Shown here: positions 1 through 47,214 of the stretch, piece by piece | Layout: the number at the start of each line of letters is the position of its first letter | Numbering within the stretch: position 1 is the stretch's first letter | From: a virus | Length of the DNA: 47,214 nt | IMG/VR virus record: IMGVR_UViG_3300028553_000049 | Span: 1-47,214 of that record | Reading direction: 5' to 3' (one strand) | Notes under the pieces: model-generated | What the model was told of the DNA's origin: nothing | The model's database searches: none | What the model saw: the letters and a program-made list of their open reading frames with translations, nothing else | Program-made: the position numbers and the translations under genes

Positions 1-3000
1 TCAAATTGTGTTTCTTATAGTGGAATTGGAACTGGAATATTAACTGCACTTGAAGTTAATAATAGAGATTTAAAAGATCAGAACTTACTCAAAAGAATAC
101 CGATAACTCCAAAAGCAAAATCAACAAATGTAAAATTGGAAGATTTTACATCGTCAAAAACCACAGGAATTTTTGTAAACGGAGTTGAAATTTTATCAAG
201 TCAATCATCCGACGTTATTTACTATGGTCAAATTAATCAATTAAATGTATTGAGTGGCGGAAAAGATTATAATGTTACTATACCTCCGCAAGTTATAGTT
301 TCCGATAATTATGGTAGTGGAGTATTGGCAAATGCAAATACCACAGGCGTTATTGATAGTATTATTGTAACTGATCCTGGTCATAACTTTAAAACTATTC
401 CAACTGTAGATATTATTGGTGGAAATGGAAAAAATGCCACTGCTAAATGTTTTTTAAAATCATCGCAATTTTCAATTAATTTTGAAGGTGGAGCTATTGG
501 AATTGACACTTCTACAAATGTAATTGGGTTTGCAACTTTTCATGGTTTTGAAAATGGAAGCAAACTGATATACAATTCTTTAGGAAATACTCCAATTGGA
601 ATAGGTAGTACAATTGGAAGCACTTCTATAGACAATTCATTAGTAGATAATTCAATATATTTTGCACGTAAAATATCAAATACTTCAATTCAATTGATGA
701 ATACATTATCAGACTCTTTAGTTGGTGTGAATACAATTAATATTGTTGGCGTTTCATCAAGATCTCATAAATTTGTTGATACTAAAATTAGAAAAATTAT
801 TGATTTTGTTCAGATTACAAATCCAGGACAAAATTATCAAGTTAGAACCATCGAAGTAGATAGTGTTGAATATCCACCTAAATTCCCCGGAATATCCACG
901 GCTTTTGTTGGCATTAATACTGAAAATAATTATATCTTTGCGAAGGGTCATGGATTTGAAACTGGAGAAGAAATAATATATTCAAATAATGGTCAAGTTA
1001 TATCTGGACTTAATACACTCACAAAATATTGTGCAATAAAAATTGATGATTCTAAATTTAAACTAGTTGAAAAATTTGTTGGAGTTTCATCTATAACTGG
1101 AATTGCTACTACAGCATTTAATTCAAATCTAGTTAATAACAATTTTGTCAATTTAAATTCTACAGGAGTTGGAACTCATACTTTTTCATATCCACCAACA
1201 CAAGTTATTATTACTGGGATCACTAATTCAACTTTACAAACTGGGATATCAACATCAATAACTGCCATTCCAATTGTAAAAGGATCTATAAAAGATATCT
1301 TTGTTAAAAACGGTGGTCATGATTATGGAGCAGAAATACTTAATTTTGAAAGACAACCATCAATCACTTTATCAAGTGGGTCTGGTGCTTTACTTGGCGC
1401 TAGAATTACTGATGGGAAAATTGTAAATGTAATTATATTTGAACCTGGTTCTGGTTATATTTCTGAACCGGAGTTAATTATTGAGGGAGATGGAAAGTTT
1501 GCTAGGTTAAAAGCAATCGTTTCCAATGGACAAATTGTTGATGTCCAAATTATTGATGGTGGGAAAGAATATATTCAAAAAACTACTAAAATTGTAATTA
1601 AAACTTTGGGAAGTGGAGCAAAAGTTTCTGCAGATATTCAAAAATGGATAATAAACTCATATGCTCAAAATGTATTTAATACTGATGATGCAATTTTAAT
1701 TACTGGTCTTAATGATACTACAACTACTAAGTTAGTTTCAATATATGCACCTAAAAAATTAAGAAGGTCTTTGGGTGATAATTTAGATTCCAATTTAAAT
1801 GAAGTTGGCATAAACACAGTTCACTCACCAATTATTGGATGGTGTTATGATGGAAATCCAATTTATGGACCCTATGGTGGATCAAATGCAACAAATTCAA
1901 TAAATCCACGTTTAATGGTAAGTAGTTACTCATTAATCGCAAAACCAAACAGACCATCTTTAGCAAGTTTTCCAAATGGATTTTTTGTAGATGATTATGA
2001 ATTCACATCAAGTGGTGATTTAGATGAAAACAATGGAAGATTTTGTATTACTCCAGAATTTCCAAATGGAACTTATGCATATTTTGCCACTAAAAATACC
2101 TATCCGTATGTTGTTAAATCATTTAAAAATGATCCAGATTTGTTTAATTATGATTTTACGATAGATCAAAATGCAGATTTGCTTTTAGGTGGTAATATTT
2201 TTAGAAATAGTACTCCATATAGAATAAATGAATCTAATGCATTTTATGAGGGATTAAATAATTTTGGTAATAAAAAAGAAAAATTTGCAATTAATTCAGT
2301 TGTCTCTTCTGGTATATCTTCAGTTAGAATAATAGATGGTGGTAGTAATTATCAAGTTGGAGATAGAGTTTCATTTATAAATGAAAAGTCTGGTGGACTT
2401 GGAGCAAGAGCAAAAGTTTCATCATTAATGGGTAAGGAAATTAAATCAATTACTTATAATAACACTACAATTCCAAATATAACATTTAGTTATTCTAGAA
2501 ATGTTGTTACTGGATTTACAACAAATCCCCATGGGGTTATTGATGGAGAAACGGTAATTATTTCTGGAATTAGCAGTTCTTCTTTTAAATTTTTTGAAGG
2601 AAATTATAAAGTTGGGGTTGCAAGTGTAAGCACTTCGTTACTTGTGGGAATTGGTACAACTGCATCTACAGGAATTGTAACTAGTATCGTATTATCGGAG
2701 TCTGCAACTTCTGGAAGAATTGTAACCGATGATTTGCTTACAGTTGGAACAGAACAGTTATTAGTTCTCAATGTTCTTGAGAGTACAAATTCATACCGAG
2801 TACAGAGATCTTATAATGCAAGTGTTGGGTCTGCTCACACTTCGGGGGACTCTGTATTTTTAAATCCAAAAAGATTTACTTATAATGTTTTAGATAATAC
2901 AGGTCTCAATCTATCAGTAAGAGATAATAAAACTACATATTTTAATCCAAATAATTCTATTGGATTTGGAACTCAAGGAACCAGATATTTTGTCGGATAT

Positions 3001-6000
3001 GGGGTATCTAGTACTACTGTAGGAATTGAAACTGGATCTGTAACTAGACTATTCTTCAATTCCCACTCATTTTCTCCTGCAGATCTCGTTCAAATAATTA
3101 ATGGAACTCCAGCAGGTATTAATACTACCGAAGCTAGAGTCATATCTGTTGGATCCACTTTTGCAAATATAGAATTTAATAGCACATCAATTCCTGGTGT
3201 AGGTTTGACTGCTGCAGTATTTTTGAGAAAAAATAATTTTGTTAGGGAAAAAACAATTAATATTCAGAATTTAAATTATGAAAATTCAATACCATTTCAA
3301 ACTTTTGAACCATTTACATACTCTACAAATTCGGGAATTGGTATTAGTGTATCTGAATACGATAATTTAAGTAATCCTTTTAAACTAGTAGACGGGCAGA
3401 CAATTTTTGTAACTAGACTTTTTGAGAAAAATGACAATATTGGAATTAGAACTACTCGAATTGGAATCGGATCATTAGGTACATTATACTTTGTCGGAAC
3501 TGGAAATATAACTGGGGTTAGTACAACTGGTGGAGAAAAGCATAGTATTACAACATTAAATCCAAATGTTACAGGAACATTAGAAAAATTAAATGCAAAT
3601 ATTACAACAGAAATTTCTCATGGTATTTCAACTTCATCTATAATCACTTTAAATGTTATCCCAGATAGAACAGAAGATGTAACTGCTAAGTATAATTCAA
3701 CTATTGATACAATTGTAATCAATCCAGTATCATTTGCATCAACTGCTATTGGAATAGGCACAACAATATCCACTATCAACATAAACAATCATAGTTTTTC
3801 AAGTGGGGATAAAGTTTTATATTATGTTGTTGGGTCTGCAGCCACAAGTTTAGTATCTGGAAATAATTATTTTGTGATTAAAGATAGTAATAATTTTATT
3901 AGATTATCACAAACATATGCTGAATCAATTGGAAATGTTCCTCAAAGTATTGGAATAACAACCACTGGTTCTGGAACACATACGCTGAGTTTAATTAATC
4001 CAAAAATTAATGCCATTAGAGGTAATACAATTTCATTTGGAATGACAGATACGTCTTTAAGTGATTTTGATCTTCGTTTTTACTTAGATCCTGATTTTAT
4101 AAACGAATATTGTGATACAAATATCACAAGAATATCATCACCAAAATCTACGAGTATTAAAACATCTTTAAATACTCCTGAGGTATTATATTACACTTTA
4201 ATTGAAAAAAATATTACAACTGGAAATGACTATAGAGTATTAATTGATAAAGATGTGAAAGATTTTTCAAAAATTATTTTAAATAGTAGCGTATATAATA
4301 ATGATTTTGTTGCAACCGGAATTGGATCTACAACATTTAAAATTAATTTATCCAAAATACCAGAACACACTTCATACACACCAACAAATACCACAACCTT
4401 AGAATATACTATAAAATCTTCAAATGTTACTGGATCAGTTAATAGTATTGAAGTTAATTTTAGTGGAGTTGGATATGAATCTTTACCTAAAATTAATTCA
4501 ATAATTTCTTCGAATGGATTTGGTGCAATTTTAAGAGCATTTTCTGAGGATATTGGAAAACCTAAAAATGTATCGGCATTAACTTTTGGATATAATTACT
4601 CTGCGGACAAAACAATTGTACCAAAGGCAGAAATTCCCACATTAATTGAAATTAAAAATAATTTCACTTTATCAAAAGTAGGAATTTCTAGTGGCGGAAG
4701 TGGATATCTATTTCCCCCAACTTTAATAGTAGTTGGTAATCCCGATATAATTTTACAATCTAAAATAACCGGATCATCGGTTTCTAGTGTTGAAGTTCTT
4801 ATTTCTAATGGTGGACTTTCCGAAATTACTCCGACAATCATTTCCACAAATAATGCTAATGGAGTTACTGTTACAAATGCACAATCTGATGGTACTTTTA
4901 ATACATTAACTCTTAGAAGACCAATAAATGGGTTTAAGAATTTCCCATTTATAGTCGGGGAACAAATATTTGTAGAAGGAGTAAAAACTTCAACTATTCA
5001 ATCTCAGGGAGGTGGATACAATTCTGCAGATTATAATTATTCCACATTCCCAATTGCAAGTTTAATTAATGATGCAAATGTATCTTCTGTAACTTATCAA
5101 ATACCAGTTGGTCTTGGAACAACCGGGGGAATTTTTGATTCTAATAATAGTTTTGGAATAGTTATTAAAGATGGTAATTTAGCAAAATTTGTTGCAACAA
5201 TTGAAGAACAAAATTTCAATTCCGATGAATTGATTTTTGCATCAAACGGATCAAGTGGAAGAGTTTTGAAAAATGGTTGGAATAATTTAAATAGAATACT
5301 TAAGTTAACAAACACATCAGGAACTTTTGAACCTGGAAATACTTTAAACGGAAGTGTTTCAAAATCCAAAGGCACTATAAGTGATGTCATTACATTTGAT
5401 GATAATTTTATTAGTAATTCTTCAATAATAAAAAATAATGGATGGAAAACTGAAAGTGGAATTTTAAATAATTCATTTCAAAAAATTCAAGATAATTTTT
5501 ATTATCAAAATTTTTCATATTCAATTAAAAGTAAAACTCCAATTTCAACATGGCAAGATCCAGTAAATTCACTTATTCATGTTGCTGGATTTAAAAATTT
5601 TTCAGATTTAGACGTTATAAGTCCAACTAAAGTAATTGATATTATTCCCATGAGGGTTTCTATTGCATCGAGTGAAGTTGGAACTTTTGTTAATATTCAA
5701 TCTCTACTGTCGATGTATACAAAATTTAATTTTGATCTTGCATCAGAAGAAACAACCACCGGATCTGTATCTAAATTCATTAATATCGACACAAAAAAAA
5801 TTGCTTCATTTTCACAATGCATTACAAACAAAGTTTTATTGATAGATGACATAAGTCCACAATTCACGGGATTTACTACAACCCTAGGTGGAAATATAGT
5901 AGGACTATCATCATTTATATTAAAATCAAATAATCAAAATTTATTAACAAAATCATTTGACATCACCAATGCCTCAGTTATTGGTGCTGGTGGATCTACT

Positions 6001-9000
6001 ATTGTTATCAATGATCATAATTTTTCTACGGGGGAAAAACTAGTTTATGATCCAGAAGGTGAATCTAGAGTTGGAATTGCAACAACTTCCAGAGTTTCTT
6101 CTGGTATTTCTACAGATTTGCTTCCAAGTGAAGTATTTGCTTACAAAGTAAATGATACAACCATCAAACTTTCCGGAATTAAAACTGATGCAACAACCAA
6201 TGACATATTCTTCACATTCCGATCTGCAACTGGAATAGGTACTACTGTTGTTGGATCTGGCACTACACATACATTATCAGTAGATACCAGTATTGCAAAC
6301 ACTAGGGCTTTAATTACTATTGATAATGTTATTCAAAGTCCACTCTTTCGTAAAAATGTTTCAACAGGACTTTCAACCTCAGTTGGAATCGGATCAACAA
6401 CAATTACACTTACGGGCATAACATCCATCAGTACAAACACTCTGCTTCAAATTAATAAAGAAATATTAAAAGTTAATGTTGTTGGATTTGGTTCTACAAA
6501 TATATTAACAATATCAAGAGCACAGTTTGGTACTGTTGCTACAGCTCACACTGTTGGTGCTGCTGTAACAGTATTGAGTGGGGATTATACAATTAACAAA
6601 GGTGTTATTTACTTTGATAGCGCCCCATATGGCCCAGTAGGAGTTACTACTATATCTCCAGGAATATCTACAAATTCTACATTTACTGGAAGAATATTTT
6701 ATAGAAAAGATTACGAAACTAATTATATTTTTGACGATCTATCAAATAATTTCACAGGTAATGCTGGAACAGGTAAAACATTTATATTGAAATCATTTAA
6801 TCAAAATCCTATTGGAGTTAGCACCCATAATGGAGTTATATTAGTTAACAATATCTTCCAAAGACCTGATGGGACTACTTCCACAACAGATTATGAATTG
6901 TCCGATAATGGAGTATCTGGAATTACAACAATTACATTTACAGGTAACGATATAGAGACTTTACCTAGAAGTGGTATTATTAATGAAATAGAAGTTGGTG
7001 TAGGAACTGGATATACTACAGGATCATATTCAAATAGATCACTCACAGGAGGATTTGGTATTGGGGCGAGAGTAAATGTTGTTGTTGGTGCTGGTGGAAG
7101 TATAATAAATTTCACAATCATAGATCGTGGAATAGGATATAAACAAAATGATGTTTTATCACTTTCTAGTCCATCAGTTGCTGGTATAGGAAGCACTGCT
7201 ACATTTAAAGTATTAAGTACTTATTTTGATAAATTTTCTGGATGGTCATTTGGAAAATTAACTCAAATTGATGATTTTTCAAATAAATTTGACGGTAGTA
7301 GAAAACAATTTTTATTAACTAAAACTATAAATGTACTTCCAGAGCCTTTTAGTATACAATCTTCTGATAGTATACCGGACATTCAACCTAACTTAATTGT
7401 TTTTATAAACAATGTTTTACAACAACCAATCAAAGATTATATCTTTAATGGGGGAACTCGAATTACATTTACTTCTGCTCCTGAGTTTGGTAGTAAGGTT
7501 AAAATTTTATTTTATGAAGGATCTACTGCAGATGTAATGACAAAAACTCCTTTACAAACTGTTAAAGTTGGAGATACTCTTAAGTTAGAAAAAATTAATG
7601 GAGTGTTATCTCAATTAGATAGAACTGTAATTGATATAACTTCATCCGATCAGGTAGAAACTGTTTCATATATTGACGTTGGTATATCTACAGATACCAC
7701 ATTATTAAGAGAAGTATTATGGACAAAACAAACATCTGATTTAATTATTGATGGTGAACCTATTTTCAAAAATAGAAATTACTTAGAACCAAGAATTAAT
7801 CCAACAACAAGACTAATTAAGAATTTCTTACTGTCTGATAGTGAACTTTATGTGCAAAATATTAATCCAGATTTTTCAACTTTAGATGAAACTGGAGAAA
7901 ATAATACAAACATTACAATTATTTCTGATACTAATACATCTTCTGCTCAAGCTCAAGTATCAACTGTCTCTGCTGCAGGAACAATAACATCATTTACAAT
8001 TACTGATTCGGGATTAAATTATACAAGTCCACCAACGGTGTCTGTTAGATCTAAAACTCAAATTAAAGAAATTGGAAAAACCTGGACAGTTGGAATTACA
8101 ACCACAATTAATCAAACTAATTTAAGAGATATTGAGTATGAGGAGGATGATTTATTATATGTTGTGTGTGATGATACAGGAGGAATTTCTACTTCTTATA
8201 ATTTATTATCTTGGCAAAGACAAACTCCAGCATTTGCATCAAACAATCAAATAAACTCTGTTGCATACGGTTCAACCTGGGGAGTTTGGGTTGGAGTTGG
8301 ATCTGATGCAAATGTAGGATATTCAACTAGTAATGCATCTAGTTGGAATACTGGTGTAATTTATTCATATGTTCAGGAAACTGGTGGACTAGGTAGATTT
8401 GAATATGAAGTTTCTTCTACTACTAGAAAATTTTATTCTGTTGCATATGGAAGCGATAGATTTGTTGCAGTTGGCACTGGTGCTACTGTAATTATTTCTG
8501 ATAATCAATATCCATCTAACACTTTATTTCTATCTAACGGATCTCCTTTAGCAAGTGACCCTATAGGAATCGGTACACAATGGTTAATTAATCAAAATAA
8601 GTTTGTGGATTTGAGTGGTAATGCAACAACAGCGATTACAAATGATCTCAATTATGTAATGTATTCATCAGTTGATAACAGATTTGTTGCAGTTGGTAAT
8701 AACGGTGTCATTATATCATCTGTTATGGGTTCTATTACAAATAGATCGTTTAGAGTGGATAGAACCCCCTCAGGGGGGCAGGAAAACCTAAATGGTATAG
8801 TTTATGCCCAAAACAAATATATAATTGTAGGAGACAATGGAACCGTAGGATTTTCAACTTTACTTACAGGCCCTTGGATTACAAACACTTTAAATACAGT
8901 TGAGAATTTATTAAGCGTAACACATAAAGATAATGTTTTTGTTACTGCGGGAACAAATGGAGTGGTCGCTAATTCAATTAATGGAGTAAATTGGATTCTG

Positions 9001-9813
9001 AAAAATTCATTAAATTCTACAATTTTCTCATTAACAACAAACAATAATTCTGTAATTGGTGTTGGATCTACAAGTCAATATTATGTTTCTTCCGAAGAAA
9101 CAAATTCTGGTATAATAACGGCTACTATTTCTTCAACAGGAACAGTTTCATCACTAAACATTGTAGATGGTGGATTTGGGTTTGATATCACACAAAATAT
9201 TTCAGTTCTAATATCTTCACCAACTGCCTTTTACGAAAATCTCGATAGTGTTGCAGTTTCTGGAGATTATGGAAAAATAGTAGGAGTTGGAACTAGTGCC
9301 ATTGGAATTGGAACTAATACTCCAATGATTATTTTTAATATACAAAGCGATGTTGGTTTGAATACCAATAAAATTGGTTCTAGTTCTGGATTAACTCCAA
9401 TTCAAAGAACTGGCATATCTACTGGAGATTATTTTGTAGCATATAATACAATTGTTGGAAATGGAGTTACATCAATTTATATTTCTTCGGGGATAACAAC
9501 AGTTGGAATTGGAACAACATTTATTGATAATATATACAGAGCAGATCATATTATAAACAATGGAGTTTCTGGTGTAGTAACTGTATTCTCTAATGTCAAT
9601 TCTGTTGTTGGTGTTGCTTCAACTTCAGTGATTCCAGACAATATTGGATTTGATACTACAGGTAAAGTTGGTAACTACAGTTGGGGCAGAATGTTTAATT
9701 TCGATACAAGATCTTCACCCAAAACATTTATAATTAATAACAATGGATTTACTGGAGTTCAAACTTCACCTTTAATAATTAGAAGAACTTCGTTAAAGGC
9801 TCAATATGATTAA
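1..9813 (+). CDS. Giant virion structural protein with YHYH domain and beta-propeller-like repeats (5' partial)
   Basis: The frame is open from base 1 to the stop at 9813, so the gene begins left of the window; a TTG at 136 is only an internal codon. At least 3271 residues are visible. The protein is built from recurring beta-rich modules: G-G-x-x-Y strands ending in P-x-V/I-x-I (about 241-450, 1291-1620, 2300-2440, 4430-4850, 6985-7200, 7940-8050, 9120-9230); H-x-F-x-T/S-G-E units (for example 520-570, 945-985, 3785-3830, 6010-6050); and DD-x-S-x-x-F units (5845-5980, 6735-6870, 7265-7520). A YHYH-type domain lies at about 1822-2110 (GWCYDGNPIYGPYGG, then GDLDENNGRF). WD/BNR-like repeats (RFVAVG, YIIVGDNGTV) fill about 8070-9100. 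It sits directly upstream of baseplate gene 8, so a baseplate- or fibre-associated surface protein is inferred. I see no enzymatic active site. The exact virion location is unknown. Confidence 0.85.
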   Translation, partial: SNCVSYSGIGTGILTALEVNNRDLKDQNLLKRIPITPKAKSTNVKLEDFTSSKTTGIFVNGVEILSSQSSDVIYYGQINQLNVLSGGKDYNVTIPPQVIVSDNYGSGVLANANTTGVIDSIIVTDPGHNFKTIPTVDIIGGNGKNATAKCFLKSSQFSINFEGGAIGIDTSTNVIGFATFHGFENGSKLIYNSLGNTPIGIGSTIGSTSIDNSLVDNSIYFARKISNTSIQLMNTLSDSLVGVNTINIVGVSSRSHKFVDTKIRKIIDFVQITNPGQNYQVRTIEVDSVEYPPKFPGISTAFVGINTENNYIFAKGHGFETGEEIIYSNNGQVISGLNTLTKYCAIKIDDSKFKLVEKFVGVSSITGIATTAFNSNLVNNNFVNLNSTGVGTHTFSYPPTQVIITGITNSTLQTGISTSITAIPIVKGSIKDIFVKNGGHDYGAEILNFERQPSITLSSGSGALLGARITDGKIVNVIIFEPGSGYISEPELIIEGDGKFARLKAIVSNGQIVDVQIIDGGKEYIQKTTKIVIKTLGSGAKVSADIQKWIINSYAQNVFNTDDAILITGLNDTTTTKLVSIYAPKKLRRSLGDNLDSNLNEVGINTVHSPIIGWCYDGNPIYGPYGGSNATNSINPRLMVSSYSLIAKPNRPSLASFPNGFFVDDYEFTSSGDLDENNGRFCITPEFPNGTYAYFATKNTYPYVVKSFKNDPDLFNYDFTIDQNADLLLGGNIFRNSTPYRINESNAFYEGLNNFGNKKEKFAINSVVSSGISSVRIIDGGSNYQVGDRVSFINEKSGGLGARAKVSSLMGKEIKSITYNNTTIPNITFSYSRNVVTGFTTNPHGVIDGETVIISGISSSSFKFFEGNYKVGVASVSTSLLVGIGTTASTGIVTSIVLSESATSGRIVTDDLLTVGTEQLLVLNVLESTNSYRVQRSYNASVGSAHTSGDSVFLNPKRFTYNVLDNTGLNLSVRDNKTTYFNPNNSIGFGTQGTRYFVGYGVSSTTVGIETGSVTRLFFNSHSFSPADLVQIINGTPAGINTTEARVISVGSTFANIEFNSTSIPGVGLTAAVFLRKNNFVREKTINIQNLNYENSIPFQTFEPFTYSTNSGIGISVSEYDNLSNPFKLVDGQTIFVTRLFEKNDNIGIRTTRIGIGSLGTLYFVGTGNITGVSTTGGEKHSITTLNPNVTGTLEKLNANITTEISHGISTSSIITLNVIPDRTEDVTAKYNSTIDTIVINPVSFASTAIGIGTTISTININNHSFSSGDKVLYYVVGSAATSLVSGNNYFVIKDSNNFIRLSQTYAESIGNVPQSIGITTTGSGTHTLSLINPKINAIRGNTISFGMTDTSLSDFDLRFYLDPDFINEYCDTNITRISSPKSTSIKTSLNTPEVLYYTLIEKNITTGNDYRVLIDKDVKDFSKIILNSSVYNNDFVATGIGSTTFKINLSKIPEHTSYTPTNTTTLEYTIKSSNVTGSVNSIEVNFSGVGYESLPKINSIISSNGFGAILRAFSEDIGKPKNVSALTFGYNYSADKTIVPKAEIPTLIEIKNNFTLSKVGISSGGSGYLFPPTLIVVGNPDIILQSKITGSSVSSVEVLISNGGLSEITPTIISTNNANGVTVTNAQSDGTFNTLTLRRPINGFKNFPFIVGEQIFVEGVKTSTIQSQGGGYNSADYNYSTFPIASLINDANVSSVTYQIPVGLGTTGGIFDSNNSFGIVIKDGNLAKFVATIEEQNFNSDELIFASNGSSGRVLKNGWNNLNRILKLTNTSGTFEPGNTLNGSVSKSKGTISDVITFDDNFISNSSIIKNNGWKTESGILNNSFQKIQDNFYYQNFSYSIKSKTPISTWQDPVNSLIHVAGFKNFSDLDVISPTKVIDIIPMRVSIASSEVGTFVNIQSLLSMYTKFNFDLASEETTTGSVSKFINIDTKKIASFSQCITNKVLLIDDISPQFTGFTTTLGGNIVGLSSFILKSNNQNLLTKSFDITNASVIGAGGSTIVINDHNFSTGEKLVYDPEGESRVGIATTSRVSSGISTDLLPSEVFAYKVNDTTIKLSGIKTDATTNDIFFTFRSATGIGTTVVGSGTTHTLSVDTSIANTRALITIDNVIQSPLFRKNVSTGLSTSVGIGSTTITLTGITSISTNTLLQINKEILKVNVVGFGSTNILTISRAQFGTVATAHTVGAAVTVLSGDYTINKGVIYFDSAPYGPVGVTTISPGISTNSTFTGRIFYRKDYETNYIFDDLSNNFTGNAGTGKTFILKSFNQNPIGVSTHNGVILVNNIFQRPDGTTSTTDYELSDNGVSGITTITFTGNDIETLPRSGIINEIEVGVGTGYTTGSYSNRSLTGGFGIGARVNVVVGAGGSIINFTIIDRGIGYKQNDVLSLSSPSVAGIGSTATFKVLSTYFDKFSGWSFGKLTQIDDFSNKFDGSRKQFLLTKTINVLPEPFSIQSSDSIPDIQPNLIVFINNVLQQPIKDYIFNGGTRITFTSAPEFGSKVKILFYEGSTADVMTKTPLQTVKVGDTLKLEKINGVLSQLDRTVIDITSSDQVETVSYIDVGISTDTTLLREVLWTKQTSDLIIDGEPIFKNRNYLEPRINPTTRLIKNFLLSDSELYVQNINPDFSTLDETGENNTNITIISDTNTSSAQAQVSTVSAAGTITSFTITDSGLNYTSPPTVSVRSKTQIKEIGKTWTVGITTTINQTNLRDIEYEEDDLLYVVCDDTGGISTSYNLLSWQRQTPAFASNNQINSVAYGSTWGVWVGVGSDANVGYSTSNASSWNTGVIYSYVQETGGLGRFEYEVSSTTRKFYSVAYGSDRFVAVGTGATVIISDNQYPSNTLFLSNGSPLASDPIGIGTQWLINQNKFVDLSGNATTAITNDLNYVMYSSVDNRFVAVGNNGVIISSVMGSITNRSFRVDRTPSGGQENLNGIVYAQNKYIIVGDNGTVGFSTLLTGPWITNTLNTVENLLSVTHKDNVFVTAGTNGVVANSINGVNWILKNSLNSTIFSLTTNNNSVIGVGSTSQYYVSSEETNSGIITATISSTGTVSSLNIVDGGFGFDITQNISVLISSPTAFYENLDSVAVSGDYGKIVGVGTSAIGIGTNTPMIIFNIQSDVGLNTNKIGSSSGLTPIQRTGISTGDYFVAYNTIVGNGVTSIYISSGITTVGIGTTFIDNIYRADHIINNGVSGVVTVFSNVNSVVGVASTSVIPDNIGFDTTGKVGNYSWGRMFNFDTRSSPKTFIINNNGFTGVQTSPLIIRRTSLKAQYD
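1822..2112 (+). other. YHYH-type domain inside the giant virion protein
   Basis: The translated segment starts SPIIGWCYDGNPIYGPYGG and continues through FPNGFFVDDYEF, GDLDENNGRF and FPNGTYAYFATK to YPYV. This order (YDGxPIYGP, then GDLDExNGRF, then PxGTYAYF) matches the YHYH family found in bacterial secreted proteins and marine phage virion proteins. The biochemical role of the family is not settled. The flanks are ordinary beta-repeat modules, so it reads as a discrete inserted domain. Confidence 0.7.
8068..9102 (+). repeat. WD/BNR-like (beta-propeller-type) protein repeats
   Basis: Within the giant protein, short units of the form x-x-S-V-A-Y-G-x-x-x-F/W-V-A-V-G-x-x-G-x-V/I-x-x-S recur: INSVAYGSTWGVWVGVG, FYSVAYGSDRFVAVG, VDNRFVAVGNNGVIISS, YAQNKYIIVGDNGTVGFS and HKDNVFVTAGTNGVVANS. 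Five to seven blades are plausible. Such repeats usually fold as a beta-propeller used for binding glycans or proteins; that function is an inference here. Confidence 0.6.
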
Positions 9814-9821
9814 GATAAATA
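9814..9821 (+). promoter_or_regulatory. Late promoter (GATAAATA) for gene 8
   Basis: GATAAATA lies 17 bases before the gp8 ATG and starts within the bases just after the previous stop. It is one base off the T4 late consensus TATAAATA read by gp55-programmed RNA polymerase. Confidence 0.5.
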
Positions 9822-9838
9822 AATAAAAACCTTTAGAT

Positions 9839-11458
9839 ATGTCTGCCATTATTTCAGATCAATTTAGAATATTAAATGCTGAAACTTTTGTAAAAAGTTT
9901 CACTGGAATCGGGACGACAACAAATGTATATTATACCTTTATAGGATTACCCAATTCTACTGATACTGCTACTGGATCAGGAACTACCGACTGGAATACA
10001 AATACTCCAAGTCCAAAGGATATGTTCAAAGAGCAGAATGATTATTATGATACAATGTTAGCGTTGAAAAAAGTCACAACGCAAGATGTTCGAAGAATGG
10101 TTAGAAAGGTAAATTGGTCTAGTTCAGTAAAATATGATATGTATCGCCATGATTATAATGTAAGTAATTTATCTGCTGTTACAAGCGCAACAAATTTATA
10201 TGATGCAAACTATTATGTTGTAAATAACAATTTTCAAGTTTATATTTGTCTTCAAAATGGAATTGACCCAGAACATCCTACTGGACAACCATCTCTTGAT
10301 GAACCAACTTTTACTGATTTAGAACCTAGAGCGGCTGGTTCTTCAGGTGATGGATACATTTGGAAATATCTTTTTACAATCTCTCCAAATGATATTATAA
10401 AATTCGATTCATTAGATTTTATACCAGTTCCATCTAATTGGGGAAATGATGCAGATACTGCAAGTATTAAGAATAATGCAATATCTGGAGAAATTAAAAT
10501 TGTAACAATTATAAATCGAGGAAGTGGTTATTCTCCTGCAGGGACATATAAAAATATACCTATTTTAGGAGATGGGACTGGAGGAAAAGTTAGTATTTCT
10601 GTTGGTGCGGATGGAAAGGTTAGTTCAGTAGACGTAACTAATGGCGGATCACAATATACAAGAGGCACAATTCAATTCTATCCAAGTGGTCCAGCACTGG
10701 AAGCTGGAGGAACTAATTTAATATCTATTGGATTAAATGCTGTTGGTAGTGCTTCAACATCAATTGCAACTTTTGATATAATTATACCCCCTTCTGGTGG
10801 ACATGGATATGATGTTTATAAAGAACTTGGAGCATACAGAGTTCTAGTATATTCAAGATATGAAAATAATGGAACAAATCCAGATTTTATTGTAGGAAAT
10901 GATTTTGCTAGAGTTGGCATCATAAAAAATCCTACTACCTTTGGAAGTAAGACTGAGTTACTATCTTCTAATCAAGTGAGTGCATTAGGAGCATTGAAGT
11001 TACAAAGTCCTAACTTGGGAAGTTATGATGCAGATACAATCATCACCCAAACAATCGGAATAGGTTCAACTTCTGTGGCAAAAGTTGCATCTTATGATGC
11101 TACAACTGGAGTTTTAAAATATTATCAACCAGTTGGACTTGCAGTTAGTTCATATAATTATAAACTTCTCAATTTTAAAGGAAGTAGTGAACTCTCTACT
11201 GGTGGATCACTAACTATATTTGGTGCAACAACTGGTAGTAATTTACTAGTCCAAACTACTTATGGCACATTCGCAAATCCTGGAGTTACTACAACTGTAG
11301 GAAGTAGAATTATAAATTTAGATCAAAATTATATTGAGGGGATAGCAAATCCAGAAGTGGAAAAATACTCTGGAGAAATCATCTATATAGATAACAGAGC
11401 AGCAATTCCACGTTCTTTTACTCAAAAAGAAGATATAAAAATCGTATTAGAATTCTAA
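9839..11458 (+). CDS. 8: Baseplate wedge subunit gp8
   Basis: This is the gp8-type baseplate wedge protein. In T4, gp8 forms part of the wedge that assembles around the hub and carries the fibre network. The 539-residue product has the family's N-terminal segment (about residues 1-205, with GDGYIWKYLFTI corresponding to GDGYVWEYLFEI in T4) and the characteristic C-terminus SGEIIYIDNRAAIPRSF. It is much longer than T4 gp8 (334 aa). The extra length is central: residues about 215-290 carry a beta-repeat (IINRGSGYSPAG, VTNGGSQYTRG) of the type seen in the upstream giant and in gp14, followed by a variable part to about 490. The start ATG follows the late promoter, and only 4 bases separate its stop from the next gene. 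Identity is secure; the role of the insertion is unknown. Confidence 0.9.
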   Translation: MSAIISDQFRILNAETFVKSFTGIGTTTNVYYTFIGLPNSTDTATGSGTTDWNTNTPSPKDMFKEQNDYYDTMLALKKVTTQDVRRMVRKVNWSSSVKYDMYRHDYNVSNLSAVTSATNLYDANYYVVNNNFQVYICLQNGIDPEHPTGQPSLDEPTFTDLEPRAAGSSGDGYIWKYLFTISPNDIIKFDSLDFIPVPSNWGNDADTASIKNNAISGEIKIVTIINRGSGYSPAGTYKNIPILGDGTGGKVSISVGADGKVSSVDVTNGGSQYTRGTIQFYPSGPALEAGGTNLISIGLNAVGSASTSIATFDIIIPPSGGHGYDVYKELGAYRVLVYSRYENNGTNPDFIVGNDFARVGIIKNPTTFGSKTELLSSNQVSALGALKLQSPNLGSYDADTIITQTIGIGSTSVAKVASYDATTGVLKYYQPVGLAVSSYNYKLLNFKGSSELSTGGSLTIFGATTGSNLLVQTTYGTFANPGVTTTVGSRIINLDQNYIEGIANPEVEKYSGEIIYIDNRAAIPRSFTQKEDIKIVLEF

Positions 11459-11462
11459 AAAA

Positions 11463-14400
11463 ATGCCACAGAATACCAATCTCAACGTTAGTCCATATAA
11501 TGATGATTTTGATGAAAATAAAAATTTTCAAAAAGTCTTATTTAAACCTGGAACGGCTATTCAGGCAAGAGAATTAACTACTTTACAAACGATACTTCAA
11601 AATCAAATTGAAAGATTTGGTTCGTATATGTTTAAGGAAGGTGCAAAAGTAATTCCTGGACAAACTGGATACGATTCTAGATATGAGTTTGTTCAAATAG
11701 ATTCAACTTTTTTTGGTATTTCAGTATCTGATTATATTGAAAAGTTAATAGGGACAACGATTCGTGGAGAAACTTCCGGAATAACTGGAAAAGTAATTAA
11801 AGTAATTGGTTCTATTGAATCGGAAAGAAATAATAATACTTTGTATATTAGATATCTTAAATCATCAAATAATGATTTTGAAACAATAAGATTTTTAGAT
11901 GGTGAAAGATTAATCACAGAAGATGGAATTGAATATGGACTAACAGAAATAAAAGCAAATAGTGCATTTGCAACATGTATTTCTGAAAATTCCACCGGAA
12001 CTGCATCTGCTGCTTTTATAGAAGATGGTATATATTTTATTCGAGGATATTTTGTCAAGGTATTAAGTTCTACTATTCTTTTAGATCAGTATGGAGATAA
12101 GCCAAGTTATAGAATTGGATTGTTAATTAGTGAAGATATAGTAACATCATTCGATGATTCATCATTAAATGATAATTCTCAGGGATTTTCTAATTTTACC
12201 GCGCCAGGAGCAGATAGATTTAAACTATCAACAACTTTTATCAAAAAAAATATTGATGAATTTGATGATGAAAATTTTGTAGAATTAATGAGAATTGAAA
12301 ATGGAGTATTATTAAATTTTGTAAAAAATACTGAATTGAATTTAATCCGAGATGAATTAGCAAGAAGAACTTATGATGAATCTGGAGATTATTATGTCAA
12401 ACCATTTGAAGTTGATATTAAAGAGTCATTAAATAATTTTGAATACAATCGTGGAGTATATAAACAAAATCAATTAACATCACAAGGAAATATTCCATCA
12501 GAAGATTTGTACACCTTACAGATTTCTCCAGGTAAAGCATTTGTGCAAGGATTTGAAATTGAAAAAACCTCAACAACTTATCTAGATGTAAGAAAACCAG
12601 AAACATCAAAAACTGTTGAAACTTATCGTTTACCTTTTACATACGGTAATAAATTTACATTAGATAATGTGAGCGGATCTCCATCTGTTGGATTTGGAAC
12701 AACGGCAGTTTTGAGTCTTAGAAGTGAAAGAGTTGGATTAACATCACTCACAGCATCTGGAAATGAAATTGGAAAAGCAAGATGTTATGATTTTAAATTA
12801 AAAGATGCTGCATATTCAAATAAAACTACAGAATTTGAAACATTTTTATATGATATTGATACTTATACCCAAATCACAATTGGCAGTGATATAACATTAT
12901 CAAAACCTGCTTTAATTGAAGGTAGAAACAGCGGATCAAAAGGATATTTGAATTCAACCGTTAGTAACGGTAAAGTGTTGACGTTAAATTCAGTAAGTGG
13001 GTCTTTTGTTGTTGGAGAAGGTATTTCAGTAAACGGAATTTCTTCATCTCCGACAATTTCAAGTATTACTGATTATTCTTTAGACGATGTAAAGTCTTTA
13101 TTTTCTACAGTTGGAGTAAATACTTTTAGTGCAGATTTAAAATTAACTGGAGTTTATGCTTTAGGAACAGAACAATTAACATTCACTGCACAATCTGCAG
13201 GAGTTAGCACAGTTACTGGATCAATCACATCAAAATTTGCACAACAATTAAAAATTGGAGATATTCTTTCATACACAAGACCTGGATTTTCGACAGTAAC
13301 CTTTAACAAAGTTCTTACTATTGGAACAACTTTAAATAGTGTGACTGTAAGTGGAGTTACAACTGTACAAGGACTTTATGATGGTCAAGTTCCATTAGCA
13401 ACACTTACAACTCCTGTTAATTTAAACATACCAGAATTAGTTGATACTGAATCCTCTTCATTTTTTCAACCTTTACCTAATATTAATATTAGTAATATCA
13501 ATTTAGATAATTCTCAATTAGTGTTTAGAAAGACTTATGCTGCATCCGTAGCATCAAACGGGTGTGTTATTATTGAATCCGATGTAGATTCAGTATTTGA
13601 AGATTATGATGAAGAAAGATACGTTCTCACATATTCAGATGGAAATATAGAACCATTGTCAAATGGAAAAGTTTCTATATCTGCAAATGGTAAAACTTTA
13701 ACTTTAAGTCAATTAACAATTGCTGCAGACGCTAATGCAAAATTAATCGCTACACTTAGAAAAATAAAAGTAAATTCGAAATCTAAAGTTTTAACTCGAT
13801 GTGAAACTTTAACAATTAATAAATCAAGCAATCCAGCATCTGGATCAAATGCAAATACCACTTTAAATGATGGATTAACTTACAGTTCAGTATATGGACT
13901 TAGAATTCAGGATAAAGAAATCTCTATAGGAAAAGCAGAAGTTTTAAGAGTCCATGCCGTTTTTGAATCTAATGATAACAATAATCCCAATATTCCAACA
14001 CTAACTCTTATTAATATTAATGGATCATTACTAAATGCTGCCCAAGGTGATTTAATAGAGGGAAGTTCTTCTTATGCGATTGGTAGAATTATATCAACTA
14101 CTGCAACAACTATTAGTTTTGTTTATAAAAATGATAGAGAATTTCAACTTAACGAATCAATAACTTTAAAACTTTCCCAAATTACTGGTTCAATTACATC
14201 AATATCTCCAGGTGATAAAGATATATTACAAAATAATTTTATTGTAGATAGTGGGGATAGATTAGAATTTTTAGATTATGGTAGAATTATTAGAAAAGAT
14301 TCTGCACCAATTCCAAGTAAAAGGCTAACTATTGTTTATGATTATTACAGCACACCAACCTCAGATGATGGTGAATTTTTCTCATATTTAAGTTGGCCTT

Positions 14401-17400
14401 CAGGAATTGTTAAATCTAACGTAGATATTCCTAGAATTGGAGTTGATCTTAGACAATCAGATGTAATTGATTTTAGACCAAGAGTTTCAGATTATAACAA
14501 CACATCATATTCGCCATTTCAATATGAATCAAGAATATTCCCAAACAATGGATCTTCTGTTACTTCTACTCCAGTTACTGGTGAATCCATAATCTTAGGG
14601 TATTCATATAGATTGCCAAGAACTGATAAATTAATTTTATCTAAAGGTGGAGAATTTCAATTAGTTTCAGGAGAACCTTCGGATAATCCTACTCCCCCAA
14701 TACTTTCAGACAATTCTTTTGAGATTGGATCTTTCACACTATTACCTTATGCATATAATGCACCTAAAGATATTCAATTTAATAAGACTAGGCATAAGCG
14801 TTATCAAATGAAAGATATTGGGAGATTAGAATCCAGAATTAAAAATATAGAATTTTATACTCAATTATCATTATTAGAATCAGAAACACAAAATTTATCA
14901 ATTAAAGATCCTCTCACTGGATTAGATAGATTTAAAAATGGTATTTTTGTTGATAATTTTAAATCTCATAATTCTCATAATTTGAGATCTCGTGATTTTA
15001 AAGCGAGTATTGATATTGCAAAGGGTGAATTAAGACCATCTCATTATACCACAGCTTTAGATCTTTTAATTGGATCTGCCTCAGCAATTGGCATTGGAAC
15101 TACGGCAGATTCATCTGCCGATTTGAGATTTGTAACTGATCTTCAAAATGCAAATATTCAAAGAACAGGGGATATTGTATCTCTAAAGTATACAGAAGAA
15201 ATTTTCATTCAACAAAATTTTGCTACTAGAACTGAAAACGTAAATCCATTTGCAATTTTAAATTTTGTTGGTGTATTAGAATTAAATCCCGAAACTGATA
15301 CATGGATAGAAGAAAAAGCATTATCTTCAGTTACAACAGAACAGCAGGGAAATTATGATGCAATGTTACTTGGTTTGGGGGCAGATCCAAATACTGGATT
15401 AACTCCAATAGATTGGGGATCTTGGCAGACACTTTGGACTGGACAAACTGTAGTTTCTGAAACATCTACTAGTGAATTAGTAGGACAAAGCGGAGTAACT
15501 GGTACACCAGGTATAATGGTATACCAAACTGATTTTTATGAAGATACTATTCAAAAACAAATAAAAACAGATACTTTACAATCTAGAAGTGGAATTCAAA
15601 GAAAAGTAACTGAACAAATTGATACTATATCTTTAGGACTTAAAGTTGTAAGTAGAGAAATTATCCCATTTTGTAGAGAAAGAAATATTGAATTTATTTC
15701 ACGAAGATTAAAACCCACAACTCGACATTATGTTTATTTTGATAATATAGATATGACTGAATATAGTGTTCCGAAATTATTGGAAATCACTATGAACACT
15801 GGTGTTTTTTCTGTAGGGGAAATTGTAAAAGAAGTGCAAACTTCAATTACAAATGAATCATCTGCTACAGAATCTATAAGATTTCGAGTTGCTACTTCTA
15901 ATCATAAATATGGTCCTTATAATAATCCAGAATTAACTTATCCATTAAATCCATATACAAACAATCCATTAAGTAATGATTATTCAACAACATCAGAAAT
16001 TTTGAATGTTGATACTGCAAGTTTATCAAATATTACTGAAAATTTTAAAGGTAGGTTGAGAATTGGAGCCAGATTGATTGGACAAACTAGTGGAGCACAA
16101 GCAACTGTAACTAATTTAAGATTTATTTCAGATTCTGCAGGAACTCTTATAGGATCTTTATACGTCCCCAGTGCAAGATTTCAAACAAATCCACAATTTA
16201 AAACTGGTACTAATACAATTAGAGTAACTAGTTTCCCATCAAATACTGACATTCCAGGTTCTTTGGCCAGTGCAGGTGAAGGAACATTTACTTCTGAAGG
16301 AACACTCAATATTAAACAAGAAACATTTTTAGCAACAAGAAATGCTAAAGTAGATGTTCTGACTCTTGGAGACACTAGAACAACGTCTGGAACAGTTACT
16401 CAAACTGAAACTCGTAATAGAGTAGTGATGCGGCAGTGGGTTGATCCACTTGCGGAATCGATTGAAATCCCACCAGGAGAAGATTGTTTCCTAACATCTG
16501 TGGATGTTTTCTTTAGAACTAAAGATCCTAATATTCCAGTTACTTTACAAATAAGAACAGTGCAAAATGGTGTTCCAACGCAAGTTATTTTACCATTTGC
16601 TGAAGTTTCATTAGAACCTTCTCAAGTAAATATTTCTGAAACTGGCAATGTTCCTACTAATTTTAAATTCAAATCTCCTGTGTGTGTATCTGGTGGAGAA
16701 TACGCCATAGCATTAATATCGCTTTCTAATAATTATAATGCATGGATTTCTAGAATGGGTGAAGTTGACATTACAACTGCAAATTTAGATGAGAACAAAA
16801 AAGTGATTGTTTCTCAACAACCATATATGGGATCTTTATTTAAATCTCAAAATGGATCTACTTGGGATGCTAGTCAATTAGAAGATTTGAAATTTATCAT
16901 TCGTAGAGCAAAATTTGTAACAGAACCTGGAGTATTTACTTGCTACAATCCAACTCTTTCCGAAGGAAATGATAAAATTGTAAATCTGAGAGATAATCCA
17001 ATTTCTGTATTATCTAAAGAAGTCACAGTTGGACTTGGAAGCACTGTGAGTCCTTTACTGGTAATTCCTGGAGTAACAATAAGTCAATTAAATAACACGT
17101 CAGCAACAGGAAAATTAATTAAAACTTCAGGATCTATTGGAGTTGGAAGTCTTACTGGTGCTGTTAGTAATTTAACTGTAAATAATGTTGGTTCTGGAAT
17201 TACACCATCCACCGGAAACTTCTATTATGGTAATGTTGGATTATCTCCTGTCACAGGTGGTGGTAGTGGTGGATTAGCACTAGTTGAAGTTATTGGCGGA
17301 TCTGTTGGTGTAATTACAGTCACTAATGGTGGAACTGGATATTCTGTAGGGGATGTTGTTTCAGTTAACTTAGGTGCTACAAGCCAAAATGTTAGATTAA

Positions 17401-18908
17401 ATGTTGGTGTTATTACTGGAATCAATCAACTCACTTTAACTCAAGTTCAAGGTTCATTTGATACAGTTAATCTAATTACATATAATTCTGTTGGTGTTGG
17501 ATCGACACTTCCCGCAATCCCAACTGTAATTAATAGTGGTATCGGTGATGGACAACATTTTACAGTGTTTCATCGAAATCATGGAATGTATTCGGTTTCT
17601 AATAAAGTTCAGTTATTTAGAGTACAAAGCGATTATACTGATACTAAATTGACTGCAGAATATTCAAATACTGCAATATCAAATATTCCAGTTGAATCGA
17701 TTTCAATATTTAATACTTTCGAAAACGTAGGAGTTTCAAATACAAATCCCGGATATGTCGAAATAAATGATGAAATTATATCATATACAAATGTTAGTGG
17801 TAATAATTTAACTGGAATATCTAGAGGCATTGATAACACTTTAATAAAAACGCATTTTGTCGGATCCCCAGTTTCTAAATATGAATTTAATGGAGTCTCT
17901 CTTAGAAGAATTAATAAAGTTCATGATTTATCATCAGCAATTGTAAATGATGCAATAACATTAGATTCATATCAACTCAAAGTGGATTTTAGTGCAAATG
18001 GAGTTGATAGGACAGTTGGTAATTCTGGAGGATTTCAACCATTATTGTTTAATATAAGTAAACTTGGTGGTGGTAATGTTGCAAAAGCAACTCAAAATAT
18101 TCAATTTGAGGCAATAACTCCAAACGTTTCATTTACAACACCAAAACAAACCTCACTCACTTCAAGAGTTAGAACTGTTTCTGGTACAAGTGTAAGTGGA
18201 AATGAAACTTCATTTGCAGATCAAGGATTTGAATCCATACAATTGAGTGAAATTAATTATTTTACTTCACCTAGAATTATAGCATCACAAATAAATGAAA
18301 CTGCAAGATTAACTAATCTTCCTGGAAATAAATCATTTACCATGGAATTCGTTTTAAATACTGAAAATACAAGAGTATCTCCAGTTATCGATTTACAGAG
18401 ATTGTCTGTAATTACAACTACAAATAGAATTGATAGAGTTGTTACTAATTTTCCAACAGATGATAGAGTAAATTCATCTGTTGGTGATCCTCATTCTGCT
18501 GTATATATTTCTAAAAAAATTGGATTAGACACACCATCAACTTCACTTCAAGTGAGACTTGCTGCTTATAGACACCCAACAAACGAAATAAGAGTTTTGT
18601 ATAAATTATTCAGATCAGATCTTCCTGATGCGGGACAACCATATCTTCTTTTCCCAGGATTTAGTAATTTAATTAAAAGTGGTACTAATAATGAAACTGA
18701 ATATACTATTGTAGATCTTGCCCAAAACAACGGTCTTTCTAATGATAATATTCCAGCATCTACTAATTCTGAAGAATTTTTTGATTACTTATATTCACAA
18801 GATAATTTACCACAGTTTAATGGATTTGTGATTAAAATAATTATGACCAGTACTAGTCAGGCATATGTTCCAAGAATTAAAGAACTTAGAGCAATTGCAT
18901 TAGCATAA
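11463..18908 (+). CDS. Giant DUF4815-type virion structural protein (baseplate/fibre)
   Basis: A 2481-residue virion protein. The N-terminus (NLNVSPYNDDFDENKNFQ, then KPGTAIQARELTTLQTIL and NQIERFG) matches DUF4815-type structural proteins, which in marine T4-like phages lie beside gene 8 and are thought to belong to the baseplate or short-fibre apparatus. Further conserved blocks are IPRIGVDLRQSDVIDFRPRV (about residues 990-1010) and the C-terminus FNGFVIKIIMTSTS...VPRIKELRAIALA. In between lie shared modules: GETSG/GSSSYAIG surface units (about 11745-11930 and 14040-14210), a G-G-x-G-Y repeat (17150-17430) and an ISRGIDNT...H..G unit (17750-17870). It is co-oriented and nearly contiguous with gp8 and likely co-transcribed. 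It holds the place of T4 genes 9-12, but homology to gp10 cannot be shown by eye. Confidence 0.82.
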   Translation: MPQNTNLNVSPYNDDFDENKNFQKVLFKPGTAIQARELTTLQTILQNQIERFGSYMFKEGAKVIPGQTGYDSRYEFVQIDSTFFGISVSDYIEKLIGTTIRGETSGITGKVIKVIGSIESERNNNTLYIRYLKSSNNDFETIRFLDGERLITEDGIEYGLTEIKANSAFATCISENSTGTASAAFIEDGIYFIRGYFVKVLSSTILLDQYGDKPSYRIGLLISEDIVTSFDDSSLNDNSQGFSNFTAPGADRFKLSTTFIKKNIDEFDDENFVELMRIENGVLLNFVKNTELNLIRDELARRTYDESGDYYVKPFEVDIKESLNNFEYNRGVYKQNQLTSQGNIPSEDLYTLQISPGKAFVQGFEIEKTSTTYLDVRKPETSKTVETYRLPFTYGNKFTLDNVSGSPSVGFGTTAVLSLRSERVGLTSLTASGNEIGKARCYDFKLKDAAYSNKTTEFETFLYDIDTYTQITIGSDITLSKPALIEGRNSGSKGYLNSTVSNGKVLTLNSVSGSFVVGEGISVNGISSSPTISSITDYSLDDVKSLFSTVGVNTFSADLKLTGVYALGTEQLTFTAQSAGVSTVTGSITSKFAQQLKIGDILSYTRPGFSTVTFNKVLTIGTTLNSVTVSGVTTVQGLYDGQVPLATLTTPVNLNIPELVDTESSSFFQPLPNINISNINLDNSQLVFRKTYAASVASNGCVIIESDVDSVFEDYDEERYVLTYSDGNIEPLSNGKVSISANGKTLTLSQLTIAADANAKLIATLRKIKVNSKSKVLTRCETLTINKSSNPASGSNANTTLNDGLTYSSVYGLRIQDKEISIGKAEVLRVHAVFESNDNNNPNIPTLTLININGSLLNAAQGDLIEGSSSYAIGRIISTTATTISFVYKNDREFQLNESITLKLSQITGSITSISPGDKDILQNNFIVDSGDRLEFLDYGRIIRKDSAPIPSKRLTIVYDYYSTPTSDDGEFFSYLSWPSGIVKSNVDIPRIGVDLRQSDVIDFRPRVSDYNNTSYSPFQYESRIFPNNGSSVTSTPVTGESIILGYSYRLPRTDKLILSKGGEFQLVSGEPSDNPTPPILSDNSFEIGSFTLLPYAYNAPKDIQFNKTRHKRYQMKDIGRLESRIKNIEFYTQLSLLESETQNLSIKDPLTGLDRFKNGIFVDNFKSHNSHNLRSRDFKASIDIAKGELRPSHYTTALDLLIGSASAIGIGTTADSSADLRFVTDLQNANIQRTGDIVSLKYTEEIFIQQNFATRTENVNPFAILNFVGVLELNPETDTWIEEKALSSVTTEQQGNYDAMLLGLGADPNTGLTPIDWGSWQTLWTGQTVVSETSTSELVGQSGVTGTPGIMVYQTDFYEDTIQKQIKTDTLQSRSGIQRKVTEQIDTISLGLKVVSREIIPFCRERNIEFISRRLKPTTRHYVYFDNIDMTEYSVPKLLEITMNTGVFSVGEIVKEVQTSITNESSATESIRFRVATSNHKYGPYNNPELTYPLNPYTNNPLSNDYSTTSEILNVDTASLSNITENFKGRLRIGARLIGQTSGAQATVTNLRFISDSAGTLIGSLYVPSARFQTNPQFKTGTNTIRVTSFPSNTDIPGSLASAGEGTFTSEGTLNIKQETFLATRNAKVDVLTLGDTRTTSGTVTQTETRNRVVMRQWVDPLAESIEIPPGEDCFLTSVDVFFRTKDPNIPVTLQIRTVQNGVPTQVILPFAEVSLEPSQVNISETGNVPTNFKFKSPVCVSGGEYAIALISLSNNYNAWISRMGEVDITTANLDENKKVIVSQQPYMGSLFKSQNGSTWDASQLEDLKFIIRRAKFVTEPGVFTCYNPTLSEGNDKIVNLRDNPISVLSKEVTVGLGSTVSPLLVIPGVTISQLNNTSATGKLIKTSGSIGVGSLTGAVSNLTVNNVGSGITPSTGNFYYGNVGLSPVTGGGSGGLALVEVIGGSVGVITVTNGGTGYSVGDVVSVNLGATSQNVRLNVGVITGINQLTLTQVQGSFDTVNLITYNSVGVGSTLPAIPTVINSGIGDGQHFTVFHRNHGMYSVSNKVQLFRVQSDYTDTKLTAEYSNTAISNIPVESISIFNTFENVGVSNTNPGYVEINDEIISYTNVSGNNLTGISRGIDNTLIKTHFVGSPVSKYEFNGVSLRRINKVHDLSSAIVNDAITLDSYQLKVDFSANGVDRTVGNSGGFQPLLFNISKLGGGNVAKATQNIQFEAITPNVSFTTPKQTSLTSRVRTVSGTSVSGNETSFADQGFESIQLSEINYFTSPRIIASQINETARLTNLPGNKSFTMEFVLNTENTRVSPVIDLQRLSVITTTNRIDRVVTNFPTDDRVNSSVGDPHSAVYISKKIGLDTPSTSLQVRLAAYRHPTNEIRVLYKLFRSDLPDAGQPYLLFPGFSNLIKSGTNNETEYTIVDLAQNNGLSNDNIPASTNSEEFFDYLYSQDNLPQFNGFVIKIIMTSTSQAYVPRIKELRAIALA

Positions 18909-18909
18909 G

Positions 18910-19116
18910 ATGAGAAATTTAATACCAGTTGAAGGTCACAGTTCATTAGCAAGAGATAATGATTCTAAATCTATTATTAATACTGATACAAATTTATATA
19001 ATTCTTACATGAGTCAAAGGGAGAGGAAGTTAAAAGAAATTGAAGAAATTGAAACTCTTAAAAATGATGTAAGCGATATAAAAAAAATGCTTTCTATAAT
19101 CATAGAAAAACTATAA
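18910..19116 (+). CDS. Small coiled-coil hypothetical protein
   Basis: A 68-residue protein of unknown function. Its N-terminal part (RNLIPVEGHSSLARDNDSKS) resembles small proteins that recur at this place in marine T4-like phages. The C-terminal half (about residues 35-68) is highly charged with heptad-like hydrophobics and probably forms a short coiled coil. It starts 1 base after the stop of the giant virion gene, so it is translated from the same message and may be a chaperone or minor baseplate component. That role is inferred from position only. Confidence 0.7.
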   Translation: MRNLIPVEGHSSLARDNDSKSIINTDTNLYNSYMSQRERKLKEIEEIETLKNDVSDIKKMLSIIIEKL

Positions 19117-19119
19117 ATA
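19112..19119 (+). promoter_or_regulatory. Late promoter (TATAAATA)
   Basis: A perfect TATAAATA overlaps the stop region of the preceding small gene and lies 24 bases before the ATG at 19144. Confidence 0.65.
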
Positions 19120-19143
19120 TCAATATAGTTCCATTTTTGAATA

Positions 19144-19479
19144 ATGTCGGTAAGAGTTGTTAACATACAGATTCAACAGGGGGCAAATTTTAGTGCAAAT
19201 TTTATTTTAGAAGATGCTATTACAAATTCTATTACCAATTTAGTAGGATATACTGTTGCCGCTAAACTAGCAAAGCATCCTGGTAGTTCAACTAAAACAA
19301 ACTTTACCACAACAATAACAACCTCAGTTGGTACTGTTGGAATTGCTTTAACCTCTGGAAAAACATCAGAATTGAAACCGGGAAGATATGTTTATGATGT
19401 ATTACTTACCGATTCTTTTCAAGTAAAAACCAGAGTTATTGAAGGATCGGTAATCGTATCTGCAGGAGTGTGTACCTAA
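19144..19479 (+). CDS. Hypothetical virion protein, beta-rich, 111 aa
   Basis: The 111-residue product is predicted to be mostly beta-strand, with a G-R-Y-V-Y-D-V-L-L stretch near residue 82 and the pattern of a small Ig-like or baseplate-attachment domain. It resembles N-terminal domains of upper-baseplate or fibre-linking proteins in general layout, but I do not recognise a named family. It has its own late promoter. Its stop overlaps the next start (TAATG), which couples translation to the next small protein. The probable role is a tail or fibre adaptor; this is inference. Confidence 0.65.
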   Translation: MSVRVVNIQIQQGANFSANFILEDAITNSITNLVGYTVAAKLAKHPGSSTKTNFTTTITTSVGTVGIALTSGKTSELKPGRYVYDVLLTDSFQVKTRVIEGSVIVSAGVCT

Positions 19480-19769
19480 TGTCAAATTCATTTAGAGTAA
19501 GATTAGGATCTCAAAATGCCGTACAAGTTGTGGCAAGTAATTTATCATCTGCAGGGCAAGTTATTGGAGGAATTGCAGTTGATCTTTCCAATATTCAAGA
19601 TAATTTTGTTTTGCAGTATGATGCAACTTTAAATAAGATTATAGCAGTGGATCCAGATCAAGTTCTACAAGATGCAGTTCCTGGGGGAATTCCCGATGAT
19701 TTCATTAATGTTTTAGATACTGATCTAAATAGAGGACAAAATATAGACTTTGATGGTGGTATTTTTTAA
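19479..19769 (+). CDS. Hypothetical virion protein with C-terminal DGGxF tail
   Basis: I chose the ATG at 19479, which overlaps the previous stop by 1 base (TAATG), over an in-frame GTG at 19470 that would lie inside the upstream gene; this gives 96 residues. The protein has no recognised domain. Its last residues, QNIDFDGGIF, closely parallel the end of the next gene's product (QNITVDGGTF), pointing to a shared C-terminal motif in adjacent tail proteins. An attachment, trimerisation or chaperone-recognition role for this tail is speculative. Confidence 0.6.
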   Translation: MSNSFRVRLGSQNAVQVVASNLSSAGQVIGGIAVDLSNIQDNFVLQYDATLNKIIAVDPDQVLQDAVPGGIPDDFINVLDTDLNRGQNIDFDGGIF

Positions 19770-19774
19770 AAATC

Positions 19775-19782
19775 TATAAATA
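19775..19782 (+). promoter_or_regulatory. Late promoter (TATAAATA) for fibre-like gene
   Basis: A perfect TATAAATA lies 25 bases before the ATG at 19808, in the only gap between the two genes. Confidence 0.65.
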
Positions 19783-19807
19783 GTATTAAGTAATAATGTA
19801 AAAAAAA

Positions 19808-21421
19808 ATGGCAAACCCATCATTAAGATTTAAAAGAGGTACTCAGTCTGCATTTAATAGCGTTGGGTTGCAAACTGGCGAACCCGCTTTTATTACTGAT
19901 GATTACAATTTTTATATTGGTGTAGATGGAAACAGTGCAACTAATAAGTATTTTGGTAGTGCTAGATATTGGACTAAAGAAACCTCAACCGCAGGTAGTG
20001 GTGTAAATCTTGTAGAAGGCACTAATAACGGTGCTCATTTTATTACCTTAGCATCACCAGCGTCGGTAGGTGCTGCTGTAACGTATTATTTTCCAGCAGC
20101 AAATGGTGTACCAACTTCTGTATTAGCCAATGATGGTAATGGGAATTTATCTTGGGCAAGTGGATCTGCTAATCCAGTTTTTACTGGTATTGCTACATTT
20201 AATACTACATTACTTGATATCAATAGTGATGTAGATATTTCTGGTATTACTACAGTTAGTAATACCACAGACTCAACAACAAAGGATAATGGATCTTTGG
20301 TTATTGAAGGTGGTGTAGGTATTGAGAAAAGTTTAAATGTTGGCGGTAACTTAAAGGTATCTGGTATATCCACCTTTGTTGGTGCAGTGACTTTTGAAGG
20401 CGGTACAATCACTCTTGGTGATGCTAATACCGATAATGTAGTATTTAATGCTGATGTAAACTCGGGTATTCTACCAAATACCGATGCTACATTTGATATT
20501 GGTGATGCATCTGCTAGTAAGAGATGGAGACATGCTAGTTTCTCCGGAGTAGGAACCTTTGCAACTGGCGCAGTTATTGATGCAATTCAAATTGGCATAA
20601 CTGCCACTAATGAAATTGATACTAGTTCAGGAGTATTAATACTTGATTCTGCAGCAGGTCAAATTCAAATTACAGATGATTTATCGGTAACTGGTGTATC
20701 AACCTTTACTGGCGCCATTGATGCAAATGGTGGTGCTGATATTTCTGGGGGAGAAACAACCCTATCATCCGCAACAGTTAGTGATTTAACTGCAGGTAGA
20801 GTTGTCCTTGCTGGTACTTCAGGTTCTCTTGAAGATAGTGCTAATCTCACTTTTAGTGGTTTAGGACTTATTGTTGGTGCTGGTGGTGTTAATATCACTG
20901 GTGTTTCTACTTTCTCTACAGATTTAGTTGTTGGTGGTGATATTATAGTTAATGGAAATGATATTAAAGATGGTGGTGGAACTGCTGCAATTACGTTTGA
21001 TGGATCTGGTAATACTACAATTACTGGTAATTTAAACGTTAATGGATCTACAACACAAGTTAATACCGCTACATTAACAATTGAAGATAACTTAATTGAA
21101 CTTGGTAAAGTTGATGGCAATGCTCCAACTAGCGATTTAAACAAAGACATTGGTATGCTTTTACATTATTTTGATTCAGCAGCAAGATTGGGTGCTGTTT
21201 TTTATGACGATTCAGTATCAAGAGTTGTTGTTGCATCAAGAGTTGGAGAATCTTCTGGAGTGTTAACTGTAGATGCAGGATACTATGCTAACTTTGAACT
21301 TCAAGGATTATTTGTTACTGATACGGCTGGATCTGGAGAAGCAGTAATTTCATACGCTACTATTGGTGGAGTAACCGCAAGACATTTACAAAATATTACA
21401 GTTGATGGTGGTACATTCTAA
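19808..21421 (+). CDS. Tail fibre-like virion protein
   Basis: A 537-residue repetitive protein. The N-terminal part (LRFKRGTQSAFNSVGLQTGE, then PAFITDDYNFYIGVDG) follows the K-R-G-T ... G-E-P-x-F-x-T-D ... I-G-x-D-G pattern common at the base of phage tail fibres and receptor-binding proteins. The body contains repeats of the form D-L-x-V-T/S-G-V/I-S-T-F (NLKVSGISTFVG, DLSVTGVSTFTG, VNITGVSTFSTD, NLNVNGSTTQVN), typical of a trimeric beta-stalk. It ends with ITVDGGTF. The likely role is a short fibre or receptor-contact protein placed before the neck genes; no chaperone or autoproteolysis domain is visible. Codons here are less AT-biased than in the giant upstream gene, fitting strong expression. 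Confidence 0.75.
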   Translation: MANPSLRFKRGTQSAFNSVGLQTGEPAFITDDYNFYIGVDGNSATNKYFGSARYWTKETSTAGSGVNLVEGTNNGAHFITLASPASVGAAVTYYFPAANGVPTSVLANDGNGNLSWASGSANPVFTGIATFNTTLLDINSDVDISGITTVSNTTDSTTKDNGSLVIEGGVGIEKSLNVGGNLKVSGISTFVGAVTFEGGTITLGDANTDNVVFNADVNSGILPNTDATFDIGDASASKRWRHASFSGVGTFATGAVIDAIQIGITATNEIDTSSGVLILDSAAGQIQITDDLSVTGVSTFTGAIDANGGADISGGETTLSSATVSDLTAGRVVLAGTSGSLEDSANLTFSGLGLIVGAGGVNITGVSTFSTDLVVGGDIIVNGNDIKDGGGTAAITFDGSGNTTITGNLNVNGSTTQVNTATLTIEDNLIELGKVDGNAPTSDLNKDIGMLLHYFDSAARLGAVFYDDSVSRVVVASRVGESSGVLTVDAGYYANFELQGLFVTDTAGSGEAVISYATIGGVTARHLQNITVDGGTF

Positions 21422-21429
21422 AAATTAAT

Positions 21430-21618
21430 ATGAATGAATCTGAATTTACAACGTTTATTCAAATATATCAAAAGAGATTGAGTGATGCTATTACTCAATC
21501 AATTGCACTTGAAGCAAAAGTCATAGGACAAAATAAACAAATTTTAGAATTGAATGAACAAATTTCTAAGTTGACAAAAACAAATTCTAGAAAGAAAGTT
21601 GACGAGGAGTATTCATAA
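21430..21618 (+). CDS. Small coiled-coil hypothetical protein
   Basis: A 62-residue, mostly helical protein rich in Gln, Glu and Lys. Residues about 20-50 (ALEAKVIGQNKQILELNEQI) show heptad spacing of hydrophobics, so a short coiled coil is likely. It begins 8 bases after the fibre-like gene, within its transcript, and ends just before the late promoter of gene 13. Function unknown; an assembly helper is possible. Confidence 0.65.
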   Translation: MNESEFTTFIQIYQKRLSDAITQSIALEAKVIGQNKQILELNEQISKLTKTNSRKKVDEEYS

Positions 21619-21621
21619 ATA
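21614..21621 (+). promoter_or_regulatory. Late promoter (CATAAATA) for gene 13
   Basis: CATAAATA overlaps the stop of the small upstream gene and lies 18 bases before the gp13 ATG. It deviates from the consensus only in the first base. Confidence 0.6.
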
Positions 21622-21639
21622 TAAAAAAAGTACTGATAC

Positions 21640-22488
21640 ATGGCAAAACCATCTTCACGACAAGGGCTCATTGATTATTGTTTAAGGAGATTGGGAGCAC
21701 CTGTCTTAGAAATAAACGTTGATGACGATCAAATCGATGATTTGGTTGATGATGCTCTCCAGTATTTTCAAGAACGTCATTTTGATGGTGTTGAGAAAAT
21801 GTATCTTAAATATCAAATTACTCAACAAGATATAGACAGAGGAAAAGGTAAAAGAGCAGATAATCCAATTGGAATCGTAACTACAACGAGTTCAAGTGTT
21901 TCTATTCCTGGAATGGGAACAACAACATTTAATTTTTATGAGGATAGTAATTATATTCAAATTCCAGATAGTGTAATTGGTATTGAAGGAATATTTAAAG
22001 TTGATACTGGTGGTTTATCTGCTGGTATGTTTAATGTAGCATATCAAATTTTCTTAAATGATGTTTATAACTTTACTGCAATTGAACTATTGAATTATAC
22101 AATGGTTAAAAGTTATTTAGAAACCATAAATTTTTTAATTAATACTGATAAAAATATTAGATATACAAAAAGACAAAACAGGTTATATATTGACACCAAT
22201 TGGGCAGGACTCACTGCAGGGTCATATATTGTTATTGATTGTTATAGAATCTTAGATCCAAATGATTTCACAAAAGTATACAATGATTCATTTTTAAAAA
22301 CTTATTTGACATCTTTGATTAAAAAACAATGGGGTCAGAATTTAATAAAATTCCAAGGAGTTAAACTTCCTGGAGGAATTGAATTGAATGGAAGGCAAAT
22401 TTATGATGATGCTATTAATGAACTTGGGGATATTAAATCTAGAATGAGTTCCGAGTATGAATTACCACCTTTGGATATGATCGGTTAA
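21640..22488 (+). CDS. 13: Neck protein gp13 (head completion)
   Basis: The product is the neck protein that, with gp14, closes the filled head and forms the platform for tail joining. It has 282 residues, against 309 in T4. The N-terminus LIDYCLRRLGAPVLEINVDD followed by QIDDLVDDALQYFQERH is the hallmark of the marine phage gp13 family. The following genes 14, 15, 16 and 17 are in the canonical order, which supports the call. It has its own late promoter and lies 4 bases before gene 14, so the two partners are made together. Confidence 0.88.
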   Translation: MAKPSSRQGLIDYCLRRLGAPVLEINVDDDQIDDLVDDALQYFQERHFDGVEKMYLKYQITQQDIDRGKGKRADNPIGIVTTTSSSVSIPGMGTTTFNFYEDSNYIQIPDSVIGIEGIFKVDTGGLSAGMFNVAYQIFLNDVYNFTAIELLNYTMVKSYLETINFLINTDKNIRYTKRQNRLYIDTNWAGLTAGSYIVIDCYRILDPNDFTKVYNDSFLKTYLTSLIKKQWGQNLIKFQGVKLPGGIELNGRQIYDDAINELGDIKSRMSSEYELPPLDMIG

Positions 22489-22492
22489 TCTT

Positions 22493-23932
22493 ATGGCATT
22501 AAACCCATTTTTTTTACAAGGAAGTAAATCTGAACAAAATTTAGTTCAACAACTAATAAATGAACAACTTCGTATGTATGGAGTTGAAGTAATTTATATT
22601 CCAAGAAGATATCTGAGGGAACAAACAATTATTAAGGAGAATGTTTTATCAAGATTTGATGAAAACTATTTAATAGAAGCTTATTTAAAAAATTATTCAG
22701 GATTTGGTGGTGGTGGAGATATCTTAACTAAATTTGGAATTCAATCAAAAGACGAATTGAACCTAATCATATCTAGAGAAAGATTTGAGGATTTTATTTC
22801 TCCATTTTTACTTGATGTTGATTGGGATCCATTAAACGACTACAAGATATCCACAAGACCCGCAGAGGGCGATCTAATATACTTTCCACTAGTAGATACC
22901 TTATTCGAAATCAAATTTGTTGAAAATGAGGTTGATTTTTATCAACTACAAAAATTGTATGTTTATGAACTTACATGCGAACCATTTGAATATGAAGATG
23001 AAATTATAAATACTGGCATAGAAGAAATAGATGATAATTTCTCAGAATCTGGATATGGGGTTTCACTCACTTTAGTTGGAATAGGATCCACTGCAACAGC
23101 AATCACATCTCTTAGAAATGGTGCGATTTCAAATATTACGTTAATAAATGATGGATTTGGGTACTCTAGTACCCCATCAGTAGCAATTGGTGGTGCTCCA
23201 TCTGGAGGGATTAATGCATCTGCGGTTGCAATTATGACAGACAGATCTGCAAGTGGAATTATGACATCTCTCTCCATAAGAGAAATATTACTTACTAATA
23301 CTGGTGCTGGATATACATCTGTTCCTCTAGTTAGATTTATTGGTGGAGGTGGATCTGGTGCTGCAGCAACCGTTGGAATTGCTACTACAGGATCAGTAGG
23401 AATAGTAACAATTAGTTCTGGTGGAGATAAATATGTAGTTACCCCATCTATATCTTTCACTGCTGCCCCATCTGGTGGAACTACTGCTACTGGTGTCGTA
23501 GTAGTAAGTGCAGCAGGTACAATTACTCAAATTAGAATTACCAATGCTGGAGTTGGTTATACTGTTGCTCCTGCAATAACAATACAAAGTCCATCAGGAG
23601 TTGGAACTGGGAACTTTGTTCTAAATGAAATTGTAACTGGTGCTGCATCATCTGCAACAGCATTTGTTAAGAATTGGGATGCAGATACTAAGATTCTTAA
23701 TGTTCACAATGCGACAAGAACATTTAGAGTTGGAGAAATTATAGTAGGTTCTGCAACAACAGTATCTCACGTTGGTCTTGGTTCAACTGGAAGATATATG
23801 ATTAAATCAATTGATAAAACGCCAACCACTAACGTTGATAATTTTGAAATTTTTGCACAAAATAAAGAAATAGAAACTGCTGCTGATTTGATAGTTGATT
23901 TTTCTGAGAAACATCCATTTGGAGAATTTTAA
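22493..23932 (+). CDS. 14: Neck protein gp14 with large beta-repeat insertion
   Basis: gp14 forms the neck with gp13. The N-terminal 190 residues are the conserved neck domain (QGSKSEQNLVQQLINEQLRM, YIPRRYLREQTI), and the C-terminus (about 425-479, DNFEIFAQNKEIETAADLIV) is also conserved. Between them lies an insertion of roughly 230 residues absent from T4 gp14 (256 aa total). It holds three to four beta-repeats (NDGFGYSSTPSVAIGG, NTGAGYTSVPLVRFIGG, NAGVGYTVAPAITI) and one G-E-I-V-T-G-A-A-S-S unit with a W-D-A-D-T strand. The stop overlaps the gp15 start by 1 base (TAATG). The insertion probably projects from the neck like a collar decoration; this is inferred from its modular, surface-type composition. 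Confidence 0.88.
   Translation: MALNPFFLQGSKSEQNLVQQLINEQLRMYGVEVIYIPRRYLREQTIIKENVLSRFDENYLIEAYLKNYSGFGGGGDILTKFGIQSKDELNLIISRERFEDFISPFLLDVDWDPLNDYKISTRPAEGDLIYFPLVDTLFEIKFVENEVDFYQLQKLYVYELTCEPFEYEDEIINTGIEEIDDNFSESGYGVSLTLVGIGSTATAITSLRNGAISNITLINDGFGYSSTPSVAIGGAPSGGINASAVAIMTDRSASGIMTSLSIREILLTNTGAGYTSVPLVRFIGGGGSGAAATVGIATTGSVGIVTISSGGDKYVVTPSISFTAAPSGGTTATGVVVVSAAGTITQIRITNAGVGYTVAPAITIQSPSGVGTGNFVLNEIVTGAASSATAFVKNWDADTKILNVHNATRTFRVGEIIVGSATTVSHVGLGSTGRYMIKSIDKTPTTNVDNFEIFAQNKEIETAADLIVDFSEKHPFGEF
23070..23780 (+). repeat. Beta-repeat insertion inside gp14
   Basis: Three to four units of about 45-60 residues share the pattern I-T-x-x-N-x-G-x-G-Y-x-x-x-P-x-I/V, followed by a Gly/Ala/Ser-rich turn (GGGGSGAAAT, APSGGTTATG). 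They resemble repeats in the proteins at 1-9813, 9839-11458 and 11463-18908. The final unit (about 23615-23780) carries the G-E-x-V-x-G-x-x-S-x-x-A-x-V-x-x-W pattern found also at about 5215-5400. Confidence 0.7.
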
Positions 23933-24993
23933 TGTTAGGAAATTATTTTTACCACGAGATTTTAAGAAAAACTGTAATAAGTTTTGGCACACTGTTTAAT
24001 GATATTTACATTAGGCATAATGATTCTAATGGAAATCAAGCAAGTGAAATGCTCGTACCATTGGCGTATGGACCTATTCAAAAATTCCTGGCAAGAATTG
24101 AACAGCAACCAGATCTATCTAGAAGACAATCATCATCTTTAACATTGCCAAGAATGTCTTTTGAAATGAATGGGATTACTTATGATTCTTCAAGAAAAGG
24201 TTCTCCAATTCAAACCTTTAAAGCAATTAATCCTTCAGATAACACAAAAATTAATAAAGTGTTTATGCCGGTTCCATATAATCTCACATTTAATTTAAAT
24301 ATAATTTCAAAATTAAATGATGATGCTTTACAAATTATAGAACAAATTTTACCATTTTTTCAACCAGCATTTAATGTTACCGTGGATTTGATATCTTCTA
24401 TTGGAGAAAAAAGAGATATTCCCATAGTATTAAACACGATAAATTTTACAGATAATTATGAAGGTGATTTTTCAGAAAGAAGATATTTAATATATACTTT
24501 AAATTTTACTGCAAAAACAAATCTATTTGGACCAGTTGCTGATAGCACAAACGCTTTAATTAAAAAAGTTAAAACTGATTTTTATACCGATACAAATAGG
24601 CAAACCGCAAAAAGGGATGTTCGTTATACTGTTACTCCAAGAGCACTAAAAGATTATAACGATGACAATACTACAACACTAGCAGAAGACATTAATACTA
24701 AAGTGACGGAATTTAATGTGAGTGATGCAACTGCACTTGTTGTAGATACATACATTAGGATTGGTAATGAAAATATGCAGATTAAATCTAAATCTGGTAA
24801 TACAATTACTGTGTTTAGATCCATTGATGGCACATCATTAGAAACTCACACTTCGGGAGATTCCATAGATGTAATTAATAATACTGATAGAGATTTAATA
24901 CAACAAGATGATGATTTTGGTTTTACTACCGAAGCATCATTCTTTAATGATGGTGGTAAAACTTATAGTCCATCTACTGGGACGGATGTGTAA
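23932..24993 (+). CDS. 15: Tail completion / sheath stabiliser gp15
   Basis: gp15 caps the finished tail and connects it to the neck. The product follows the family closely: YFYHEILRKTVISFGTLFND at the N-terminus, PLAYGPIQKFLARIEQ, LPRMSFEM, and DDALQIIEQILPFFQPAFNV (T4: QIVEQILPYFQPHFN). The core spans about residues 1-225. With 353 residues it exceeds T4 gp15 (272 aa). The extension (about 245-325) contains YIRIGNENMQIKSKSGNTIT and FRSIDGTSLETHTSGDSI, an E-x-M ... G-N-x-x-T-V-x-R-x-x-x-G-T ... H-x-x-G unit also found in the two giant virion proteins. The start overlaps the gp14 stop by 1 base. Confidence 0.9.
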   Translation: MLGNYFYHEILRKTVISFGTLFNDIYIRHNDSNGNQASEMLVPLAYGPIQKFLARIEQQPDLSRRQSSSLTLPRMSFEMNGITYDSSRKGSPIQTFKAINPSDNTKINKVFMPVPYNLTFNLNIISKLNDDALQIIEQILPFFQPAFNVTVDLISSIGEKRDIPIVLNTINFTDNYEGDFSERRYLIYTLNFTAKTNLFGPVADSTNALIKKVKTDFYTDTNRQTAKRDVRYTVTPRALKDYNDDNTTTLAEDINTKVTEFNVSDATALVVDTYIRIGNENMQIKSKSGNTITVFRSIDGTSLETHTSGDSIDVINNTDRDLIQQDDDFGFTTEASFFNDGGKTYSPSTGTDV

Positions 24994-24998
24994 TTTTT

Positions 24999-25412
24999 AT
25001 GGAACATTATAATGGGATTGAAAAAGCATTAAATGTAGAAACTGAAATTATAAAAAAGTCTGAAATTTCTTCAATAGAAAAAATTTCAACTATGGAAGAT
25101 ATGCAAATAGATTATTCTTATAGTAGAAATCAACTTTATTCTTTAATAGAAAAGGGGCAGGAAGCGGTTAATGGAATTTTAGATGTTGCTGCAAGTTCAG
25201 ATCATCCAAGAGCTTATGAGGTTGCTGGTCAATTAATTAAAAATGTGGCAGATGTAACTGATAAATTGACAGAATTGCACAAAAAAATGAAAGATCTTAA
25301 TGATGACTATCAAGGACCAAAATCAATTACTAATAATGCTTTGTATGTAGGATCTACTGCAGATCTTTTACAATTAATTAAACAAGAAAAAAAGATGTCT
25401 TCGGCAGAATAA
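24999..25412 (+). CDS. 16: Small terminase subunit gp16
   Basis: A 137-residue, mostly helical acidic/basic protein. In T4-like phages gp16 recognises concatemeric DNA and stimulates the gp17 motor. Supporting features are the position after gene 15, the size (T4 gp16 is 164 aa), and the helical central block YSRNQLYSLIEKGQEAVNGI ... RAYEVAGQLIKNVADVTDKL, typical of the oligomerising core in this family. Unlike T4, the gene is separated from gene 17 by a 1.1 kb gene with its own late promoter. Confidence 0.8.
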   Translation: MEHYNGIEKALNVETEIIKKSEISSIEKISTMEDMQIDYSYSRNQLYSLIEKGQEAVNGILDVAASSDHPRAYEVAGQLIKNVADVTDKLTELHKKMKDLNDDYQGPKSITNNALYVGSTADLLQLIKQEKKMSSAE

Positions 25413-25414
25413 AT

Positions 25415-25422
25415 TATAAATA
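25415..25422 (+). promoter_or_regulatory. Late promoter (TATAAATA)
   Basis: A perfect TATAAATA starts 2 bases after the gp16 stop and 30 bases before the ATG at 25445, so the Cys-rich gene and gp17 can be transcribed independently of gp16. Confidence 0.65.
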
Positions 25423-25444
25423 ATTTGTTGGTATTATAGTTTTA

Positions 25445-26560
25445 ATGAAAAAAGATTGCGGTTGTGCTCATCAAAAGTGTAATAATACTCCAAAAGATAA
25501 AATGTGCCCTAAGCATGGTATGAGAGATTGTACGCTTAATGAAGAAGGTCTCCGCAATTGGTTTAAAAGTTCCAGTTCTAAAGATGGTAAAGGTGGTTGG
25601 GTAAACGTTGTAACTGGTGGAACCTGTGCAAGTGATGAACCAGGAGAAGGAGTTCCTAAATGTGTTTCTTCTTCCAAAAGAGTAAGTATGACGCCAGCAG
25701 AGAGACGTTCAGCAGCAGCAAGAAAAAAAAGACAAGATCCAGGACAACAAGCAAAATCTGGTGCTGCAGCGCCAACTAATGTTCCCACAGATTCCCCTAA
25801 AAAGAAAATGAACGAAGAATCAGATCAGAAAGGTAAAGGTAGTGGTTCAAAAGATGCTTGTTATCATAAAGTAAAATCTAGATATGATGTTTGGCCTAGT
25901 GCATATGCATCTGGAGCACTTGTTAAATGTCGTAAAGCAGGAGCAAAAAATTGGGGAAACAAATCAGAAAGTTTATCTGTAGATGTAACAAGTGAAGCGT
26001 GTTGGTCAGGATATACTGCTAAAGGTTTGAAAAAAAAAGATAATAAATTAGTTCCAAATTGTGTTAAAGAAGTATTAGAAAATCAATCAATATTAGAATC
26101 TCCAAAAGTAATTCGTAGCGTAGGACAAACTTACACTGTAATTTTAAATTGGAAAACTAAAATTTTAAGTATTAAATTTTTCTTTCCATCTCAGCAAAGA
26201 CCCACAAAGGAAGAAGTTCAGGCAGCAATAGAAAAGATTTATCCTGGCGCAATTTTACAATACTATGCACCTGCGATAAATGACCCAACAGGACCCTTTA
26301 TTGTTGTAGATGAAGCAGCTGCCTGGACAAAAAAGTCTGGTAAAAATTCGGAAGGTGGTTTAAATGAAAAAGGACGCAAATCTTACGAAGCAGATAATCC
26401 TGGATCTGATCTTAAGGCACCCAGCAAAAAAGTTGGAAATCCTCGCAGAAAAAGTTTTTGTGCAAGAATGAGTGGGATGAAAGCAAAGTTAACATCTGCA
26501 AAAACTGCTAGAGATCCTGATAGTAGAATTAATAAATCTCTTCGTGCTTGGAATTGTTAA
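25445..26560 (+). CDS. Cys- and Lys-rich multi-domain phage protein between terminase genes
   Basis: A 371-residue protein with no enzyme motif that I recognise. It reads as a string of small domains. Residues 5-28 carry a zinc-cluster-like set (C5, C7, H9, C12, C21, H24, C28). Residues about 34-78 hold LRNWFKSSSSKDGKGGWVNV...CASDEPGEG, a W-V-N-V/C unit resembling DUF5872-type domains. A Lys/Ala-rich linker follows. Residues about 139-165 contain ACYHKVKSRYDVWPSAYASG, a motif widespread in phage head and packaging-region proteins. An ACWSGYTAKG unit comes next, and the C-terminal 80 residues (AAWTKKSGKNSEGGLNEKG...SFCARMSGMKAKLTS) form another known phage domain of unknown function. The strong basic charge suggests nucleic-acid contact. 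It may assist packaging or be carried in the head; both are inferences from position and composition. Confidence 0.7.
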   Translation: MKKDCGCAHQKCNNTPKDKMCPKHGMRDCTLNEEGLRNWFKSSSSKDGKGGWVNVVTGGTCASDEPGEGVPKCVSSSKRVSMTPAERRSAAARKKRQDPGQQAKSGAAAPTNVPTDSPKKKMNEESDQKGKGSGSKDACYHKVKSRYDVWPSAYASGALVKCRKAGAKNWGNKSESLSVDVTSEACWSGYTAKGLKKKDNKLVPNCVKEVLENQSILESPKVIRSVGQTYTVILNWKTKILSIKFFFPSQQRPTKEEVQAAIEKIYPGAILQYYAPAINDPTGPFIVVDEAAAWTKKSGKNSEGGLNEKGRKSYEADNPGSDLKAPSKKVGNPRRKSFCARMSGMKAKLTSAKTARDPDSRINKSLRAWNC

Positions 26561-26563
26561 ATA

Positions 26564-28243
26564 ATGCCATATGATGATATTTACTTAGGTAATCCATTAC
26601 TTAAGAAAGCAAATGTAGATATTCAATTTACTCCAGATCAAGTTAAAGAATTTATAAAATGTAAAGACGATCCAGTATATTTCGCTAACAATTATATTAA
26701 GATTGTTAGCGTAGATGAGGGATTAATTCCTTTTGAAATATATCCATTTCAAGAAAAATTAATTAAAAATTTTCATAATTATAGATTCAACATTTGTAAA
26801 ATGCCAAGGCAATCTGGCAAATCTACGACTGTTGTCTCATATCTTTTACATTATGTTGTTTTTAACGATAATGTAAATGTGGGTATACTAGCAAACAAAG
26901 CCTCCACAGCAAAAGATCTTCTTGGGAGGTTGCAGAAATCTTATGAAAATCTTCCAAAGTGGATGCAGCAGGGTGTTCAAGTTTGGAATAAGGCATCATT
27001 AGAATTGGAAAATGGATCTAAAATTATAGCAGCATCCACCTCAGCATCTGCTGTTCGAGGAATGTCCTTCAACATTATATTTTTGGACGAATTTGCGTTT
27101 ATTCCTAATCATATTGCCGAAGACTTTTTTAGTTCGGTATATCCAACAATCTCATCAGGTAAAACTACTAAGGTAATTATCGTATCTACGCCAAAAGGCA
27201 TGAATCATTTTTACCGTTTATGGCATGATTCTGAAAGAGGTAAAAATGAATATATTCCAACTGAAGTTCATTGGACTGAAGTTCCCGGAAGAGATGCTGC
27301 TTGGAAAGCACAAACAATTAGCAATACATCAGAACAACAATTTCAACAAGAATTTGAATGTGATTTTTTAGGATCATCTGATACATTAATTTCTAGCGCC
27401 AAATTAAAGTCTTTAGTATTTGAAGATCCAATAAAGAAAAATAAAGGTTTAGATGTTTATGTAAATCCAATTGAAGATCGAAATTATTTTACAACTGTAG
27501 ATGTTGCTAGAGGAACTGAAAACGATTATTCTGCATTTATTGTTTTCGACATTACAGAGTTTCCTTGGAAGGTTGTTGCGAAATACAAAAACAATCAAAT
27601 TAAACCAATGCTTTTCCCTAGTATTATAAGTGATGTTGCTAAGGCTTATAATCAATCATATATCTTAGTTGAAATTAATGATATTGGAGAACAAGTTGCA
27701 AATATTTTACATTTTGATCTTGAATATGAAAATGTCTTAATGTGCTCAATGCGAGGAAGGGCTGGACAAATAGTTGGGCAAGGATTTTCTGGATCTAAAT
27801 CTCAACTTGGAATTAAGATGTCTAAGACAGTTAAAAAAATTGGTTGTTCAAATTTAAAAACTTTAATAGAAGACGATAAACTTATATTCAGTGATTATGA
27901 TATTATATCAGAATTAACTACATTTATTCAAAAAAATCATTCATTTGAAGCAGAACAGGGAGCAAATGATGATTTAGCAATGTGTCTTGTTATATTTGCA
28001 TGGTTAGTAGTACAACCATATTTCAAGGAAATGACTGATAATGATGTTCGTAAAAGAATATATGACGAACAGAAAAATCAAATTGAACAAGACATGGCGC
28101 CATTTGGATTTATTGTGGATGGTTTAGATGATGATTTTGAAGTTGTAGATAAGCATACTGGAGACCGATGGGTAAGAGCAAATAACAACAATGCAAATTT
28201 TGATGAGTATGGTGATCACTCTTTTATGTGGGATTACGTTTAA
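26564..28243 (+). CDS. 17: Large terminase subunit gp17 (packaging ATPase and nuclease)
   Basis: gp17 is the ATP-driven DNA packaging motor and headful nuclease. The 559-residue protein has Walker A PRQSGKST (residues 81-88), Walker B IIFLDE (161-166), the coupling motif IIVSTP (195-200), and an RNase H-like nuclease with acidic residues in TTVDVARG (D303), LVEIND (E360) and GANDDLAM (D459/D460). These match the ATPase and nuclease triads of T4 gp17 (610 aa). The C-terminal tail is acidic and ends in MWDYV. It starts 4 bases after the Cys-rich gene and likely shares its transcript. All key residues are present, so it should be active. Confidence 0.97.
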   Translation: MPYDDIYLGNPLLKKANVDIQFTPDQVKEFIKCKDDPVYFANNYIKIVSVDEGLIPFEIYPFQEKLIKNFHNYRFNICKMPRQSGKSTTVVSYLLHYVVFNDNVNVGILANKASTAKDLLGRLQKSYENLPKWMQQGVQVWNKASLELENGSKIIAASTSASAVRGMSFNIIFLDEFAFIPNHIAEDFFSSVYPTISSGKTTKVIIVSTPKGMNHFYRLWHDSERGKNEYIPTEVHWTEVPGRDAAWKAQTISNTSEQQFQQEFECDFLGSSDTLISSAKLKSLVFEDPIKKNKGLDVYVNPIEDRNYFTTVDVARGTENDYSAFIVFDITEFPWKVVAKYKNNQIKPMLFPSIISDVAKAYNQSYILVEINDIGEQVANILHFDLEYENVLMCSMRGRAGQIVGQGFSGSKSQLGIKMSKTVKKIGCSNLKTLIEDDKLIFSDYDIISELTTFIQKNHSFEAEQGANDDLAMCLVIFAWLVVQPYFKEMTDNDVRKRIYDEQKNQIEQDMAPFGFIVDGLDDDFEVVDKHTGDRWVRANNNNANFDEYGDHSFMWDYV

Positions 28244-28254
28244 AAGAGGGAATT

Positions 28255-28262
28255 TATAAATA
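28255..28262 (+). promoter_or_regulatory. Late promoter (TATAAATA) for gene 18
   Basis: A perfect TATAAATA lies 38 bases before the gp18 ATG in the 56-base gap after gene 17. A strong AGAGGGA ribosome-binding site follows near 28288. Confidence 0.7.
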
Positions 28263-28299
28263 TCTTATAGAGCAATGAAGATTTATCAGAGGGATCAAA

Positions 28300-30732
28300 A
28301 TGCCTATAGGTTTGGTATCACCTGGAACTAAGGTTAGGGAAGTTGATTTAACGCAGGGGCGCATAGATAGTGTATCTACTATTACAGGAGCAATTGTTTG
28401 TCCATTTGCAAAAGGACCTGTATTAGAACCAATATTTATTGATAGTGAACAGGCATTAATAGACACTTTTGGAAAGCCTTCTGATAATGATAACCACTAC
28501 GAATATTGGTTATCTGCGTCAAATTATCTCACATATGGTGGAGTATTGCGTGTTGTAAGAGTTGATGATACAAATTTGAATAATGCCAACGCAAGTAAAA
28601 CCACTCCAGGAACTGGGGAAACATTAAAAATTAAAAATTATGAAGACTATCAAAATAACTACACAACTGCTTCTACTTGGTTTTGGGCAGCAAAAAACCC
28701 AGGATCTTGGGCAAATGATATTAAAGTTTGTGTAGTTGATGCATTTGCAGATCAAATTATTAGTGGTATAGATACATCTAATATAAATGTCCGTGTTGGC
28801 GCTGCTGTAACTCAAACAATTTCTGGAGTTGTTGCCGGAAGTGGAACAACTTCATTATTTGATGGATTCCTAAAAGGAATTATCACTGGTGTTGGAAATA
28901 CATTACAAAACCCAACTTCAAGTGGTGTAGGAACTGATAGTATTACTGTTAGAGTTGTATCTAGCAATACAAACGCAACTAATGTAACTACTACTGTCGG
29001 TATAGTAACTACATTACTTACTGCAGGAATTGGAACTAATATTGTTTCGATTGCAAGCACATCTGGATTATCAGTTGGTAATGCATTCCTTCCAGGTAAT
29101 ATTGTAGTTTCTTCAATTGGATCAACAACAGTATCTCTTGCAAGTACAATTTCTGCAACAATTACAGTTGGTACTTCAGTCACTTTCACCACAACGGTTT
29201 CCGTTGCAGGAACTGAAACTCCAGTTACTTATACGGAAAGTGGCATTTATGCTTTTAGTGCAGGAACAGTTGGAGTTTCTTCAGTAACTATTGGTACTGG
29301 AACTTCAACATTTACAGGAACCACGCAACAAGATTGGTATGATTTACAAGATCTAGGATTGAGTAACTCTGACCTCTTGTGGAAAGAAGTTGCGGAAAGA
29401 CCAAGAACCAGCAATTTTGCAAGCACTAGAAGTGGTAAAAATGATGAAATTCATATTGTCATTATAGATGACAAAGGAACAATTTCAGGAACTCCTGGTA
29501 CAATTCTTGAAAAATTTGTAGGACTTTCTAAAGCATTAGATGCTACTTCTTCTACTTCTGGAGAAATTTACTACAAAAACTTCATAGCAGATAATTCCCA
29601 ATTCCTATTTGGGGGAGATGCCGAAGTTGGAAACCCAACTGGATTCAGTAGTGGAATTACATCGATTACTAGCGGTGACGGAGCTTGGGGATTAAATGCT
29701 CAAGGTACTACATATCACGCTGTTGGTAAAAAAACATATACACTAAAAGGTGGAAATAATTACGGTACAAATGATTCGACAAATCCAAGATTTGAAACTA
29801 CTCTTGGGGATTTGATTGCAGGGTATGATTTATTTGTTAACAAAAGAGAATATCCAATCAATTTCCTAATTCAAGGTCCTGGATTTGGAACTAAAGAGCA
29901 AACACAAGCAAAAGCAAACAAATTAATTCAAATTGCAGAATTGAGAAAAGATTGCATCGCATGTATTTCTCCTCAGAGATCTGCAGTATTGGTTGATCCT
30001 GGAGCAGGCGGAAGTTCACCAGCACCAATTACAAGCACCACCACTCAAACGAATAATATTATTGGATTCTTTGATGCAGTATCATCTTCTTCTTATGCAG
30101 TATTTGATACTGGATACAAATATCAGTTCGACAGATTTAGCAATAAATTTAGATATGTACCATTAAATGCTGATATTGCTGGTTGCATGGCAAGAACTGG
30201 AATTAATGATTTTGCATGGTATTCACCTGCCGGTACAAGACGTGGTGTTATTAACAACGCAGTAAAACTAGCATACAACCCATCGCAATCAGAAAGAGAT
30301 CGTTTATATCCTAGAAGAATCAATCCAGTAATTTATTCTCCTGGTGCAGGTATCATTCTCTTTGGTGATAAAACTGGACTTGCAGTTGCATCAGCATTTG
30401 ATAGAATTAATGTTAGAAGGTTGTTCCTTGTTCTTGAAGAGTCAATTGAAAAAGCATCGAGAGCATCACTGTTTGAATTTAATGATGCAATAACTAGAAC
30501 AAACTTTGTGAACATTACTGAACCATTTCTCCGTGATGTTAAAGCGAAGAGAGGTATTCAAGATTTTGTTGTTATCTGTGATGAAACCAACAACACTCCT
30601 GATGTAATTGATGCTAATGAATTTAAGGCTGATATCTATATCAAGCCTGCTCGTAGTATCAACTTTATAGGTCTTACTTTCGTTGCAACCAGAACGGGAG
30701 TATCCTTTGAAGAAATCATTGGAAGAATCTAA
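28300..30732 (+). CDS. 18: Tail sheath protein gp18
   Basis: gp18 is the contractile sheath subunit polymerising around the gp19 tube. The N-terminus (SPGTKVREVDLTQGRIDSVS) and C-terminal core (NDFAWYSPAGTRRGVI, RRINPVIYSPGAGIILFGDK, NFIGLTFVATRTGVSFEEII) are conserved. The product is 810 residues, against 659 in T4. A Ser/Thr/Val-rich segment at about 28800-29330 (residues 168-343) has low-complexity strands such as NIVSIASTSGLSVGNAF and STTVSLASTISATITVG; this is the surface-exposed variable region where sheath proteins tolerate insertions. The second half uses more C-ending codons than the giants, consistent with abundant synthesis. Gene 19 follows 34 bases later. Confidence 0.95.
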   Translation: MPIGLVSPGTKVREVDLTQGRIDSVSTITGAIVCPFAKGPVLEPIFIDSEQALIDTFGKPSDNDNHYEYWLSASNYLTYGGVLRVVRVDDTNLNNANASKTTPGTGETLKIKNYEDYQNNYTTASTWFWAAKNPGSWANDIKVCVVDAFADQIISGIDTSNINVRVGAAVTQTISGVVAGSGTTSLFDGFLKGIITGVGNTLQNPTSSGVGTDSITVRVVSSNTNATNVTTTVGIVTTLLTAGIGTNIVSIASTSGLSVGNAFLPGNIVVSSIGSTTVSLASTISATITVGTSVTFTTTVSVAGTETPVTYTESGIYAFSAGTVGVSSVTIGTGTSTFTGTTQQDWYDLQDLGLSNSDLLWKEVAERPRTSNFASTRSGKNDEIHIVIIDDKGTISGTPGTILEKFVGLSKALDATSSTSGEIYYKNFIADNSQFLFGGDAEVGNPTGFSSGITSITSGDGAWGLNAQGTTYHAVGKKTYTLKGGNNYGTNDSTNPRFETTLGDLIAGYDLFVNKREYPINFLIQGPGFGTKEQTQAKANKLIQIAELRKDCIACISPQRSAVLVDPGAGGSSPAPITSTTTQTNNIIGFFDAVSSSSYAVFDTGYKYQFDRFSNKFRYVPLNADIAGCMARTGINDFAWYSPAGTRRGVINNAVKLAYNPSQSERDRLYPRRINPVIYSPGAGIILFGDKTGLAVASAFDRINVRRLFLVLEESIEKASRASLFEFNDAITRTNFVNITEPFLRDVKAKRGIQDFVVICDETNNTPDVIDANEFKADIYIKPARSINFIGLTFVATRTGVSFEEIIGRI

Positions 30733-30734
30733 AT

Positions 30735-30742
30735 TATAAATT
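30735..30742 (+). promoter_or_regulatory. Imperfect late promoter (TATAAATT) for gene 19
   Basis: TATAAATT starts 2 bases after the gp18 stop and differs from the late consensus only at the last base. A strong CGGAGA ribosome-binding site (30756-30761) precedes the gp19 ATG at 30767. Confidence 0.4.
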
Positions 30743-30766
30743 AAACTATAACCATCGGAGAAAAAA

Positions 30767-31396
30767 ATGTCATTTCAACAAATTCCAAACTCTGGGAGTG
30801 ATGGAAGATTTCTAGACAACTTTAAGGGTAGAATGAGTGGAGGTGGTGTTCGTGCCAACCTTTTCGAATGTGAAATTGCATTCCCAACAATAGTTCTTCC
30901 TAATGGTGTTACAGAAACTAATATCACAGACAAGATTAAATTTTTAGTAAAAGCATCTTCACTTCCAGCATCATCGATAACTCCAATTTCTGTTCCATTT
31001 AGAGGAAGAGAATTGAAAATTGCTGGTGACAGAACATTTGATCCATGGTCAGTTACAGTCATTAATGATACTGACTTCTCTATTAGAGGAGCATTTGAAA
31101 GATGGATTAATTACATGAGCAGATCTTTAGATAATGCTGGAGAAGTTACCCCATCTACATATCAAAGAGATGCGTGGGTATATCAACTTGGACGTGCTGC
31201 GATGAATACTGCTGTTGAAAGTTCTGACACTATTCCAGTTTTAAGAGCATATCACATGTTTGGAGTTTTTCCAACGAATGTGTCTGCAATTCAAGTTTCT
31301 TATGCAGATAATAGTAGCATTGAGGAATTTACAGTAGATCTTCAAGTTCAATATTGGGAAGCATATAATGGTAATAAAGGTATCGAAGTTCAGTAA
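30767..31396 (+). CDS. 19: Tail tube protein gp19
   Basis: gp19 forms the inner tube of the contractile tail, through which DNA passes. The 209-residue product has the family's beta-barrel signatures: IKFLVKASSLPASSITPISV, PFRGRELKIAGDRTFDPWSV and DTDFSIRGAFERWINYM. The C-terminal strand is VDLQVQYWEAYNGN. It is somewhat longer than T4 gp19 (163 aa). The strong Shine-Dalgarno CGGAGA five bases before the ATG fits the high copy number of this protein. It lies between sheath and portal genes as in all T4-like phages. Confidence 0.93.
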   Translation: MSFQQIPNSGSDGRFLDNFKGRMSGGGVRANLFECEIAFPTIVLPNGVTETNITDKIKFLVKASSLPASSITPISVPFRGRELKIAGDRTFDPWSVTVINDTDFSIRGAFERWINYMSRSLDNAGEVTPSTYQRDAWVYQLGRAAMNTAVESSDTIPVLRAYHMFGVFPTNVSAIQVSYADNSSIEEFTVDLQVQYWEAYNGNKGIEVQ

Positions 31397-31397
31397 C

Positions 31398-31405
31398 CAT
31401 AAATA
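31398..31405 (+). promoter_or_regulatory. Late promoter (CATAAATA) for gene 20
   Basis: CATAAATA directly follows the gp19 stop and lies 31 bases before the portal ATG at 31436. One base differs from consensus. Confidence 0.6.
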
Positions 31406-31435
31406 GGTTGATACCATTTTAAATGCAATTATAAT

Positions 31436-33202
31436 ATGTCTGGACTTTTTGGATTTTCTATAAACAGTAGCGTACAAAAACCTAAAAAACAAATCAGTCC
31501 TGTTGCTCAATCAAATGAGGATGGGTCTGATTATTATATTAGCAGTGGTTTTTATGGACAATATGTAGATATTGAAGGTGTTTATAAAACAGAATATGAT
31601 CTCTTAAAAAGATATCGTGAAATGGCGTTACACCCAGAGTGTGATCGGGCAATTGAAGACGTTGTTAATGAAGCAATTGTATCAGATTTAAATGATTCTC
31701 CAATTCAAATTGAATTGTCAAATTTAAGAGTAGATGAAAATATTAAACAAATTATTCGTGGGGAATTTCAATACATTAAAGACTTAATGCAGTTTGATAA
31801 AAAATGTCATGAAATTTTTAGAAATTGGTATGTAGATGGAAGAATTTATTACCATAAAGTAATAGATTTAGATAATCCACAAGAAGGTATTAAAGAGATT
31901 AGATATATTGATGCTATGAAAATTAGGTTTATTAGAGAACTTAAGAAAAAAAATAATGGTCTAGGTTCAGTTAATATTTCAAATACATCATCTATTAATA
32001 ATATTTTTGGAAAGACTGATGAGTCTGCTTTAGATTTTCCAGAAATTGAAGAGTATTTTGCATACACTCCAAAGTTAACTGGATATTCATCTGCTTCTGC
32101 TGGAAGTTCTGGTGGAGGTGGATATGGCAAAGCAATTAAAATTTCTAAAGATTCCATTGCATATGCATCTTCAGGATTAGTAGATAGAAATAAACAAAAC
32201 GTTTTATCATATTTACATAAAGCAATTAAGGCTCTCAATCAATTAAGAATGATTGAGGATTCTCTTGTCATTTATAGAATGTCTCGTGCTCCAGAGCGTA
32301 GAATTTTTTATATTGATGTAGGTAACCTTCCTAAGATTAAAGCAGAACAATATCTTAAGGAGATTATGAGTCGCTATCGTAACAAAATTGTTTACGATTC
32401 TAGCACAGGAGAAATCCGTGATGATAAAAAGCATATGAGTATGCTTGAAGATTACTGGTTACCCCGCCGTGAAGGTGGTAGAGGGACCGAAATCACTACA
32501 CTTCCTGGTGGGCAAAATCTTGGTGAATTAACCGACGTTGAGTATTTTCAAAAAAAACTTTATAGAGCTTTAGGAATTCCAGAATCTAGAATTGGAGCAG
32601 ATCAAGGATTTAATCTAGGAAGATCTTCTGAAATTTTGAGAGATGAAATTCAATTTTCAAGATTTGTAGGAAGACTGAGGAAAAAATTTAGTGGTCTTTT
32701 TCATGATATGTTGAGAACTCAACTTATTTTAAAAAATATCGTAACTCCCGAAGAATGGGATGGGATGAGTGATCATATTCAATATGATTACTTGTATGAC
32801 AATCATTTTGCAGAGTTGAAACAAACAGAATTGATGAACGAAAGGATGAATCTTCTTCAAGTGATGGATCCACATATTGGTAAATATTATTCTGTTGATT
32901 ATATTAGAAAAAATATTCTTCATCAAACTGATCAGGAGATTGTAGAACAGGATCAAAAAATGGCATATGAAAAAGAAGTTGGTATTATTCCACCCCCAAC
33001 GACAGAGATTGATCCTAATACTGGAATGCCAATGAATTATGTTACCGATGTTGGTTCAAAACTTGTTAAGAAAACTCAAAATCAAAATACTAAGGATCTT
33101 GAGATTGGATTGGGTAAATCTATAACAGAACCGGATTTAAAAAAATCAGGTAAATCTACGGAAGCACCCGAGATTAAAACCAGTAAAGGAGAAAAGATAT
33201 AA
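31436..33202 (+). CDS. 20: Portal vertex protein gp20
   Basis: gp20 is the dodecameric portal at the unique head vertex. It nucleates prohead assembly and docks the terminase and then the neck. The 588-residue product carries the conserved blocks EGVYKTEYDLLKRYREMALH with PECDRAIEDVVNEAI, MSRAPERRIFYIDVGNLPK (the clip/stem part), DYWLPRREGGRGTEITTLPG and NLGRSSEILRDEIQFSRFV. A short Gly/Ser-rich loop (ASAGSSGGGGYG, about residues 219-230) and an acidic/Lys-rich C-terminal tail are variable. T4 gp20 has 524 residues. It is transcribed from its own late promoter. Confidence 0.96.
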   Translation: MSGLFGFSINSSVQKPKKQISPVAQSNEDGSDYYISSGFYGQYVDIEGVYKTEYDLLKRYREMALHPECDRAIEDVVNEAIVSDLNDSPIQIELSNLRVDENIKQIIRGEFQYIKDLMQFDKKCHEIFRNWYVDGRIYYHKVIDLDNPQEGIKEIRYIDAMKIRFIRELKKKNNGLGSVNISNTSSINNIFGKTDESALDFPEIEEYFAYTPKLTGYSSASAGSSGGGGYGKAIKISKDSIAYASSGLVDRNKQNVLSYLHKAIKALNQLRMIEDSLVIYRMSRAPERRIFYIDVGNLPKIKAEQYLKEIMSRYRNKIVYDSSTGEIRDDKKHMSMLEDYWLPRREGGRGTEITTLPGGQNLGELTDVEYFQKKLYRALGIPESRIGADQGFNLGRSSEILRDEIQFSRFVGRLRKKFSGLFHDMLRTQLILKNIVTPEEWDGMSDHIQYDYLYDNHFAELKQTELMNERMNLLQVMDPHIGKYYSVDYIRKNILHQTDQEIVEQDQKMAYEKEVGIIPPPTTEIDPNTGMPMNYVTDVGSKLVKKTQNQNTKDLEIGLGKSITEPDLKKSGKSTEAPEIKTSKGEKI

Positions 33203-33205
33203 ATA
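33198..33205 (+). promoter_or_regulatory. Late promoter (TATAAATA) for head genes
   Basis: A perfect TATAAATA overlaps the gp20 stop codon region and lies 28 bases before the small gene at 33226. It can serve the 67-like gene, the following hypothetical and gene 21. Confidence 0.65.
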
Positions 33206-33225
33206 ATTAAAATTACTAATAATTT

Positions 33226-33399
33226 ATGGAAACTTCGGAATTTGTTGATATGGTAATGTCTGATGCGTCTCCTACAGATTTGGCAGATAACATCAAACAA
33301 ATGTTATTTGATAGATCTGTTCAAATGATTGATGGAGTGAGACCTTATGTTGCAGCACAATTATTTGATCCCACACAACTAGAGGTAGAAGAAGAGTAA
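33226..33399 (+). CDS. Small acidic prohead core protein, gp67-like by position
   Basis: A 57-residue ORF. The start METSEFVDMVMSDASPTD and the acidic C-terminus LEVEEE define a small, helical, negatively charged protein. It occupies the place of T4 gene 67, a minor prohead core component, between genes 20 and 21. Its stop overlaps the next start by 1 base (TAATG). The acidic composition and size (T4 gp67 is 80 aa) suit a core protein cleaved by gp21, but sequence identity with gp67 is not evident to me, so the name rests on synteny. Confidence 0.65.
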   Translation: METSEFVDMVMSDASPTDLADNIKQMLFDRSVQMIDGVRPYVAAQLFDPTQLEVEEE

Positions 33400-33938
33400 T
33401 GGCATTAAAAATTGTTCAATTAGTGAATGCAGTATTTCCTCCTAATCATGGGATCAGCACCAGTTCAGCAATTAATCTTAAAAGTGGTTATTTACGATTA
33501 ACTTCTTCTGGTTCTAATAATCATATTGCTATAACTGATGGTAATAATAATGTTGCAGTTACAAGCGAATCTTCTTTTTTAATTCCACAAAATACAAGTG
33601 AAATAATTAAAGAAAGAGTTGCTAGACAAAGAATTTCTGGCATAACTACTGGAACAACAACATTGATTACCTTCGGGGAAAATGCAGGAAATCCATTCAT
33701 TGTTGGTGATAGTGTAAGTATTATTGGTGCTCAACCTTCAGGAATCAATACTGATTTTAATTTAGTATCCGCAGTTACAGATTCTTCTGTCACAATAGTG
33801 AAAAATAGTTCTTCAGTAGTTGGAGTTATTACTACTACAAATGCGGTATTATCTAGATCGGTAAAAGTAAGTGTTTATGGTGAAGGTAATAACCCACATC
33901 TTCATATTGCAGAAGTTCAAATAACATCTCAGGCATAA
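33399..33938 (+). CDS. Hypothetical virion protein in the gene 68 position
   Basis: A 179-residue protein of unknown function. It begins ALKIVQLVNAVFPPNHGIST and contains beta-rich G-I-x-T-x-x-T-T-L-I-T-F and G-D-S-V-S-I strands like the small modules of the giant virion proteins, ending HLHIAEVQITSQA. In T4 the same place holds gene 68, a helical prohead core protein; this product looks beta-structured and is not an obvious counterpart. The 1-base overlap upstream and the 2-base gap to gp21 tie it to the head-maturation operon. It could be a head decoration or core-associated protein. Confidence 0.65.
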   Translation: MALKIVQLVNAVFPPNHGISTSSAINLKSGYLRLTSSGSNNHIAITDGNNNVAVTSESSFLIPQNTSEIIKERVARQRISGITTGTTTLITFGENAGNPFIVGDSVSIIGAQPSGINTDFNLVSAVTDSSVTIVKNSSSVVGVITTTNAVLSRSVKVSVYGEGNNPHLHIAEVQITSQA

Positions 33939-33940
33939 CC

Positions 33941-34585
33941 ATGAAACTAATTACAGAACAGATCGAATCCATTAAAGTCATTAAAGAAGAAAAAAACGGT
34001 AAAACTAATCTTTATATTACAGGACCTTTTCTTCAAGCAGAAGTCACGAATCGAAATGGACGCCGTTATCCATTCCCAATCTTAGAGAGAGAAGTTAAAA
34101 AGTATAACGATAAGTATATTGCATGTGGTAGAGCACTAGGGGAACTTGGACATCCAGATGGACCGACGGTAAATTTGGATAGAGTTTCTCACATGATTAC
34201 AAGTTTACAATCAGAAGGAAATAATTTTGTAGGTAAAGCAAAAATTCTTGATACTCCAATGGGAAATATTGCCAAGTCTCTTCTCGATGAAGGAGTTAAA
34301 CTTGGCGTTTCTTCAAGAGGAGTTGGATCTCTAATTGAAAGAAATGGTATTAAATATGCTGGTGATGATTTTATGTTATCAACTGCTGCAGATATTGTAG
34401 CAGATCCTTCTGCTCCTGATGCATTTGTTCAGGGTATTATGGAAGGTAAAGAATGGGTTTGGCAAAATGGTAAACTTGCAGAACAAACTTTAAATGGACT
34501 ATTAACCATGAAAATTAGTCCAGATAAAATGGTGAATGAGGAGAAATTACTCAATCTCTTCAATCATTACCTCAAAAATCTTTAA
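33941..34585 (+). CDS. 21: Prohead core protease gp21
   Basis: gp21 is the serine-type protease that degrades the scaffold core and trims the capsid protein at L/I-x-E sites. The 214-residue product has the family motifs GPFLQAEVTNRNGRRYPFPI, the probable catalytic His in GELGHPD (H71), the Ser in GVSSRGVG (S124/S125), and the later D-I-V-A-D-P-S-A-P-D-A block that completes the active site. T4 gp21 has 212 residues, so the size fits. It is sandwiched between core-protein genes and its scaffold and capsid substrates. Confidence 0.93.
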   Translation: MKLITEQIESIKVIKEEKNGKTNLYITGPFLQAEVTNRNGRRYPFPILEREVKKYNDKYIACGRALGELGHPDGPTVNLDRVSHMITSLQSEGNNFVGKAKILDTPMGNIAKSLLDEGVKLGVSSRGVGSLIERNGIKYAGDDFMLSTAADIVADPSAPDAFVQGIMEGKEWVWQNGKLAEQTLNGLLTMKISPDKMVNEEKLLNLFNHYLKNL

Positions 34586-34587
34586 TT

Positions 34588-34595
34588 CATAAATA
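34588..34595 (+). promoter_or_regulatory. Late promoter (CATAAATA) for genes 22 and 23
   Basis: CATAAATA, continued by another AATA, lies 46 bases before the gp22 ATG. As no good late promoter is visible in the gp22-gp23 gap, this may drive the capsid gene too. A CGGAGA ribosome-binding site sits at 34628-34633. Confidence 0.55.
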
Positions 34596-34640
34596 AATAA
34601 TAGAATAAAGGATAGTTTAAATTTATTCGGAGAGATCTAA

Positions 34641-35702
34641 ATGTCAACTGGTAATTTACAAGAAATGGGCGCTACAACAACTAATCAATCCAACTCTGCG
34701 GTAAATGCGAATGCTCAACCTGGGGATCCAATGTTGAGTAATGGCGCTTTTGTTGGCGGAACTCCTGGGCAAACTATCACTGATCTTGGGGGACCTACTC
34801 CCGATAACTACAGGTCTACAGATGATTCGGCAAAATTAAATTTTAATGCTGTTGCTTCTGTTAGAAATGTAGTTAATTCTAAAGCAATGAGAGCAGAAGA
34901 AGAAGAGTATGAAGACGAAGAAGTAATTTCTGAAGTTGATGAAACTGAAGAGTATGAGGAAGAAGTTGAAGATGAAATTGAAATTGATGTAGAAGAAGAT
35001 GTTCAAGCTTTATTTGGTGATGAGGATCTTTCCGAAGAATTTAAAGAAAGAGCAAAAACTGTTTTCGAAACAGCACTTAGATCGAAAGTTCAAGAAGCTG
35101 CTGATATGATTGCTGCTCGTTATGAGAAAGCACTTGAAGAAAACGTAGCAGCAATTCACCAAGATCTTACAGAAAGAGTTGATTCATACCTAGAATATGT
35201 TGCTGGTGAATGGATCACCGAAAACGCTCTTCAAGTAGAGCGTGGACTTAAATCAGAACTCTCTGAGTCCTTTATGACTGGACTCAAGGGTCTTTTTGAA
35301 GAACATTATGTACAAATCCCTGAAGAAAAATATAATGTATTTGAAAGCATGGTAGACAAACTTGATGATATGGAGTCGAAACTCAACGAACAAATCGAAA
35401 GAAACGTTCAGTTAACTCAAAGACTTAGCGAATCAGTTTCCGATAGCATTTTCCACGAAGTTGCTAGGGGTCTTTCTGAGACTCAGAAAGGAAAACTCGC
35501 AGGTCTTTCAGAAAGTGTTGAGTTCATTAGTGAAAATGACTATCGTGGGAAGTTGGAAGTTCTTAAAGAATCATATTTTTCTAGAACACCAGTAACTCAA
35601 TCTAGAGTTAACGATGATGAAATGCTCGGAACAAATTCAGAGACTCTTTCGGAGTCGATGGATATGTATATCAGAGCGGCTCAAAAATACTCTATTAAGT
35701 GA
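34641..35702 (+). CDS. 22: Prohead scaffold (core) protein gp22
   Basis: gp22 is the main scaffold around which gp23 assembles; gp21 later degrades it. The 353-residue product has a flexible Gly/Asn/Thr-rich N-terminus (about 1-75), a very acidic stretch near residues 85-130 (EEEYEDEEVISEVDETEEYE), and a long helical, coiled-coil-prone C-terminal part (DKLDDMESKLNEQIERNVQL). Several L-x-E tripeptides offer gp21 cleavage sites. T4 gp22 is 269 aa; the N-terminal extension is typical of marine relatives. A strong ribosome-binding site (CGGAGA, 34628-34633) precedes the start. Confidence 0.9.
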   Translation: MSTGNLQEMGATTTNQSNSAVNANAQPGDPMLSNGAFVGGTPGQTITDLGGPTPDNYRSTDDSAKLNFNAVASVRNVVNSKAMRAEEEEYEDEEVISEVDETEEYEEEVEDEIEIDVEEDVQALFGDEDLSEEFKERAKTVFETALRSKVQEAADMIAARYEKALEENVAAIHQDLTERVDSYLEYVAGEWITENALQVERGLKSELSESFMTGLKGLFEEHYVQIPEEKYNVFESMVDKLDDMESKLNEQIERNVQLTQRLSESVSDSIFHEVARGLSETQKGKLAGLSESVEFISENDYRGKLEVLKESYFSRTPVTQSRVNDDEMLGTNSETLSESMDMYIRAAQKYSIK

Positions 35703-35736
35703 TTTTTAAATTATAACTCAAACACTTTTTAACTAA

Positions 35737-35742
35737 CGGAGA
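35737..35742 (+). promoter_or_regulatory. Strong ribosome-binding site of gene 23
   Basis: CGGAGA ends 9 bases before the gp23 ATG. The same hexamer precedes genes 19 and 22 and the mini-ORF at 44304, marking the most strongly translated genes. Confidence 0.6.
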
Positions 35743-35751
35743 AATTTTCCA

Positions 35752-37146
35752 ATGTACAACGCAGAATATCTGCAAGAAAAGTGGTCCCCCCTCTTGAATT
35801 GTGAAGGACTTGACCCGATCAAGGATTCTCACCGTAGAGGAGTAACCGCTATCCTGCTCGAAAACCAAGAAAGAGCACTCCGCGAAGAGCGTGGATTCCT
35901 TTCTGAAGCACCAACCATGGCAACTGGAACCGGTGGTTTTGGTGGTGGTACTTATGGTACTGCTGCTGCATCAGGTCCTGTTGCTGGTTTCGATCCTGTT
36001 CTGATCTCTTTGATCAGACGTTCAATGCCACAACTCATTGCTTATGATATTTGTGGTGTTCAACCAATGACTGGTCCTACTGGACTTATCTTTGCGATGA
36101 GAACTCGCTACGGTACTGACCGTACTTCTGGAACCGAAGCATTCTTTAACGAAGCAGATTCTAGATTCTCTGGTCAAGATTCTGATGGATCTCTTACCGC
36201 AAGTGATTACACTGCACAAGCATCTGTTGGTATCGCAACAACTGCTGCCCAAACTGGTAGCAACCCTGCTGTTCTCAACGATGCATCTGCTGGCTCCTAC
36301 AACGTAGGTCAGGCGATGGCAACCGCCAACGCTGAAGCACTTGGCGATTCTGGTCAACTTTTCAACGAGATGAATTTCTCGATTGAGAAAGTTACTGTTG
36401 CTGCAAAATCAAGAGCACTGAAGGCTGAGTATTCACTAGAACTTGCTCAAGACCTCAAGGCTGTTCACGGTCTTGATGCCGAAGCAGAACTTGCAAACAT
36501 CCTCTCAACTGAAATCCTTGCTGAAATCAACAGAGAAGTTGTTCGTACCGTATATCAGATTGCTGAAGCTGGCGCTCAAGCAAACACTGCTACTGCCGGT
36601 ATCTTCGACCTTGACGTTGACTCCAATGGTCGCTGGTCCGTTGAGAAGTTCAAAGGTCTTCTATTCCAACTAGAGCGCGATGCTAACGCTATTGCTCAAA
36701 GAACTCGTAGAGGAAAAGGCAACACCATCATCTGTTCTGCAGACGTTGCTTCCGCTCTGACGATGGCAGGTGTACTTGATTACACTCCTGCTCTTCAAGT
36801 TGGTCTAAATGTTGATGACACTGGCAGCACTTTTGCTGGAGTTATCAACGGTAAGTATAAAGTTTATATTGATCCATATTCCGCTAACATTTCTGCTCAG
36901 CAGTATTATGTTATTGGATTTAAAGGTGCAACACCTTATGATGCTGGACTATTCTACTGTCCTTATGTTCCTCTCCAAATGGTTCGCGCCGTTGGTCAGG
37001 ACACCTTCCAACCAAAAATTGGATTTAAGACCCGCTACGGCATGGTTGCTAATCCATTCGCTGAAGGAACCGATCAAGGACTTGGTAGACTCAAGACTAA
37101 CTCTAACCGTTATTACAGAAGAGTACAAGTCAAGAACCTTATGTGA
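35752..37146 (+). CDS. 23: Major capsid protein gp23
   Basis: gp23 forms the hexamers of the head shell. The 464-residue precursor shows the family features: an N-terminal propeptide (YLQEKWSPLLNCEGLDPIKD) and a likely gp21 cleavage at LSE|A after residue 52; IRRSMPQLIAYDICGVQPM and GPTGLIFAMRTRYG in the HK97-fold core; LELAQDLKAVHGLDAEAELA; and the C-terminal CPYVPLQMVRAVGQDTFQPK with GFKTRYGMVANPF. Codon use is clearly shifted to C-ending codons (aac, gac, ctc), and base composition is visibly less AT-rich than its neighbours, as expected for the most abundant virion protein. A strong hairpin terminator follows 20 bases after the stop. Confidence 0.98.
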   Translation: MYNAEYLQEKWSPLLNCEGLDPIKDSHRRGVTAILLENQERALREERGFLSEAPTMATGTGGFGGGTYGTAAASGPVAGFDPVLISLIRRSMPQLIAYDICGVQPMTGPTGLIFAMRTRYGTDRTSGTEAFFNEADSRFSGQDSDGSLTASDYTAQASVGIATTAAQTGSNPAVLNDASAGSYNVGQAMATANAEALGDSGQLFNEMNFSIEKVTVAAKSRALKAEYSLELAQDLKAVHGLDAEAELANILSTEILAEINREVVRTVYQIAEAGAQANTATAGIFDLDVDSNGRWSVEKFKGLLFQLERDANAIAQRTRRGKGNTIICSADVASALTMAGVLDYTPALQVGLNVDDTGSTFAGVINGKYKVYIDPYSANISAQQYYVIGFKGATPYDAGLFYCPYVPLQMVRAVGQDTFQPKIGFKTRYGMVANPFAEGTDQGLGRLKTNSNRYYRRVQVKNLM

Positions 37147-37166
37147 CATTGGTTCACATATTTTTC

Positions 37167-37194
37167 AAGGAGTCCCTAAGGACTCCTTTTTTTT
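37167..37194 (+). terminator. Rho-independent terminator after gene 23
   Basis: A perfect 9-bp stem (AAGGAGTCC / GGACTCCTT) with a CTAA loop is followed by an uninterrupted T run, 20 bases after the gp23 stop. It should end the head-gene transcript. Confidence 0.93.
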
Positions 37195-37195
37195 A

Positions 37196-37203
37196 TCTAA
37201 ATA
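37196..37203 (+). promoter_or_regulatory. Imperfect late promoter (TCTAAATA) for gene 3
   Basis: TCTAAATA, one base off TATAAATA, lies immediately after the gp23 terminator and 13 bases before the gp3 ATG. A promoter is needed here because the terminator isolates the downstream genes. Confidence 0.4.
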
Positions 37204-37216
37204 CAAATAAAAGAAA

Positions 37217-37786
37217 ATGTCAGCAACACCATATAATAAACAGATAAGTAATCGCAATTATTTGTCCCCAGTTGGATTTAAATTTATATTATCAAGATAT
37301 CCTAGAGTTGATTTTTTTTGCACCAAAGCAGGTATACCTGGAGTAAACCTTGGTGTTGCAATTCAACCAACATACTTAAAGGATATTCCAATTCCTGGTG
37401 ATAAATTAGAATACGAAGATTTAGTTTTAGATTTTCTAGTTGATGAAGATCTTGTTAATTATATTGAAGTATATAACTGGTTAATCGGTTTAGGTTATCC
37501 AGAAAACGTTTCACAATTTAATGAATGGAGAACAACAAATACAACAGACCCATCTATAGGTGGTAAGGACATTAGAAACATATACTCAGACGCAACTTTG
37601 CAAGTTCTGAATAATAACTTTCAAGCACAAGCAAATATTAAATTTAGAGATATCTTCCCATCTTCTTTAACTGGATTATCTTTTGATACAACAAAAAAAG
37701 ATTATGATTATTTTACAGCAAGAGTTACTTTTAAGTATACTATATACAATATAATGGATAAAAATTATAATGAATATCAACCTTGA
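37217..37786 (+). CDS. 3: Tail completion protein gp3 (tube/sheath terminator)
   Basis: The 189-residue product sits where marine T4-like phages carry gene 3, between 23 and uvsY; gp3 caps the tail tube so the sheath can be completed. Conserved stretches are SNRNYLSPVGFKFILSRYPR, IPIPGDKLEYEDLVLDFLVD and EDLVNYIEVYNWLIGLGYPE; this Y-E-D-L-x-x-x-F-x-V-D-E pattern is shared by tube-related proteins of contractile tails. T4 gp3 has 176 residues. The last 17 bases overlap the uvsY reading frame. A general tube-initiator or tube-cap relative is the alternative name. Confidence 0.78.
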   Translation: MSATPYNKQISNRNYLSPVGFKFILSRYPRVDFFCTKAGIPGVNLGVAIQPTYLKDIPIPGDKLEYEDLVLDFLVDEDLVNYIEVYNWLIGLGYPENVSQFNEWRTTNTTDPSIGGKDIRNIYSDATLQVLNNNFQAQANIKFRDIFPSSLTGLSFDTTKKDYDYFTARVTFKYTIYNIMDKNYNEYQP

Positions 37787-38204
37787 TGAAATTCAAGAAT
37801 CCTGGAGAAACGATGCAATTATAGACATTGATAATTTACATGTAGAATCTATAAAAGTTCCACAACTTCATGCAAAATATTATAACATTTATAATAATAT
37901 ATCTTTACTTAAGAAAAAATCTTTAGATGATTTTAATAAGTTAAAGAAAGAAAGATATGAGTATTATAGTGGAAAATCTTCAGCAGAGATTTATTCTGAG
38001 GAACCATTTCCATATAAAGTTAGGGATAAAGAATCGATGAATAGATATATTGATGCTGACAATAAACTGTCAACGATTAGATTAAAGAATGAATACTATG
38101 ATTCAATGTTGAGATATCTAGACGATATTATCAAGCAGATTCATAACCGAACATATCAAATTAAGAATGCGATTGAATTTATGCAGTTTACTGCTGGATA
38201 TTAA
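37770..38204 (+). CDS. uvsY: Recombination mediator UvsY
   Basis: UvsY loads the UvsX recombinase onto gp32-coated single-stranded DNA. The 144-residue product (T4: 137 aa) aligns by pattern throughout: the N-terminal NLDEIQESWRNDAIIDIDNL, the central KKERYEYYSGKSSAE (T4: ARLDYYSGRGDGDE), a D-N-K-L-S-T block, and the C-terminal helix NRTYQIKNAIEFMQFTAGY (T4: SRGFAIKHIQDMRAFEAGK). It overlaps the end of gene 3 by 17 bases in another frame, implying coupled translation. A GIY-YIG endonuclease gene now separates it from uvsW. Confidence 0.92.
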   Translation: MNINLDEIQESWRNDAIIDIDNLHVESIKVPQLHAKYYNIYNNISLLKKKSLDDFNKLKKERYEYYSGKSSAEIYSEEPFPYKVRDKESMNRYIDADNKLSTIRLKNEYYDSMLRYLDDIIKQIHNRTYQIKNAIEFMQFTAGY

Positions 38205-38216
38205 AGTTTTTAAAAT

Positions 38217-38224
38217 TATAAATA
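38217..38224 (+). promoter_or_regulatory. Late promoter (TATAAATA) of the endonuclease gene
   Basis: A perfect TATAAATA lies 22 bases before the ATG at 38246 and 12 bases after the uvsY stop. Confidence 0.6.
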
Positions 38225-38245
38225 AATTAGCGCCAGGAACCTCAA

Positions 38246-38776
38246 ATGAGAAATGACTATTATGTTTATGCTTATTTAAGAGAAGATATGACTCCATATT
38301 ATATTGGAAAAGGAACTGGAAGAAGGTCACACCAAAAAAACAAAAAAACTCATAAATTTGTAAAAATACCAAAAGACAGAACAAAAATAGTTTATATAGT
38401 TGAAAATATAACAGAAAATGATGCTTTAATTAAAGAAAAAGAAATAATAAAATTTTATGGTAGAAAACTTGATGGTGGTATTTTAGTAAATATTAGCGAA
38501 GGTGGGGAAAAGGGATATGCGGCTATGAAAGGAAAAAAACATACAGAAGAATCAAAAAATAAAATGTCAAATTCCCATAAGGGAAAAAACACTTGGAATA
38601 AAGGAAAATGCGGATTGCAAAATCATAGCGATGAAACTAAACAAAAAATATCAAATAATAGTAGAGGAAATAAAAGCAGAACCGGACAAAAACAAAGTCA
38701 AGAAGAAAAAAATAAAAAAAGTGAATCTTTAAAAAAATATTATGCTGAAAGAAGAGAGCAGGGATACAAAAGATAG
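38246..38776 (+). CDS. GIY-YIG homing endonuclease with NUMOD3 repeats
   Basis: A 176-residue free-standing endonuclease. The N-terminal GIY-YIG nuclease domain covers about residues 5-90: YVYAYL (GIY position), PYYIGKGTGRR (YIG with the catalytic Arg), the Glu-containing helix LIKEKEIIKFYGR, and VNISEGG with the conserved Asn (N82). The C-terminal half (about 93-150) holds NUMOD3-type DNA-binding repeats (MKGKKHTEESKNKMS, SHKGKNTWNKGK, SDETKQKISNNSRG). Such enzymes cut a phage lineage lacking the insertion and spread by recombination. The gene is extremely A-rich and Lys-rich compared with its neighbours. It has its own late promoter and sits cleanly between uvsY and uvsW, which are usually adjacent. 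All catalytic positions look intact. Confidence 0.9.
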   Translation: MRNDYYVYAYLREDMTPYYIGKGTGRRSHQKNKKTHKFVKIPKDRTKIVYIVENITENDALIKEKEIIKFYGRKLDGGILVNISEGGEKGYAAMKGKKHTEESKNKMSNSHKGKNTWNKGKCGLQNHSDETKQKISNNSRGNKSRTGQKQSQEEKNKKSESLKKYYAERREQGYKR

Positions 38777-38783
38777 ATAAATA
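38776..38783 (+). promoter_or_regulatory. Late promoter (GATAAATA) before uvsW
   Basis: GATAAATA overlaps the endonuclease stop and lies 20 bases before the uvsW GTG start. T4 uvsW is also a late gene. Confidence 0.5.
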
Positions 38784-38803
38784 TTTTAAAATGAATTATA
38801 AAT

Positions 38804-40267
38804 GTGACTAATATTATTATACAAAAGAAAAATGAAGTATATTTAAAAATTGAAACAGAACCACATATCCATCAAGAGTTATCTGATCATTTTACTTTTG
38901 AAATAGAAAATGCTCGTTTTATGCCACAATATCGTAGTAAACACTGGGATGGAAAAATAAGACTTTATAGCAATCATACTGGGGAAATATATGTTGGACT
39001 ATTAGATAAGTTAATAAGTTTTGCTAACTCTATTAATTACACTTATGAATTTAAAAATAATAAATTTTACGGATTACCTTTTGAAGTAAATGATAATATT
39101 TCTTACGAAGGAGTATCTGATTATATAACATCTATCTCATGTCATAAACCAAGAAATTATCAAATTGAAAGTGTTTATGATGCATTAAAAAATAATCGTA
39201 AACTTTTAGTTTCTCCAACTGCATCTGGTAAGTCTTTAATAATATATTCAATTACCCGATACTATACGGAAAAAAGTTTATCAACTTTAATCATTGTTCC
39301 TACAACATCTCTTGTAGAACAAATGTATAAAGACTTTGCAAGTTATGGATGGGAATCTGAAAACTATTGTCATATAATTTATTCGGGAAAAGAAAAGTAT
39401 GATATCAATCTACCAGTAGTGATTACAACCTGGCAGTCAATTTATAAAGAACCAATAAAATGGTTTGATCGTTTTGATGTTGTTATTGGAGATGAGGCAC
39501 ATTTATTCAAATCAAAATCTCTTGTTGATATTATGACTAAATTATTAGACTGCAAGCATAGATTTGGTCTCACTGGAACTTTAGACGGCTCACAGACGCA
39601 TAAATGGGTCTTAGAGGGTTTGTTTGGCCCTTCATATAAAGTGGTTCAGACTAAAGAATTAATTGATAAAGGACATTTATCAAACTTAAATATTAAAATA
39701 CTACTACTCAAACATAATGGAATTAAATTTGATGATTATGAACAAGAAGTTCAGTTTATTATAGGTAATGATCGTAGAAATTCTTTTATTAAAAATTTAA
39801 CTTTAGATTTAAAAGGAAACACTTTAGTGTTGTTTAGTAGGGTAGATTCTCATGGAAGGATTCTTTACGACCTTATAAATAGTTCTAAGAACAAGGAAAG
39901 AAAAGTTTTCTTTGTTTATGGTGGAGTTGATGTAAAGGAAAGAGAAGAAGTTAGAAAAATAGTAGAACAAGAAAGCAATGCAATTATTATTGCTTCCTAT
40001 GGTACTTTTTCAACTGGAATTAACATTAAAAATTTACATAATGTTATTTTTGCTTCTCCTAGTAAATCGAGAGTTAGAAATCTTCAATCAATAGGAAGAG
40101 TTCTTAGAAAAAGTCAAAATAAAGTAGAAGCAGTTCTTTATGATATTGCAGATGATATATCATTAAACTCTTTTAAAAATTATACCCTAAATCATTTAAT
40201 AGAAAGGATAAAAATTTATAATGAAGAATCTTTTGATTATAGTATTATTAACATAAATTTAAGGTAA
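38804..40267 (+). CDS. uvsW: RNA-DNA and DNA helicase UvsW
   Basis: UvsW unwinds R-loops and branched DNA, switching origin-initiated to recombination-dependent replication. The 487-residue product has the N-terminal family domain (SKHWDGKIRLYS), Walker A SPTASGKS (137-144), DEAH box GDEAHLF (D230-H233), motif III LTGTL, and the C-terminal motifs VLFSRVDSHG, IIASYGTFSTGINIKNLHN and QSIGRVLRKSQ with the arginine finger. T4 UvsW is 503 aa. I take the GTG at 38804 as start; the ATG two bases earlier runs straight into TGA in its own frame. Confidence 0.95.
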   Translation: MTNIIIQKKNEVYLKIETEPHIHQELSDHFTFEIENARFMPQYRSKHWDGKIRLYSNHTGEIYVGLLDKLISFANSINYTYEFKNNKFYGLPFEVNDNISYEGVSDYITSISCHKPRNYQIESVYDALKNNRKLLVSPTASGKSLIIYSITRYYTEKSLSTLIIVPTTSLVEQMYKDFASYGWESENYCHIIYSGKEKYDINLPVVITTWQSIYKEPIKWFDRFDVVIGDEAHLFKSKSLVDIMTKLLDCKHRFGLTGTLDGSQTHKWVLEGLFGPSYKVVQTKELIDKGHLSNLNIKILLLKHNGIKFDDYEQEVQFIIGNDRRNSFIKNLTLDLKGNTLVLFSRVDSHGRILYDLINSSKNKERKVFFVYGGVDVKEREEVRKIVEQESNAIIIASYGTFSTGINIKNLHNVIFASPSKSRVRNLQSIGRVLRKSQNKVEAVLYDIADDISLNSFKNYTLNHLIERIKIYNEESFDYSIININLR

Positions 40268-40273
40268 TAACTT

Positions 40274-40669
40274 ATGGAAGACGAATTTTATTCGGTATTA
40301 AAACTTGTATCTGGTGAAGAATTAATTGCAAAAGTTTGTCCTTGTCATGAAAATGATGGCATTGTTTTAATTTTAGATAATCCTGTGGTTATAAAAGATA
40401 TTATTAGAACAAAAAGTGGTATGAAAGCATATAGAGTAGAACCATGGGTTAAGGTAATTGAAGATGAAATGTTTTTTGTTAATATGGATAAAGTAATTAC
40501 AATGACTGAGATTTCTGATTTAGATACTTTAAGAATGTATAGAAGATATCTTAGAGAAAATTGTAATGATGAATGTACATCTAGAATTGCCCCATCTAAA
40601 TCTATGGGATATATATCCACTGTATCTGAATTTAAGACTACTTTAGAGAACTTATATAAGAGTAGTTAA
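40274..40669 (+). CDS. Sm-like beta-barrel hypothetical protein
   Basis: A 131-residue protein with no assigned function. The N-terminal part (YSVLKLVSGEELIAKVCPCH ... GIVLILDNPVVI) has the strand pattern of LSM/Sm-like small beta-barrels, as seen in many marine phage proteins at this position. The middle strand KAYRVEPWVKVIEDEMFFVN and a helical tail complete it. It follows uvsW by 6 bases and precedes the gp55 promoter. An RNA- or DNA-binding role is possible from the fold guess but unproven. Confidence 0.7.
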   Translation: MEDEFYSVLKLVSGEELIAKVCPCHENDGIVLILDNPVVIKDIIRTKSGMKAYRVEPWVKVIEDEMFFVNMDKVITMTEISDLDTLRMYRRYLRENCNDECTSRIAPSKSMGYISTVSEFKTTLENLYKSS

Positions 40670-40717
40670 GGTGTCCTTTCAACCCTAACAGAGTTATTCT
40701 ACACCAATTCGGCACAC

Positions 40718-40746
40718 TTGTCAAGCCCCCTGCAGTATGCTATAAT
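40718..40746 (+). promoter_or_regulatory. Host sigma-70-type promoter for gene 55
   Basis: TTGTCA (40718-40723) and TATAAT (40741-40746) are separated by exactly 17 bases, and a TGC just before the -10 makes it an extended -10 element. The expected start of transcription is near 40753, about 19 bases before the gp55 ATG. It is the only strong host-type promoter I see in the window, and fits early or middle expression of the late sigma factor and gp47/gp46. Confidence 0.88.
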
Positions 40747-40771
40747 TATGAGTAATGTATGAGTAAAATTA

Positions 40772-41266
40772 ATGTCTCTGGTAATGCCAAAAAGAAAAAA
40801 AGATTCAGAACATTATGTAAATAATAAAGATTTTCTTTATGCAATTATTGAATACAAAAAATTAATTAATCTTTCTGAATCTGAGAATTCTCAAAAACCT
40901 CGTATTTCACAATACATCGGAGAATGTTTTTTAAAAATAGCTACACACTTATCATATAAACCAAACTTTGTTAACTACATGTTTCGTGAAGATATGATAT
41001 CAGATGGAATAGAAAATTGTGTTCAGTATATTAATAATTTCAATCCAGAAAAATCCACTAATCCATTTGCTTACTTTACTCAAATTATTTACTATGCATT
41101 TCTTCGTAGAATTGCTAAAGAAAAAAAACAATTAGAAATTAAAAATAAAATTTTAGAACAGTCTGGATTTGATGAAGTTTTTGTTTCAGATAATAATATT
41201 TTAAGTGGAACAAGTTCTGATATGAATACGATTAAAAGTAATATTCAAAATAAAATGAATTATTAA
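40772..41266 (+). CDS. 55: Late transcription sigma factor gp55
   Basis: gp55 is the minimal phage sigma factor that directs host RNA polymerase to TATAAATA late promoters. The 164-residue product (T4: 185 aa) shows sigma region 2-like sequence: YVNNKDFLYAIIEYKKL, then YMFREDMISDGIENCVQYIN and NPEKSTNPFAYFTQIIYYAF with FLRRIAKEKKQ. The ATG at 40772 gives an N-terminus MSLVMPKRKKDSEHYVNNKD; ATG 40784 is a possible alternative. Three other ATGs lie just upstream, out of frame. Gene 47 starts 1 base after the stop. Confidence 0.92.
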   Translation: MSLVMPKRKKDSEHYVNNKDFLYAIIEYKKLINLSESENSQKPRISQYIGECFLKIATHLSYKPNFVNYMFREDMISDGIENCVQYINNFNPEKSTNPFAYFTQIIYYAFLRRIAKEKKQLEIKNKILEQSGFDEVFVSDNNILSGTSSDMNTIKSNIQNKMNY

Positions 41267-41267
41267 T

Positions 41268-42305
41268 ATGAAGATTGCGATTATTACAGACCAACACTTT
41301 GGTGCTAGAAAATCAGATAAAAATTTTCATAATTACTTTAAAAAATTTTATGATAATATTTTCTTTCCAACTTTAGAGCAAAAAGGTATAACTCAGTTAG
41401 TTGATATGGGGGATACTTTTGATAACAGAAAAAACATTGATATCTGGTCTTTAAAATGGTCTAAAGAAAATTATTATGATAGATTGTCTGAAATTGGAAT
41501 ACAAGTTCATACTATTGTAGGTAATCATACTGCATATTACAAGAATACAAATTCTGTTAATTCAGTGGATTTATTGATGAGAGAGTATAATAATATTGAA
41601 GTTTATCCAGAAATTACAGAAGTATTGATAGATAAATTAAAAATTCTTTTTATTCCTTGGATTAATTCCGACAATATAAATGATAGTATTGATAAAATTA
41701 AGTCATCTACATGCAATGTTGCGATGGGGCATCTTGAGTTGAATGGATTTTCTCCATATAAAGGTCACATTATGACAGAAGGAATGAATTCTGATATATT
41801 TAATAATTTTAAATTAGTATTTTCTGGGCATTATCATACAAAGTCAGATAATGGGAAGGTATTTTATTTGGGAAATCCATATCAGTTATATTGGAATGAT
41901 GTTAATGAAGTGAGAGGATTTCATATCTTTGATACTGAAACTCTTGAATTAGATTTCATACCCAATACTTATGAAATGTTTAAAATTGTGGAGTATAATG
42001 ACACACCTTATCAATTATATAAGTACAATGATTGTTTTGAGAAATATGTAAAATTGATTATTAAGAAGAAGACAAATCCAAAACAGTTTGAAAAATTTTT
42101 TAATAAAATATCTGATGCATCACCATTTGAATTAAAAGTTATTGATGAAATTCAAATTGATGACTGTGACATTGAAGTTTTAGAATCTGAAGGTACTGTT
42201 GCAATTCTTGACAAATATATAGATAATGCAGAAATTAATTTGAATAAAAGTGTACTCAAAACATTAATGGAATCAATTTACAAAGAAGCATCGGAAGTTG
42301 AATGA
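41268..42305 (+). CDS. 47: Recombination nuclease subunit gp47 (Mre11-like)
   Basis: gp47 is the nuclease of the gp46/gp47 complex (Mre11/Rad50 or SbcD/SbcC equivalent), which resects DNA ends for recombination-dependent replication and degrades host DNA. The 345-residue protein (T4: 339 aa) has all metallophosphatase motifs: TDQHFG (D8, H10), DMGDTFDNR (D49), VGNHTAYY (N86, H87), MGHLELNG (H155) and FSGHYHTKS (H188, H190). Its stop overlaps the next start by 4 bases (ATGA), so translation is coupled to the small protein and gp46. Confidence 0.96.
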   Translation: MKIAIITDQHFGARKSDKNFHNYFKKFYDNIFFPTLEQKGITQLVDMGDTFDNRKNIDIWSLKWSKENYYDRLSEIGIQVHTIVGNHTAYYKNTNSVNSVDLLMREYNNIEVYPEITEVLIDKLKILFIPWINSDNINDSIDKIKSSTCNVAMGHLELNGFSPYKGHIMTEGMNSDIFNNFKLVFSGHYHTKSDNGKVFYLGNPYQLYWNDVNEVRGFHIFDTETLELDFIPNTYEMFKIVEYNDTPYQLYKYNDCFEKYVKLIIKKKTNPKQFEKFFNKISDASPFELKVIDEIQIDDCDIEVLESEGTVAILDKYIDNAEINLNKSVLKTLMESIYKEASEVE

Positions 42306-42568
42306 TGTTTGTACTAGCTTTGAAGGGAGATGAAAAAAAAGGTCTCTTTTCAGTTGATACTGATGATGGTGACAGAGTTCTTTATTTGTTTAGAGAAAGT
42401 GATGATGCTGAAAGATTTGTTGGACTAATAGAAGCAGATGATTATCCACAATTAGTTGTATTGGAAGTTGAAGAGGAACCGACGATTGCAATATGTGAAG
42501 CAAATCAATATACTTATGTTATAATAGAAAAAGATTACCTTGTAATTCCTCCCCAGTTTCAAAAATGA
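42302..42568 (+). CDS. DUF3110-like small protein between gp47 and gp46
   Basis: An 88-residue acidic protein. The segment DRVLYLFRESDDAERFVGLI followed by EADDYPQLVVLEVE resembles DUF3110 proteins, a small family of cyanobacteria and their phages (pattern V-L-x-F-E-x-x-x-D-A-x-R-F-x-x-x-L-E-A-x-D-F-P). Function is unknown. It overlaps gene 47 and gene 46 by 4 bases on each side (ATGA both times), so it is made stoichiometrically with the nuclease complex and may bind or regulate it. The family resemblance supports a cyanobacterial host; the regulatory idea is inference. Confidence 0.75.
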   Translation: MMFVLALKGDEKKGLFSVDTDDGDRVLYLFRESDDAERFVGLIEADDYPQLVVLEVEEEPTIAICEANQYTYVIIEKDYLVIPPQFQK

Positions 42569-44274
42569 TTACATTTAAAAAAATTAGATGGCGTAATTTT
42601 CTAAGTACTGGCAATCAATTTACCGAAATAGATTTTACAAAAAGTTCCACAACATCTATTGTTGGTAAAAATGGATCTGGAAAAAGTACAGTTTTAGATG
42701 CTTTGACTTTTGTATTATTTAATAAACCTTTTCGAAAAATTAATAAACCACAACTTGTAAATTCTACTAATGAAAAGGATTGTTTGGTTGAAATTGAATT
42801 TTCTACTTCTAATGTTAATTGGATGATTCGTAGAGGTATCAAACCAAATATATTTGAAATTTATAGAAATGGAAATGTTTTAGAGCAAAGTGCTGATATT
42901 AAGGATGATCAAAAATTTTTAGAGAACAAAGTTTTAAAATTAAATTACAAATCATTCACACAAATTGTAATTTTAGGTTCATCAACTTTCGTCCCATTCA
43001 TGCAACTTGCTTTAGCATCTAGAAGAGAAATTATTGAAGATCTTTTAGATATTAAAATTTTTTCTGTAATGAATGCTATTCTTAAAGATAAAATAAAAGA
43101 AACTCAGGAAGAAATTAAACAACTCAATTATAAAAAAAATATGATTGATGAAAAAACTTCAATGCAAGAAAATTTTATATACGAATTAAATGTAAAAGGT
43201 CAATCTGAAATTACCAGAAAGAATAATAAAATTTTAGAAATAACTCAAAATATTGAAACCGCAGAAAATAATTGTGGAAAACTATTAGATGAATCTGAAG
43301 AGATTGATATAGAAATACAAAAATATGTAAATTGCACTGGTAAATCTAGAAAGTTATATGATCTTCGGGGTAAATTGCAGAACAAGTTAGATCGTTTGAA
43401 TAAAGATAAATTATTCTTTGTTGAAAATGAAACTTGTCCAACATGTAGTCAAGTTATTGGAGATGATGTAAAATCTCGTAAAGTCGAAGAACATAATAAT
43501 CTTCTTTCAGAAGTAAATGTAGGACTAAATGAACTTCAAAAACAACTTGATATAAATCAAGATGAAGAGAAAAAATTAGCAAATTTTTCTTCCAAACTTT
43601 CAGAATTGAATAAACAAATAAGAGATATCAATAATAAATGTAAATATGACAGTCAAGTTATAGATGATATTAAAAATGAAATATTTGATATAGAACATAA
43701 TCTTGAAAATAGAATTGAAGAAACTCTAAAACTAGATTCATTAAAATCTGAAGGTAATTTAATTGCAAATAAATTAAATAAAAAAAATGAAGATATTCAA
43801 TATCATGATTTCATATATTCTCTTCTTAAAGACAATGGAGTAAAGTCTAAAATTATTAAAAACTATTTACCAATCATTAATCAACAGGTAAATCGTTTTC
43901 TTCAAATGATGGATTTTTATATCAATTTTAATTTTGATGAAGAATTTAATGAATCTGTAAAAACTCCAATACACGAAAACTTTTCTTACGACTCTTTTAG
44001 TGAAGGTGAAAAACAAAGAATTGATCTTGCTTTAGTTTTTACTTGGAGGGAAATTGCTAGAATGAAAAATTCAGTAAATACAAATCTATTAATTTTAGAT
44101 GAAGTTTTTGATAGTTCACTTGATTTAAATGGCACAGATGATTTTTTGAAAATCATTAAATACATAGTTAAGGATGCTAACATTTTTGTAATTTCTCACA
44201 AATCTGAAATGCACGATAAATTTGAAGAAATTATTCAATTTGAAAAGGTGAAGGGATTTAGCCGGATTGTGTGA
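42565..44274 (+). CDS. 46: Recombination ATPase subunit gp46 (Rad50-like)
   Basis: gp46 is the SMC-type ATPase that partners gp47. The 569-residue product (T4: 560 aa) has the N-terminal Walker A GKNGSGKST (34-42), the Q-loop region FTQIVILGSSTFVPFMQL, long coiled-coil arms (about 170-285 and 300-415) around a zinc hook CPTC (C291, C294), the ABC signature FSEGEKQR (478-485), Walker B LLILDE (508-513) and the switch His in ISHKSE. All functional positions are present. It is translationally coupled to the DUF3110-like gene. Confidence 0.96.
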   Translation: MITFKKIRWRNFLSTGNQFTEIDFTKSSTTSIVGKNGSGKSTVLDALTFVLFNKPFRKINKPQLVNSTNEKDCLVEIEFSTSNVNWMIRRGIKPNIFEIYRNGNVLEQSADIKDDQKFLENKVLKLNYKSFTQIVILGSSTFVPFMQLALASRREIIEDLLDIKIFSVMNAILKDKIKETQEEIKQLNYKKNMIDEKTSMQENFIYELNVKGQSEITRKNNKILEITQNIETAENNCGKLLDESEEIDIEIQKYVNCTGKSRKLYDLRGKLQNKLDRLNKDKLFFVENETCPTCSQVIGDDVKSRKVEEHNNLLSEVNVGLNELQKQLDINQDEEKKLANFSSKLSELNKQIRDINNKCKYDSQVIDDIKNEIFDIEHNLENRIEETLKLDSLKSEGNLIANKLNKKNEDIQYHDFIYSLLKDNGVKSKIIKNYLPIINQQVNRFLQMMDFYINFNFDEEFNESVKTPIHENFSYDSFSEGEKQRIDLALVFTWREIARMKNSVNTNLLILDEVFDSSLDLNGTDDFLKIIKYIVKDANIFVISHKSEMHDKFEEIIQFEKVKGFSRIV

Positions 44275-44280
44275 TACTAT
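44270..44280 (+). promoter_or_regulatory. Possible extended -10 promoter of the mini-ORF
   Basis: TGTGATACTAT contains TGA followed by TACTAT, an extended -10-like element at the end of gene 46, about 24 bases before the mini-ORF ATG. No convincing -35 is seen, so the call is tentative. Confidence 0.3.
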
Positions 44281-44303
44281 GAATTCATTCACGGAGATCT
44301 ACA

Positions 44304-44462
44304 ATGGCACAGCACGTTCCAAATTGGATTCATCACAGTAAAAAGCAACAAAAACGAAAATTGAAACCCCAGGCACTTCGACAAGCAAAAGCAAGAAGAA
44401 GCGCCTTGCTGAGACACTTTGACAAGTGTCACAAGACTCCTCGCAATGGGGGGTCTTTTTAG
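44304..44462 (+). CDS. Very basic 52-residue mini-protein
   Basis: A short ORF begins with a good ribosome-binding site (CGGAGA, 44292-44297) seven bases before the ATG. The product starts MAQHVPNWIHHSKKQQKRKL and is extremely basic, with about 19 Lys/Arg and 5 His in 52 residues, most of them in residues 13-44. The coding segment is less AT-rich than its neighbours. Its 3' end overlaps two hairpins, the second being a typical terminator. It could be a nucleic-acid-binding or host-takeover peptide; alternatively the unit could act chiefly as RNA. I do not recognise a family. Confidence 0.6.
   Translation: MAQHVPNWIHHSKKQQKRKLKPQALRQAKARRSALLRHFDKCHKTPRNGGSF
44413..44430 (+). other. Hairpin upstream of the terminator
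   Basis: A perfect 7-bp inverted repeat GACACTT / AAGTGTC with a TGAC loop lies inside the mini-ORF, three bases before the terminator stem. In tandem with the terminator it may stabilise the 3' end of a short transcript. Confidence 0.55.
44433..44460 (+). terminator. Rho-independent terminator after the mini-ORF
   Basis: An 8-bp stem (AAGACTCC / GGGGTCTT, one G-T pair) with a 9-base loop is followed by TTTTT. It overlaps the last codons of the mini-ORF and separates the 55-47-46 operon from the CobT-like gene. Confidence 0.78.
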
Positions 44463-44473
44463 TATGATATGAT
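44463..44473 (+). promoter_or_regulatory. Possible -10 element of the CobT-like gene
   Basis: TATGATATGAT offers two overlapping -10-like hexamers (TATGAT) right after the terminator, 19-29 bases before the ATG at 44492. There is no clear -35. It is proposed because the terminator should otherwise leave the gene without a promoter. Confidence 0.3.
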
Positions 44474-44491
44474 CAGTTCAAATCAAAAAAC

Positions 44492-46630
44492 ATGACTGTC
44501 AATCACGAAATCAAATCTCAACTTGCTAAATTACTTGCTACAGAAGACTTAGTGGTAGAACATAAAAAAGTAAATACTGCTTGTTTTAATGTTCATACTA
44601 GAGTTTTAACTTTGCCTATGTGGGAAAAGGCTAGTAGTGTCGTTTATGATATGCTTGTTGGACATGAGGTTGGACACGCTTTGTATACCAGTTATGAGGA
44701 TTGGAATCAGGATTTTAAAATTCCAAAATCATTTATGAATATTGTAGAGGATGCTCGTATTGAAAAATTGATGAAACGTCGTTATGCTGGAATTGCTAAA
44801 ACTTTTTATAATGGATATAAAGAACTTAATGATGATGATTTCTTTAGTATTTTTCAAACTGATTTATCAAAAATGAATCTTGCTGATAGAGCAAATCTTT
44901 TTTTTAAAATTGGTAATTATGTAAATGTTCCTATTAATGAAAATGAAGAACATATAATTAATATGATTGCAAATGCTGAAACATTTCAAGATGTTGTAAT
45001 TGCTTCAACCACACTATACGAATTTTGTAAAATTGAAGAATTGAATAAATTAAAAAATATATCTTCAAAACAAAATATAGATATTGATTCAAATAATTCA
45101 TCTGAAAAACAATCAAATTCGGAATTTATAGATTTTGAATCGGAAGAGAAAAAATTAAATGAATCTGTAGACACAGATATAGATTTTGAAAATGAAAATT
45201 TGAATATTAAACCAAATGATATTCAGTCCGAAGAGGATTTTGTTCCAGAAATTAAAACTATGGAAGCTATGAATAATGCTATCCAAAATTTAGTTGATAT
45301 GAATGGTAACGAAAATCATTATTTAGAAATTCCTAAATTAAATTTAGATACAGTTATTATAAAAAATGAAAAAATTCATAACTATATTTTGGATCATTGG
45401 AAAAATAATTTTTGTATCAATTCCAATTCTTTTGTTTTTTCTGATAATGAATATTTAAAATTTAAAAATAATTCTAAAAAAGAAGTAAGTTATCTCGTAA
45501 AAGAATTTGAATGTAAAAAATCGGCAGATCAATATGCACGTTCTACGACTGCTAAAACTGGAGTTCTTAACACATCTAAATTGCATACTTATAAGTTTAA
45601 TGAAGATTTATTTAAAAAAATATCAGTGATTCCTGACGGTAAAAATCATGGTCTTATTTTTATTTTAGACTGGTCTGGATCAATGTCTAATGTACTAATT
45701 GATACTCTCAAACAAATGTATAATATTTTGTGGTTTTGTCAAAAAGTTAATATTCCGTTTGAGGTATATGCGTTTACTGAAGAATGGAATGATCGTCCAT
45801 ATAATAATTCTGCTGATAAACTAGTTTACCCTGAAGAACATTATGAAAAAAAAGAAAATCTTCTTTGTGTAGGAAAATCATTTTCTTTATTAAATATATT
45901 TACTAGTGAAGTAAAAAATAAAACTCTTGATGAACAAATGCGTAATATTTTTAGAATTGCATTTTCCTTTAATAATTATGGAATGAGTTCTCAATGTCCT
46001 CGTCAATTGTCTTTGTCTTCTACCCCATTAAATGAAAGTTTGATTGCTCTTCATCAAATTATCCCAGAATTCAAAAATAGAAACAAACTTCAAAAAACTC
46101 ATTGTATTGTTCTTACTGATGGAGAATCACATCTTTTAAATTTCCATTTTAAAGTTGTTCGTGGAGAAGAAAAAGAATCTTATATTGGTACGAGAAGTTT
46201 AAATTTAAATTGTTTTTTGCGTAATCGAAAAACTGGCATGGTTTATAAAATTGCAGATGATTATATTGGTGGATTTAAATTTACAAATCTTCTTTTGAAT
46301 GATTTAAGAGAATCTTTTCCTCAAGTAAATTTTATTGGCATTAGAATTATTCCTAATAAAGATGCCATAAATTTCATTCGTTCTCATAGTAATAATGAAA
46401 ATTTTCTTAAAATTCAATCTCAATGGAAAAAAGAACGTAATGTTATTTTTACTGAATCTGGATATCACAAATATTTTGGAATTTCATCTTTAGCACTTTC
46501 TAATCAGATTGAATTTAATGTTGATGAAGATGCATCAAAAAGTACAATTAGAAATGCTTTTAAAAAATCTTTAAACTCTAAAAAAATGAATAAAAAGTTT
46601 CTAAACGAATTTATTGAATTGGTGGCATAG
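44492..46630 (+). CDS. cobT: CobT-like protein with HExxH peptidase motif and VWA domain
   Basis: A 712-residue protein of the phage CobT-like type. The N-terminal part has a zinc-peptidase signature GHEVGHALY (H58, E59, H62) and a downstream NIVEDARIEKLM block (E86, D87) that can supply the third ligand. A long acidic Asn/Ser-rich linker covers about 190-265. The C-terminal half is a von Willebrand A domain with the MIDAS motif FILDWSGSMS (D393, S395, S397) and VLTDGES (T542, D543). Bacterial CobT with the AAA+ ATPase CobS inserts cobalt into corrin rings, and cyanophages commonly carry cobS; no cobS lies in this window. A role in cobalamin synthesis is therefore possible, but a MoxR/VWA chaperone or maturation protease acting on phage proteins is equally compatible. 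Confidence 0.82.
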   Translation: MTVNHEIKSQLAKLLATEDLVVEHKKVNTACFNVHTRVLTLPMWEKASSVVYDMLVGHEVGHALYTSYEDWNQDFKIPKSFMNIVEDARIEKLMKRRYAGIAKTFYNGYKELNDDDFFSIFQTDLSKMNLADRANLFFKIGNYVNVPINENEEHIINMIANAETFQDVVIASTTLYEFCKIEELNKLKNISSKQNIDIDSNNSSEKQSNSEFIDFESEEKKLNESVDTDIDFENENLNIKPNDIQSEEDFVPEIKTMEAMNNAIQNLVDMNGNENHYLEIPKLNLDTVIIKNEKIHNYILDHWKNNFCINSNSFVFSDNEYLKFKNNSKKEVSYLVKEFECKKSADQYARSTTAKTGVLNTSKLHTYKFNEDLFKKISVIPDGKNHGLIFILDWSGSMSNVLIDTLKQMYNILWFCQKVNIPFEVYAFTEEWNDRPYNNSADKLVYPEEHYEKKENLLCVGKSFSLLNIFTSEVKNKTLDEQMRNIFRIAFSFNNYGMSSQCPRQLSLSSTPLNESLIALHQIIPEFKNRNKLQKTHCIVLTDGESHLLNFHFKVVRGEEKESYIGTRSLNLNCFLRNRKTGMVYKIADDYIGGFKFTNLLLNDLRESFPQVNFIGIRIIPNKDAINFIRSHSNNENFLKIQSQWKKERNVIFTESGYHKYFGISSLALSNQIEFNVDEDASKSTIRNAFKKSLNSKKMNKKFLNEFIELVA

Positions 46631-46638
46631 TATAAATA
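46631..46638 (+). promoter_or_regulatory. Late promoter (TATAAATA)
   Basis: A perfect TATAAATA begins at the base after the CobT-like stop and lies 22 bases before the ATG at 46661, suggesting that a late virion gene follows. Confidence 0.65.
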
Positions 46639-46660
46639 ATACTAAAAGTTAATCTCTACT

Positions 46661-47214
46661 ATGAATTCTAAAGAAGTTAAATATCTCGCCGAAGCATATT
46701 CTAATGTTTATTCGGAATCTCAAAATAATTGTCAAGAATTATATGATTCTCTTTTAGAATTATGTGTTGTTGATGGCGGATTTACCACACTCGAAGAGTG
46801 TGAGGACTTTGCAGAGTTTTTAGTTGCTGATAATCTTGTTGAAGATTTTATAGTTACTCTTTTGGAGTATTATGAAGTAGAAAATTTAAATGAATCATTA
46901 AACTTTTTAGGTGAAAATAGAGCAGCAGCTCTTAGAGCTGTTATTAATGCTTTAAGTTCTGGGGGGAGATTGAAGGCAGGTCTAAAACCATTAACTGCAC
47001 TTGGTAGAAGACCAGAGACCGTTGTAAAAGGTGCAGCAGCATCAACTTCCATTAGATCTGCAAGAGCACAAAGATCTCCTGTTGTTCCAGAACAACCTGG
47101 AAAATATTTGGAGTTGATGAGGAATAGAACACCACCAACATCACCAGTAGTTTCACCATCTAGACCACAAACACCACCACTTTCTATATTTACTGTTAAA
47201 CCCAAAAGAACAGG
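46661..47214 (+). CDS. N-terminus of a probable virion protein (3' partial)
   Basis: The frame stays open to the window edge (184 complete codons visible). The start NSKEVKYLAEAYSNVYSESQ resembles the opening of large structural proteins of marine T4-like phages, which begin with an acidic helical E-A-Y-x-x-V-Y segment. Then follow an acidic helical region (about 20-85), a LNFLGENRAAALRAVINALS segment, and a basic Pro/Ser/Arg-rich linker from about residue 130. The perfect late promoter just upstream supports a late, probably virion-associated role. The functional domain must lie beyond the window. Confidence 0.65.
   Translation, partial: MNSKEVKYLAEAYSNVYSESQNNCQELYDSLLELCVVDGGFTTLEECEDFAEFLVADNLVEDFIVTLLEYYEVENLNESLNFLGENRAAALRAVINALSSGGRLKAGLKPLTALGRRPETVVKGAAASTSIRSARAQRSPVVPEQPGKYLELMRNRTPPTSPVVSPSRPQTPPLSIFTVKPKRT

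Follow-up and report, generated by a model that had tools for sequence, protein, structure and literature searches.

What is an additional gene doing between the two terminase genes of a T4-like phage? The stretch of DNA analysed here (the window, 47,214 nt) represents 47 kb of a T4-like cyanophage genome and encodes a terminase large subunit (TerL) 83% identical to that of the freshwater Synechococcus phage DSL-LC02. The genes run in the order g15, g16, the gene in question, g17 and g18. An intact ORF encoding a multidomain protein of 371 aa (25445..26560; coordinates written with two dots are those of window features on the + strand) is preceded by g16, encoding the terminase small subunit TerS (24999..25412; PHROG 445, E 8e-50), and followed by g17, encoding TerL (26564..28243; PF03237/PF17289). 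In the T4 record g16 (96194-96688) and g17 (96672-98504) overlap, and a preliminary description of this DNA was thus right to say that the pair is split here. That description also proposed that the protein acts either as a packaging accessory or as a DNA-binding protein loaded into the head. We argue, with moderate confidence, that the product of the gene is a polyprotein that T4-like cyanophages carry inside the head and that is processed by a gp21-type protease.

The 371-aa protein is not unique to the window but is a member of a known, uncharacterised cyanomyovirus family, T4-GC119/PHROG 727/DUF6321, whose members, present in hundreds of cyanophage records, have been labelled hypothetical since 2010. 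It matches PHROG 727 with an E-value of 6.7e-120 and shares with the T4-GC119 proteins full-length similarity, modules, a C-terminal DUF6321 and a location between g15 and g18. Matches were found in 525 phage records, 76 of which cover at least 80% of the query, and the cyanomyovirus GC119 relatives reach about 59-63% identity over at least 90% of the protein. The homologue is named T4-GC119 in the S-SM1 and S-SM2 records, with the product given as 'hypothetical protein', and S-SM1_115, S-SM2_109 and SSCSM1_29 have the same modules and occupy the same g16-g17 interval as the window protein. At 371 aa, the member encoded in the window is compact compared with the GC119 relatives and carries its Cys/His cluster at the N-terminus, and the window lacks the separate module E gene that several of them have. 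Matches to DUF6321 in genome contigs are nearly all to metagenome bins, and these are probably stray phage contigs.

The arrangement seen in the window is a common one. A DUF6321 gene lies between g16 and g17 in 32 of the 33 fetched loci that show both terminase genes (31 of 32 distinct loci when the window's duplicate is left out), although the fetched loci are the best matches and the sample therefore leans to close relatives. The exception is P-SSM2, in which the gene is 5′ of g16. A further 28 loci with only one terminase gene visible agree with this placement, and in 16 of the 33 the DUF6321 gene is within 60 nt before g17. The g15-g18 stretch is the published hyperplastic region of cyanomyoviruses (PMC2984593), an insertion hot spot that often also houses tail-fibre, petE, PTOX, gnd and zwf genes (PMC2984593, PMC3037559), and T4-GC119 has been mentioned alongside petE, PTOX, gnd and zwf as part of a cassette that may be mobile (Sullivan 2010, PMC3037559). 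The position of the DUF6321 genes is thus accounted for by a known hot spot between g15 and g18. Stand-alone DUF6321 genes (~70-90 aa) are also found in podophages, where they are flanked by capsid and tail genes (P-SCSP1s) or by scaffold and capsid genes (HTVC022P), lie 3′ of the connector genes (KBS-P-1A), or are outside the main structural region (Greip, HTVC024P and Lederberg). With these podophage genes elsewhere, and the P-SSM2 copy on the other side of g16, an obligate linkage to the terminase genes fails. The Greip gene (gp45, L089 3876-4127), an 83-aa stand-alone DUF6321, bears the label 'Gp114 RecA-like recombination protein', which we regard as a naming error.

The gene appears to have its own late promoter, as had been proposed, with the octamer TATAAATA (25415..25422) located 23 nt 5′ of the ATG. 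A case for late promoters made from counts of the octamer alone was dropped, since the window contains nine copies compared with 9.4 expected, and there is thus no over-representation; position relative to gene starts was used instead. Six of the nine copies lie 21-38 nt 5′ of a gene start (p = 2.5e-9), and the copy at 25415-25422 is therefore a believable late promoter.

The 371-aa protein is the most positively charged among the window proteins examined (charge +31.6, pI 9.70), contains 13 cysteine residues and is composed of small units that were delimited by profiles built in this analysis. A zinc-knuckle-like Cys/His cluster occupies residues 1-30 (25445..25534), and the corresponding C-x-H..KG..CP.HG...C cluster is present in 11 relatives at varying sites, including inner positions. 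Then come module B (approximately residues 34-118, 25544..25798; PHROG 12753, with a relation to DUF5872 among distant members), module C (residues 126-175, 25820..25969; KDACYHKVKSRYxVWPSAYASGALVKCRK), module D (residues 182-210, 25988..26074; ACWSGY...VPNCV), module E (approximately residues 221-289, 26105..26311; predicted beta-beta-alpha-beta) and, at the C-terminus, module F (residues 291-371, 26315..26557), which is DUF6321 itself (PF19846; E 6e-22, 78.5 bits compared with a cut-off of 28.5) and ends in an invariant W-x-C. The zinc-like cluster and the several small domains of the preliminary description are therefore both borne out, the former as a recurring module and the latter as DUF6321 together with four further modules. 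Among the relatives, which range from 94 to >700 aa, the modules are shuffled: the order of B to E is variable and modules may be absent or duplicated, with module F last wherever it is found in cyanomyovirus members. Module E, fused in the window protein, is in many phages encoded by a separate, CTS-bearing gene of ~105 aa (PHROG 1742) directly 3′ of the F gene; PHROG 1742 matches window residues 224-276 with an E-value of 1.3e-3, and the E profile finds the stand-alone genes with E-values of about 1e-18 to 1e-21. We note two unusual family members: a 544-aa protein (L145 1474-3105) that combines a cytidylyltransferase-like part (Pfam E 0.0016, below the cut-off) with a C-terminal DUF6321, similar enzymes being virion proteins in several cyanophages, and a locus (L021 3686-5670) in which a 596-aa ORF is without DUF6321 and the domain is encoded further on, in a second frame that overlaps the first, the break being a frameshift, either real or from assembly.

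An AlphaFold model (36 sequences; mean pLDDT 68.6, pTM 0.26) consists of small folded units, whose relative placement carries no meaning, and disordered stretches at residues 1-33 (which include the Cys/His cluster), 100-135, 173-183, 211-223 and 283-289. Searches of solved structures with the complete protein and with the profiles of module E and DUF6321 gave nothing usable, a match to a de novo designed protein (E 0.007) being judged due to chance. Foldseek with the full model gave no PDB match at E <=0.001 and found mainly the protein's own family among viral models. A search of NCBIfam with the 371-aa protein yielded no match, and a Pfam match to Senescence_reg (E 0.02, below the cut-off) reflects low complexity.

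The linkers carry candidate sites of the type cut by prohead proteases (↓ marks the putative cut). These are LNE33↓EGLR where module B starts (25541..25543), MNE124↓ESDQ (25814..25816) and ILE218↓SPKV (26096..26098) in the disordered linkers that lead to modules C and E, respectively, and VDE290↓AAAW immediately before module F (26312..26314), and all four glutamates are on linkers in the AlphaFold model. Only those at 218 and 290 are followed by a small residue, and the sequence before module D, TSE↓A, does not match the pattern. In 43 non-redundant multidomain members of the family, [LIVMF]xE↓[ASGV] is present at 104 of 189 module starts, compared with 25.9±4.5 in shuffled sequences, the 43 proteins being related and their junctions thus not independent events. 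The junction glutamate is at a nearly fixed offset before each of five mutually unrelated domains. Per 100 aa, the pattern occurs 2.43 times at junctions, 0.04 times inside domains and 0.42 times in other ORFs; in the window gp22 scaffold protein (34641..35702), which has nine LSE↓S-type sites in 353 aa and served as a yardstick, the value is 2.55. A strict [LI]xE signal is weaker (79 of 189 junctions compared with 47.6 in shuffled sequences), with no enrichment before module B. The proposed processing enzyme is the gp21 prohead protease homologue of the window (33941..34585), assigned from gene order and sequence, and the gp23 major capsid protein (35752..37146) has a candidate propeptide cut at FLSE52↓APT.

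Capsid-targeting sequences (CTS) provide the second line of evidence. In T4 the first ten residues are enough for packaging, with residues 4 and 7 responsible for targeting and residues 8 and 10 governing cutting (PMC9026906); in the T4 record ipII and ipIII start with MKTYQEFIAE↓A and ipI with MKTFKEF. The stand-alone E genes start with MKSFxQFLSE↓S and similar sequences, and the cyanophage starts match T4 at residues 4, 7, 8 and 10. Of 14 stand-alone E genes, 13 have a start of the form MK[ST][FY]xxF[IL]xE↓S, whereas among 1060 control ORFs it is found in 9 (Fisher p 2e-23), and several of the nine are small genes in or beside the same intervals. With a looser pattern, a CTS-like start is found on 11 of 15 short DUF6321 proteins in T4-type records compared with 36 of 794 controls, and on none of seven in complete non-T4 phages that have no gp21 match. 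In the S-SZBM1 interval the DUF6321 protein of gene 192 starts with a classic CTS, MKTFKQYITE↓A, and its gene adjoins an E gene starting with MKSFKSFLSE↓S. The whole S-SCSM1 genome has three CTS matches of at least 50 aa, one of them an unannotated frame; among annotated genes, such a start is confined to those for module E and NMNAT. The window protein starts with MKKDCGCAHQ, which is not a CTS, and contains no internal CTS-like stretch, and an N-terminal CTS is present in none of 40 long DUF6321 forms. Two long relatives that lack DUF6321 do bear one, and a few long forms have internal CTS-like stretches beside module starts.

Several other genes have features of this kind. The NMNAT gene of S-SCSM1 (SSCSM1_91, L102 38819-40048) starts with MKSFLQFLKE↓AAES, which would explain the presence of its product in particles, where it was detected by MS, and a 70-aa protein labelled as a virion protein in the same phage (SSCSM1_93, L102 41626-41835) has a C-terminal CTS-like sequence, KRTFKEFLEYIE. 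Gene 194 of S-SZBM1 (L107 8253-10376) encodes a basic protein of 707 aa just after TerS and its neighbour gene, and contains an internal FITYREFIAE↓G that closely resembles the CTS of T4 and might be either a second start or a targeting signal within the chain. Unrelated small genes with CTS-like starts, including MKTYNQFVLE↓A and MRTFESFLAE↓A, are also found in g16-g17 intervals of the family's loci (L082 7112-7735, L096 4506-5162, L099 4880-5305 and L032 2642-3355), and this interval may thus hold several head-internal proteins.

Records of virion composition give a mixed picture of the homologues of the 371-aa protein. For S-SCSM1, the virion proteins of which were determined by MS, with carry-over allowed by the authors for some proteins, the record gives SSCSM1_29 as 'virion protein'. 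The S-B43 homologue carries the label 'structural protein'. The GC119 protein of S-SM1 is labelled hypothetical rather than structural, though the S-SM1 virion was analysed, and in the part of the S-SZBM1 virion table available to us genes 191, 192 and 194 are not listed, whereas their neighbours 190 and 195 are.

These records could also be reconciled with a late intracellular protein, binding DNA or RNA or acting on the host, that lies in the g15-g18 hot spot by chance and was detected in S-SCSM1 through carry-over of the sort its authors allow. The host-metabolism genes of the hyperplastic region, the S-SM1 label and the absence from the available part of the S-SZBM1 list are all in keeping with such a protein, but it would leave unexplained why separate E and DUF6321 genes carry a CTS and why protease-type sites lie at the junctions, and we regard this explanation as rather unlikely. 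A different objection is that the junction signal is a mere property of acidic linkers and that the protein stays whole, which would be compatible with a location in the head. The linkers are indeed Glu-rich, and a control with the hydrophobic residue (P4) one place further off is also raised (64 compared with 106 for the true motif); nevertheless, the mirror-image motif was counted only 38 times, shuffled sequences gave 27, replacement of E by D, Q or K gave 7-13, and the site density is close to that of gp22. We consider this a minority possibility that deserves some weight.

The conserved place between the terminase genes, often directly 5′ of g17, is what would be expected of a packaging accessory acting with gp16 and gp17, but that place is an insertion hot spot, the P-SSM2 gene precedes g16, the lone podophage genes are away from the terminase genes, and the spread in size and the shuffling of modules also argue against such a role, which seems improbable. 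We think it very improbable that the protein belongs to the tail, neck or fibres of the particle: tail-fibre virion proteins are encoded in the S-SCSM1 interval and a tail-fibre-like gene is found in that of S-SM2, but small, basic Cys/Lys-rich modules joined by linkers are unlike fibre proteins, the relatives bear head-type CTS, and the lone DUF6321 genes adjoin capsid or scaffold genes or follow connector genes in P-SCSP1s, HTVC022P and KBS-P-1A. Of the two functions put forward in the preliminary description, loading into the head is thus better supported than a special link to packaging, through the indirect testimony of the S-SCSM1 virion label, the CTS of stand-alone genes and the protease-like junction sites. 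That description had taken absence from virions, together with occurrence at unrelated positions with no link to packaging genes, as evidence against its proposal; unrelated positions do exist, but absence from virions does not apply to S-SCSM1.

According to the polyprotein model that we favour, the protein would be made late and enter the prohead with the scaffold core, where the gp21-type protease would cut the disordered linkers between modules. The small basic proteins so produced would remain associated with the packaged DNA and might enter the cell by ejection along with it, like the T4 internal proteins. The head-internal set would be encoded in two ways: either each protein has a gene of its own with a CTS, or they are fused in one chain whose linkers are cut. 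We infer that the window protein itself is incorporated and cut, binds DNA and is ejected; a putative DNA-binding activity of its Lys/Arg-rich chain is plausible from its charge, and ejection of the module proteins may occur by analogy with T4. The weakest step is entry into the prohead of the long forms, the 371-aa protein included, in the absence of an N-terminal CTS.

T4 IPI, IPII and IPIII are small and basic and share a CTS and a gp21-type site with the stand-alone genes of the family, a likeness compared at the CTS only; unlike them, the window protein has no N-terminal CTS and carries several modules in one chain. The giant phages phiKZ and SPN3US, compared here by description, have ejection or inner-body proteins with prohead-protease propeptides, and cleavage of their head proteins depends on little more than the glutamate that precedes the cut, with more than one site used in some cases (PMC9026906, PMC5694885). 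Their propeptides are long, whereas the window family has repeated inter-domain sites. If the model holds, a known hypervariable spot in a very common group of ocean viruses serves in part to store proteins that are packed into the head and possibly injected, and injected cyanophage proteins could be sought by using the CTS as a sequence tag; the CTS literature that we found covers T4 and its enterobacterial relatives, not cyanophages. The junction sites also give exact cleavage predictions.

A lead to the function of one released product comes from module E. When its model was compared with the PDB by Foldseek, the top four ranks were taken by YkzG and T7 Gp2, with E-values of 0.14-0.53 and probabilities of 0.66-0.85; none of these PDB matches to a T7 Gp2/YkzG-like fold is significant. 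YkzG and T7 Gp2 are small RNA-polymerase-binding proteins. A more elaborate scheme, which we consider doubtful, would make the g16-g17 interval an exchangeable cassette of head-loaded effector modules, fused as a polyprotein and converted by the prohead protease into several injected proteins, of which module E, with a T7 Gp2/YkzG-like fold, would act on the RNA polymerase of the host as infection begins.

Two other genes of the window are of interest. A very basic 176-aa GIY-YIG endonuclease-like protein is encoded at 38246-38776, apparently inserted between uvsY- and uvsW-like genes, and has its own TATAAATA 22 nt upstream. A truncated ORF extends from about 46669 to the end of the window, and its start, MNSKEVKYLAEAYSNVYSES, is similar in style to that of S-SCSM1 virion protein 89, MDSKTFNSLSEAYAAVYSN.
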